Below, piece after piece: positions 1 through 64,000 of a DNA stretch of 64,000 nt. The notes under the pieces are model-generated. The model had not been told where the DNA came from and made no database searches. It was given only the letters and a program-made list of their open reading frames with translations. Origin of the DNA: Paramacrobiotus metropolitanus (taxonomy: Eukaryota > Tardigrada > Eutardigrada > Parachela > Macrobiotidae); the NCBI RefSeq assembly GCF_019649055.1, contig NW_026570265.1, positions 372,001-436,000 on the forward strand, in the 5' to 3' direction. How positions within the stretch are numbered: position 1 is the stretch's first letter; each line of letters opens with the position of its first letter. Made by a program: the position numbers and the translations under genes.

Positions 1-3000
1 AAGCTTATCGGTGGCACTGGCCGGTGATTACAATTTACCGGTAGTGGTTACCTTCAGATCGAGCATGTATATGACTTATGCTTACGATGAATTTTGTTTA
101 TGATGCTTTTCCACGGTGGTTGATGTCAAAAAGATTCAAAGGAGGTCGTTCCCTACGAGTACTTTCCGTTCTCGTACCAGAACTCATTCTAATACGGAAA
201 CAAGTTTTTTTTTCATTTTGCCAGAACAAACCTTGAGCCTTTCCCAATTTAGTCTCAGTCATCAAATTGAACTATTTTCCGGTATAAAGACATGATGATA
301 AGTACAGTACTTAAACGACAGGGAACAATCACAACTGCATATTTCCATAAAAAAAGCACCAGTAAACACTTGAAAAAAGAATCCTGCAGATTGTCCGGAC
401 TGTGGCATCCCGCCTCCTTTTATTTCTATGAATTACTTCATCAGAAGTATCAATAAAACGTTTTGTTTTACTCAGTTATTAAAAAATATCATGTTTGTTT
501 TCGCTGTCGGCTGAAGCTTGTAATCTGTGATCTTTAATTTTATATGTAATAATTGCTTTAAATATGTGATTCTGTCTGTTTGCCGCCAATCTGGATCAGA
601 ATGTACTCGTACATACCAAGAATCAGATGCTCATTTGTGAGAGCCACTAGATCAGTGAACTAACTAACTAACTTGAACTTGGGAATGAAAATTATTTTGA
701 GTGCATGTAAATAAAACGTTAATGTAAGTTAGCGTTAGGACTTAACTGTTTTGAAGCTTTGTTCCTCAACTCGAGCCAACGTTGTGATATCTGCAGTCTG
801 CACGAGGCATTACTGTATTCATTATTCAACGCTACAACTTACAGATAAATAAAAATCAATACAGCGGCTACGTATTATTTTCGATCAGAGAACAAAAAAG
901 TTGGACAATGCACTCGCTTCCGCATTTGCGTGCAACGATGGCGACTGATGCCGTACAGTGCGTACACTACCGTCTACCAGTATAAATCTGTATAACATAT
1001 TATGCAATTAGGTAAGTAGTGCATTATTGGCAAGCACAATATATACGACAAGGCCTACAAGTGACATGTTAATGTCATTCACATAAACCTCGAAGTACAA
1101 ATTTTCACATCAGTCAGAACTTCGCAATCTAACCGGTAAACCGATCGAGTTACAATTATACCAGCAGGCAGCCGCAATAACAGCGAAACCGAAGCACTTC
1201 AAGATCCAAAAATAAGCATCCCTCTAACGGTTAACCAGTATTCAAGATTGCTCCTGTTCCTCTGCAGCGGAAGATGGAAGCGTTTTTATTAACTCGGATG
1301 TTTCGCTAACGATCCTGGCATTCTTTTCCTCTTCAATATCATCCACTAAACTCGGCCATGGAACAGCACTCGCCGCGGGAATTTCAGGTGAGCTCAGGCG
1401 GTCATTCAGCGCCTTTAAAGCGATTTGTCTACAGAAACATTAAAAAATCAGCTGTGGTTTGAATCTCGATCAAGATTGTACACAATTTCCAACGTCAACC
1501 GTTGCCACATTTATGAAACACGTAACCGTACAACAAGTAGCCGTTGGATTACTTATAAATTATTGGGCGCATTCAGAACGATAACAATCATAATTGTTAT
1601 AACGAATCGAGTTGATTGCTTCAGAGTTTTGGCTTTTGTTCGTGTCATAAAAGGAATGGCGCCAGCCCCACTGCGTAGAGTTACGAGCAAAGAAGTTGGA
1701 TACAATCCATCAAGATGATCAAATTTGTTGTAAGTGAAAGGAAAGGCCGATGTTTTGCATAAATTTATGTTCTAGTACAGTACATAAATTTATGTAGTAC
1801 ATTCTAATACATTCGAAGTTTAACTACGATATAGCGAGTAATTACATCAGAGACAACGTCTATACGAGGCAGTTTTATTTTGAGGATTGCTGTAGTTTCT
1901 TTTACACTTAAAAGTAATGGACACCGCAGTCGCGGATGAAAATCCTAACTTAACTTCCTTCTGCAGTTCGTTTTGATGGTCGGTGGAAGCATGGTCACCA
2001 TACTGTATCCAAAAACACAAGCTTGCCCCAAGGCCAAAAGTGTGGTCTTCTTAGCTTGGAGATGGACTTCCGCAAGATTAACCTTGATATATCAGTATTA
2101 CGCATATCCATTAAGGATTCTCAAAACACAACTGCGAATAACTCAAAATCCACCAAAATTAGGAAGTGCTGATCTGAAATATATATACTTCCATCATGCC
2201 CACTGTAATCCCGCCCTTTTTAGAATTGGACGAAATATTATTACCAGTCTGTATAACTTAGGTGAATTTCTGCACAAAGTTTTAAAATTCTGAGATCAGC
2301 TGTTCGAATCATAATTATGTTGCATCCTGTTCGTGCTATACTGCATCATTTTTATTAATTATGCATCGTAAAATATTATATTATTATTATGCTCGTTTAT
2401 TTTTTTCTATATTTAGACTGCTGAATAAAAACATGCGAACGCAAAAAATACTTTCTCAGAAAATACAAATATAATGTATGCGACAGTGAAGATATTATGT
2501 GTATTTTGTAGTAATCTACTGTTTCGCAGTCAGTTAATATACTTATTGTCCTGGGTTTTCGATGTTGTTACTTCATGCAATTATGGAATGTAAGTTACTA
2601 CAGCAAAATGTCCTGTTGTCGAGTGAAAGAATGCATGACCCAAAATCTATCGAAGGTAATACACAATGGTAACAAAATTATTTTAACGAAAGTGAAAGTC
2701 ACTCCTCATGGCGAATTTCTGGAAAGTTCAATTTTCCCCCATCTTATTTGTTTCTCTCTCAGTTCACAATGAAAGCCAGCGCCATGGACACTGACATAGT
2801 TTCCTTTGTTGCAAAGTAATTAACTGTGGTAATTACTTCGCTCGTGATTGGTCAGTGGTAGAAACAGAGACAAAGGTTTCTAGCTTCTTTCGACTAGAGT
2901 TGCGGTTGCTAACTTGCTGGCAGCATTTTCCAGAGGAAGATAAAATGCCGATACGCTCACTTGTTCCTTCAGTCGAAATTTTGGTACTGTAGTAAGTGGC

Positions 3001-3073
3001 CAGCTTACATTAGAAGCATTTTCGGAGCAGCTTCTGTGTTCTTCCAGGGCAGTAACGACAGTCACACATTAAA
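1..3073. other. No gene recognised
   Basis: AT-rich sequence with many stop codons in all frames. The longest open frames (about 100 codons near 1425-1718 and 1973-2293) show no family resemblance, no plausible splice structure and no compositional sign of coding. I see no repeat or RNA gene here. The last few hundred bases should hold the promoter of the small peptide gene that starts at 3074. Confidence 0.6.
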
Positions 3074-3559
3074 ATGTTCAAAGCACTGGTACGTACTTTC
3101 TAATCTTATTATAGGAAACTTATATACTTTGAAATTATTAATTAGGTAATACCGTAACAAAGCATAAAAACTTGTATACAGAAGCATATATTAATCGTAG
3201 CAACTAGCAAACAGACCAATTCTATTCTCATATATTCTCATAATACTGGAGTATTATGTAACCTTATAGCCAAAAAAATCCCTCCTTCGAATAATTACTT
3301 AATTTGTAGCTGACTGCTGCCACTTCCTAATAAATTTCTGTCGGGTTAGTTCCTTTTGTGCCTCGTGGCTACCGCTCTGTTCAGCTTCGCTGAACAAGAA
3401 GTCGAAGCTCAATTTGGATTCGGTGGACTAGGCTTCGGATTTCCCTTTGGCGGTATGGGTTTAGGCGGAATGGGATTTGGCTTCCCCTTTGGAGGATTCC
3501 CCTTTGGTGGAATGGGAATGGGATTCGGCGGCATGCCATTTTTTGGTAAAAAGAAGTAA
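3074..3559 (+). CDS. Small secreted Gly/Phe/Met-rich peptide precursor (two exons)
   Basis: Exons 3074-3088 and 3350-3559, joined in phase 0 through a GTACGT donor and a GGTTAG acceptor, give 74 residues. Residues 1-20 (starting MFKALFLLCLVATALF) form a textbook signal peptide. A short acidic segment follows (EQEVEAQ). The rest is a low-complexity array of GFGG, GMG and FPFGG blocks ending in FFGKKK. In a secretory precursor, a Gly followed by basic residues is the usual site for cleavage and C-terminal amidation. Short Gly-rich secreted peptides of this type occur among invertebrate antimicrobial, cuticle and neuropeptide-like proteins; which class this belongs to is not decided by sequence. 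The 15-nt first exon is easily missed by gene finders. An AATAAA at 3709-3714 fits the 3' end. Confidence 0.75.
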
Positions 3560-3708
3560 TCGCGCAGTGATGAATGCATTTACCATTGTGAATAAGTGTG
3601 CATGCTTCGTGCTATCGGTTGTACAATATTATACTGTACATACAAGTATACCTGACTGCTGACTCCTGCGAATAGCTGCTGCGTTTTATGTGTTAGTTTT
3701 TAGTGTGA

Positions 3709-3714
3709 AATAAA
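3709..3714 (+). terminator. Poly(A) signal AATAAA of the Gly-rich peptide gene
   Basis: A canonical AATAAA hexamer lies 150 bp after the stop codon of the secreted peptide gene and is followed by a GT-rich stretch. Confidence 0.5.
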
Positions 3715-3756
3715 ACAGCTGCAAAACGTTTTCCGTTTATAATTTTTGTAACTCAC

Positions 3757-4845
3757 TTTCTTCGTTCGGCATCCAACTGACTCGAACCTGGTAAGGTCAC
3801 ACTGATTCCACTCGGTAGCGATTCGGCGAAGTTGTACTTTCTCTGCTGCTTTTTAAGTATCCGAAGTTTCACCAAAACACCATGAAAAATATTAACAACT
3901 TTAGATACCGGTGGCTGTAACACATTCGGGAAGAAACTGCAAAATGTGAAAACATTAGGTTAGCAACAGAGTGAATACCAGTCTATTAATTCCTATAAAA
4001 AGACAGCCATCCTGTAAGTCAACAAAAATTCATGTCATCGCTTACGTGGCAAATTCAAAAGCTTCGCTGCTATCGCCACGATTCCCATTAGAATGCTTCT
4101 GGAGATACCGCAGATATATAAATCCTGCGTACGTTCCCGAAAGAAACATCCAAAAATACACCCATTCCGTGACATGCAAGGAGCACACAACCAATAATCC
4201 CAAAAGCAACAACAGCGGAAGATTTCGGTTGCGGAATTTAATACTTCCGGCCACCGGTATTTTGAAAAGAACGTGGTCTGGCATAATTTGTTTAACCGCC
4301 ACACAAACTGCAGCGACATAACCTGAAGAAAACAAAAGCAAAAATGTCAAAAACGATAAAATTCGCCAAAATCAATGAAGAAGTGTAGGAAAAACACTTG
4401 TTTGCAAATCACCTGTTAAACCATGAATGTACGTGTCGAACAAGAGTTCCTCATGGAAAGTGGTATAATATCCAATAAAATAAATCACAACAGTCATGAA
4501 GACCACGCTGAAGTTCATCACTTCGAAGAAGACCAGCATCTCCAGAGCGCCCCACATCGGCTCAATAAGTTTAGCGCATAGTCCCACCACGATCAGATCA
4601 ATAACAACCAGCCACCAGTGCAGCTCCATGAATACTGTTGTGAAGGCTGTCCATATGTGGAAACGCGGAGGGAGCAATGTGCCCGGGGTAACGGTCAGTG
4701 CCTGTACAGCACTGTGGGAGAACGTCAGGAAATAGCAACAGAAAACGGCGATACAAACACACTTGACCACTACACTGCTGTTCTTAGCAGCTGCCCCCGC
4801 CTGCGAGGAAAGGTATCCCACATTACGCCGTAGAACTCCCGACAT
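3757..4845 (-). CDS. TMEM115: TMEM115 homologue, Golgi rhomboid-like membrane protein (3' end unresolved)
   Basis: TMEM115 is a Golgi multi-pass protein of the rhomboid-like superfamily without protease residues; the human protein interacts with the COG complex and affects retrograde transport. Exons 4845-4413, 4322-4046 and 3936-3757 join in matching phases. Recognisable blocks in order are SSVVVK before TM1, LTVTPGTLLPP, LIEPMWGALEMLVFF, YIHGLTGYVAAV across the first junction, GFIYLRYLQKHS, and the post-TM stretch TFFPNVLQPPVSKVVN followed by a conserved-looking ISVTLPG segment. The start at 4845 is the first true ATG and matches the family N-terminus. The third exon ends at a GTGAGT donor in phase 2. 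The next exon is uncertain: the nearest acceptor (about 3705) would give only five more codons, so the usual C-terminal tail is either very short here or lies beyond the peptide gene on the opposite strand. Confidence 0.88.
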
Positions 4846-4905
4846 TCTGCTCCAGGGCTGCGCGATGGTTGAGATAAAAGACTTTCCCACGAACTTGTGT
4901 ATCAA

Positions 4906-6464
4906 TTTTCGCGCTTTTTCAGCAGACAGGAAACAGTGTAAAATGCCACGTCGAGGCTTGGTTCCGAATCAGTTGCCTTTCTGCTTTCAGCCTGCACAAG
5001 TCGTACAATATTAATACATCCAAATTCAAGAATATACTCTGAAAATTAAATATAAAGGTTTAACAGAATATGACCATCCGTACTTAACAACAAAAAGAAC
5101 AACAAGTTAGCCTAAACATCATCAATCGTAAATGCTCATAATCTGACAAGATTCACAAGAACCAGGAATACTGACTTGCCAAGTTGCTTTTACAGATAAC
5201 TTCCGGTAAAGGGTTAAGTCGCAGTTCTGTGAAAACAGTTCCAGACTTCCAGTTACAGATGTTACCTCTAAAGATACCAAATGAACAAATTCTTAAAATA
5301 TCACATTCCATAAAACTTATTACTTAAAGATTTAAATTCTAAACCAGAATCTGGTAAGTGGATAAAAATATTTTGATATCAACTTTGAATGATGCTTTAC
5401 GTACCGTATCTGTTGTATCTGTACTATCAAACCAGATGCGCTTAAAAACAAATAGCAAGCGGAAAGGGTTGCACTAAAGGATATCCTGTCCTACTAGCAA
5501 TTAAGCATTGCAAAAACACTGTACTGATAAACTGTAGCTTGCGAAAGCAGTTGAAGTTTTTTGGGTTTTAAAGTTGAATTCTTTTATACTTTTGGAAATC
5601 CGAAATTTGGTTTTACGTTCAAAATTTTGATGAATCTATTTTGATGAATTAATTTTTCCCGTTTTTGGAATATATTACTTTTTCAGCATTGGCTGCGCTT
5701 TCTTTGAGCTAACTCGACTGATGTAATTTATCCATCATGCTGTATGGGACGATCAACATATGATCCCTATCTGTGATCCACATTTAACAGGCCGTGGCCA
5801 TGAATTTTTTTGCATCGCCAAGTTAGTTCCTGGTCACCGTTGGCGAGACTGAATTGTCCTGCAGGTAAGAAGAGGAAATGTAAACTGTAAAGTTCTTCAA
5901 GCCATGATACCTTATGTCTCCCTAAAGAGATTTCGATTTCAAACAGATTTCGGAAAATATGTAGGTTGTTCCGTCTCTGAGATTTGACGGCGTGACGCTT
6001 CTGTTTATATTATGATAGCCTAAAGTTTGCTACAGCAGTATTATTGTAAAATGTAAACAACTACAAAGTACAAAGTTATTTTGTCATTAGTTTTATTATG
6101 GTAGTAGTACTACGGTATCCGTAAATTATCTGACACTGTACGACTGTGAGATTAGAGCAGCTGAGCAACAGTTGTCGAATACCTGGCCTTGATCGTAGTT
6201 CTTGTTATTTTTTATGAACAGAAGTAAGAAGTTATTCCAGTTTTCGAATGTCCAGTTTTCCGGTTTTCCATTTTTTTCAGTTTTCCAGTTTTTCGGGTCA
6301 TCAGAATAACGCCCCTGTTCTGGAGCGTTTATCGCATTTTACTGTTATGGTTATAATACGTTTTATGGCTTCTCTAGTGAAATTGCCTTCCTAACAATAA
6401 AGCCTGTGGTGTCCGCACTGATTGTGAAGGATTCCCGATTCCTGTACCAAATCACATCGATATC
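4906..6464. other. Intergenic, no gene recognised
   Basis: AT-rich spacer between the divergent TMEM115 and DRAP1 starts. No open frame longer than about 80 codons looks coding. A run of short CAGTTTTCC-type repeats lies near 6230-6300. Promoters of both flanking genes must lie here, but I cannot point to defined elements. Confidence 0.5.
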
Positions 6465-7891
6465 ATGCCGAGCAACAAATTTAAAACGAGATTTCCCCCG
6501 GCCAGAATTAAAAAAATAATGCAGACGGATGAAGAAGTCGGAAAATTATCATGTGCTGTTCCTGTGATTGTATCAAAGAGTGTAGAGCTTTTTACGGAAA
6601 TACTTTTGCACAAATCTGGTGAAATAGCGCTTGGTCGAGGTGCAAGAACGTTGAGCATTGACCATATCAAGCAATGTGTCGAGCAGGAGCACAAATTTGA
6701 TTTCCTTCGAGAAATTGTACGGGAAGCAGCGGCAAAAGCCATTGGGAAGAGCAGCGAGGATGTCGCAAATTCGGGCCAGGCAGAAGCTGGCACATCTGCT
6801 AACGATGCCGAAATGGATTCTGTTTCCAAAGATAAGTTGGTGAATGCGGTGCGACACGGAAAACTGCAACAACCAGGCGAAAGTATTCCTTCTAGAAGTT
6901 TATGGACGTTCAACCCTGGTGGAAAAGATTTCGTCCCACAGGCGCCTGCATCTCCTCGGAAGTTGTCTGGAAAACCTCATCGCCATCGCGAACCGGATAG
7001 GAGTTTTAGAAATCCACCATCGGCATCCGCATCTATACCTGCGCATGTGCCTGAACCTAAGCAAAAGGCAAATGCATTGGCTCATTCAGCTAAAACTCAC
7101 AAGACGAGCGCGAAGAATTCCGGAAGTAAAATGAACCGGAGTGATAAGCAATCCCCTTCAAGCAGTTCTGCAGAGTAGGTAGTTTTTCTGGCAGTGTCCA
7201 CAATGAAGGAATGGGTTTCTTATAAGTTCAGCATGCTCGCAGTCGTAAATCTTCTACTTCGCTGCTGAATTATGCCTTTAGGGTGCAGTTTTAAGTGCTG
7301 CAGATAAAAAAATCTTGAATTATTGTTGTTATTCTGGCTAACCAAATTATTTTCCAAATTTCAAAACGCAGAATTTGTGTTGTTTGTAGACAGCCAAAGG
7401 GTACACCAGCAGGTCGGTTTTATACCGAACACTCAGCAATTTCCGAACCGGTTCCAACACCCTACCCTCCCAAAGACGACTTTCCGTCCTCCTCTCACTT
7501 CCATCCATACCATGTGGAACGGCTTCCTGCTTTTCAAGCAGATTCTCTACCCGAATATTCCACATATCCCAGTGCACATGGTCATTATCCGTACCAATCA
7601 CCACCGTCCATGGTGAGAATGCCCCCAGTGCCTGCCCATATGGAGCAGATGTATAATAATGCGGATGATTTAACGCCGCCTTATTATGGTGCTCCTGACA
7701 TGTATGGAAGAGACCAGCAAATGCTGATGTACCAGTCAGCCGTGGATTATTCTAACCATTACTCTTCCGATGAGCCGCTTAACCTGCAGTCTCCAGGAGT
7801 CCAGGATCTAAGCCGAAAGCGACCACTTGACTTATCCGATCAACATCCGTCCTTAAATTCGTACAGTGTGTATGAACGCTACGGAAACTAA
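6465..7891 (+). CDS. DRAP1: DRAP1 / NC2-alpha, Dr1-associated corepressor
   Basis: DRAP1 pairs with Dr1 (NC2-beta) through a histone fold and clamps TBP on DNA to block TFIIA/TFIIB entry. Exons are 6465-7174 and 7390-7891, joined in phase 2 (donor GTAGGT, acceptor TTGTAG), giving 403 residues. The N-terminal histone fold (residues about 8-85) is very well conserved: RFPPARIKKIMQTDEE, VPVIVSKSVELF, then SIDHIKQCVEQEHKFDFL. The middle is a Ser/Pro/Lys-rich disordered region. The second exon is rich in Pro, Tyr and Met and unlike vertebrate DRAP1. It carries two CtBP-type motifs, PLNLQ (7775-7789) and an exact PLDLS (7823-7837). An in-frame TAG overlaps the donor, so an unspliced transcript would end after 237 residues. 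Confidence 0.92.
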
Positions 7892-8580
7892 ATTTAAAGC
7901 GCGAAGTTGAGCGATATCAAGATCTACTGCACGTGCTTGAAAATGCGTGCTTTTAGTTTTTCATACAGTTTCGTTGAGGGATCAGATGGTGATGGAAGTT
8001 TATGCTTGATTTGCTTGAATGTGCTATGACGATTGTGTCTATGTACACAGCATAAAGTTAAGGGTACAAAATGGCACACAGTAATACGTTTATTGGACAT
8101 AAAATTTATTTTTGTGAATTCGCAACCAGATCCAATAGTATTATTACACTTAAAGTGAAGGGTGTATGATAATTGACCAAACCGGAAATGAATACAAACT
8201 TAAAACTATGCAGTTTGCACCTCCTTCGCACGCCGTACTTCACAGTTCATCCTACAGTCTACCCGGTGCGCACTATTTTAATACAGAGGGTCAAACGAGC
8301 GGTCGGTACCAATGATACCGCTCTTAGGCCGACTCTTACCTGAGTGACTTCCGTAAAAGTTCCGTTTCATTAAATGCTGTAACGGTTCCGAAATCGGACC
8401 GTGGTACCGCCGGATATAACCCATATACCGTACAGTAGTGTACTTTACGTTTTACGATTTTTCAACAGCTTTCACGCGTACTTACGTGGCCGAATCTTCG
8501 TGCTGCTTACAGCTTAAATTTTATTAAATTGATGTTTTCCGAGCGAAATTTGAATTTCTGAATATCCACACATTTTGAAA

Positions 8581-10792
8581 ATGGCTGCAAGAAAAGTTTC
8601 CTTTTTGAGCATTCTTTTCTTCGCAGCGACAGTTTTTTCTCAGGATACCATCAATAATGCCGTCGTAGTGTCTGAAGTCGAACGCACCCTGGATGCATCC
8701 TCGCAGCTGATAAAACTAATCGAGATCATAACGCTGGAGACAGCCGGTGGATCGTCCACGTCGTCCTTCTTGTATTTTATCGAGCCCACATTGCAGGATC
8801 GCTTGGCGCACATTGATGCGCGGGTATGCATGATTCTCTGGTGTCTAACACCCCAGTTTTTTCGCTGTTCGCACATGTCGAAACTTTATTCTTGCAATTT
8901 AATTGATGTAGGTTGTCGGCAAAGATAAAGCATCCAGTAGAGTGTTGGATGTTAAGGAGACATCAGTCAAAGGACATGAGTAAGAAAGGATTAGTTGACG
9001 TTTGTCGTTTTCCAGCTAAATCGTAACGTTTTTCTGCATCCTGATAGTGTTTTATCAGTTGTTCGTTGTTGGTGAATCTAGGAAATCCAAGGTTTATCGA
9101 ATCAGTTTGCCATCGAGTCTGACGGGAACCAGCACGGATAAAATACGTGTGCATTCCGTATACACGCATGCACAAACGCCGCACCCGACAGAAATTGGCC
9201 AACAGGGACACCAGTTGGTGCAGATTAAGAGCAATATCTACCATTACTCGCCTTATCAGACCAGGAAGCAGAATTTGCGGGTATTGCTGGCGTCGTCCAA
9301 AATCGAAGCGTTCTCCAAAGAGCCCAAGCCCGTTTCAGACAGCGGAAAGGAAATCAAATATGGACCATATGAAAACATTCCGGCGTTTACAGCTGTAAGC
9401 TATTAACCGTTAGGTTTCGTTTTAAATCTCTGTAGCACGGTTAACTTATAGTAATATGTTTACGTATTTTGTACCTCGTTTTAATTGAAAATATACGCCA
9501 AATTTCTTTGCTGGTTTTTGGTAAAGATTCGGTTTACCCACGTAGGCTACTTTTTACGCACAAGCAATATTTTCCATTTCAATTTGCCATATTCCACATT
9601 CCATTGCCATTTTAAAATTTTAATATGGGTTTATTATATACTTAATTCTTTTGCAGTCGGTACACCTGCATGATGTTGATTTGTAAATGTAAAGCCTTGC
9701 AATGCAGTAATTTTATGTTATTTTCTAGGCTCCACTCGTTTTGCATTTTGAAAACAATGCACCGTTCCTTAGCGTTACTAATTTGGCCCGATGGATTGAA
9801 GTGTCTCACTGGGGGAATATTGCTTTCGAGGACACCGTCGACATTGCTCACACTGGTGCCAAACTGAAGGGAACTTTTAGCCGACTGGATTATCAGCGGG
9901 GATTGACTACGAAAGCTTCAGTCGCTGAGTTCAAAGTAATAATTATTGCAGACCGTTGTGCCGGTGAATGTAAACCAAAATCTTGTTTTAGACCCGGCTT
10001 CCCATTTCCGCAAGGGACATTTATTATCGCGATGAGATTGGAAACATTTCCACTAGCCATGTCAACAAAGGAAAAGAAACTGTGGATGTGGACGTTCGAC
10101 CACGTTTTCCCCTTTTTGGTGGCTGGAAAACGCATTATGTTCTGGGATACAACGTTCCGAGCAGCGATTTCTTGCTGAAAAGTGGTAATTGCAGTGTTCA
10201 CAATGGCATACTTTGACTGTTTTTGAATGTTTTGACACAATTTTTCATGTTCAGTAACATTCATTCAGGTTGAAGTGTTGTATTTCGTTAATGGACTTGT
10301 GATGGAGGGTTGATTTCTTGTTTTCACAGGCAGCAACTTCGTTTTGCAAGTCCGACTCATTGATCATATTTATCAGAACCAGGTGATCGATGATGCTACC
10401 ATCAAAATAATCCTCCCCGAAGGAGCCAGGTAAAAAACTGTCTATTTGTTTGTAATAAACAAATGCTATTACATACGATAAACGGATTGTGATGGTCGTA
10501 ATGGCTTTGTTCTTTTAGCAATATTGAAATCCGAGCTCCGTTCAAATTGGAAAGATTACCAGATGAAAAGCATTATACCTACCTGGACTTTGTCGGTCGA
10601 CCTGTCATTGTTCTCAAAATAAACAATGCTGTTGAGGAACACATCCAACCAATTCAGATTAAGTATGCTTTTGATCGCTTTAACTTATTTTATGAACCCC
10701 TTCTCGTGATCGCGGCCTTCGCTCTCTTGTTTGCGTTTGTTATTATTTATGTCCGCTTCGATTTTTCTATTATGAAATCCAAACGCGAGTAA
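8581..10792 (+). CDS. RPN1: Ribophorin I, oligosaccharyltransferase subunit (short C-tail)
   Basis: RPN1/OST1 is a single-pass ER membrane subunit of the complex that N-glycosylates nascent proteins. Seven exons join in consistent phases: 8581-8823, 8912-8979, 9082-9394, 9729-9935, 9992-10184, 10330-10429 and 10519-10792, giving 465 residues. A signal peptide occupies residues 1-20. Conserved blocks include SVYTHAQTPHP, YHYSPYQT, IEVSHWGNIAFED, RDEIGNISTSHV, RPRFPLFGGWKTHYV, ATIKIILPEGAS and HYTYLDFVGRPVIV, followed by a TM helix (LLVIAAFALLFAFVIIYVR). Human RPN1 has about 150 cytosolic residues after this helix. Here only about ten remain, ending KSKRE, which fits the KxKxx ER-retrieval signal. 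Yeast OST1 also lacks the long tail. An AATAAA at 10883-10888 supports termination here. Confidence 0.93.
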
Positions 10793-10882
10793 TTCCACTG
10801 TTTTTAATTGTTTCAAAGTTGTTAAGAAATGTTATTGGTTTCGTCGTTCATGTGTAGCTGTTAATGAGGACCTCATTGATGC

Positions 10883-10888
10883 AATAAA
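10883..10888 (+). terminator. Poly(A) signal AATAAA of RPN1
   Basis: A canonical hexamer lies 91 bp after the RPN1 stop codon, with no recognisable RPN1 coding sequence beyond it. It supports the short C-terminus. Confidence 0.5.
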
Positions 10889-11273
10889 TTTCTCATCGGG
10901 GAAAAATACGTATGCCTGGAGTCTCTGTAGATTTTTACAGGACCAATGTTCAGCGTCTGCATAAAATAATAATTGCTCTTCGAACACAGAATTTGCAGGA
11001 TTGGAGCGAGAATTGCTCCCTGGTCAGTTCCACACGAGTGCCATTTCATACAGGTAAAATTTATTTTTTAAAATCGCAAATCAACAACGCGCACGTCACA
11101 CTTAAGGAGAATGACATGCTACGGGTTAAGAAAATCAAAATCATTCTTCATGCCAAAAAAGAATGACATCAGAAAAAACGGGACTTCACGAGACCGTAGC
11201 TTAAACGGCCACTTTTGGAAACAATTTTAACGTTAGACACTATAATAGAGGCATTTTCAGACCCTCATTGGCC

Positions 11274-13223
11274 TCACAACTTTTTACCCAACCCCAACTT
11301 TTTGCTTAGGCGTTCTTTGGTAGAGAATTTACCGGAACTGCTTGTTTTGGCAGGCACTGACGCACCGGTTGGTCGTTTACTGAATGGCGCGAGGGAAGCC
11401 CGCACTCGAGCAAGTTTGGCTTTAGGATCATCGTTAACGGGTTTCACTGTCTTTTTTACCGGAATGCTTTCCTTTATTTTTTCCACAACAAAGTCATCAT
11501 CGCCTTCCACGCTATCAGAAAACTTTACACAGACCAGCTTGTTGTTAATAGCCGCTTGCCGACGTATCCTGCCTGTTGCTGATGATACTTGAACAGGCTG
11601 CAAAGAAATGCTGTCCGTAGCCAGCTCATTCCGCGATTTCTTTGTGGAGTAATAGAGGAAACCATTGATCTGCAAGGTAAAAAATGAAAACTCATTTGAG
11701 CGTCATATCCAACTAACTAAATTTTATATTCACGCCGATTCACGGCTTTGCGATACAATAATCGATTTTATTAATCAATTGTTCATACCTCAGTACTTTC
11801 TTCTAATATTTCGGCTTCCTCGTCGCTACCAGTAGAAATCCTTTTGCGTTTCGCAGCGGGCTGTCTCTTCGATGCAGTGACTCGCTTTTTAGCACCAGCA
11901 GGAGGAAATGCACTTTCTGTATTATCGGTTTTTTCTACCGTCTCCTGAATCTCCAGTCTAGGATTTTCATCTGGTTCGGGAGAAATTTCTCTGAAAATAA
12001 GAACGTGCCCGAATGAAAAAAGAACAATTAAGTACTACTAACACTGCACCCAGTCATTACACAGTACATGACCGGAAACACACACCAGATTTGGTAAATT
12101 ATTTTAAGTATACCATCAAATTGTTACCAAAAAGGCTCTAGTTTTAAGTTTTCTAATTTCATACCGATAAATCGAAAACCGACAGAAAGCAAAAGCAAAA
12201 CTCATTTGTGCTGGCTGGTAAGCAACCTAATCCAATTGAACCCAGTTTTTTATACTTCGTAGTTCGTATCATTCGATATATAAAAAAGTCAGCAATTTAT
12301 CCAAAGAAAGTTGCACGATGGCAGAAAAATTTTTTTGAGCCACTAAAACAAGTGTGAGAGAACGTCCTCTCAGTTGGACCTTGTTGCTTGTGAGACGAAT
12401 ATGCTAAAACTAAAACTTTCAAATGTGAACTATGTAATGGTACTTAAACAATCCGTAATTCCGTACTCCTACGCATACAATATACTCACTTGTTTGCAGT
12501 CAGATCTGGTTTCGGATTGTCCTCTCGCATCACGTGAACGGAAGACGCTGATCCTGTGTTAAGAATGTTTTTCAGTAATCAATATAATGAGCAGTAAACT
12601 GTGAACAAAAACCCTACTGAAGTCGAACATGCAGAAATGCGTTCACCAATCGTCGTACTTTGAATCTTTAGTGTAAGCTTCTGCGTTGACGGTGGTATCG
12701 GGCTATTCGAAGTCCGAATAACGAGAGGAGTTGGACTGGGATTTAGACCCATTTCTCCAGCCGCGCTCTGAGCATTTCTCTCAATCGGGATTCTTTCGTC
12801 TGAAATTGCCACTGCATCGTCACACTGGAGATCGGAAGACGGAGGTTGTGGATAACTATCCGGAAAAACAATCCCCACATCGTGTGGTGGGAGGTTTTTT
12901 TCGGCAGAGGACTCGGGAGCTTCGGAAGAAGGGTGTACTGCATTGTTAGCGAATGGTTCGGGAGCAGCAATCGCATCATCATCGAAGACACTAACATTTT
13001 CATACAAACGTAATGTTTCTTGAGGCGGTGTGATGATATGATCCGTCGTATTCGTGGATTCCAGATCTTTTGTCTTCTCATCATTTTCAGAAACTAACAC
13101 ACGATCATAATCCAGATCTTCAGAAACTGTCGTCTGTGTCTTTTCTTCTTGTTGGTTAGATGAACATAACGGGATAGCTAAGGAATCGCAGACAGTAACA
13201 CAGCCAGAAACCGACATTTTCAA
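11274..13223 (-). CDS. Intrinsically disordered, probably nuclear protein of unknown family
   Basis: I do not recognise this gene. Four exons can be read: 13223 to 12647 (or 12659), 12553-12490, 11990-11789 and 11669-11274. Their phases agree when the first exon leaves one base over. Exon 1 is acidic, Ser/Pro/Thr-rich and without predicted folds. Exon 3 carries basic clusters (KKRVTASKRQ, AAKRKRIS) that look like a nuclear localisation signal. The last exon has a basic C-terminus rich in Lys and Ser ending KKLGLGKKL, with several SxKxR-type patches. Start is either ATG 13223 or ATG 13217. The exon 1 donor is ambiguous (GTGAAC or GTACGA). Composition suggests a chromatin- or spindle-associated protein, but no domain proves it. 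Confidence 0.6.
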
Positions 13224-14030
13224 ACAAGAATTACTACTTATAACTTATGCCTTATCACTGACAACTTGCTGGATAATCTTCGGATTTGACAACAGCAGTT
13301 GTAACAATATAATCCAATCGAATCAGATGGTAAAGCCGCAAATGATGAGTACCAAAACCTTAGTAATAAATCGCAATTGAAGAATGTAAACAATTATAAA
13401 TCGCACATCTTTTTAAAAAATTACGAAAGAATTTTGAAGAAGTACGAAATCTGACACATACGTATATTAAATTATTAATGCTGCCGCTCACGTAACCCCA
13501 CACCGAGCCACACGCAGCGGTGGTGTTGTCTGCTTTCGCCGTTTTTGTAACATTCTGTTTCTTTTTCTTAAAATTAATAACTAAGTTCCTGTTTTACTAG
13601 ACCGCGTGCGATGACAAAGTGCTGCTTGTGGCAAAATTCAAAATGCACCATTAATTGGATTTACGCCCATTTTTTTACTGGAATTTTCAATATTTTTAAG
13701 TTAAGCAGTTTGACATGGTAAAGGTGCTGTGCGACTGAAAAAAGGCAGTAGCAATATGCATGGAGAAACATAAATTCAAAGATTGTTATTCGTAACTGCT
13801 AGACAACGGGAGTACGGCACGACGACACAGTAGATTTGAATTTCAGACACTCTCGGCATCTCCCGAAGACGGAAAATGAAAATTCCAAAAATTCGGTTTT
13901 TTGGAATTTTCAGAAGATGACAGGTTCAGCCAAAATGCTTAGCCTGGCAAATTTCCGAGCCGAGCTAAAACTCTGACCAATCACAGCTTCCTTGGCGTGA
14001 CGTCAATTTCAATTTTCGGTAGCACGATCA
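13224..14030. other. Intergenic, no gene recognised
   Basis: AT-rich DNA upstream of the disordered-protein gene. No coding signal or RNA gene seen. A 47-bp dispersed repeat begins just beyond it. Confidence 0.5.
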
Positions 14031-14031
14031 T

Positions 14032-14078
14032 TTTCGACTTCCGGTTGCATTTTGCTTTGGAGCAAATCGCACTAGGTA
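14032..14078 (+). repeat. 47-bp dispersed repeat, copy 1
   Basis: Begins TTTCGACTTCCGGTTGCA and matches 35616-35662 in the same orientation with two mismatches over 47 bases. It lies just upstream of the PSMD6-bearing duplication; the second copy lies between FNTB and MCM4 with no pseudogene next to it. Confidence 0.8.
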
Positions 14079-14130
14079 CACTGTTCCTTCTGCGACTACC
14101 GTTAGCTGTTGCATAGTACATTAATATGGC

Positions 14131-15570
14131 GGTCCGTTTGGGTCAGCAGCCGTTTTTCAAGTTTTCGAGTTTTCTCGTTTGCCAGTTTGTCGGTGGTTTG
14201 CACATTTTCACGATTCGCACGTGTGCACGATTTCATGTATTGACGTGCGCACATGTGCACAATTTCTTGATTTTCAGTTTTTGATACTGTTGGTGTTCTT
14301 GATTTCAGGTTTTCGTGTTTTCAGTTTTTGAGACCTTGATTAATGATTTTTTTTTTATTTTTGATTTTCATTTTTGCGATTTATTATTATTTTTTGATTC
14401 AGATCCTTTAATCCAGAAAATTCAGTTTGGCCGCGGTGGTTTCATCCCGAAATTCCTAGTTGGCATTCCGAGAACTTTTTCCTGGAATTCCTGATTGGCA
14501 TTCCGAGGACTTTTTCCTAAAAGCCCATGCAAATAAGGCCGATTCCTTCGCCGTTGATCTGTTTGAATTGATGGTGGAATTTACTGGAGGCTCTCAGGCT
14601 CACTAAGATTTTTTCTTTTTGCATCACATTAGATCGAAATTCAAGCACTGTTTTGTTGATATGCAGCCCGTGACGAAGTTCAGCCCCACTGCCTACAAGA
14701 TCAGCATGCGTTCCATGTCCAGCGCTGTGCATATGCTCCAGGATCGTCTGTCTGTGTTATGCCAATACATGGCCACCGTGGAGCAGAAACAGTTGCCACC
14801 GGACAATAATTATTGGGTAGCATGAATTTGGAATTGTAATGCTACCTGCGTGTTTTCTTTGACGTTAAAAAACGTATGGTTTAATGCGGACACTTCTTCG
14901 CTTAACCAACTGTGGCAGAAGAACGAGCAGAAAATTAAAAAACTTGACGCGGCAATTTCGGATGTTTAAAGAATTTCGGATCTGTCAAAGTTCGCGAAGC
15001 GTACCTTGCCAAGTTTAATAATCTTTCCCGCACTGGAGACAAGGTGGGGGAATGTTTAAAGATTTCTCATGCTTGAGAATGCATAGCTTGTTTTGCACTA
15101 GGAAGGGGCTGAAAGTGCGTTTCGACAGCGCTTTGAAAAAACCGTAAGTCAAGGCAACAAACTCGATCCGATTTTCCAAATTGTCCGTATCGGTATCTTC
15201 TTTGAGGATTTGGATTTAACCGCACACATTTTGGATAAAGCATGGAGGTGCGTACTGCTTGGCTTCGAAGTGGTTAAGAAGTTTCTGCGCATATCTGTTA
15301 TGATTTTGCCAATTATTATGATCGGTTTTCTTTTTTTATGCACAGTCTGCTGGAGCAGGGCGGTGATTGGGATCGACGAAACCGGCTAAAGGTGTACGAA
15401 GCATGAAGATGCTTGAGTTTCCAAAAGCCACCATTAATTTTCTGGACGCAGTTAGCACATTTACCTGTTCGGAGATACATATTAGACTACGATACCTACG
15501 TGGCGTATAACGTCATGTGCGCGATGCTGACGCTGGAACGAGCGAAACAAAGAAAAAGTTAAAAGTGGTG
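14131..15570 (+). pseudogene. PSMD6: PSMD6 (proteasome Rpn7) pseudogene fragment inside duplicated segment, copy A
   Basis: PSMD6/Rpn7 is a PCI-domain lid subunit of the 26S proteasome. From about 14910 this strand encodes broken pieces in order: QKIKKLDAAISD, then AYLAKFNNLSRTGDKV, then across an intron-like gap ending in an acceptor near 15346 the block [17 protein letters not shown], then FLDAVSTFTCSE and YDTYVAYNVMCAMLTLER. Frames change and stops intervene, so it cannot encode a full protein. Upstream (14620-14825) is a coding-like stretch FVDMQPVTKFSPTAYK, then VHMLQDRLSVLCQYM and KQLPPDN. It weakly resembles the region after the MPN domain in CSN6/Rpn8/eIF3f proteins, which I rate as tentative. 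The whole block, including AT-rich low-complexity DNA at 14131-14500, has an inverted partner at 29537-32390. Confidence 0.8.
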
Positions 15571-15606
15571 ATAAGGATCTGATTGTGGTATTAAATTTTT
15601 TTTGTA

Positions 15607-17397
15607 GTGACCACTTTTTTACGTAAAATTTGGTATGGATACTCACACTTTCGCTTAAAAAAGGATAGTTGCCTTATTAAACAAAGTTGTACGAGTACTA
15701 TTCAATTATCTTATTATGACAGGACTGCTAGTGTAGAGCACTCGCCAGCATTTTTGTTTGTTATTGTTACGGGAAATTATTGTTACGGTCAAGCATGCTG
15801 CCGTTCTTCCGATCATTTCGTTCGGCTGTGGTACTTTTGGTATGTTGACAGATACTTTGTATTGATTATCGTTAATACTGTGGCTGTCTAATCCTGTTAT
15901 TGGGGGTTTCCGAATAAAACGTTTAATGACTTTCGGGTACTGATAGATCGATGTCGGAGAGTTGATAAAAGCTGTAATTTCAAAACTTCACAGCGCAAGC
16001 TGGCGAACTGCATTAAATAGGAAGTTTAAAATTTAATATGCTTGTCTGTTTACGATTTTATGTGGCTGACGGCGACGGCGTTAAATCCAGTCCCTCAAAT
16101 TTTATTCCGCATTTACTGTGTTACCTTTTAAGCGCGCATTCATTATTACGTGTTTGTTGTACATTGATTACTGCTACACATTTATGGCATTAAAATTTAT
16201 GTTTTTAATAGGTTTGTCCACGTTTTTCAGCTAGTCATTGTGTTGGTTTTACTGATGTGCATTGCCAGTAAATACTATTGCCGCCGGTGGATGCTGATTA
16301 ACCGAGAACGATCCACGATTGTCGTTTACCGCTCACCGAATGTTATGGCTTATCACGGTCAGTATTCAAAAAAATCTACAGTGAATAGATACCCTAGCTG
16401 TTCGCGTGTTCTGTTGTCGCTATTTCGAAAGACAGAAGTCTGCTGCATATTGTATCAGTTTCCTGCTTTGTACGGTTTCGCAGACAATCTTAGGGTCGAT
16501 TATTATGCGATTACTATATTATTACCATAGAAAACACGCAAACTGTTAATCTAAGGATAGTTACGTCAGTAATTTCAGTAGGATACTTTCACGATTTTTA
16601 TAGCCAAGTGCGCACTGGGCATCTTATGCTAATTCTGACCAATGGGAACAGTCAGATGTACCGTTCAGATGTGATGTTAAATTTTATACTTCGAAGTACC
16701 TTATCGTCTGCTTAAGACAAGAGGTTATTACTGCATGCAGTCGTTACCGTCGCAAACATACGAAATCTTACGGCAGATTAATTGTACACCTACCGCTCTG
16801 CGTGCTTGAAGCGGTATAACATTATTTACTTGAGAGTGTTTGTGTGAGCGAAGCTTATTATGTACAGTACCTTTCCTCTGTTGTACTTGTACCTTGTTCA
16901 TAGAAAATTGAGCGTACTTGCAGATGGGTGAACATTTAAGTGAGTGTATTGTCACGACTTGAAGGTGGCGTAATATCTTTAATATTAACCCGCCACTGAG
17001 GGCGCACAAAACCAACTAATTATCGGCAACATAGCAACACAGGCAGACTGCTTCCGCAGTTGCCATGCTGGACACACAGGTCACAGCGGACACAGTATCT
17101 CGTGACATAGTGCCACTACACTACGCCACAAGTACCTTTCCTCTGTTGTACTTGTACCTTGTTCATAGAAAATTGAGCGTACTTGCAGATGGGTGAACAT
17201 TTAAGTGAGTGTATGAAGGGTTTTCAGCAACAAAAAAACAGCTGCTAAATGACGCTTTTCTTTGTTGCGTAGTGGGTGAAGCCCATCCGAGTTTTTATCC
17301 TCGTGCCGACGTGCAAACAACAGCTGTTTATCCTACATACACCGGTCCGGGAACAGGCGGCCTGACCTTTCTAGCCTTACCCGGCGGCGGAAAGTAA
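15607..17397 (+). CDS. VOPP1/WBP1-like small single-pass membrane protein (5' end unresolved)
   Basis: Three exons join cleanly: one ending 15839 (donor GTATGT), 16212-16357 (donor GTCAGT) and 17273-17397. The protein has a Cys-rich lumenal end (GNYCYGQACCRS), then RLWYFWF directly before a TM helix (LVIVLVLLMCIAS), then a Cys/Arg juxtamembrane patch (KYYCRRW) and a Pro/Tyr/Gly-rich cytosolic tail ending LALPGGGK. Human VOPP1 has the same order, including CCxxxCC-type cysteines and RLWYFWF at the membrane. VOPP1 is an endolysosomal protein that binds WW-domain proteins through PPxY motifs; I see no intact PPxY in this tail. The frame is open upstream to 15607, but the signal peptide exon is not identified. 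The second intron contains an 84-bp direct repeat. Confidence 0.65.
16866..16949 (+). repeat. 84-bp perfect direct repeat, copy 1
   Basis: Identical to 17131-17214, separated by 181 bp. Both lie in intron 2 of the VOPP1-like gene. Perfect identity implies a recent duplication or a repeat-induced assembly artefact. Confidence 0.9.
17131..17214 (+). repeat. 84-bp perfect direct repeat, copy 2
   Basis: Second copy of the unit at 16866-16949. It ends 58 bases before the acceptor of the last VOPP1-like exon, so the duplication does not touch coding sequence. Confidence 0.9.
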
Positions 17398-18300
17398 TGG
17401 TCGGCTGCCGGAGAATCCAAAGGGCCGCATCCTGCTCCACAGCTCCTTGCAGCGATTTGTACAAATAGTCGCTTATTTTGCTGATGCGTTTTAAAGTAGA
17501 ACTTGCACGGCCACGTCGCTGAGTTTGATCTGTCATTGGTGTTTTTTTTATTTTCCAAACCATCCGTGTGGGGTGGCTTTGTAAGTTATTTACAGTGTTG
17601 GGGTTTTATTGAACGATGTGGTGCTACATGCCGCTCATTATAAAACTTTTACTAAGTAATAAGGAACTATTTTTCCGTATTGTGAAGTTATAATAAAAAT
17701 AACGGAATAAAAAATTTCGACAACAAGTGGAGAAAATGTCGGAAATATATAACGTTGCACTGGTTTTGACATTAATTTGGCTGGATTTGGGATACCGGTT
17801 CGAACCTTTGACCAGTGACAGAATGTTTCGAAAATATAACAGTGTATTTCCTCTTACTTGTTAAATAATGTAGCTTCGAAGCCATTCCGGACGTAAATAT
17901 AGTATTAAATCTACGGGACACGTATTAACATAGGTGAAACAGTATCTTAAAACAGCGGAAAGGTCACAAAAGCGTATAGCATCTTACGATTTTTTATTTC
18001 AAAGTATGGCGTAATATGAGTTCCGGTAACTGACGCATGGCAGATAATTTGTGAAAGAAACGGCTACGCCATAAAACGAAAGGAGCAGTATCTGCGAGAA
18101 GATATGATGCAAATTTTGTGCTCATCTCTCCAAAGTCTCCACTCTCTCCAAGTATCGTTACGTTCAATGTGTTGTTTACCGAAACTATGAAGAAACTGCT
18201 CACAATGGCGCAAATGTACCTTAATGTTTCGACATCCATTAACGACAATAAAATCAGTACATAAAGAATAGAAGGTGCTTATTAACAACTTCCGTATTTT
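17398..18300. other. Intergenic, no gene recognised
   Basis: Lies between the VOPP1-like gene and the convergent integrase gene. Minus-strand open frames at 17994-18288 have no recognisable domain. No terminal inverted repeat for the integrase was seen here by eye. Confidence 0.5.
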
Positions 18301-20110
18301 TCACAGATTCAATGGAAAGGTTTGATGCAACATTTCTTTGGCCGCTTGAAACAAAGGAATTCCGTAAAATCGGTCCTCTTGAGTAATGTCCAGATTGGCT
18401 AAGACGAAGGCAGCTTCATTAGGGTACAGGCTGACAATATCAAAAACGGGGACAGAATCTCGTGAATGCGCCGCATTATTCGTTATGAATTCCGGAAAAT
18501 TTTCAGGGATATCTACATTGGATTGCGGCAAAGGATCACCTAACATAACTTGCTGTAAGGAAAATCCTTTTAGCTTCTTTTCCCGGCATCCAAGAGTGAA
18601 AATTTGCCGAGGAGACATATTACGTTCGGTTTCCAGTTTATGGTTGTTAAAAAAGGAGATGAAATTATTCAGCTTCATTTGGATTCGATCCACAAAAATT
18701 AGATGCAGAAGCATCACGTCTCGCTGGCTGTTAATATCCAGAATTCCCATGTTTTCCATATGTATAAAAACGGATCGAAACAATTTCAGTACAACCCGTC
18801 CCAGATCGCGCCACAACCGTTCAGTGCGCTGGATGTGAACGGAAGGCCCTCTAATAATACTTCCACGATTCGGACCCATGTAATGCTCCATCCAGCGGGC
18901 AACGCCAAAATTTTCCCCTATGAAATTTTCATATTTAGAAAACTGCAACTCACTATATATGTACTTATTGTGCTACTCACCGCCGCAATCTGTGCGAACT
19001 CTAGATGGCACTCCGGATGACGCGCAGGCATTGACGAAAGCTTGCAGAACTGTACTCGCACGGTTATTTGTCGCAGCCAGTAGCGAAACGACAAACCTAG
19101 AGTATCCATCAATAATTCCGTGCACAACAATACCCCATCGAACCAGTTTATGATTGCCATCCAGGTGCCACAATGCGTTCGGCCCGGGATTTGAATACTG
19201 CCGGCAAGGAACAAATCGGAAAAAGCGCATGGCAACGGCAAACGGATCCAACCGTCTCATGGAACTGATCACCCTGTGACGTGGCAAAGTTAATCCATTA
19301 GACTTTAACTGCGCCCGTACAAATCTGTATCCCACATTTGGAAAGGACTCCAAAATTTCAGTAACAGCAATATCCAGGTCATCGTCAGCAACCATGGAGT
19401 TCTAAAAAGTAAACTGGAAAGCTGAAAACACAATACGATTGCATTACGATTACTGTTCAATGATTTATAGTACGAAATGTATCGTACCAATAAAACATTT
19501 GTCATATGGATTTTCATCAGAACTAAGTGAAAGCTTTCTCGATAATAACTTATTAATACATTTTTAATATTGAATTCTGTTTCTTAGATGTACCAATAAA
19601 AGGGTAGATACAAAGTCTTTCACTGTACCTTCCTGTTTAGATCTGCTTCTTGCAACCGGCGTTGGACCGTTTTTGGCGAAATTTCATAGAATGCCGCAAT
19701 ATCTTTCACAGTAAAACCGTCGAATCTCAGCTCCGCTAGATCATCCTCTGGTATCATAATCTTGCCTTTGTAACCCGTTTGCACAGCCAACTGGGAATCC
19801 ATGGCGCCTCCATTTTCGTCTTCTCGTAACAAAGTGCGCAAACCAGTGGAATGTTCACATAGAACATCAAATAATCGCTGAGCTTGGACAGTCTGATCTT
19901 CAGGAAAACTTTCAAAACGTCTCTCGTATAACTGTAAATTTGATAGATCTATTTGGACTGTCTAAATGGCTCGTGCACTTCGAATTACCCGATCATGTAT
20001 TCAATCTGAGTAACAGTCCCATCCACACCATCCCGATCACCGTCTGCGGAAGCTAGCAGCCTCGTAGAACGCCTTATAATAGAATCAGCATAATTAAAAA
20101 ACTGTTCCAT
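18301..20110 (-). CDS. DDE integrase (rve-type) with N-terminal helix-turn-helix, intron-containing
   Basis: This resembles the rve/integrase-core proteins spread through animal and fungal genomes, which derive from a transposon integrase. Exons: 19401-18981 and 18917-18301 are firm, 19629 to about 19960 is likely, and a first exon at 20110-19986 (MEQFFNYADSIIRRS) is probable but its junction phase is unresolved. Order: a helix-turn-helix (FTVKDIAAFYEISPKTVQRRL), a linker with an HTH-like EILESFPNVGYRFVRAQL, then the catalytic core. The three acidic residues are present: LWHLDGNH, RTDCGGEN (rebuilt across a 63-bp intron with GTGAGT donor) and the Glu in QRTERLWRD. GPNRGS precedes the last motif, as in the family. 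No stops or shifts interrupt the core. No terminal repeats were found, so it may be domesticated or a 5'-diverged element. Confidence 0.8.
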
Positions 20111-20491
20111 GTCTGGGCGCAAAGATACGGCGCAAATGGCACAGATTTATTTTATGTAATATTTCTTTAATAACGGCATACTGTTTGCAATTAAAAACAA
20201 CTGGAACACGAAAGAAAAAGCGGCAAGAGAGATTCGTTTACAAACAGCCAGCCAGAGGCGGAATATTCAAGATTTGCGTTTTACCATAGGACTAATGAGG
20301 GCGCATATACAAGTATAACAGGGTTTCACTGTTATGGTTTCACTTGCCAGCTACGAGTGTAACTAAGCAGTTAAATTTTTGTAGTCTGGATCTGGTTATT
20401 TTGGAAATCCGTGTAAAATAGGGAAATACTACGTCTCACCGAAACTTAGATCGTTGCTTTGCAAAGGGAAGCACATAACTGAAAGCGTTAT

Positions 20492-24172
<3,681 letters not shown>

Positions 24173-25102
24173 TCAAAATGCTCCAGTTTTCGTTCACAGT
24201 TTTGACTGTCTTCATTCACTGATTTTTCGTTGAATTTTCTTAATAATTGGGATTTTTTATGGGCATTCTGTGTTGTGTCTGATTTTTAAGCTTGTTTTCA
24301 GAATTCCTAGTGTGTTTATTTGCAGTTTGTAGCATGATCGTCTTAATAAAGCTGATGGGCTTTTACGATATTCGTTGATTTCGTTTTACGGTATTCCGTT
24401 GTTTTATTCAGTTTTGTGTGTTGGCGTTAACAAAAATATTATTCGCTCAAAACTCTGCGTAGTAAAAAGGTTTAACACCTACCAGCTTATTTACAACAAG
24501 GATAGCTAGTTATTTTGCAATTTCACTTGCAACTTTTAGCTACTAACGGCGAAATTTGCTACCGGACTCCTGTTTTTCTACAGAAATTGCACAGTTACCA
24601 TAAATACATACTCCTTATGACCTTTATTGGCTTTTAATGCGGTTAACTCGCCTGTAATAACATTTAAGATGCAGAACAGACCACACTTTTCTACGCGCAC
24701 ACAAAAATAGCCCAAAAATCGTCCATTCTTTGAAACATTAATTATGGAATACCGAATTTTCAAAAATTCATGATGCTTCCTTAAACTGCTTTTATTTTTT
24801 ACTGCAGATTTCACATCAACTGTAATTTTGATATCATTAACAAATCGCCGTAAACCGCTTTCGCAAATCCATATTTTTCTATCAAATGCGGTTTATCCTG
24901 AATTCTAACAAAAGGATTAAACGAAAGCAGAACCGATAATTTCAAGTAGAAAATGCAGATTCTTCATGTACAGTCGGCTCCGTTGATTCACGATTCTCCA
25001 TCCATACACCACCCGTCACCTAAGATCAAATTAAGATAGTATGTAATTAATGAAATTTATTGTAAATGCCAACGGGAAAAAAACAGAATTTACTTACGTC
25101 AC
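24173..25102. other. Intergenic, no gene recognised
   Basis: AT-rich stretch after the truncated ABCC pseudogene, where Walker B and the H-loop exon would be expected. I see no trace of them, nor any other gene. Confidence 0.55.
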
Positions 25103-28100
25103 TTAGTTAAACTGAAAAGAACCTTGCTCCACAGAAACAACCGCAACACTTGCAATACATTGGCGAATACCAGCAAGCAATTTTTCTTGAGATGAACAGC
25201 CGGTTGGCAATGTAAGACGATTAAAACATGTGCAAGCTGTTGGCAACCAGTCTGCATCCAATTCGGGGCTGAATTCTATACGGATTGGTGTTCTCGGGGC
25301 ACAAATAGAAGCCGTAATGAAACGCAATAAGTGCTGACGTTCAACACAGGACAAATCGTTGGAGACGAGACTTTCGAACCATTCGAAGACGATTTCCTTA
25401 CTGAATTTCCAAATGCCAGATCCAAAGTTTGGTGGCTCAATCTTGCTCAGCAGATCATGGGCAGATGTAACCGCCCAAAAAAATGATTCTTCGAGATCCT
25501 TCCAATAAGAGATCAGCCGGCGTATTTCCTTACACATGAAAACGTTTGTATGTACACCAGTAAAGATAGGTATCATGATGTTATACATATGCATTGCATT
25601 TGCAGGAATTTTCGGTACTTTAATTGTAAGCTTAAGTAATCCAAGCACTCAGAGTTTCTTACAATGAAAACCGGTTGTACGTACCCGTTCCATGCTACCG
25701 GACAGCATTCCTTCCAGAACGTACTTGACATTTGCTGCTCTTTTTTCAACCAACTCATACTGCGCCAGGTGACGACAAAATGTTTCTCTTTCCAGCTTCG
25801 CCATACCGGAAATCTAGAATAAAATAAAAAAACTGAATAAAATTTAAAAGCTTTTTTTCAACTTCTAGAATTTATTTTGTTACACAGATACACAGACCGC
25901 CTGTTTTCTTTGAACCTACGTTAAACGATGGGTTTAATTCTGACCATTCCACGAAAAAAGGTACTTGAGTAATCACAATATCTCCACTGCCCATAAGGAT
26001 ATGGCTTATCATCTCTCCGACGCTCTTTTTGAAATCGTGGATATCATTCAATTCCACTGGTAAACCCAACAGTGCACGAAAAACCGAATTATTCAGCCAC
26101 ACTGGAGATGGTGCGTAACGAAGAATCGCCTCACGCAAAGCAAATCCCATACATCGCAACAAGTTTTTTCCTTCGTCGGACATAACAACTGAACTCGTTA
26201 ATAATACTTTGCAACCAGCTTCCTCAAAAACGGTTGATCCTAGCTCATCCAGTTTAAAATGGCGGAATGCTTCCCACAGGACGGTAAACAGTTCTTTGTA
26301 GGGTCCGCCCAAATCACAAGCACTGTAGCCAACATAACCAGTGTTTCGATTGCCTCCGTAAAAAGTAGCGTCAAAGGTCACTCGCCATGTAGCATTGCAA
26401 AAAGATGAACTAAACAACCTCACAATCTTATTTAACGGAAAATGTTGACAACTTACTCATTTCTCCTGACTTTAATCCGGCCACCAAGCTCCAGATTAAC
26501 CCTGTGCGCGGTATAACATTCAATGAAAACGCGGACAAGAGTCTCTAGATCACAAGCATTCCATTGAAAAACAGCTTCCGATAGGGCCGATGAGTGGGAG
26601 CCAGTAACAGCTTGACACACCATTTCCCGAACAGCCTCTAAATCTGGGTGTTCCGGACTCGGAGGGAGAGGGTCAACTCGCATCATCACTTTTATCGGTG
26701 TTCTGATTACGGTGTGATTACCCAGGTTGACGGCATCGACGCCACCATCACTAACACTTTGGGCTGAGTTAATTCCTTCATCGCCATCCACAGTTGTCGC
26801 TCGTATGACAGACCCGGAGTCACCGGTAGACGGCGATCCAATAACGTTTTCAGCATCGTCCTCTACAATAACGACATCTTGCTGTGGCTGTTCAGTGCGA
26901 TTCACTACAATCTGACGGGGAGAATCCGGAAACTGTGTAGTGTCGAATTCACTGGAAGACCCATAGCCATACGAATTCCTCGGATCCCTGGGCCGTGATT
27001 TGGCTGGAGCTCTCGGACGGGAGATGAGTCTGAACTGTCCAAATCAACATCGACATTCATTTGGTCGTATGAGCGGCGTCGTGACCCTCGTGAGGTCGAT
27101 GGTTCACATTCCGGCAACATCTGCGGAGATACGGCTGCACTCCCGCGGCGCACTTTCTCTGCATTGCATAAGAATAACAGAATTTGATATAACCTCTTAA
27201 TGCATAACTACAAATTTTTTATTATTTTGTTACCTTCGACGTTTTTTACTTTTAAATCTTCAACTTCTACACCCCGCATCTACAAAACCCAAGTCAAATG
27301 GTCAGAACAACTGTATTGCAGTCAAATTAAAAAACGGTAAAATTCCACATATAATGTACGAGTACAGTACTTAGTACTTACTTCAGCAAACTGTGCAACA
27401 ACATCATACGGCACAGTGATAGCGTTCGTCGCTGGGACGATAAATAAGTAGGGATTTAACTCCGTTCGTTTTTTCTCCGTGTACCTAGAAAGAACGAAGA
27501 AAATATAGAAGGAAATTTTGCTTTTAAGCTTTACGGTAAAAACGGGCAAGCTTACGACTTAAAATTTTCCCAAGCACTGGGAGCGTTAAAATCAACCGGA
27601 AACAGATAATTTCCCTCTGCTTTTCCGTCTTCCATTCGAGTAATAACAACCCAGTCTCGGCCCTGAAGTACATCACTGAACGCCTCCGTCACACGTCCCG
27701 AATTTCTTCCATGGTTGCATTGTTGCATGTAACTTCTCGAATCAGGTTAAAGTGCTTCATCAAATCGATCTCATTGAAATGACATCTGTTAAAATCACCA
27801 AAAGCATATTATTGAGTAAGAACCTTGAAGTGTCCTAAGTAAGTAAGATTGCACCAGCGTCCTATTACTGCAGTGCATTGAGAGTACACCTTTCATTTTC
27901 GCTTCGTAAATCAGTATGCTTCGTAAAAACTTGTCAACCGGCTCAGTATGTTCAGATACAAACATTTTAAAATTACACAATAATTGCGCTTAATTTGATT
28001 ACAGTTTGGCTTCACTTACGCATCCATTCCACGTGCAGGAATAACGTTAAACTCCGTTTTGCGAAAAAGGTGAACCATGAATACATGTTTTTGTAGAACA

Positions 28101-28216
28101 TTCGGTTTTGGCAGCGGCACCGCAACCGGTAAGTTAAAACTGGCCTGGCTGCGGTAGCTAGCAACACTAGGCTTCCTGGATGTGTGGATACGGTTTCGAG
28201 AATAACCAGCGTCCAT
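25103..28216 (-). pseudogene. HECT-domain E3 ubiquitin ligase-like gene with probable lesions
   Basis: HECT ligases pass ubiquitin through a catalytic Cys near the C-terminus. Minus-strand exons read 28216-28021, 27785-27556, 27484-27382, 27279-27234, 27158-26457, 26418-25884, 25813-25685 and about 25650-25103. The HECT part is well preserved: GYSACDLGGPYKELF in the N-lobe, LRCMGFALREAI, RHLLRF-type LRFITAS in the C-lobe, and LPTACTCFNRLTLP holding the expected catalytic Cys in TCFN. Overall it looks most like the G2E3-like HECT proteins. The N-terminal half is damaged. After EEIRDV near 27700 a one-base shift is needed to continue as TEAFSDVLQGRDWVV. A second shift is needed near 27000 before SRPRDPRNSYGYG. 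An in-frame TGA at 28274-28276 separates similar upstream sequence. These may be true lesions, sequence errors or unrecognised tiny introns (one inferred intron is only 38 bp). Confidence 0.6.
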
Positions 28217-28599
28217 CAGACCGGTGCCAGAGGGACGGAGAGTTCCACATCGTCCGGGAATCTGCTGTTGAAATCAGACCGGCGAAGAAAACAGCGCTGC
28301 GTTGACTCTGGGCTGGCTTGGACGCGGAGGCTGCACAGCAAAACGAAACTGCGGCATTCCAACAACCTGTTCACTCGTACCCGGTACGCATAAACTGCTG
28401 CGGACGCTCAAACTGGCATCCGTTGCTCCTGTCGCTCCAATTTGTCCTGTGTTACAGTTCCTTGTTATTCCGTGTACATTACTTCCATTCGATACTGATA
28501 CCCCTGCAGCTGTTGTAAATGCATGGATGACAAATAATGAGAACAGTCTGCGCAGAATTCGCTCGGATTCCATGTGAATCTTTTTTGTTCCGATAATTG

Positions 28600-29536
28600 T
28601 AGCACACATCGGCAATCAGCCACTCCACACTTGTGAGGAAACAATCCGGTATCTTCCATCTTGAACAAACTTTTTATATCAGTACAAAATAAATGAAAAT
28701 TAACGTCACAAAAAACTACAACTGCATTTGACCAACGCAAATTTTCTTCAGAGCTGAAAGAAGTAAGCTAGCCAAAAAACTGGCGCGAGAAATAACCGAA
28801 TTAAAGAGTGTATCCCGCTTTTATAAGCTTTTTGGAGTAGCAAGGAGCGAGCTGATCCGTGCACTGAGGTACAAAACCAATTACCATGTTTTTAGTTACC
28901 GCGCAGTTTTATAGCCTATTAAAAGGGCTCGCTAACTTAAAGATTGCCCACCGTCGGCCTGCTTTGATCGGATACCAACTCCCCCGCCTGACATGCCGCC
29001 AATGCACAATGAGACTGAAGCGGTTTTACAAAGGAACACATTGGTGCCGACCGTACTGCCTTTACACTACACTTGACAACGGAGCCGTTAACGGGCATAA
29101 TGATTTGTATTTTTGGATAAATTTAAGAGTCTTTTTATCATCTAATAGCGTTGGTGCGTAACACTTTCTGAATTGTAGTACGACTACTAAGTAGCTGACT
29201 GAACTTATTAAACTGCGACAGTAAAAACCAGCAGTATTAGAACTAATGGCAGTCATTTTTTCAATGATTTCATTTCGTATTTTTATTGTCTTATGCGTAC
29301 CGTTTTTTAACGTCAAACAAAACACACAGGTGCCTCAAGATTGTCAATTCATGCTTCCAGCAAGACTACAGATTTTCCACCATTAGTTTTATTGACGGTA
29401 CATTTAGGCTTTAGGAAGGTTATGGAATTTCACAATAACAGAAGTGGCAAACATCAAACATTCTTCAGCAGCGAAGCAAAATTGGCCAAAAGTGTGATAA
29501 AAATTAAATGACACAGCGGAAAACAGAAGAGGAAAA
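28600..29536. other. Spacer, no gene recognised
   Basis: Upstream of the HECT-like gene and downstream of the PSMD6 copy B. A short stretch near 29310-29380 repeats sequence found again at about 31340-31410, so fragments of the duplicated block continue here. Confidence 0.5.
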
Positions 29537-31420
29537 TCAGAGGTTAATAACTCTTGAGAGGCGCTGGATGTTCCTCAGCAAATGATCAACTTGTTTAATA
29601 AACAACTGATATTGCCTTTTCTTGTTGGCTGGCCGGGATGTTTCCATACACCGTTCATCTTTAAAAAAATTAATATAGTCAGTAGAAAATTTATTTGATA
29701 ACAGCATTTTATGTACGGAATACTTCTTAGTCTGCTGTTCTTCATGTAAAAAACCCAGAAAATCATGTGCCACCAGTTATTACGAATACTGTACTGTAAG
29801 TACAACTTGTACTTATACCCGTCTCCTGCATGCCATTACTGATTGCCAATACGTTTCTAGTACCTACAAAGCAGGCAACAAACAATCCTCTTCCAACTAA
29901 TCTGCAAACTTTCAAACATTTGCTTGGTTCATCACAACCAAGAGTACTGGTTGAACCGAACTAAAGCATGCATAATAAAAAAACCGATAATCTGCGATTC
30001 GCCGGTGATCTCTGATTTTACAAACGAGAGGAATACAGGAACATAAGATAAGCAGTTTTTATAAGTATTATCAAGTTAATTAATTACTGACCTTGTCAAT
30101 CTTACAGTGCAGGCGACCAGCGGCAATAAGCGCGATAATCCGTTGTCAATAAAACCAGCCGTAACACCAAAAGCCTGGACGATGCAATCGAGCGTTAAGA
30201 ATTGATCCACCAGCTGATTAGTTGTAGACGAGGATACGCATTTTCCGAGTGTAGTAGCGGTAATGGTCAGCCCACTACCGGTCCACTTCCAAAATCTGCT
30301 GAACGTTTGTTGTAATTTGAATAAAATCACAACAATTGCTTAGAACTTCAAATTACCTTTTCGGAAAGAAAAACCTACCCAGCTGTAGAAACAATTCAGC
30401 ATAATGCGATCCGTACAACGAGTTGAAAAACTGTCGCAAATTCGGCATTCTAAGCAAACCTTCCACAATCTCCGCGCTCCGGACACACCTATTACAATGG
30501 TATTTGATTAGCAACATAATAAGAACCAGCCGCCATAGTTACAACTTGGGACGAAATGGTCGCATACCCAACATCTCCACATTCAGTACGAATGCAGCGA
30601 AGTGCACTGTACGACTGAGTTCAAAATATCCGTTTCGTACAAGTGCACTGCACCGCTTGCGTACAGAATGCTGGGTACGGGGCTATGCAACCATTTGGTC
30701 CTACATCGTATGTATTCGATCCAGCCGCAATGAAAGTTGCAAAACCGTATAATAGTCTCCGAACAGGTAAATGTGCTAACTGAGCCCAGAAAATTGGTGG
30801 TGGCTTTCAGAAACTCACGCATCTTCATGGCTCGTACACCTTCAACCGGTTTCGCCGATCCCAATCACCGCCCTCCTCTACCAAGCTGTGCATAAAAAAA
30901 AAGAACCGCTCATAAGAAATCGCAAAATCATAACAAAACTAGCAAAATCACAGTTACGCGCAGAAATTTCTGAAAATAAGTATACGTATAGAAGCCAAGC
31001 ATTGCGTACCTCCGTGCTTAATTTAAAAGCAACGGAGGTACGTTTGAGTTTGTTGTCTGTCCTACGGTCTTTTTAAAGCACTGTCGAAACGCACTTTCAG
31101 ATGCATCCTAGTGTGAAACAAGTTGGGCATTCGCAAGAACGAGGACTCTTTAAACATTCTTCCACCTTGTCTCCAGGGCGGGAAAGATAATTAAACTGTG
31201 CAAGGTACGCTTCGCGCACTTTAATAGATCCCAAATTCTGTTAGGCATCCAAAATTGGCGCGTCAAGTTCCTTAAGTTTCTGCTCGTACTTTTGCTACAG
31301 TCGGTTAAGTAAAGAAGTGTCCGCATTAAACCCATACGTTTTTTAACGTCGAGAAAAACACTGGCAGCCTCACGACTCCCAATTCATGCTTCCAGCAAGA
31401 TTAAAGATTCCCAACACTAC
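29537..31420 (-). pseudogene. PSMD6: PSMD6 (proteasome Rpn7) pseudogene, copy B
   Basis: Read on the minus strand this copy covers most of Rpn7 in order: [129 protein letters not shown], and the C-terminus RNIQRLSRVINL, almost identical to the family ending. Lesions: in-frame stops in the KLDA block near 31250-31300, a frame change after KVYE near 30830, another at LVYN/LVDQ near 30220, and loss of one base near 30125 before IAAGRLHCKIDKV. Intron positions persist (for example the donor near 30380), so this is an unprocessed duplicate. A functional parental gene is not in the window. Confidence 0.9.
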
Positions 31421-31592
31421 TTGAAAAACCGCAGGAAATAAAAAATATATTTCCATTTGATAACGAATTTTTTTTTAGCAGCTTCGGATTTTACACCGCC
31501 TCTGAGCCATTGAGCGCATGCTCTGACTGGTCTTCTAGAAGCGGTACAACGCAACGGCTTCCTTCCACGGATTTTCAACTGCGATAACGGAT

Positions 31593-32390
31593 TTACCAAC
31601 GACTTACCACATTGTCCTTTTTCTGCTGCTCTTCCAAATCCAGGCTCTGTACCTGAGTGTAGCGTAATGTGGCATCTCTACAATCTCTACTACGCTTCAG
31701 TTCCACGAGAATATCGTTATCTGGTGGCAACTGTTTCTGCTCCACTGTGGCCATGTACTGGCATAACACAGAGACGATCCAGGAACATATGCACAGCGTT
31801 GGACAATAAACGCATGTCGATCTTGTAGGCAACGGGGTTGAACTTCGTCACGGGCTGGATATCAACAAAAAGGGGCTTGAACCTCCATCTAATGTTATGC
31901 GCAAAAAAAATCTTACTGGCATCCAGCAAGTTCCACCATTGTTTCGAACAGATCAACGGCGAAGGAATCTGCCTTATCTTGGACGTTCAGAAAAAAGTCC
32001 TCGGAATGCCAACCCGAAATTCCAGGATAAAGTCCTCGGAAGTGGGAATACCAACTAGGAATTCCTAGATGAAGCCACGGTGGCCGGACTGAATTTTCTG
32101 GAATAATGGATCTGAATAAAAATAACTAAATCAATTAAAATGAAATTTAAAAAAGTCATTAATCGAAAATTTAAAAATGGAATACACGAAAACCTGAAAA
32201 CGAAAAAACAAACAATCTCAAAGACCGAAAATATGAAAATCAGGAAATCGTGCACATGTGCAAACGTCAAAACATGAAATCGTGCACACGTGCGAATCGT
32301 GAAAATGTGCAAACCGACAAACTGGCAAACGAGAAAACTCGAAAACTTGAAAAACGGCTGCTGAACCAAACGGACCGCCATACATGGAGC
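31593..32390 (-). repeat. Inverted partner of 14131-14830, with CSN6/MPN-tail-like fragment
   Basis: The reverse complement of this region matches copy A through the low-complexity CTCGAAAACTTGAAAAACGG-type sequence, the GTGCACACGTGCGAATCGTG block, the repeated GGCATTCCGAGGACTTTTTC units, and the coding-like part. That part reads PLFVDIQPVTKFNPVAYK, NAVHMFLDRL, VLCQYMATVEQKQLPPDND and then LVELKRSRDCRDATLRYTQV. A one-base frame change separates LDRL from VLCQYM. Resemblance to CSN6 (LFxxLxPMTK and the AIKMLxxRVxxILEYV helix) is my reading and is tentative. Confidence 0.7.
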
Positions 32391-32576
32391 ACAAAAAAAT
32401 TTCATGATGTTCTAATGGACACCTTCTCGTTAAACTTTCACTCATTGCAAATACTAGTATATATGTTCTCCGTGTTTCACTAAGAATTACGGTATGTTTA
32501 ATTGTTACTCATGGTCAGCTCACACTTTTTAGCTGAGCTGTTGCAGTGTGGCATTTTGACTTGTCCTATATTTATC

Positions 32577-32940
32577 TGACTTTTGCAGCTAGTTGAGCAG
32601 AGGCAGATCTTGGACGATTTGGAAATGGAGCCATGCTACATGGATAAGGCGGAAGCGAAAGACGAGGAGGACGAAGTAGAGCACGTATCCGAGCTCTCCG
32701 AATGTTTACCTTTTTGGACAGGCGGCCAGATGCCTTTCACGGTTTCGACTAAAACACAGGTTGATCCAAGTTTTAACATTCTTGAGAGAATCGTCTGTCG
32801 GTTCCGATCACTTTTCCGTATCCGTAGCATTTTAACAATTGTGGTTATGTCTTGTAGTATGCCACCGAAATGCTGTGCCATGAGCGCTATGATGATTTTG
32901 AAACCCGAAGACAGATGACATCTCCGTAAGATCCAAAGAA
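32577..32940 (+). other. Coding-like fragment of unknown family
   Basis: After an acceptor-like TTTTGCAG at 32580 an acidic open frame reads LVEQRQILDDLEMEPCYMDK, then a Glu/Asp-rich stretch and LPFWTGGQMPF. A second exon-like block (YATEMLCHERYDDFETRRQM) sits between TTGTAG and GTAAGA at about 32850-32930. The composition looks protein-coding, but I recognise no family and see no complete gene. It could be part of the 5' region of FNTB or a remnant of a captured gene. Confidence 0.35.
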
Positions 32941-33073
32941 GCAAAAATAGATAGATAGATAACTGCTGCTGTATTTTTGCTGCTGTGATATTTTTGCCGA
33001 ATTGTCGATATGTGTTACTGCGCGATCGCGCACGTGAATGCAGTTGTTTTGGATTTACAAATTTTTATTTTAG

Positions 33074-34884
33074 AAAGATCATAAGAAGTCGAACAGCCAG
33101 ATTTTTTCTGCATGGTTTTGAAGCTATTCCTTCTTCGTACAGCGTAAGTTATTCCATTGGTCGAACTGGGTTTTTTTACTTACTAATTTGTTGATCAGCG
33201 GTGAAACTACTGTATCGTGGTTGACGTTTCGTTATCATGGATTTTTTGGTTGAAACTTTTCAATGCCATGCGAAAGCGGCGCTTGGTAGCATTAGAAATG
33301 ATTAGATATCGGTAAGTATCTGTGTCACTGTGTGTGTAATTAATTTTACTTTCAAAATTGTTCTTTAGTTTGTAGTCGTAATTGGCAATTAATGTGCTAC
33401 TGAAATCGCTTTGATTTGGAGATATCTTGCTGTTACGCTGTTCGAAAATTTTTTCGTGCTTATTTTTTTTAAAATTTTGCGAAAAAAATGTTTTTAGTCT
33501 TTGGATGCTAGCCATCCGTGGTTGTGCTTCTGGATCCTTCACGGTCTGAATATTATCGGAGCACCGATTCCGAAGAAAGTGGCTGACGCGTGAGTAGCCG
33601 GTAGCGGTTAGCCGGGTTAGGTGAAGCTGATAAAATAATTTGGGAATTGCATCCACGCCGTTTTTTACCTAGTGCCATTAGCATTCTTCGCAGCTGTCAA
33701 GTGGATTCTGGCGGATTTGGGGGTAATTGATTCGTTTTGATCTAGATTTTTCTTTCCGTAAAAAAGAATATATTGTTTGTGCAGGAGGCGTTGGTCAGAG
33801 TCCCCATTTGGCAGCCACGTACGCGGCTTGCATGGCGTGAGTATTCGTTCACAATCAGTGTTTTTGTTAAAATTTCCTTTTGAATATCTTGTGTTCAGCG
33901 TTAAACGAAACCTGGTAACATCTAGGTATGATATTTTCCGGTAATGTTTTAATTTCAGACTGTCATCAATTGGCACTGATGAAGCGTTGTCCGTTATTGA
34001 TGTTGCGGGAATCAAAAGATATCTGGAACGTATGCGACAGCCGTCGGGCGCGTTCACTATTAGCGAAGATGGCGAAGAAGACACGCGTTCGGCATATTGT
34101 GCAATTGCCGTGGCTGTTCTGCTCGATATCCCACTGGATCCGCTTTTCGAATTCACGGCTGAATGGCTGATGGATTGTCAGACGTACGAAGGAGGATTTG
34201 GAGCGTTTCCCGGCAGCGAAGCACATGGAGGTTATACTTATTGCGCTTTTGCATCTTTGTATCTGTTGGAGAAACCTTTTCTCTGCGATCTGAACCGTCT
34301 GACCAGATGGCTAGTTTTCCGGCAGATGCGCTATGAAGGCGGCTTCCAGGTGATTACGTATAAAACTGCTTCGCTTAATGATAGCTATACGGAAAAGATT
34401 TTCGGAAGTTCTACGTTTATCGACCATTTTTACTTCATTTGTTGTTACAGCATATTTCGCAAAAATTGCATTTCGATTGCAGGGTCGGACTAATAAACTG
34501 GTCGACAGTTGCTATAGCTTTTGGCAAGGTGCAGTTTTTCCTCTCCTTCGGCAGGTGCATGAAAGTCTGAGGAAAAATGATCCTGTTGACATTGGGAATA
34601 TGTTATTCGATCGAACTGCGCTGCAAGGTTACGTGATCATTTGCTGTCAAAACATAGACGGTGGTTTCTGTGATAAACCTGGCAAAGCAAGCGATTATTA
34701 CCATGCGTGCTATGCACTGGCCGGAGCAGCTGTCGCGCAACATAGTCTTATCGGCGATACAGAATGCATTTTTGGGTCGGAAGCAAATCGTCTGCAAGAG
34801 ATCCATCCGGCCTTTAATTTAACCTGTCGTTCTTTTGAATATGCTCATAACTTTTTTAAATCGATTAAAGCCCAGCTGAAATAA
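33074..34884 (+). CDS. FNTB: Protein farnesyltransferase beta subunit (N-terminal exon unresolved)
   Basis: FNTB with FNTA transfers farnesyl from FPP to CaaX cysteines of Ras, lamins and others. Exons 33074-33143, 33498-33589, 33673-33722, 33785-33836, 33959-34349 and 34483-34884 join in perfect phase to about 351 residues. They cover FLHGFEAIPSSYS, SLDASHPWLCFWILHGL, the short exons giving AISILRSCQVDSGGFGG and GVGQSPHLAATYAACMA, then repeats of the alpha-alpha barrel (GEEDTRSAYCAIAVA, EAHGGYTYCAFASLYLL, MRYEGGFQGRTNKLVD). Zinc ligands are present: Asp and Cys in VDSCYSFWQ and His in DYYHACYAL. The C-terminus is a little shorter than human. The exon at 33074 starts one base into a codon, so at least one upstream exon with the initiator is missing from my model. 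Confidence 0.94.
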
Positions 34885-36189
34885 ATGTTTTGCTTTCTGT
34901 TGTTTAGGAGAAGCTGGTGAAACAATGGATTGTTAGTTAAATTTGGTACAATTTGGTATTGATGAACAGTAGTGTTGAGGCAGAATTGGTTAGTTAAGGT
35001 ATATTGTGATAGTAAAAGGATCGGGAGAACTTTTGTGAGACTTGAAATTGCAGGATTCCTGTAGCGTATTTCTTATTATTTTATCAAGCGTATTGGAGTA
35101 CTAAAAAAACGTCCAGATCGATTCCTGCTTCTGTGCGAAATCAAAAAAGCAGTTGTGTCAACTTATGCGGGACGCTAGGCGGTATTCATTCCCAGGTACT
35201 GGTACGGCAGTGGTACTGGAAACGCGTAAGTATTTTGTTTATTATTTTTCCTCACCAAAGCATTTACAGTAACTTAGAAGGCAATCCCTCTTATTAAGCA
35301 TCAATCGAGAGGGGCGGCCTAATTACAGAGAAAATTTGATCTAAATTTGCTCCCAATGGCGCTGTCCCCATGATCGATGCACGCGTAAGTAATAGATCCC
35401 AGCCGGTTATAGCTCGCGTTCGTGCAATGATGTAGCGAAAAACCACCGCTAGTATTTAACTGACTAAAGATACTTAACTACTCGTACTGATATTTTGATA
35501 AAATAATGACAATAAATGCCGGAAGTGCGTCTACTTGCTCGGCTTGGAAGAAATGGGCTACAAATTGTACTTACCTCGTTTTGTCCGCGGGCGATCGAAG
35601 CGTTTGGCACCTTCATTTCGACTTCCGGTTGCACTTTGCTTTGGAGCAAAGCGCACTAGGTAGACTAGTACTATTCAAACGATTGTGGTTCTTTATTTAA
35701 AATTTCATTTTATTTCTTAATAATTGTCAACTGTGGAGCGCGCCGGCTCGTGTTATTTTCTTTTATTTTTGGCTTTTGCTGAATAAAGTTACAAAAAAGA
35801 ATAAAAATACCCATACGGGCCGTATGATACGGCCATACCGGCGGGATTATCGTTCCAACAGGACGAGGGCGCCACTGTGCTACACGCAAATCTGCCATTG
35901 TCAATGCGAGCATCATGTTGTCGTTTACCCGCTAAAAACCGACTGAAATGAATACATACATACGATGAAGAGTTCAGAAAACACTGGAGCATTCTGAATT
36001 TTTGATCGAGTTAGAAACTAAGAAACCCGTTATTTAACTTTGGAATCATCCCCTTCAGATTCTGCCTTTTGGATTGTAATTATTCAAGTAAGTAATAAGT
36101 TTTTTAGGTTCATTGGGCGTTTCACTATCTGGTGGAAACATTTTGCATCGCATCCCTGTGCTCAGTGTGCTTTGTTAGTAAATGAGTAG
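34885..36189. other. Intergenic, with one dispersed repeat
   Basis: No gene recognised. The second copy of the 47-bp repeat lies at 35616-35662. The MCM4 promoter and possibly a first MCM4 exon should fall in the last few hundred bases. Confidence 0.5.
35616..35662 (+). repeat. 47-bp dispersed repeat, copy 2
   Basis: Matches 14032-14078 in the same orientation with two mismatches, about 21.6 kb apart. It lies in the spacer between FNTB and MCM4. Confidence 0.8.
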
Positions 36190-36270
36190 ATCGGCTTGAA
36201 ATCCGAAATTCTGAACATTATCACTGCAGTGGATCACGACGGCAGTGTGCCCGCTATCAACGGGAACGGG

Positions 36271-40124
<3,854 letters not shown>

Positions 40125-40579
40125 ATTCGCTCTGTCTCCAATGTCTCTTTCCTTTTTGTGTGCTTAACGCTTCATTCCTTTTGTGAATTTCCTTATTCTT
40201 TTGCGATTTTAATGGTGTGGTTTTTGAGTTTTAAAGTCCGTCGCGGTATTGCTTGTTCAGTGTTTTAAGAATCTTTTTCTTGTGTCAGATTTGTTGAATG
40301 CAGGTACGCGCTGACGTTTTTATTAATTTTTTTAAAATTAATCCCATAAATCACCAATCACATCAGCATCTACCGGTGGGTCCACTGTCAAGACAAAAAT
40401 AACAAATACATGGACAAAAAAGTCAGCCATGGAATACGCACAAAAAATCATACGAACAAAAACAGAAATCTGAGATTACTCGTTACAAGTACATCAGTCA
40501 GAAGTTAAGAATGGCCTCTTGCAATCAGGCTACCAAAGCAAACAATGTTTACAATGGTCTCAGTGATCCCGTAATGTTA

Positions 40580-42082
40580 TCAATCTTGGATTTTTCCCCC
40601 GAACAGTCCCAACGCAGTTTTAGCACCGATTGCAACCTGCAACATTAAAACCGTTTGCTTAGAGGCCGGCACAAGATAAATGTCTTTCTTTAAGCAACAG
40701 GCATGGTAACTAAAGCTAACTGAGCAAAAGCGCTTTGAATTCGTGAGAAGAACCAAGAGCAAATTAAACAGCAACGGAGCAAACAAACAAATTTACCTGG
40801 GTGCGTCCAGCATCGCTTATCAACATTGCCACTAATCCACGATCTTTGGCTCGACGCTCAAGGGCTTCTAGATGGGGCGCATCATCGACCGCTAACACAA
40901 TGGTCGTTTCTCTGTAATACCAAAAAGTTTTCTCGGAACTGCAAAACAAATTGCTCCCTAATCTAAGCCGTCAAAAACAGCGCCCAACTCAATGGAAAAG
41001 TCGGTTACTGTTGAATAATTCATGACGACGCAAAGAATATTCAGATAATAGACTCAGTCTATAAGAAACTTGTCAAAGGCCGACCGTAAATAGTCACAAA
41101 TCTTTCCGGAAAAGAAGCTGTAAACTCAGTGTAAAGCATACAGCAGGAAATATGCATTATTTCAGGCTAGCAAAACAAGTCCTGTTCTTCTAACAATTTG
41201 CAGGTGTTCGTTGCGCTTTTTATCAGCTATTAACGACCATAACATGATTTAAAGCTTGTTTCACGACAAAAAACGGTAGACCGAATTCAGTATTAAGTTC
41301 CAAAAAGGGTGGGGGGGCAATCTCAGTTCCCAAAAATCCCGATCAAACTCATCCAGATGCAAATTAACGCTGAGTCGGCAAAACGGCAGCTTTCCGATAA
41401 TAAATATCACAATGCATTATCTATCGTACCCCTCGCGTTCCCAGCTGCGAATTCCGCTCCGGAACGAGCGACCTTCATCTTCGCTTTCTATTGCCCGATA
41501 AATGCCAATGGCGGCTGCAAGATATCTCTTGTACAAACAGCGGTAATCATCACAACGCGCAGCCCGCACACAATACCATGAGCAGCTTGAGCAGCAATCT
41601 TCCCCGCCGTCATTCGCAGCGATGTGTTAATCAGAATAACCATTTTGTACTCTCCACCCTCACTGGCTGCACCTCCCGCATCCAGACCTTCCCAGTTCTC
41701 CTCCCAGTGTGGTCCCCCGAAGTTTCCCCGTGGAAAGGCTGGCTCCAAGGCAGGCGGACTCTGTCCCTAAACATCAACCACAACAGCTGAACTGGACAAC
41801 TGTTTGCGTCGCTTCACACTACAGAGACCACCGGACCACTACTGATTCTTCACTTACCTGATTGTCGAAAATCCAAGTGACCGCTGTATCAGTCCCGCGA
41901 TTACCAGAGAAATAAAGCGCCTAATAAAACCATGTACATTAGTAATACGGTGAAGTGGCGGAAAGCTGCACTGTTCGGACCTGAGCTGCGGTTTCCTGGT
42001 CGAAGCCCATGGCTGCTAACTCTCTCATCGACTCCGGATTAGGTTGGAAATCTGGATTCGGAAATGTCGTCGGAGACGCCAT
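40580..42082 (-). CDS. PTRH2: Peptidyl-tRNA hydrolase 2 with N-terminal UBA domain
   Basis: PTH2 frees tRNA from prematurely released peptidyl-tRNA. Six exons join in phase to 203 residues: 42082-41981, 41920-41858, 41766-41577, 41514-41430, 40911-40797 and 40636-40580. Residues about 15-57 form a UBA domain (ESMRELAAMGFDQETAAQAL, then DTAVTWIFDNQ), expected to bind ubiquitin; UBA-PTH2 fusions are known in some invertebrates. The PTH2 fold follows: EYKMVILINTSLRMTAGKIA, AQAAHAAIGIYRA with the conserved Lys and His, TIVLAVDDAPHLEAL, and LISDAGRTQVAIGAKTALGL. Family members normally continue with GPGP and a helix ending in LKLY/LKLF. Here the protein stops at LFGGKIQD, so the last strand and helix are altered or lost. 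An unusual insertion (ESEDEGRSFRSG) sits in the variable loop. Confidence 0.9.
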
Positions 42083-43121
42083 GCTTTCTGTGGAAATCTT
42101 TCAAATGAAACAATATTGACCGGTGAAATCAGAAGACTGCAAATGGTTACCTCTGCGCATCTGGTAACTCATTGACGGTAGTCTACCATCCATTTGTAGA
42201 CTACCGTCAATAACCCAGTACACCTGTCACCTCATATGGATAGAGCGGTCTTACGACTTAATACGGCTTATAGATTTATCAGTTTTATCTAACTGCGCGA
42301 TATATTACATACCTTGCAGCTGCAAATCTTTACCACATCGTTAATCTTTCGAAGAAATACACAATAGTGCAGTGTGACAGGAACGTTAGCCCGAAGAACC
42401 ACTACCATGCGCAAATTTACGATGTATCGCTAACTCTTAACTCATTGGACTTCTAAACTTTTTTGACGGAACGGTTTTTTTCCTCGGAAAAAATTCCTGA
42501 TTTCAGCCACCGTACGTACGTAGTACGCGCATATCGCTACGGGTAAGATATAACACACGTGAAGCTCTATAGAGCAGCCCATTGTATTTTCAGGTTAAAG
42601 CTGACCAAAAATCTGTGCGAATATAAGTTACCGGTGTGTTTTAAAGATTTGATTATGTAAATAAAAAATAAAACATATGAACTTCAAACAATGTTCAAGA
42701 ATTCTTTTCTGTCTTCGTCATAATCAAAGTCACAAGTCCGAATTACGGAAGCTATGCAGTAAATATGCCAATATGTGATAAGGGACACCAAGCCTTGCGG
42801 TTAGTTCTCGTTACTCGTACGCATCTTGGTTACGTCGTTTCGTGCGTGTGCTGTTTCATTAAACGCATGGTACAAAGTACAAACGTTTACTCGTAATAAA
42901 ATCAGAAATCGGAATCTCTCGTTGGTTAATATCCAAAATTGGAATTTAATTTTCTTTTTTTTCCGTGTAGATCTTTTTACGATATAATTTTGCCATAAGT
43001 TTGTTTGATACAGAACAAGATTAGTACATAGTGGGATTGGCCCCAGCTTTTACGGAAGTGCGCTTAGTACAGTTCACTCTAACCCTAAGCGCGACAGTGC
43101 GAATGTCCGTCTAGTAGCGCA
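42083..43121. other. Intergenic between divergent PTRH2 and TFIIB
   Basis: No gene recognised. Shared upstream region of two divergent genes. It contains a perfect 16-bp stem hairpin at 42171-42211. Confidence 0.5.
42171..42211. repeat. Perfect 16-bp stem / 9-nt loop hairpin
   Basis: ATTGACGGTAGTCTAC at 42171-42186 is the exact reverse complement of 42196-42211; the loop is CATCCATTT. It sits about 90 bp upstream of the PTRH2 ATG, in the probable 5' UTR or promoter. Confidence 0.85.
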
Positions 43122-44612
43122 ATGGCTGCGCGTCTTCCTCGGACTGCTCGGGTATGCTGTCCCAGTCATCCAGATGCTGATCTCGTGGAAGACTATAGGG
43201 CTGGTGATTTGGTGTGTCCCGAATGCGGTCTGGTTGTGGGTGACCGCGTAATAGACGTTGGAACCGAATGGCGGACATTCAGTAACGAAAGTGGTGGAGA
43301 CGATCCATCGCGTGTTGGTGGCCCAGAAAATCCGCTTCTGGATGGCGATCAGCTGACAACCATAATTGGTGGTGCCACAGGCTCAGCTGGACTGGATGCC
43401 AATGGATTTTCCAAATACAGGAACAGAAAAACCATGTCGGCTCAGGATCGCGCTTTAACAACGGCATTTAAAGAAATTTCTACCATGGCTGAGAGGATTA
43501 ACCTGCCTCGCACGATCGTTGATCAGGCAAACGTTTTATTCAAACAGGTGCGTCCACGGTAGATTCAAAATAGCGACGTTCCTTAAAGTGTGGAGCGAAC
43601 CATAATAAATTGTAAGAAATAAGGGTATATTTCTGAAGGATAACGGAGGACTGCAAAAGTCTGGTTTGTTACGGTTTCTGATCTGTACTCATATCGATTA
43701 CGAATGCTCATTTAGGTTTATGAATCGAAAGTTCTTCGCGGGCGAAGCGCGGATGCTATAGCGTCTTCCTGTGTGTACATAGCCTGTCGAAAAGAAGGTG
43801 TACCTCGAACCTTTAAAGAAATCTGTGCGATATCCCGTGTATCAAAGAAGGAAATTGGCCGTTGTTTCAAATTAATTCTCAGCACTGTTGGTGCCAGTGT
43901 GGAGTTGGTCACCACAGGAGATTTGATGCCGCGGTTCTGCGCTAATTTGGCTCTTCCTTCGGTAAGCCATAGGTCTACGTGTTACTTTCTGCAAGACATT
44001 GCTTTCTGTTGCATTTAATTACTGGGCTTTGAATTAGTCTTCGTTGATTTTGTCGTTAATATTACTCACCAGTGCTATAGTGGCACTACGGCAGGAAATC
44101 GGAAGTGGTTCTTGTGGAAATTACAATATGAGAAGAAAAACATGAAATTAATTTTAAAAATATAACAGTATTCTATACTCCAGTAACTGTACTTTGTTAC
44201 GTTTTGTCTTTAAGTTCTGCTCGCAAAAGTTTTTCACCATAAAAACTACCCGTCTCACTTTTTTCTTGCTAGACGTAAGATGAATTTTCAGTTAATTGTT
44301 CAACAATTTTTATGGAACGTTTCCGCTTTGATATTTTTTGTTAGGCTACACAGGCCACTAGTAAGCAAAAAAATTTTGAATAAAATTTACTTTTTTTGCT
44401 AGCCCGTGCAACGTGCTGCAACCCATATCGCCCGGAAAGCTCGGGATTTGGACCTTGTACCTGGACGCAGTCCTGTTAGTGTGGCTGCTGCTGCTATATT
44501 TCTCGCTTGTGCCGCATCAAAATCAACCAAGTCTTCCAAGGAAATTGGTGAAATAACTGGTGTGGCTGAAAGTACAATCCGCCAAACGTATAAGCATCTC
44601 CTGAGTCGCTAA
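43122..44612 (+). CDS. GTF2B: General transcription factor IIB (C-terminally short)
   Basis: TFIIB bridges TBP and RNA polymerase II and fixes the start site. Exons 43122-43547, 43716-43961 and 44403-44612 join in phase 0 to 293 residues. N-terminal zinc ribbon: [20 protein letters not shown] followed by [11 protein letters not shown]. The B-reader/linker follows ([20 protein letters not shown], then NPLLDGDQL). Both cyclin repeats are present: [38 protein letters not shown] and [12 protein letters not shown]; then [40 protein letters not shown]. Human TFIIB has about 23 further residues after this helix; here translation stops at LLSR. An AATAAA at 44828-44833 follows. It is well conserved elsewhere. 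Confidence 0.96.
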
Positions 44613-45588
44613 AACTGTCAGTGCTAAATGATGGACTTAATTTTGCTCACACCATCTTTGGAATTGGTTGAGTTATTGTTTCTTATAAATTATTCTTATT
44701 TTCGCATGGTCGAGCATCTTTAACTTTGCTAATGGAAGGCAATTCTAAACACTTCGTCCTTCTTGTGCCTTGAAGTCTGACAATGAATCCGATATGTATT
44801 ACTTTTATGTTTTTTAGATCAAGAGAGAATAAAGCAATTTTATGAAAAGTGTACGTTTACATTGGTACAAATTACCGTACAATACAAATACTTCTTAGTT
44901 CTTAGTCTCTTACCATTTGTACCCCTGGCTTATTGGTGCTTTTGATAATTAGTGTTATTGGGCTGTGATTGGGATATGTCTATGATAATCTGTAATATCA
45001 AATACTGTATGTACTACTGTACTGTCTACTGTACTCGCTACCGACGCTACGCACTTTGAAACTTCAGCACGAGCAAAATATCTGTAAATTATTACTGTAC
45101 GAGTACTTATTAAATTACGGGATGTATGAATTAATTTTTATAGCACAATAAAACTTTAAGATGCAGTTGCGCAATAGGTAACTACTATCAGTAATATGCC
45201 TTCGTGCGGTGTGTGGTAAACAGGCTGCAGCTATATCATACTCATAACCTTAATGGTAACTGGTAAGTAACTCATACTTAACTGGAGCGGTTTCCTCGAC
45301 TTCGGATTTCGGAACACCATATGTATTGGACGGTATAACATAAATGTACGACCGTCGGTATCGCACTGCATTTTTCGGTATTAATCGTAAGTTATAAAGC
45401 TGTTTTATTGTTTACACTTTAAAGGCCACTTCGTTTGTACCTTGTTTTGTGGTACGTCATCTTGTTTGTGGAAGTCTAGTTACTCTTTTACTTTTGCTAC
45501 GGAATTAAGAATTTGCTGTGAAACTTTGGTTATCCTCGATCGACTGCCTTTAGGACCCCATACGTAAGAAGCAGGAATATTTGGCAAT
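44613..45588. other. Intergenic, no gene recognised
   Basis: Contains the TFIIB 3' UTR with AATAAA at 44828-44833, then AT-rich spacer without coding signal up to TMX2. Confidence 0.5.
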
Positions 45589-47260
45589 ATGAATGATAAA
45601 ATTGTCGGGTTACAATCGGATGCGCGAGCGTTTTTATCGCGAGCTGCTCTAGAATCCAAGAAATATGCTCATCCTTATTACATCTTTAATGTTTCGCTTG
45701 CCGTTAGTTTTATGTTTTTGCGTCTCGTGAAACCGTTTTGTACGCTCCTGTTTAAAGATACAGCTGAATCGGGACCATGTGCACTGGATTTGGTAAGTGA
45801 TAATGCAAAACTAAAATTAAAGAATATTTCTCAAAATGGAAGCAGTATTGTGGTAAACATTTGGAAAATCTGTGCATCATTACCATTGGTGCGAATAAGT
45901 TTGTCTCATTTTTTATCGGGAAATCAAGCTTGATCGCGTTGGTTTTATATGGGCACATGTCTTTTAGAGTTTTACGAAAAGAACAAGCTGTTGGGTAACT
46001 GATTCAAGCTATCAAACATGTTGAATATCCTAATTCCTAATAAATTATACTGTGAAAAAAATTAAGACGGAAAAAGCGCTAATTAGTTTTTATTTAGTGT
46101 GAATACGTACGATTCTACGAAGCTGATTTTTGTTCTTTTTTTCCAGCGGGAACACGAAGTGCTGATATTTGTTGGCTGCATAACTGTGATAAAAAATCGT
46201 GGGGCTCCCACATGGCAGCACTATCTAAAAAAATTCGCTACATACGCCAAAGTGGCAAATGTTTATTTATTCTGGCGACAACATCCGGCGCAGGGACTAA
46301 TTTATTTAGCAATATGTGCAGGTTTGTTATTTATCGAATTTATGTTTTCTGCTAAATGTCCGTAACCCGTTGATGTTCTTTTTGCAGTGCAGATCGTTTT
46401 CTTTCCCGAGCCAATATATAGTGGACCACAAAAGATTGAATATTTCTCCGGACTAGAAAACATGGAGAAGACCATACGGGAAGATACTCGCAGCACGTGG
46501 CTAGTGTGCTTTTATACCACTTGGAGCATGAAGTGCATTGACATGGCGCCGGTTTTTGCGGAAATTTCCGGCAAATACTGGCTGCCGAATTTTCGATTTG
46601 GCAAGATTGATGTGGGACGATACTCGGAAGTGGCTCAAAAGTATTCAGATGCGAGATATAATTTTCTAGGGCCCTTGCAGAATAATATGAAAAAATCCGA
46701 TGCTTTTATTATTGCTGCAAAACTGCAAACGTTAACAGTTTCTGAATTACTTGATAGTAATTTTCTCTTGAAGATGTCTTGCCTTGTGTACTCCTTATTT
46801 TTTCCTTGTGTACTCCTTGTGTATTTCCTTGTGTATTTCCTTGTGTATTTATGCCTTGTGTACTCCTTTTTATTGTGTACTCCTTATTTTCGAGATGCAG
46901 CGATGATAATTCGGTTTCATTCGATTCATCATGCGATCATTTGGTTTAGGTACCGAATAGGTACTGGCGCTTGGACGCGGCAGCTACCCACAATTATGCT
47001 TTTTAAAGATGGCCAACCGCATACTCGCCGACCTTATGTCGATGCCAAAGGACAAGTGCCCAAATATGAGTTTGCAGTGGTATGTACTACCTCCTACTGG
47101 TTTACATAAGTGACGGCTTTTTTTAAAGCTTTGCTAACTTGCAAATGTTTCGTAGCCTACCGTTATCCAAGATTTCGATTTGAACAATGAATACGAAGCA
47201 TGCAAAAGTCGTCTTGGGAAGAAAGTTATTCAAGATTTGGAGGAGAAAAAGACAAGCTGA
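45589..47260 (+). CDS. TMX2: Thioredoxin-related transmembrane protein 2
   Basis: TMX2 is an ER/mitochondria-contact membrane protein of the PDI family, involved in calcium and redox balance. Exons 45589-45792, 46147-46321, 46388-46640, 46950-47079 and 47156-47260 join in phase to 288 residues. It matches TMX2 throughout: hydrophobic segments around AHPYYIFNVSLAVSFMF and EVLIFVGCITVIKNRGAP, then PEPIYSGPQKIEYFSG, the thioredoxin-like domain with TTWSMKCIDMAPVFAEI (SxxC in place of a CxxC active site, as in human SNDC), NFRFGKIDVGRYSEVA and RQLPTIMLFKDG. The C-terminus KKTS is a KKxx dilysine ER-retrieval signal. Intron 3 holds a small minisatellite. Confidence 0.94.
46781..46890 (+). repeat. 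CCTTGTGTA-type minisatellite in TMX2 intron 3
   Basis: About seven imperfect units of CCTTGTGTACTC or CCTTGTGTATTT in 110 bp. The repeat lies wholly inside the 46641-46949 intron and leaves its frame open, which makes the exon look falsely longer. Confidence 0.85.
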
Positions 47261-47751
47261 TTTTGAGGAGTTTCATAGTGCTTCCGTTCTTTTCTGTTGC
47301 TGTCCTTGCAGTGCTTACAAGACGTTATAATTAGGATTTTTTGTTGTAAAGAGTCTGAGTCCAGGTTTTACTGATGTAAATTTGTTGTTCGTCTTAACAA
47401 ACGAAAATTCTGACAGTATACAATTTCGTTACAAAAGTTTTCTCAACCGAATGAAGAAATGTTGCAGAGGGCAGTTTGTCCTCATGCGCAGTTACTGTAT
47501 AGTACTTATTTGCACAATCACCAGTTAGTAATCAGACTAGAAATTTATATGGGAACTTAAGAATGCACTCTATCTCAGGCTTGCCTTGTAGCAGTGGCAG
47601 AAGTAATATCCGAATTTCAGAACGGTGTTGCATGCAGGATGCTATTGAAAGGAAATCTTTAGACTTACAACACCGCTGATAATTCCTCCAAGCGGTTTAA
47701 TTTCGGATTATGTAATTGTTATCCAACATGGTCCAGAGTAACTCCGGAAAA

Positions 47752-47895
47752 TTAGGGTTTCAGTAAATCAAACAGATTATAGTCACAGTCTTTTCCAACT
47801 ACGGTCAGGCCAGTGAAATTTTTATTATTTAGGCCTTTGCGGATTCCGGGTGTGGCTTTTTCCCGAAAACCTACCAACAAGCCGAAATCGTGGTG
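47752..47895 (-). other. Coding-like minus-strand segment, unassigned
   Basis: An open stretch reads DFGLLVGFREKATPGIRKGL, then NNKNFTGLTVVGKDCDYNLF and ends DLLKP before a TAA at 47752. It looks strongly protein-coding. No usable acceptor precedes it in phase, so I cannot connect it to the EXD1-like exons upstream. It may be that gene's last exon or a remnant. Confidence 0.4.
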
Positions 47896-48114
47896 GGTCA
47901 GTATTTTTTAGCGAAAATCGGTGTATATTTTCAGTTATACCACGTAAAACACAAATACTAGAAAGCGTCTATATCAGTTTATTGATAACCGCAACTTCGC
48001 GACTACTACTACGTACTTTTTGTTGAGTGGTAATGATGATACAAATGATATGATACAAATCATACAGCTAAACCGGTGAAAGCCAAATGTATATAGGCAA
48101 AACAGCTGACTTAC

Positions 48115-48927
48115 CGCCAATTCCGCCTTGACCTTCGCATCCAAATGCTGCACAACAGGGCTAATGATCACCTGTTGCTGGTTGCGGTAAATGTCGATCA
48201 GAAAGGCTCCCTGCATCGCTGCTTGCAATTCCATAGCTCCTCTTTCGACTGCTTTGCTATCCAGTCCAACATTGCCCTTTTCAACTGGCTGCTTATCGAC
48301 GAATTGAGGGTCAACATACAAGCAAATCAACTCCGTCAACGACGCCAATTCTGGGGTTTCTCCCAAGCTCCGCAGAATTTTGTCACAGACTTGGAGATCA
48401 AAAATATTGTTCATATCCATCTAAAAAAAATACGTTCCTTATTGCAAAATACAGACAGTCATCGGTACAATATTCCGTCGCAAAGATAGATCCCGAAAAT
48501 TTCTGCTCACATGTTGACGATGAATCAGGAAGCCGACAGTAGGATCGAATGGATGCACAATCTTCAAAACACTCTGATTTTGCAAAATATTCCGTAAATC
48601 CAAAAACAAATCATCCGCCACCACATTGTTACAGTCGAACACGTACGTCATCGCCGGGGATACCGTAGAAATGACGAAGTATGACAAATTCCGCAGCTGA
48701 ACTTTAGCGCTCGTGGCATCGAACACGGTTGCCAAACCAAGGATGGACTGTTTGGTTAGCACATCTGCAATTTCCTTGAAGATCTGTTCGTTATGTTGAG
48801 AGTACACCAAGTATGGCTTTTTTCCATTATCGACGCTAACGGGATCTGGACAAAAAAGCGCATCCGATGGAGCAATAACATTCATATCATCTGCAGCGCT
48901 TTCCTCGGTTCCGTTAGCGTGATCCAT
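48115..48927 (-). CDS. EXD1-like 3'-5' exonuclease-domain protein (3' end unresolved)
   Basis: EXD1 proteins carry a DEDD exonuclease fold, catalytically inactive in several lineages, and act in the piRNA pathway in mouse and silkworm. Exons 48927-48511 and 48420-48115 join in phase 0 (donor GTGAGC). The pattern AMTYVFDCNN, LFLDLRNILQNQSVLKIVH, FLIHRQHMDMNNIFDLQVCD matches the EXD1 order VFD, then ILEDKKILKVIHDCRWxSD, then LLNNVFDTQVAD. In the second motif the usual Asp (HDCRW) is replaced (HPFDPT), so catalysis is doubtful, as in EXD1. The first in-frame ATG is 48927. Exon 2 ends at a good donor (GTAAGT), so more exons must follow; none was placed with confidence. Confidence 0.7.
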
Positions 48928-49974
48928 CTTCAGTTGCACAGCGGTAACGCAATAAATGATATCAAGCCCTTATTGATACAATCATACAGGGACACTTTAA
49001 AACTGATAGAAAACTAGTAACATGCCCCACACTTGACAAAATCCAATGATAATTTGTACGTTTTGACTTTCGAGAACCAGAATGGTGAAAAATTCTCAAA
49101 AACTTCAGAAAGCAGAGAAAGTTCAAGAAATGATCCAAGAGTTGTGGCAGGGTCTGTGCAGAGTGCAGACTGCAGACCATGGTTGTGGTCACTGAAAAAT
49201 TAAAGTGACGGTCCCCGCGAATGGAGGCTGTATACTTTGTATTAATACGTCAATTCGTGACTGGCACTGGTGACTGGACATGCGGATATAAATCCGAGTA
49301 CCGTACAGTACATATAATCCGCATCTCTGTAACCTTTGGCAGTTTGGCTTTATCTACAGACTACAACAGCTCTACGTGCCTTAACCACTAACGTCATGAT
49401 GTCTCACGCGTTTTTCTTGGTTGTGTCCAGAGTCCCACACCATGGTAAACAAAAAAAGGGTTACTCCACCGCGGCTCTACGATTGCGGTATAGTGCGGCG
49501 GACTGCGATGTTTCCAGTACGTCTACAAGCATTCTACAGCATCATCGTTAGCGTTTTTCTTGGTTACTGTACGAGTACTGAAAGTAGGATGTAATTATTG
49601 CTGCTGTACAGCTTTTGGAGCCGCTCAAACTTTCAACAATGCACTGCTACGCTCACGAAAAGACTTAAGCTACCGTAGGAACTCTTTTTTTCCTGTTCGT
49701 GCTACACTGTGGAGGGTGTAACGGAAAATGTTGTGAAATTTCCTAAATGGAAATCGAAAACAAATTTCCAATAAACACTTTCCAATCCATGAATTATTTG
49801 TTTATCTGGTGTAATAAGCAAAAAAAAGGGAAGAAACCACAAGATGCCGCAATTTCAAAAGAATAAAACTCGAAACACCAACAATTTAACAGCTTCACTC
49901 GAAAATAAAGCAACAAACAACTATTCGAATAAAAGCAGTCCTCTGCATTCTCGAAAGATCTGTCATGCACCGTT
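48928..49974. other. Intergenic, no gene recognised
   Basis: Spacer between the EXD1-like gene and the 3' end of DHX37. Open frames here (for example 49336-49551) lack any family features. Confidence 0.5.
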
Positions 49975-52900
49975 TCATCCTGGGGGCCATATGGATTGCG
50001 CTTGTGCATGATACGCTGTAGGAAGCCATTGCAGGTATTCATACATCAGATCTACGGAAAAAATGCAACTGTTCAAATTGAGCTGCAGCATGGATTGTCC
50101 ATTGCTTTTTTGTTCAGCTTGTTGTGCATACGTACATTGTGGTTCTCTGCGCCATATCGCTAGCAGTTTCTCGCGGCAATCAATGTTGCGATCAGCGAGT
50201 GCCCGTAGAAATGTCTGAGTTTTCGGTTGGAGACTACAACGTAACAGATGGCACATGTAAAAAGCATGTCAAATGCTTCTTCGTAAAATCGAAAGCGCTA
50301 CCTTGACCAGCTTTTCACCATAATGCCAGGCTTAACCAAAAGGTGCACGCTCAAGGGCTTCAGGGACTCAAGAACGGCGCCTTCCAGAAAAAACTTTCCA
50401 AACCACCGATACAAATCCAGTCCAGCTGGATAGTCCACTTCAACTGATGGCAAAATCCAGGCATGCGGTCCTGCACACAAGCTCCAATAATTTTCATATA
50501 ATGCAGTTTCTTAAAAGCTCTTCGGGTTATAATCGCGTTTAACCAACCTTCCGCCAAATCAAAGCCAATAAATACAAACGTGGGCAAACATGTTAATCTA
50601 CTGCAGTTATCCAAAGAGATTAAAAATTTTCAATACATTAAAGACTGTGTGTTCTGAAATATCGAAAATTATCAGTAATTATCAGACCTTGAATGGCAAA
50701 TAAAGGCACCGTAGTTACAAGTTTAAAACGAGTCAAAATTTGTATTTATTTCCTATAGCTAACGTATTTAATGTCAAACTAAAGAAAGTTCTTATGCACA
50801 ACCCCACCGAAGGTGCTTGTCCGATGGCATACGACTCTGCCGGTTTTTTTGTCAAACCGCGGTTCCGGGGTGTCTAACGGCGGTGAGAAAACGCACTCCA
50901 CTGGGGCGAATTTCGGTATCCAAATTGGGTCAATTTCAGCCACATTCCGGCAATAGATTCGATTCCCCTCAAACAGTTCTTGATATAAAACAAACTCCGG
51001 AGATTCTTGTCCAACGACGGAAAACGGATGAATGTATACAAGCTCCTCTAACATACTCGTCCGGTACGCATTTCGCAACTTCGCCTTTTCTTTCGGCTCT
51101 GCCGCCGCCACTTCCGCCGGTGAAATTTTCCGAGCTATATTGTGCTGCATACAACATAGTAGTACCTGCAGCATCATCTTGCACTGCAGTTCACTCGGAG
51201 GCGGCAACAGGGGGTCCATTAGACAGTTTATCTTCGGCAACACCAAATTAACAGCATTGGTCAACTGTTGACGCAACTGCCGTATTTCTTTCATGGCTTT
51301 AAAGCGAAGGAAGTGCTGATTGCAGTAGTCGAATGTTAAACCGGCAAATTCTGCCGCTCCCACTGCTTTTAACAAAACCATAAGATCTCCCAACTTTTTC
51401 GAAAAACCACTCCCAATCCAGCGCTTTTTTAACTGGTTTAAAAACGAACGTCTTTGAGGGTCATTTTCCGGCGCACTATCATCCGTCCCTAATTTTCCCT
51501 CCAGAATTGGTTCCTGAACTGATAAAGCCGATATAAGAGTGATCATATACGGCATCAGGTTGTGATCCCCGCACAGGGATAACGCTTTGGCAAATCTCGG
51601 TGCCACCGGGAACAAGCTCATGGTTTTTCCTAATGATGTAATCGAAGTGACCGTATCCGCCGTTTCACTGTGCTTCGGATGCACCACGCGCTCAATAGCG
51701 CCCAAACTTAACAATTCTTTTTCGGCGGCGGCGATGGCGCTGACACTTGGCGGAGTCGGGAAGGGAAAATTTGCAATTTTCTCTATATTCATAGCCTTCA
51801 TCTGCAGAACCAAGTCCTCCACAGGACGACGCGTAATTTCCGGTGGAGTATGCTGAGGGAAATCGTCGTTAAACACGGCAGAAGAATATATACGATAACA
51901 ATGTCCCGCGCTGGTTCGTCCCGCTCGCCCGGCCCTCTGATTTGCCGATGCCTTGCTCGTCCAAACTACTCGAAATGTACACAAGCCGGTATTTTTATCA
52001 TATAGCTTCATTTTGGTTTTCCCTGTATCGACCACATATTTCACATCGGGAATCGTGATGGAGGTTTCCGCAACATTGGTAGCCACAACACACAATCGCG
52101 TTCCCTGAGGAACCGGTTGAAAGACCAGTGCCTGTCGCTCAGACGGAAGCAGAGAATACAACGGCAGTACAGTCATCGGTTCATCAGAATGTCGCAGCAT
52201 TTCCGCATCATCCTCATCAACATCTTCGTCTGCTTCGGTAACCGCCTGCCCTTCTTCCTCGTCCAGCGCGTGCACCGGGTACGCATCAAGCTTGAATGTG
52301 TTCACGTCAGGACTGGGAGAAACGACTGATTCGTCTGGCTGTTTTTCCTTATTAGTTTCGCTTACAACGATATCAGTCGCAGCTCTAGACTTTCCCAATT
52401 TTGACTTGTCATTTCTGGGAAACGTCTCTCGAAGACGTTTGCACAGCGCATGGACTTCCTGCTGGCCAGTAACGAACACCAGAATCCCTCCAGCTGGTAA
52501 AGTCTGGTGAATCTTGCATATTTTCTTAAACGTATCTTGAAGATATTCCTTTTCGCTAGGTGTACGGCGATTAAAGTGGATCGTCACCGGGTGCTGCCGA
52601 GTTGTAATTTTCATAACCGGAGGCGGAAACGGAAAAAGTAGTTTGTTCTCGGTAAAATCTTCAATCCTCAATGTTGCAGACATAATCACAAACTTGAGTG
52701 GAATTCCTTTCTGCAAAACAAGAGTGCTAAACAAGATTAAATTCCGTTGAAACGGTAGCGAAATCCATGCTACTGGTAACAAAAATTAATAGATAAACTG
52801 TCTTCAAAAAAAGGAATACGACGTCTTTACTTTTCTCCGCAAGGGCACAATCCGGGACAGCAATCCGATAAGGATATCAGTGAACACACTCCGCTCATGT

Positions 52901-54503
52901 GCTTCATCCACAACGATGACCGAGTATTTTTGCAAGAGAAAATCCTGGAAAAAATAAATCTCTCAGACCCTTCTAAACGGATTAGAAAGCACACACTCAC
53001 ATTGGCAACTTCTCTCATCAAAACACCATCCGTCATAAACTTAATTTTTGTCGACTGACTCCAGTTCCCTTCGTAACGAATCTGGTACGACACTTCGTCG
53101 GGGCGATTCAGTTCCGTCCCTACCCGCTGCGACATACTGATAGCCGCCACTCGGCGCGGCTCCGTTACACCAATAATACCATCGCCACTGGCGTATCCTG
53201 CTTCATACAAGAACTGCGGCACTTGCGTGGTTTTGCCTGATCCCGTTTCACCACAAATTACAACCACATCGTTCGTGTTGATCGCCTCCATAATACTCTG
53301 CTCCTCGCCGGTAACCGGTAATCTGGAGCGCTGATCTTGAATTTCCGGGAGACGGGACACGGGGATGTTGTGCAAGCGCCGGAAGGGATTCGCTTTCGGA
53401 AGCACCGTTTCCGCTTCCGGCGAGCTATCACGATCACGAGTACCGAGATTTTCCGTGATGTTGCTAGTCGGCTGAGCATCGGGGAATTCCGAAACGATCA
53501 GCGGTGGAACAGGATCAACGTCGATATCACGCGACTGTCTTCGCTCGGTGTCGCTCGATTCAGGTTGGCTTTCGTCGTCGCTCGATTCACTCGTCTCCTG
53601 GACGACGGAATTTCTCTCCACTGCGCTGTCATCTTCTTCGTTCGCCAAAGACTTCACTTTCTTTTTTCCAGAACTAGCACGCAGCTTTTCAAGTCGGTGC
53701 CTATTCAGAAACACATTTTCAAACTTCTTCCGGTTTTCAGAACGAAACTTGCAAATATATAACTTTTGTAATTCAAGAAGCAAATAAAAAAATGGAAGAT
53801 GCGGTGCACCTTTTTAATCCTTTAGTCTGCATTTGCGTGATTGAGACGAATTCTTTTGTTTCCAGTTCGGAGGCCTGGACCGCTTGTATTGCCTTAATAA
53901 GCTCACCACGCTGCAATATAATAACGCATCATTCAGAATTTCAAAATGAATGAAAGACTATCAATGAATTATGAACGCGAATTTCGCGAAGCGAAATACA
54001 AACGGCACACATAAGTCGATTTTTACCTTAGCACTTTTCGTTCGCTTCTCCTTGAGTCGTTCCTGCATTTTTTTCTGTCGATGTGATAAAAATTTTTGCT
54101 TCGGTGCGCAAACTTCCGCTTTTTTCGTTTTTCGCTTTTGAGAGGGAAGGACTATGGCATTGCTGTCATCATGGACGGCGTCGTTTCCGGTGGTCGCATC
54201 AGGAGCATTTTCTGCAATTCCGCGATCAAGCTGCACAATGAAAAGAAACTTTCCGGCATATACCGTGAACACACCATGCAACATTCAGTTGTACGGTTGA
54301 AGCTAATAAGTCTAATGAGTATTTGACAAACACAGGCCACATAAGTAGAAAAGCTTTTGGATTTCGCAAGAAAATATAAAGCTCGGGGAACTTATATTTG
54401 CAAGTACTGTACTAACCTGCAATGGAATCGCTGGTCCGCTAGCGACGGTAACAGATGTGTTCTGTCTGGCTTTCCAGTTAAACCCTTTCTTATTTTTCCC
54501 CAT
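49975..54503 (-). CDS. DHX37: DHX37/Dhr1, DEAH-box RNA helicase of ribosome biogenesis
   Basis: DHX37 (yeast Dhr1) removes U3 snoRNA from the pre-40S particle in the nucleolus. Nine exons join in phase to 1145 residues: 54503-54413, 54211-54027, 53910-53810, 53700-53001, 52944-52831, 52710-50808, 50470-50302, 50233-50136 and 50051-49975. Basic N-terminus begins [14 protein letters not shown], typical of the family. Motifs: [11 protein letters not shown], Ia [55 protein letters not shown]2/OB and the family C-terminal tail follow, with [17 protein letters not shown] across a phase-1 junction, FGKFFLEG, and the end [20 protein letters not shown]. An unspliced reading would stop early at 50779. 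The first donor is ambiguous (GTTAGT or GTACAG); only the latter keeps phase. Confidence 0.95.
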
Positions 54504-55300
54504 TACTACGATTCAGGGTACAGCGTAATAATGCAAAGCTCACTAAGGAATCCAGAAGGGGCAGAAGCTATAAAAATTTAAAGAAATGATTCTCGCGCTA
54601 CTTTCAAAATTCAGATTTCGCTTTTCGTCAAACACTGCACCGACTACGAAGCCCTACAACCGCCTCTTCGGGTGGTCATCTTAGAGTCACCAAAAAGCAT
54701 CCCATTCTGATTCCTATTCCTGGATCCTACTCTAGGGTCAATACGGCTCACTGTCGTCAGCTGGGATGTTTATCGATTTTTAGGCGTTCAGATACAGACT
54801 GCGAGATAAAAAGGCTAGGCTAAAGGATTTTCTTGGGTTTCCAGACTAACTTTTCCACAAAAAACTCGTTTTCGGTTCGCTGCGCTGTTTTATCAAGATT
54901 TTCTTTCACAGCGCTGGCATTCCTCACTTGACGTTATATTGTATCGGGTCCCGGTTCATTGTGAACTGGGTTGAGAGTTAAAAGGTTTAATTTGCTCGTA
55001 GGAGGCGGAAATACGGAGTTGTTATTGTTATTGCAGAGAAGTGTTAGGCATCTGATAATTTCATAATTAGGATAATCTCTTCAAAGTAAGTCACTTCCAT
55101 CTGAAAGGATTGTGTACCACTGTACTACATGCTGGTTCAGTTCTTGGGAAATCTTGTCGGTATACACGATGCACTGCATCTCATGACCTTACTTGTCACA
55201 GTTTTTAATGATTTTGTTGCAACCACTTCCTTAAAACAATGCGATCTGCTTAAGGCTTTCTGTGATTCCTTCTTTGCATTGCAGCGTGACCACACTGACA
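54504..55300. other. Intergenic between divergent DHX37 and alpha-SNAP
   Basis: No gene recognised. A possible 5' UTR acceptor (TTGCATTGCAG) precedes the first alpha-SNAP start by about 18 bp, hinting at a non-coding first exon. Confidence 0.5.
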
Positions 55301-56188
55301 ATGGCCTCATCAGAAGAACAACGAGCCACGCAGCTCCTGGCGGAAGCCGAGAAAAAAGCCGCGGGAGGTTCCTCCGGAGGATTTTTATCCAGCGCTTTCG
55401 GCAATCGCAACAGTAAAATGGAGGACGCCATTGAGCTGTTCTGCCAAGCCGCCAATCAGTTTAAAATGGCCAAAAACTGGAACCAGGCTGGTTACGCCTT
55501 TACCCAAGCAGCGGAAGGTAGCCGGAAGCTCGACAAGAAACATGATGCGGCTATGAAGTTTGTCGATGCCAGTGTCTGCTACAGGAAAGCAGACGCTAAC
55601 CGCGCCGTGGACTGCCTGAAAAAAGCTATAGAAATTCAAACGGAAATGGGAAAATTCAGCATGGCAGCAAAGCAGCATATTAACATTGCCGAAATTTACG
55701 AAACAGAACTGCAGAATATCGCACAAGCCATCCAGCATTACGAGAAGGCTGCCGATTATTTTCAGGGAGAAGAAAATAAAAGCCAGGCGGCTGCTTGCTT
55801 GCAAAAAGTGGCCCACTACGCTGCGGACCAGGAAGACTACATGAAGGCCATTCAGATTTTCGAGGAGATTGGCAACCGGAATGCCGGAAACGCTGTGCTG
55901 AAACACAGCGCAAAGGACTACTTTTTTAAAGCGGCTTTATGCCATTTATGCGTCGATCCTCTTAACGCGCAACATGCGGTGGCGCGATACGAAAAGACGT
56001 TCCCAGCTTTCCAGGATGCACGGGAATGTAAATTGGTTAAAGCAGTTTTGACAGCCATGGAGGAGTCGGACGTGGATAGTTTCACCGGAGCGGTCAACGA
56101 CTATGATAAAATTTCTCGCTTAGACCAATGGACAACGCAACTGTTGCTTCGTGCTAAGCGAACACTGGGAGAATCTGACTTAACGTAA
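55301..56188 (+). CDS. NAPA: Alpha-SNAP, intronless coding copy 1
   Basis: Alpha-SNAP binds SNARE bundles and recruits NSF to take them apart after membrane fusion. A single open frame of 295 residues starts at MASSEEQRA (55301), the family start; the frame is open 13 codons further up but those residues are not SNAP-like. It contains TPR-like helices throughout: FCQAANQFKMAKNW, IEIQTEMGKFSMAAKQHINI, LCHLCVDPLNAQHA, and the C-terminus LDQWTTQLLLRAKRTLGESD with the conserved Leu-rich end that stimulates NSF. No coding intron is present, unlike most genes here. A close paralogue lies 1.4 kb downstream in the same direction. Confidence 0.95.
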   Translation: MASSEEQRATQLLAEAEKKAAGGSSGGFLSSAFGNRNSKMEDAIELFCQAANQFKMAKNWNQAGYAFTQAAEGSRKLDKKHDAAMKFVDASVCYRKADANRAVDCLKKAIEIQTEMGKFSMAAKQHINIAEIYETELQNIAQAIQHYEKAADYFQGEENKSQAAACLQKVAHYAADQEDYMKAIQIFEEIGNRNAGNAVLKHSAKDYFFKAALCHLCVDPLNAQHAVARYEKTFPAFQDARECKLVKAVLTAMEESDVDSFTGAVNDYDKISRLDQWTTQLLLRAKRTLGESDLT

Positions 56189-57622
56189 TTGATATCCTAA
56201 GGTTGTAACCGATTCTGCAATAGATACACAGTAATTCGATACACTTGCTTTAGCGTCGTGCGCTTTTTTTATTTGAGCTGATGAGTGCACTTTATCATGT
56301 ACTTATCATGTACTTATCATGTACTTACTCGAAGGTTGTGCGCGCCTTGTGATAGTGTTGTTGGTGACCTATATAATTAAGCACGGCTTCCAAGTTCCTT
56401 TTCCTACCGTGTAGCTGAATTTTGTGTTGTGCACGTTGATATGTAATAATTTACCTGTGAAGTGTGAAATATCACCATATATAACAGCTTTAAACTTGTA
56501 TGAAAGTCACTAATACATCTACTGGCAAAATTCTTACAGCGCGCGGAGATCAAGGCCGTTGTGCAAATTCGTGTGCGTACTGCGTAATCAATGTCCTATC
56601 GCGTAATCGCAGTTACATATCGTATACTATCGTATAAACCTAAACTCAAAAATAATATGCCTTATAGAAAAAGATGTGCTTTCCAAACAAAGGTATGCTC
56701 CTATTTTAATATTTTAAAAAATCATTTGAAACATGGATAAATCAGATTATATATCAAAGGGAACTTGCGAGGAGCGAATTTCTGTACCATGGCCCGTGGG
56801 AAGATTATTTTTGCATGACTGTTTCCGGCTCCCTCTTATTCACTATGGCAGCCCCCCATAGTGGCAGTTTTAAAATGACGCTCCTACTGGCCACGCACTA
56901 CGGATGCCCATTCTGTGGGTAATAAAACGACAATATATGTGTTCCTTCTGGAATCTGGCTCCTCTTTAAAGCTGCCTGCCAGTTTTTTATGTAGTTCCCG
57001 CTGCTGTTTGTGAATGTTGTTATCGATTGATTGAATTGACATCTGTTACGCACATCGCTCAGGAAGGTCTCAGTTATATTGTAATTTGTGATTTTTGCAA
57101 ATTTGCTGCGTGTTAACTGTGAAGTATCCTTTTTGTCGATGTTGTGCAGCAGCACTTTGGAACCTAATTGGACTCACTCGTTATCCAATTTTTACTGGTC
57201 TTAACTCTTATGCGAATCGGAAGCGGATAAGCTGAACCTACTAAGCTATCATTGATTCCATTCTGAGGTGATACTAAGGAGGTTTCGTTCAAAGTCAGGA
57301 ATAAAATTAGTAAGTACGCTAACCATGAATCACTTGTCAGATTAATAGGCGCTGGATGGCCAACAGTTCCATAAAACCTAAAGAACTGTAAAATCTGAAG
57401 AACGAAGAAATAGTACACTTTACCTCTAATCTAATTAATTTAGGTTGACTTAAAATAAGACAAAGTACGTGTAGGCAAAAAATCTTCACTTAGCCGTTAG
57501 CATCACCAGCTCTCAAGTCTCAACTCTGTTTGACAGCTTACGACAGATTAGAAATTCCTGTCGTAGTAAGATTTAATAAATGCGATTGCATTGGTTTTGT
57601 TTTAATCTTTGAAGGTAAGAAA
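56189..57622. other. Spacer between tandem alpha-SNAP genes
   Basis: No gene recognised. A three-unit 11-bp tandem repeat (TATCATGTACT) lies at about 56295-56330. Short minus-strand open frames look non-coding. Confidence 0.5.
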
Positions 57623-58522
57623 ATGGCAGAGAAATCCGCCAGTCCCGAAGAACAGCGAGGCATGAAGCTGATTGCAGAGGCGGAAAAGAAAGCGGGCTCT
57701 GGGAAATCAGGAGGATTTTGGTCCAAGTTCGCTGGAGGTGGCTCAAGCAAAATTGACGAGGCAATTGATCTCTTCTGTCAAGCCGCCAACCAGTTTAAAA
57801 TGGCCAAGAACTGGAGTCAGGCTGGCTATGCGTTCAGCCAAGCCGCCGGACTGAATTTGCAGTCGGACAACAAGAACGAAGCAGCCAGTAAATATATCGA
57901 CGCCAGTGTGTGTTACAAGAAAATCGACGCCAATCAAGCCATCGAATGCCTGAAAAAAGCCGTAGAAATCCAAACCGAAATGGGCCGCTTCAGTATGGCC
58001 GCCAAACAGCATATTACGATTGCGGAGATTTACGAGTCGGAACTGCAGAACATCGATCAGGCCATTGTGCATTACGAGCGGGCGGCCGATTACTATCAAG
58101 GCGAGGAATCCCAGAGTCATGCCGCCAAATGTCTGCAGAAGGTGGCGCATTATGCCGCCGAAAAGGAGGACTACATGAAAGCCATTCAGATCTTCGAGCA
58201 GATTGCCAACCGAAATGCCGAGAATGCCATGCTGAAGTACAGCGCCAAGGAGTACTTTTTCAAAGCGGCACTGTGCCATTTATGCGTCGATCCGCTGAAT
58301 GCGCAGCACGCGTTAACACGCTACGAAGAGACATTCCCGTCATTCCAGGATACTCGAGAGTATGGATTGTTGAAGAAAGTTTTGGGTTGTATGGAGGATT
58401 CCAATGTGGATGGTTTCACGGAAGCTGTCCGCGAATACGATAGCATTTCCCGGATCGACCAATGGACAACGCAGCTGCTGCTGCGCGCGAAACGAACCTT
58501 GGGTGAAGCTGATCTGACATGA
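57623..58522 (+). CDS. NAPA: Alpha-SNAP, intronless coding copy 2
   Basis: Second alpha-SNAP: 299 residues from MAEKSASPEEQRG (57623). Like copy 1 it is intronless and complete, with GGFWSKFAGGGSSKIDEAID at the membrane-binding loop, ANQFKMAKNWSQAGYAF, IEIQ-type VEIQTEMGRFSMAAKQH, LCHLCVDPLNAQHA and the same C-terminal QWTTQLLLRAKRTLGEADLT. The two proteins are very similar in the TPR core and differ mainly in the N-terminal loop and last third. The frame continues 31 codons upstream without SNAP-like sequence, and an in-frame ATG exists at 57530; the conserved start is preferred. The hydrophobic loop (GFW against GFL in copy 1) is the family's membrane-contact site. Confidence 0.95.
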   Translation: MAEKSASPEEQRGMKLIAEAEKKAGSGKSGGFWSKFAGGGSSKIDEAIDLFCQAANQFKMAKNWSQAGYAFSQAAGLNLQSDNKNEAASKYIDASVCYKKIDANQAIECLKKAVEIQTEMGRFSMAAKQHITIAEIYESELQNIDQAIVHYERAADYYQGEESQSHAAKCLQKVAHYAAEKEDYMKAIQIFEQIANRNAENAMLKYSAKEYFFKAALCHLCVDPLNAQHALTRYEETFPSFQDTREYGLLKKVLGCMEDSNVDGFTEAVREYDSISRIDQWTTQLLLRAKRTLGEADLT

Positions 58523-59426
58523 GTGATTCCGTTTGCTGTTGGTGCTACCTTTACCCTTACCACATTCTGCAGTGCGCTGTTAAAGTGCTTCGAAACATTA
58601 ATTTCGTTGATGTGGGACACGTCTGCATTAGATGTTAATAATAATGACAATTTTTGGTGGTCGAATTACTCGTTTGTACGCTTATTAGTATTGCATTATG
58701 TCACTGGTGTGTCAAAGAGTTGGCATTGCACGTAAAACACTTTCGATTTTTTTTGCTTTTCATAAGTCTCGTTCATCAGATTGTCGTTGACTGTAAGTTT
58801 CATCTTTTCGATATAACTATGTAATCTTTTTGTTCTTGTGATTAGAAATTTATAACTATATTCTAATACTGACTTTATTTCATCACGACTCCTCTTCAGA
58901 TAAAAGCGATGATAAAAGTGTAACATTATGATTTCCTCAAACATGCTGCAAAACGCACTGGTTGGGATTTAAGTGCCTTTAACACAAGCACATCTGCAGT
59001 CTGCACTTTGGTTATCCTTTTGCTAATTGCAGTTTGTAACGTAAAAACTAAAAAGCCGACAATACGGTTAATGCATACAAGTACAGGACGTATCACCAGG
59101 ACCGACTCTAAAGTCTGTACAGTCAGCCCTAGAGACTAAAGTTAGTGTTACCGATTCCGCTTCTTCATAAGTGATTTCTTCTTAACAGAAAGACACCCAA
59201 GCAGTATTAATTACACGAAATGGTTGAGCCAAAGTAGCGTTAAAACTTTATTTAAACCATAACAATTAATTAGCTTGTAAGAAGTGTTAGTCAGATTCTT
59301 ACTGTACTACGGAAAACAAAATCAAAAAATACCCCGCACTATCGAGGAATTTCTTATACAACACAGCGAATAACATCAACGTAAAAATCAAAACAAGGCA
59401 ATAAGCCTTACCACTATCAAACTTTA
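58523..59426. other. Intergenic, no gene recognised
   Basis: AT-rich region between convergent alpha-SNAP copy 2 and the RagC/D gene. It holds both 3' UTRs; no further coding signal seen. Confidence 0.5.
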
Positions 59427-61345
59427 TCAGTAATCCCTGGAAATGCTGTTCGTGTAGCTGATGCTGTTATGGTTCCTTTCTCGAATCCCAGAAACGCGGG
59501 CGCGAATATTGAAAACTTCCTGCAGTGCATCTCGAAAGCAGAAAAAGTTATAATCAATGAGCCCTGCAAGCGAAAGCAATGTTTTTGAACATGTTCTTCA
59601 CCGTTTTCTAAAGAAATATTCAGATAATGTCAAGTGCAAGCCATCCGATTACCTTGTCGGGAAAAGTTTTCCTCACGCAGCAGACATACCAAAGCAAGAT
59701 ACTTGTTGACCTCACGCAAATACAGAATGTACGAGCTATTCAGGCGAATAATGGACGACGACTGGCTGTCAAAAGCGCTAGCCTCCACATCTTCACGCAT
59801 ACTGCAATCACACAAAATCTTATTCATTTTCAGTATGTGCAACGAAATTTTTTTCGTGAATAATCTGATAATATCACGTACCCGTAAATATAAGAAACAT
59901 CGATGACCACATCGATAAAATCACAACACAGTTCGTAGGATGCCATATCCACTGGGTTACTGTCAGTTGCCACATAGATTTTGCTGACAACGTCGAATAA
60001 AAAGGCCTTTTCGATGTTCGAATTCTGAAACCAACTTCAATGAAAACCACATCTCCTAAAAATATCAGTATCAATAAGAAAACTAACCGAAATAAATATA
60101 TTTAACAAATTCTCCATGGTGGGCAATTGAGGAATCAATTTCTGCACGACTTTGCTGAATGCCTCGAAAATTGAATGGTCATAAATGCTCGTCAAATAAA
60201 AACTGAAAGTAGTCAGAACAAGGCGCATTTTTATCTGACTAAGTACAGAATGGCAAGATCGGATCACACCCACCTCAAATGGATGTTTTCCAATCCCGTA
60301 TCAGAAAGCTCATCATTGGCACGTGAGTGAATATCACGTTGCGTTTCAATTTTTTGATCGTCCGATAAGCCATCCACTTTGTGGATAAACACTTCGAAAT
60401 GGATGTTCGGGTTGACTTTGAATGCGCGACTAACCGTCGCATGCAGTTTTTCAAGAGCATCCATGTAATCATCCTAAAAAGCGAAAAAGTGATTTGCGCA
60501 AAACATCCCCAATCGACAAAGATAAATAACAGCCAATTAATTCCATACTTGAGCATCCAATATGAAAATGAGCGCTTCACATGCACCACCGAAAATGGTG
60601 TCTGCGTCGAAAGACGGATCGAAGAAGTCAATCTGTCCCGGAAAATCCCAAACTTGGAACTGAATAAACGAACTGCTGGAAATATCTGCACATTATAAAA
60701 ACACGGATTAACCACCAGAAGGAGTACAAATCACGTGAATAAAACAGCAGAATAAACATAACAGATTTTACACACTTTTCTGGCAGTCGAAAGCGTTTAC
60801 TATTTTTATTATACGTTCGGAGACAAATTTAAAATTGCAAATGCAAATTGTAAAGTGGAAAAACATTCACCAGTCTTAGCGTCTTACCGTCCTTCGTTAT
60901 TTTATTGGTGCTTTCCAGGAATAGAGTCTCGTTCGGTGACATTTTATGAAAAACCACCTTCTGGATGGACGATTTGCCAGACCTGTTCGCGCAACCAGTA
61001 TATATCAAAATCCTCCATTTATGAACAACTACTTAATCAACAATAACTATGGATTTCAATTATCAATCAAGTAGTACCTTCGCAAACCCATGAGCAATAT
61101 CTTTGGTTTGACTTCAGCAGGCATAAACGATCCAAACTCTGGATCGTAATCGTCCGTTCCATAACCAAATTTCGGTAATGAACCGACGGCATAGCTGCTG
61201 GACATTCCATCGTACTGGCCATCCTCATCGTACGACGACTACGAGAACACAAATCGAAAATTTGGAAAAGAAATTTTGCGTTTGGAAAAAGGTACAGTAA
61301 CGTAAATGCATGGGAAGGAAGTTGCGAATGTTTGGCTCTTACCAT
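59427..61345 (-). CDS. RRAGC: Rag GTPase C/D
   Basis: RagC/D pairs with RagA/B on lysosomes to recruit mTORC1 when amino acids are present. Nine exons join in phase to 379 residues: 61345-61343 (ATG alone), 61238-61078, 60982-60888, 60685-60549, 60473-60274, 60202-60088, 60024-59882, 59801-59653 and 59563-59427. Conserved parts: [20 protein letters not shown] (P-loop), [12 protein letters not shown] (switch I), [14 protein letters not shown] (switch II), [43 protein letters not shown], then the roadblock C-terminal domain ([48 protein letters not shown]). The first exon holding only the initiator is unusual but keeps frame, and an acidic Tyr/Ser-rich N-terminus fits the family. Confidence 0.95.
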
Positions 61346-61846
61346 TTTGATTATTATCTGATCAGTTTGTTGACTTCGTCGAGGTGGGCTTCCCAAAGCT
61401 ACATCAATCACTTTTGACTCTTTTAACTTACACGAATGATGGTGATCGCTTGCTGGATGTCAACCCAACCACGTCGCTTTGTTAGCTAAGGCATCTTTCG
61501 GCAACACAACATCGACAACAAACATCAAGATCAGAAAAAGGAAGAGCGCTCCTCCCATAAAACATAACAACTGTAATGTGATACAAATTATTGAGAAGAC
61601 GAAACAATCATAATTAATTTTATAGGTATGACCGTATGTTTACCACTTGACACTTTTTATAGTACTAACAGTAACTAACTGCTTTATTAAATTCCAGCGA
61701 CGCTTTGAAAAATTTCTTGTGACTTCTGCCTACAACACCACTGTCAGGTGTGCGGTATAATGTTCATCCAGCGCTAGTAGAACAGGCAAACGCACCGTAG
61801 CAAGGGAAGCCCTCGCATCAGCAATCTACACTACAGCAATCTACAC
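61346..61846. other. Intergenic, no gene recognised
   Basis: Region upstream of RRAGC up to the foldback element. No coding or RNA gene signal seen. It ends with the 7-bp target duplication TCTACAC at 61840-61846. Confidence 0.5.
61840..61846. repeat. Target-site duplication TCTACAC, left
   Basis: Seven bases directly before the foldback element, repeated exactly at 62487-62493 directly after it. Confidence 0.8.
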
Positions 61847-62486
61847 GAGTGCACAATAATATTGTGCAGAAGTGGCGTCTTATTTGATTTTATTCGTGAT
61901 TTTACAGCCATTGCACCATCTGTGGACCCTCCAGTTGTTAAGTGACAACGTAACAGAAGCACGCGTGCGGGGGCCCATGCCACAGGCTGTTTTAACGTAA
62001 ATCTTTGAAAATTCATAACTTTGTTCATTCCTGCATTAAATTTTTATGTATAGTCTTGAAAAATGCAGAATAATACACAGCATTAGACAAAATAAATGCT
62101 TCTCTGTTTCCTCTTCAGGGTAACGCACTAGGAGCCCCTGCGGTTAACATAGCCGCCTATGACAAATCCCCCATAGGCGGCTATGGTAGCCGTACAGGCT
62201 AACAGGGCATAACCCTGAAAGAAAAACAAGAAAAAATTTATTTTGCCTAATACTGTGTATTATTCTGCATTTTTCAAGACTATACATAAAAATTTAATGC
62301 AGAAATGAACAAAGTTATGAATTTTCAAAGATTTACGTTAAAACAGCCTGTGGCATGGGCCCCCGCACGCATGCTTCTGTTACGTTGTCACTTAACAACT
62401 GGAGGGTCCACAGATGGTGCAATGGCTGTAAAATCACGAATAAAATCAAATAAGACGCCACTTCTGCACAATATTATTGTGCACTC
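61847..62486. mobile_element. 640-bp foldback (MITE-like) element with 7-bp target duplication
   Basis: Two arms of about 250-280 bp are near-identical reverse complements (61847 to about 62130 and about 62205 to 62486). Outer ends read GAGTGCACAATAATATTGTG on each side, themselves containing a small palindrome (GCACAATAATATTGTGC). Flanks carry TCTACAC immediately left (61840-61846) and right (62487-62493), a perfect 7-bp target duplication. The central spacer holds a second nested hairpin (CATAGCCGCCTATG and its complement). Matching 60-codon open frames in both arms mirror each other because the arms are identical; they have no recognised domain. No transposase is encoded, so it would be non-autonomous. 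Confidence 0.9.
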
Positions 62487-62493
62487 TCTACAC
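62487..62493. repeat. Target-site duplication TCTACAC, right
   Basis: Pairs with 61840-61846. The match breaks on the next base at both sides, so the length is seven. Confidence 0.8.
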
Positions 62494-62668
62494 TCGATTC
62501 CTGAAATCTTGTACTACAGACAGCAAATCTGAATCATCTGATTTCCAGTTTGCTTTGGTTTTTTGTCTTTTGATGAGTTTTTGTTGTGCTTTGTAATTTC
62601 TAATACTAGCACAGTAGCACTGGTGTTGCAGTCACGGGTGCCATTTCCTTTTCACACTTCCATTAAAA

Positions 62669-64000
62669 ATGGCGGAAACAAATGCGCCTGGCTTAAATGT
62701 GAATGTTAAGAGAGTTTTTCGATATGCTTTTATTGCTTGTGTGTATGTCATTGGTGTATTCTGGAGTGTCGTTTGGATATGCAGCAACTTCCTCACAATC
62801 CTGCGAAATCCCACAGGATTCTTCACTGTGAAGAAACGTGCCAAGCCGCCTGCAGTCCTTCAGGATCCTGCTTTGGGGGAACACGGCTATCTGCATCTTA
62901 AGGTGAGATGAACACGGGAAAAGGGACACTGGAAAAGCGTCATGAAAAAGGCAATGGTGGATGCCTTGCATGTTAGCGCATTTCTATGAAAAATTCTAGA
63001 ATGTTCTTCATAATTGATTTGTCTAACAATGTTCCCTTTTGAGTACATTTTTCCTGATCCCTCGTTTCCTGATTTTGCTTAGAACGGCATCAGAATTCAT
63101 TACGTGGCTTCTGGACCACCGGATGCTCCTTTGATGCTTTTCCTGCATGGCTTTCCAGAGTTTTTCTATACTTGGCGGCATCAGATACGTTATTTCAAAA
63201 ATTCCTATAGGTGAGTTTAGCAGCACACACGTATTATAAGTTTGTTAACCCAGTTGTGTGGAAATTGTTTTAGAGTTGTGGCGGTGGACTTGAGAGGCTA
63301 CGGAGATTCGTCAAAGCCTTCTAATTACGCGGAGTACGAAATTCGTAAACTATGCGAAGATGTGCGATTGATCATCCAGAGCTTGCAACGCGCTTCCTGT
63401 ATTCTTGTCGGACACGACTGGGGCGGTACGCATGTATAGACTGCTTCGGTTTATGGTTTTCGTTAAATCGGTATTTACCGTTCACTAATGTATTGTTGGG
63501 AGGTTCAAATTGTTCAATACATTATGTACACGTTGTAGTATACTACCAGTAAAAGTTATGGTTCAGTGAACACAGACGTTTAATAGCTTTTCCAGCACCG
63601 CCACTATCGGCAATCGGCGATTTATTTTTGACAGGTATGATAGCATGGAATTTCGGTTCATTGTACCCGGAAATGGTCTCCAGCATGGTGGTAATTAATG
63701 CGCCCCATCCAGCCGTTTTCTGGAAGTTTGCAATGAAAAACCCGAAGCAGCTACTAATGAGCTGGTGCGTTTTGCATACTTCTACTGCACCTGTGCGAAA
63801 AGCTGCGCATATCAGACACGTATTAAACCGAATGCATACAAGTAGTGCATAGTTTATGTAAACGAATTTCGCATACAAGTAGTGCATAGTTTATGTAAAC
63901 GAATTTCGTCCTTTTTAGGTACATCTTCATGTTCCAGCTTCCCTTCCTACCTGAGTTTTTCCTGAGCTCCAGTGATCTTAAATTTCTGGAAGAGATATTC
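62669..64000 (+). CDS. EPHX4: Epoxide hydrolase 4-like alpha/beta hydrolase (cut by window end)
   Basis: EPHX3/4 are membrane-anchored alpha/beta-fold epoxide hydrolases acting on lipid epoxides. Exons 62669-62902, 63083-63210, 63274-63425, 63635-63764 and 63919 onward join in phase. Start MAETNAPG at 62669 is followed by a membrane anchor ([18 protein letters not shown]). Then [10 protein letters not shown], the oxyanion-hole motif [28 protein letters not shown], the nucleophile elbow [13 protein letters not shown] with catalytic Asp, [11 protein letters not shown], and [19 protein letters not shown] up to the window edge. The cap domain's second half, the acid and the His lie beyond the window. 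The last intron has a 37-bp tandem duplication. Identity as EPHX4 rather than EPHX3 is likely but not certain. Confidence 0.9.
63834..63907 (+). repeat. 37-bp tandem duplication in EPHX4-like intron
   Basis: A 37-bp unit at 63834-63870 (starting GCATACAAGTAGTGCATAG) is repeated without gap or mismatch at 63871-63907, ending just before the acceptor of the next exon. Confidence 0.9.

Follow-up and report, generated by a model that had tools for sequence, protein, structure and literature searches.

We report here a 640-bp sequence, at positions 61847-62486 of the analysed window (a stretch of 64,000 nucleotides from the tardigrade Paramacrobiotus metropolitanus), which folds back on itself along almost its entire length. 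Judged from its sequence, it is very probably a non-autonomous foldback-type DNA transposon of the long-TIR, MITE-like sort, with a superfamily that is not nameable from a single copy. The insertion is real, well formed and of an ordinary kind, and represents a known type of gene-less genome parasite. Only one of its features was unexpected: the identity of its arms changes abruptly about 235 bp from the tips.

Aligned without gaps to its own reverse complement, the element is identical at 584 of 640 positions (91%), and this near-complete inverted repeat runs exactly between the coordinates given in the first-pass annotation. Two inverted arms of 315 nt each (61847-62161 and 62172-62486) are 92% complementary and are separated by a spacer of 10 nt. 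The left outer arm (61847-62086, plus strand) pairs with the right outer arm (62247-62486, minus strand) over 240 bp; an earlier description of these arms as identical over about 250 bp was nearly right, yet three mismatches per 240 positions leave them 98.75% alike. Between them lie the diverged inner arms (62087-62246), gap-free and mismatched at 25 of 80 paired positions. At the centre is an inner hairpin (62148-62185), in which a perfect 14-bp stem (62148-62161 with 62172-62185) encloses a loop of 10 nt (62162-62171). Each tip is also palindromic, with a stem of 9 and a loop of 1 (61850-61868 on the left, 62465-62483 on the right), so that both the palindromic tips and the second inner stem are present as had been claimed. 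The 19-base palindrome falls within the first and last 24 bases of the element, the two tips are alike at 18 of 19 positions as direct copies, and the tip sequence reads GAGTGCACAATA. Single-base shuffling of the 240-bp arm gave a stem of at least 9 (loop of at most 5) in the first 30 bases in 8 of 20,000 shuffles, and a stem of at least 9 (loop of at most 10) anywhere in the arm in 5 of 500.

An exact direct duplication of seven bases, TCTACAC, abuts the left tip at 61840-61846 and the right tip at 62487-62493, and the earlier proposal of a foldback insertion flanked by this duplication is supported by the sequence. The flanks disagree once extended by a single base beyond TCTACAC; a duplication of 8 bp is obtained only with a mismatch and with ends that are unequal, and one of 9 bp only with two mismatches. 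When a 640-bp segment was placed at random in the window, the flanking 7-mers agreed by chance in 9 of 200,000 cases. Elements of the hAT type have an 8-bp duplication and a characteristic end consensus; here the end 8-mers differ, and the tip GAGTG fits the hAT consensus only partly. The left flank is itself repetitive, with the 13-bp sequence CAGCAATCTACAC present twice, 15 bp apart, at 61819-61846 (starts at 61819 and 61834), the left target duplication forming the end of the second copy. Owing to this repeat, a third TCTACAC lies close to the insertion, at 61825; elsewhere in the window the motif occurs in two further places, plus three on the other strand. With one extra TCTACAC already in place within the flanking 13-bp repeat, the duplication could in principle be local repetition that was there before, although this is the weaker explanation of the flank match. 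Directly after the right duplication stands TCGATTCC; the predicted empty site is therefore CAGCAATCTACACTACAGCAATCTACACTCGATTCC, and the insert-free target site would read CAGCAATCTACACTCGATTCC.

The same repeat lends something to an explanation in which nothing was mobile, namely that a replication template switch copied an arm backwards and that the 7-bp repeat is a remnant of CAGCAATCTACAC, already present twice in the left flank. That a second copy of the element is not known, with none in the window, would also fit such a local inverted duplication. However, on either side the arms run precisely up to the direct repeat, the palindrome is not continued outward, a source for the arm is absent elsewhere in the window and the inner arms carry old divergence, all of which makes this explanation improbable. 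Under the transposon reading, mobility is inferred from the anatomy, because there is only one copy, no transposase with the same tips was seen and TCTACAC is already contained in the flanking 13-bp repeat.

A blastn search with words of 7 returned no second copy in the window, where only the tips matched each other, and when the window was scanned with the 24-base tip at a tolerance of 8 mismatches, all hits away from the tips were weak ones, with 7 or 8 mismatches. Neither the window nor the few collections searched, mostly of prokaryotes or viruses, yielded a relative. Three exact patterns had no match among viral contigs, one exact pattern had none among prokaryote genomes, and distant blastn had none among plasmids and phages. 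A second pattern gave a lone 20-base tip match among the prokaryote genomes, in a Bauldia MAG, which extends to 22 bp; it was rejected as a relative, being of a size expected by chance for 257 billion bases and accompanied only by short chance alignments. These viral, prokaryote, plasmid and phage negatives say little, because none of the collections is expected to contain the host.

The element has no transposase of its own: its six-frame translation holds no stop-free run of more than 65 codons, the longest being 65, and no open reading frame of at least 110 amino acids overlaps it. Arms that form most of the element, a direct duplication exactly at the tips and the lack of an own transposase are together the structure of a foldback element. 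Internal tandem repeats in the arms are reported as typical of classical FB elements and Galileo. Tandem Repeats Finder listed no tandem array inside the element, which is closer to a long palindromic MITE than to classical FB for this reason.

We propose that another element would have supplied a DDE-type transposase, which recognised the tips, that a staggered 7-bp cut would have been made in an intergenic target and the element joined there, and that gap filling would then have left TCTACAC on both sides. On the minus strand, leftward of the element, 60273-60473 (E 2e-12) and 60549-60653 (E 4.5e-7) match the Rag/Gtr1 GTPase family, with a likely first-exon piece of this Rag-type gene at 61077-61205. 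Rightward, the plus strand has a match to the alpha/beta-hydrolase fold at 63272-63424 (E 6e-11), and two weaker matches fall below the cut-offs: 63634-63768 to alpha/beta-hydrolase (E 0.0012, below the curated cut-off) and 63083-63211 to an epoxide-hydrolase N terminus (E 0.014). The presumed first exon of the hydrolase gene (62669-62902, plus strand) had no family match in the protein-family scan. Because GTPase pieces lie to the left on the minus strand and hydrolase pieces to the right on the plus strand, the element most likely occupies intergenic DNA between a divergently oriented gene pair, some 180 bp upstream of the right gene's presumed start, both starts having been read by eye. The genes, being interrupted, are those of a eukaryote. 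Between presumed hydrolase exons, at 63834-63908, a 37-bp unit also stands twice in perfect tandem.

The arms do not differ evenly along their length. There are 28 mismatches among 320 paired positions, with three, all transitions, in the outer 240 and 25, of which 17 are transitions, in the inner 80, which are 69% alike. The difference between outer and inner rates is significant (Fisher p 6e-14; p 9e-13 without the last 19 inner positions), and a single change point fits best at 234 bp from the tip, with an equally strong step in 0 of 2,000 permutations. The high arm identity had been put down to recent activity, a hairpin transcript or gene conversion. Plain recency fails to explain the whole element, because the outer arms are 98.75% alike but the inner arms only 69%; a partial conversion of the outer arms would fit better. 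Arms of equal age, made in one event, should diverge evenly, so a later event that made the outer arms alike again offers the simplest account, and this one alignment suggests that these arms were re-copied from each other. The outer 235 bp or so may have been equalised by, for example, template switching between the arms during gap repair after excision. Such copying would run inward from the ends, and the inner 80 bp or so would retain the older divergence. Exchange and conversion among TIRs have been described for Galileo, where the within-copy TIR identity is reported to exceed 99% in two copies, versus a divergence of about 6% in two chimeric ones. Both diverged inner arms keep a pyrimidine tract followed by CAGGGT (62098-62118 on the plus strand and 62215-62235 on the minus strand), which by its look is a candidate 3' splice site oriented towards the centre on either strand, and at arm positions 252-268 eight of nine differences are C/T swaps only.

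Similarity of the arms might instead be maintained by selection on a hairpin-RNA locus, the arms being kept alike by a long double-stranded minus-strand transcript with siRNA or miRNA-like products. The single-strand fold is very stable (MFE -503 kcal/mol for the plus and -528 kcal/mol for the minus strand), but such stability is expected of any palindrome of this kind. A G-U pair would remain in the minus transcript at 16 of the 20 transition differences and in the plus transcript at 4 (two-sided p 0.012); this p value is nevertheless post hoc, and 8 of the 20 transitions fall in one pyrimidine run (6 versus 2). Moreover, selection for pairing would not explain why pairing is worst at the centre, the usual Dicer-side end, and a selected hairpin RNA is very unlikely to be what keeps the arms alike. 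No Rfam family matched at gathering score in the window. Between 61500 and 62800 there are six weak sub-threshold matches, of which five overlap the hairpin. The highest-scoring, mir-1294, has 31.3 bits versus the 90 needed; a known structured RNA inside the element was rejected, its Rfam matches lying only below gathering score.

Large perfect palindromes are a known artefact of assembly and libraries, but a foldback read or inverted chimera is scarcely credible as the source of this one, because the palindrome halts at the tips (in the flanks 18 of 60 bases match, near the quarter expected), 25 of 80 positions are mismatched between the inner arms, the middle is not a simple mirror, and flanks that are unrelated as inverted sequence have the 7-bp direct repeat in common. 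The sequence thus speaks against the assembly inversion artefact for which the first-pass annotation had allowed.

Which known transposons does the element resemble? A 7-bp duplication had been called unusual, which is only partly right: 7 bp is reported for Galileo, a foldback-like element of the P superfamily in Drosophila with the target consensus GTANTAC, and for a 936-bp inverted repeat nested in a Tm1 copy of Meloidogyne incognita (PMC3169594), 6 or 7 bp for the Dada superfamily, which inserts into multicopy small-RNA genes, and 4-10 bp for the IS256/MuDR group. Like our element, Galileo is described as having long TIRs, many non-coding copies, 7-bp duplications and arms often more than 99% alike within a copy. 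It differs in its target, GTANTAC versus TCTACAC at the one site here, and in long TIRs that are reported to be internally repetitive, whereas the element has no internal tandem array. A conserved terminal 40 bp and a transposase of P type are further marks of Galileo. Dada resembles the element in that 7 bp lies within its reported range; a Dada-type small-RNA-gene target was rejected, with no tRNA in the window or the joined flanks and no Rfam family at gathering score. For the majority of foldback elements a Mutator-type affiliation is assumed (PMC4079207), and FB, Tetris and FARE of this group share the foldback anatomy of the element as described there. The duplications given for Tetris are 8-10 bp (PMC4079207) versus 7 bp here. 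Tm1 and its nested 936-bp repeat, from root-knot nematodes, are likewise inverted-repeat sequences that are mostly non-coding, the 936-bp repeat being compared by its description only (PMC3169594). Tm1 is reported to differ in its 9-bp duplications, CGGTTAA/CCTACCC end motifs and 14-bp tandem units, none of which is found at these tips (PMC3169594). A Mutator-like foldback duplication of 8-10 bp, as in Tm1 and Tetris, was rejected, since the 8-mers at the ends differ and 9 bp is reached only with two mismatches. The element therefore has the structure of the foldback class, and Galileo, Dada and the Mutator-like elements each fail one tested feature at this single site. As the Repbase naming rule is described, a non-autonomous element is assigned by an equal duplication length plus 10/11 first terminal bases.

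Other repeats and genes were observed in the window. Two long inverted copies lie about 16 kb apart, at 14125-15475 and 30756-32382; their outermost 70 bp are 99% alike and their inner parts 80-93%, and their ends are TA...TA, with a target duplication looked for and not found. Ends of this form are the signature given for IS3EU elements. Between the copies, at 18301-19401 and 25103-25648, the minus strand carries fragments of an integrase core (rva_4, E 4e-33 and 5e-32) and of a HECT domain (E 7e-12), and on either side of the pair is a 61-bp direct repeat, 90% alike (14022-14082 and 35607-35666). The foldback element has no sequence in common with this integrase-like gene or with the long inverted copies at 14-32 kb, and a link between it and them was rejected on this ground. 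Tandem gene copies, 73% alike in DNA, are found at 55313-56178 and 57647-58512, the first matching alpha-SNAP (E 1.4e-100).

To conclude, the value of this finding is mostly one of annotation: a candidate foldback element flanked by a duplication of 7 bp can now be annotated in an intergenic region between two genes. As has been proposed for Galileo, the element could affect promoters or provoke rearrangement. A bolder and rather doubtful conjecture is that it represents an undescribed family of foldback elements with 7-bp duplications, in which the outer 235 bp or so would be repeatedly re-copied from arm to arm, from the ends inward, during repair after excision, while the inner arms would evolve freely and single copies would record the length of the repair tract. 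If other copies share the identity step, the re-copying of arms during repair would become measurable from sequence alone.
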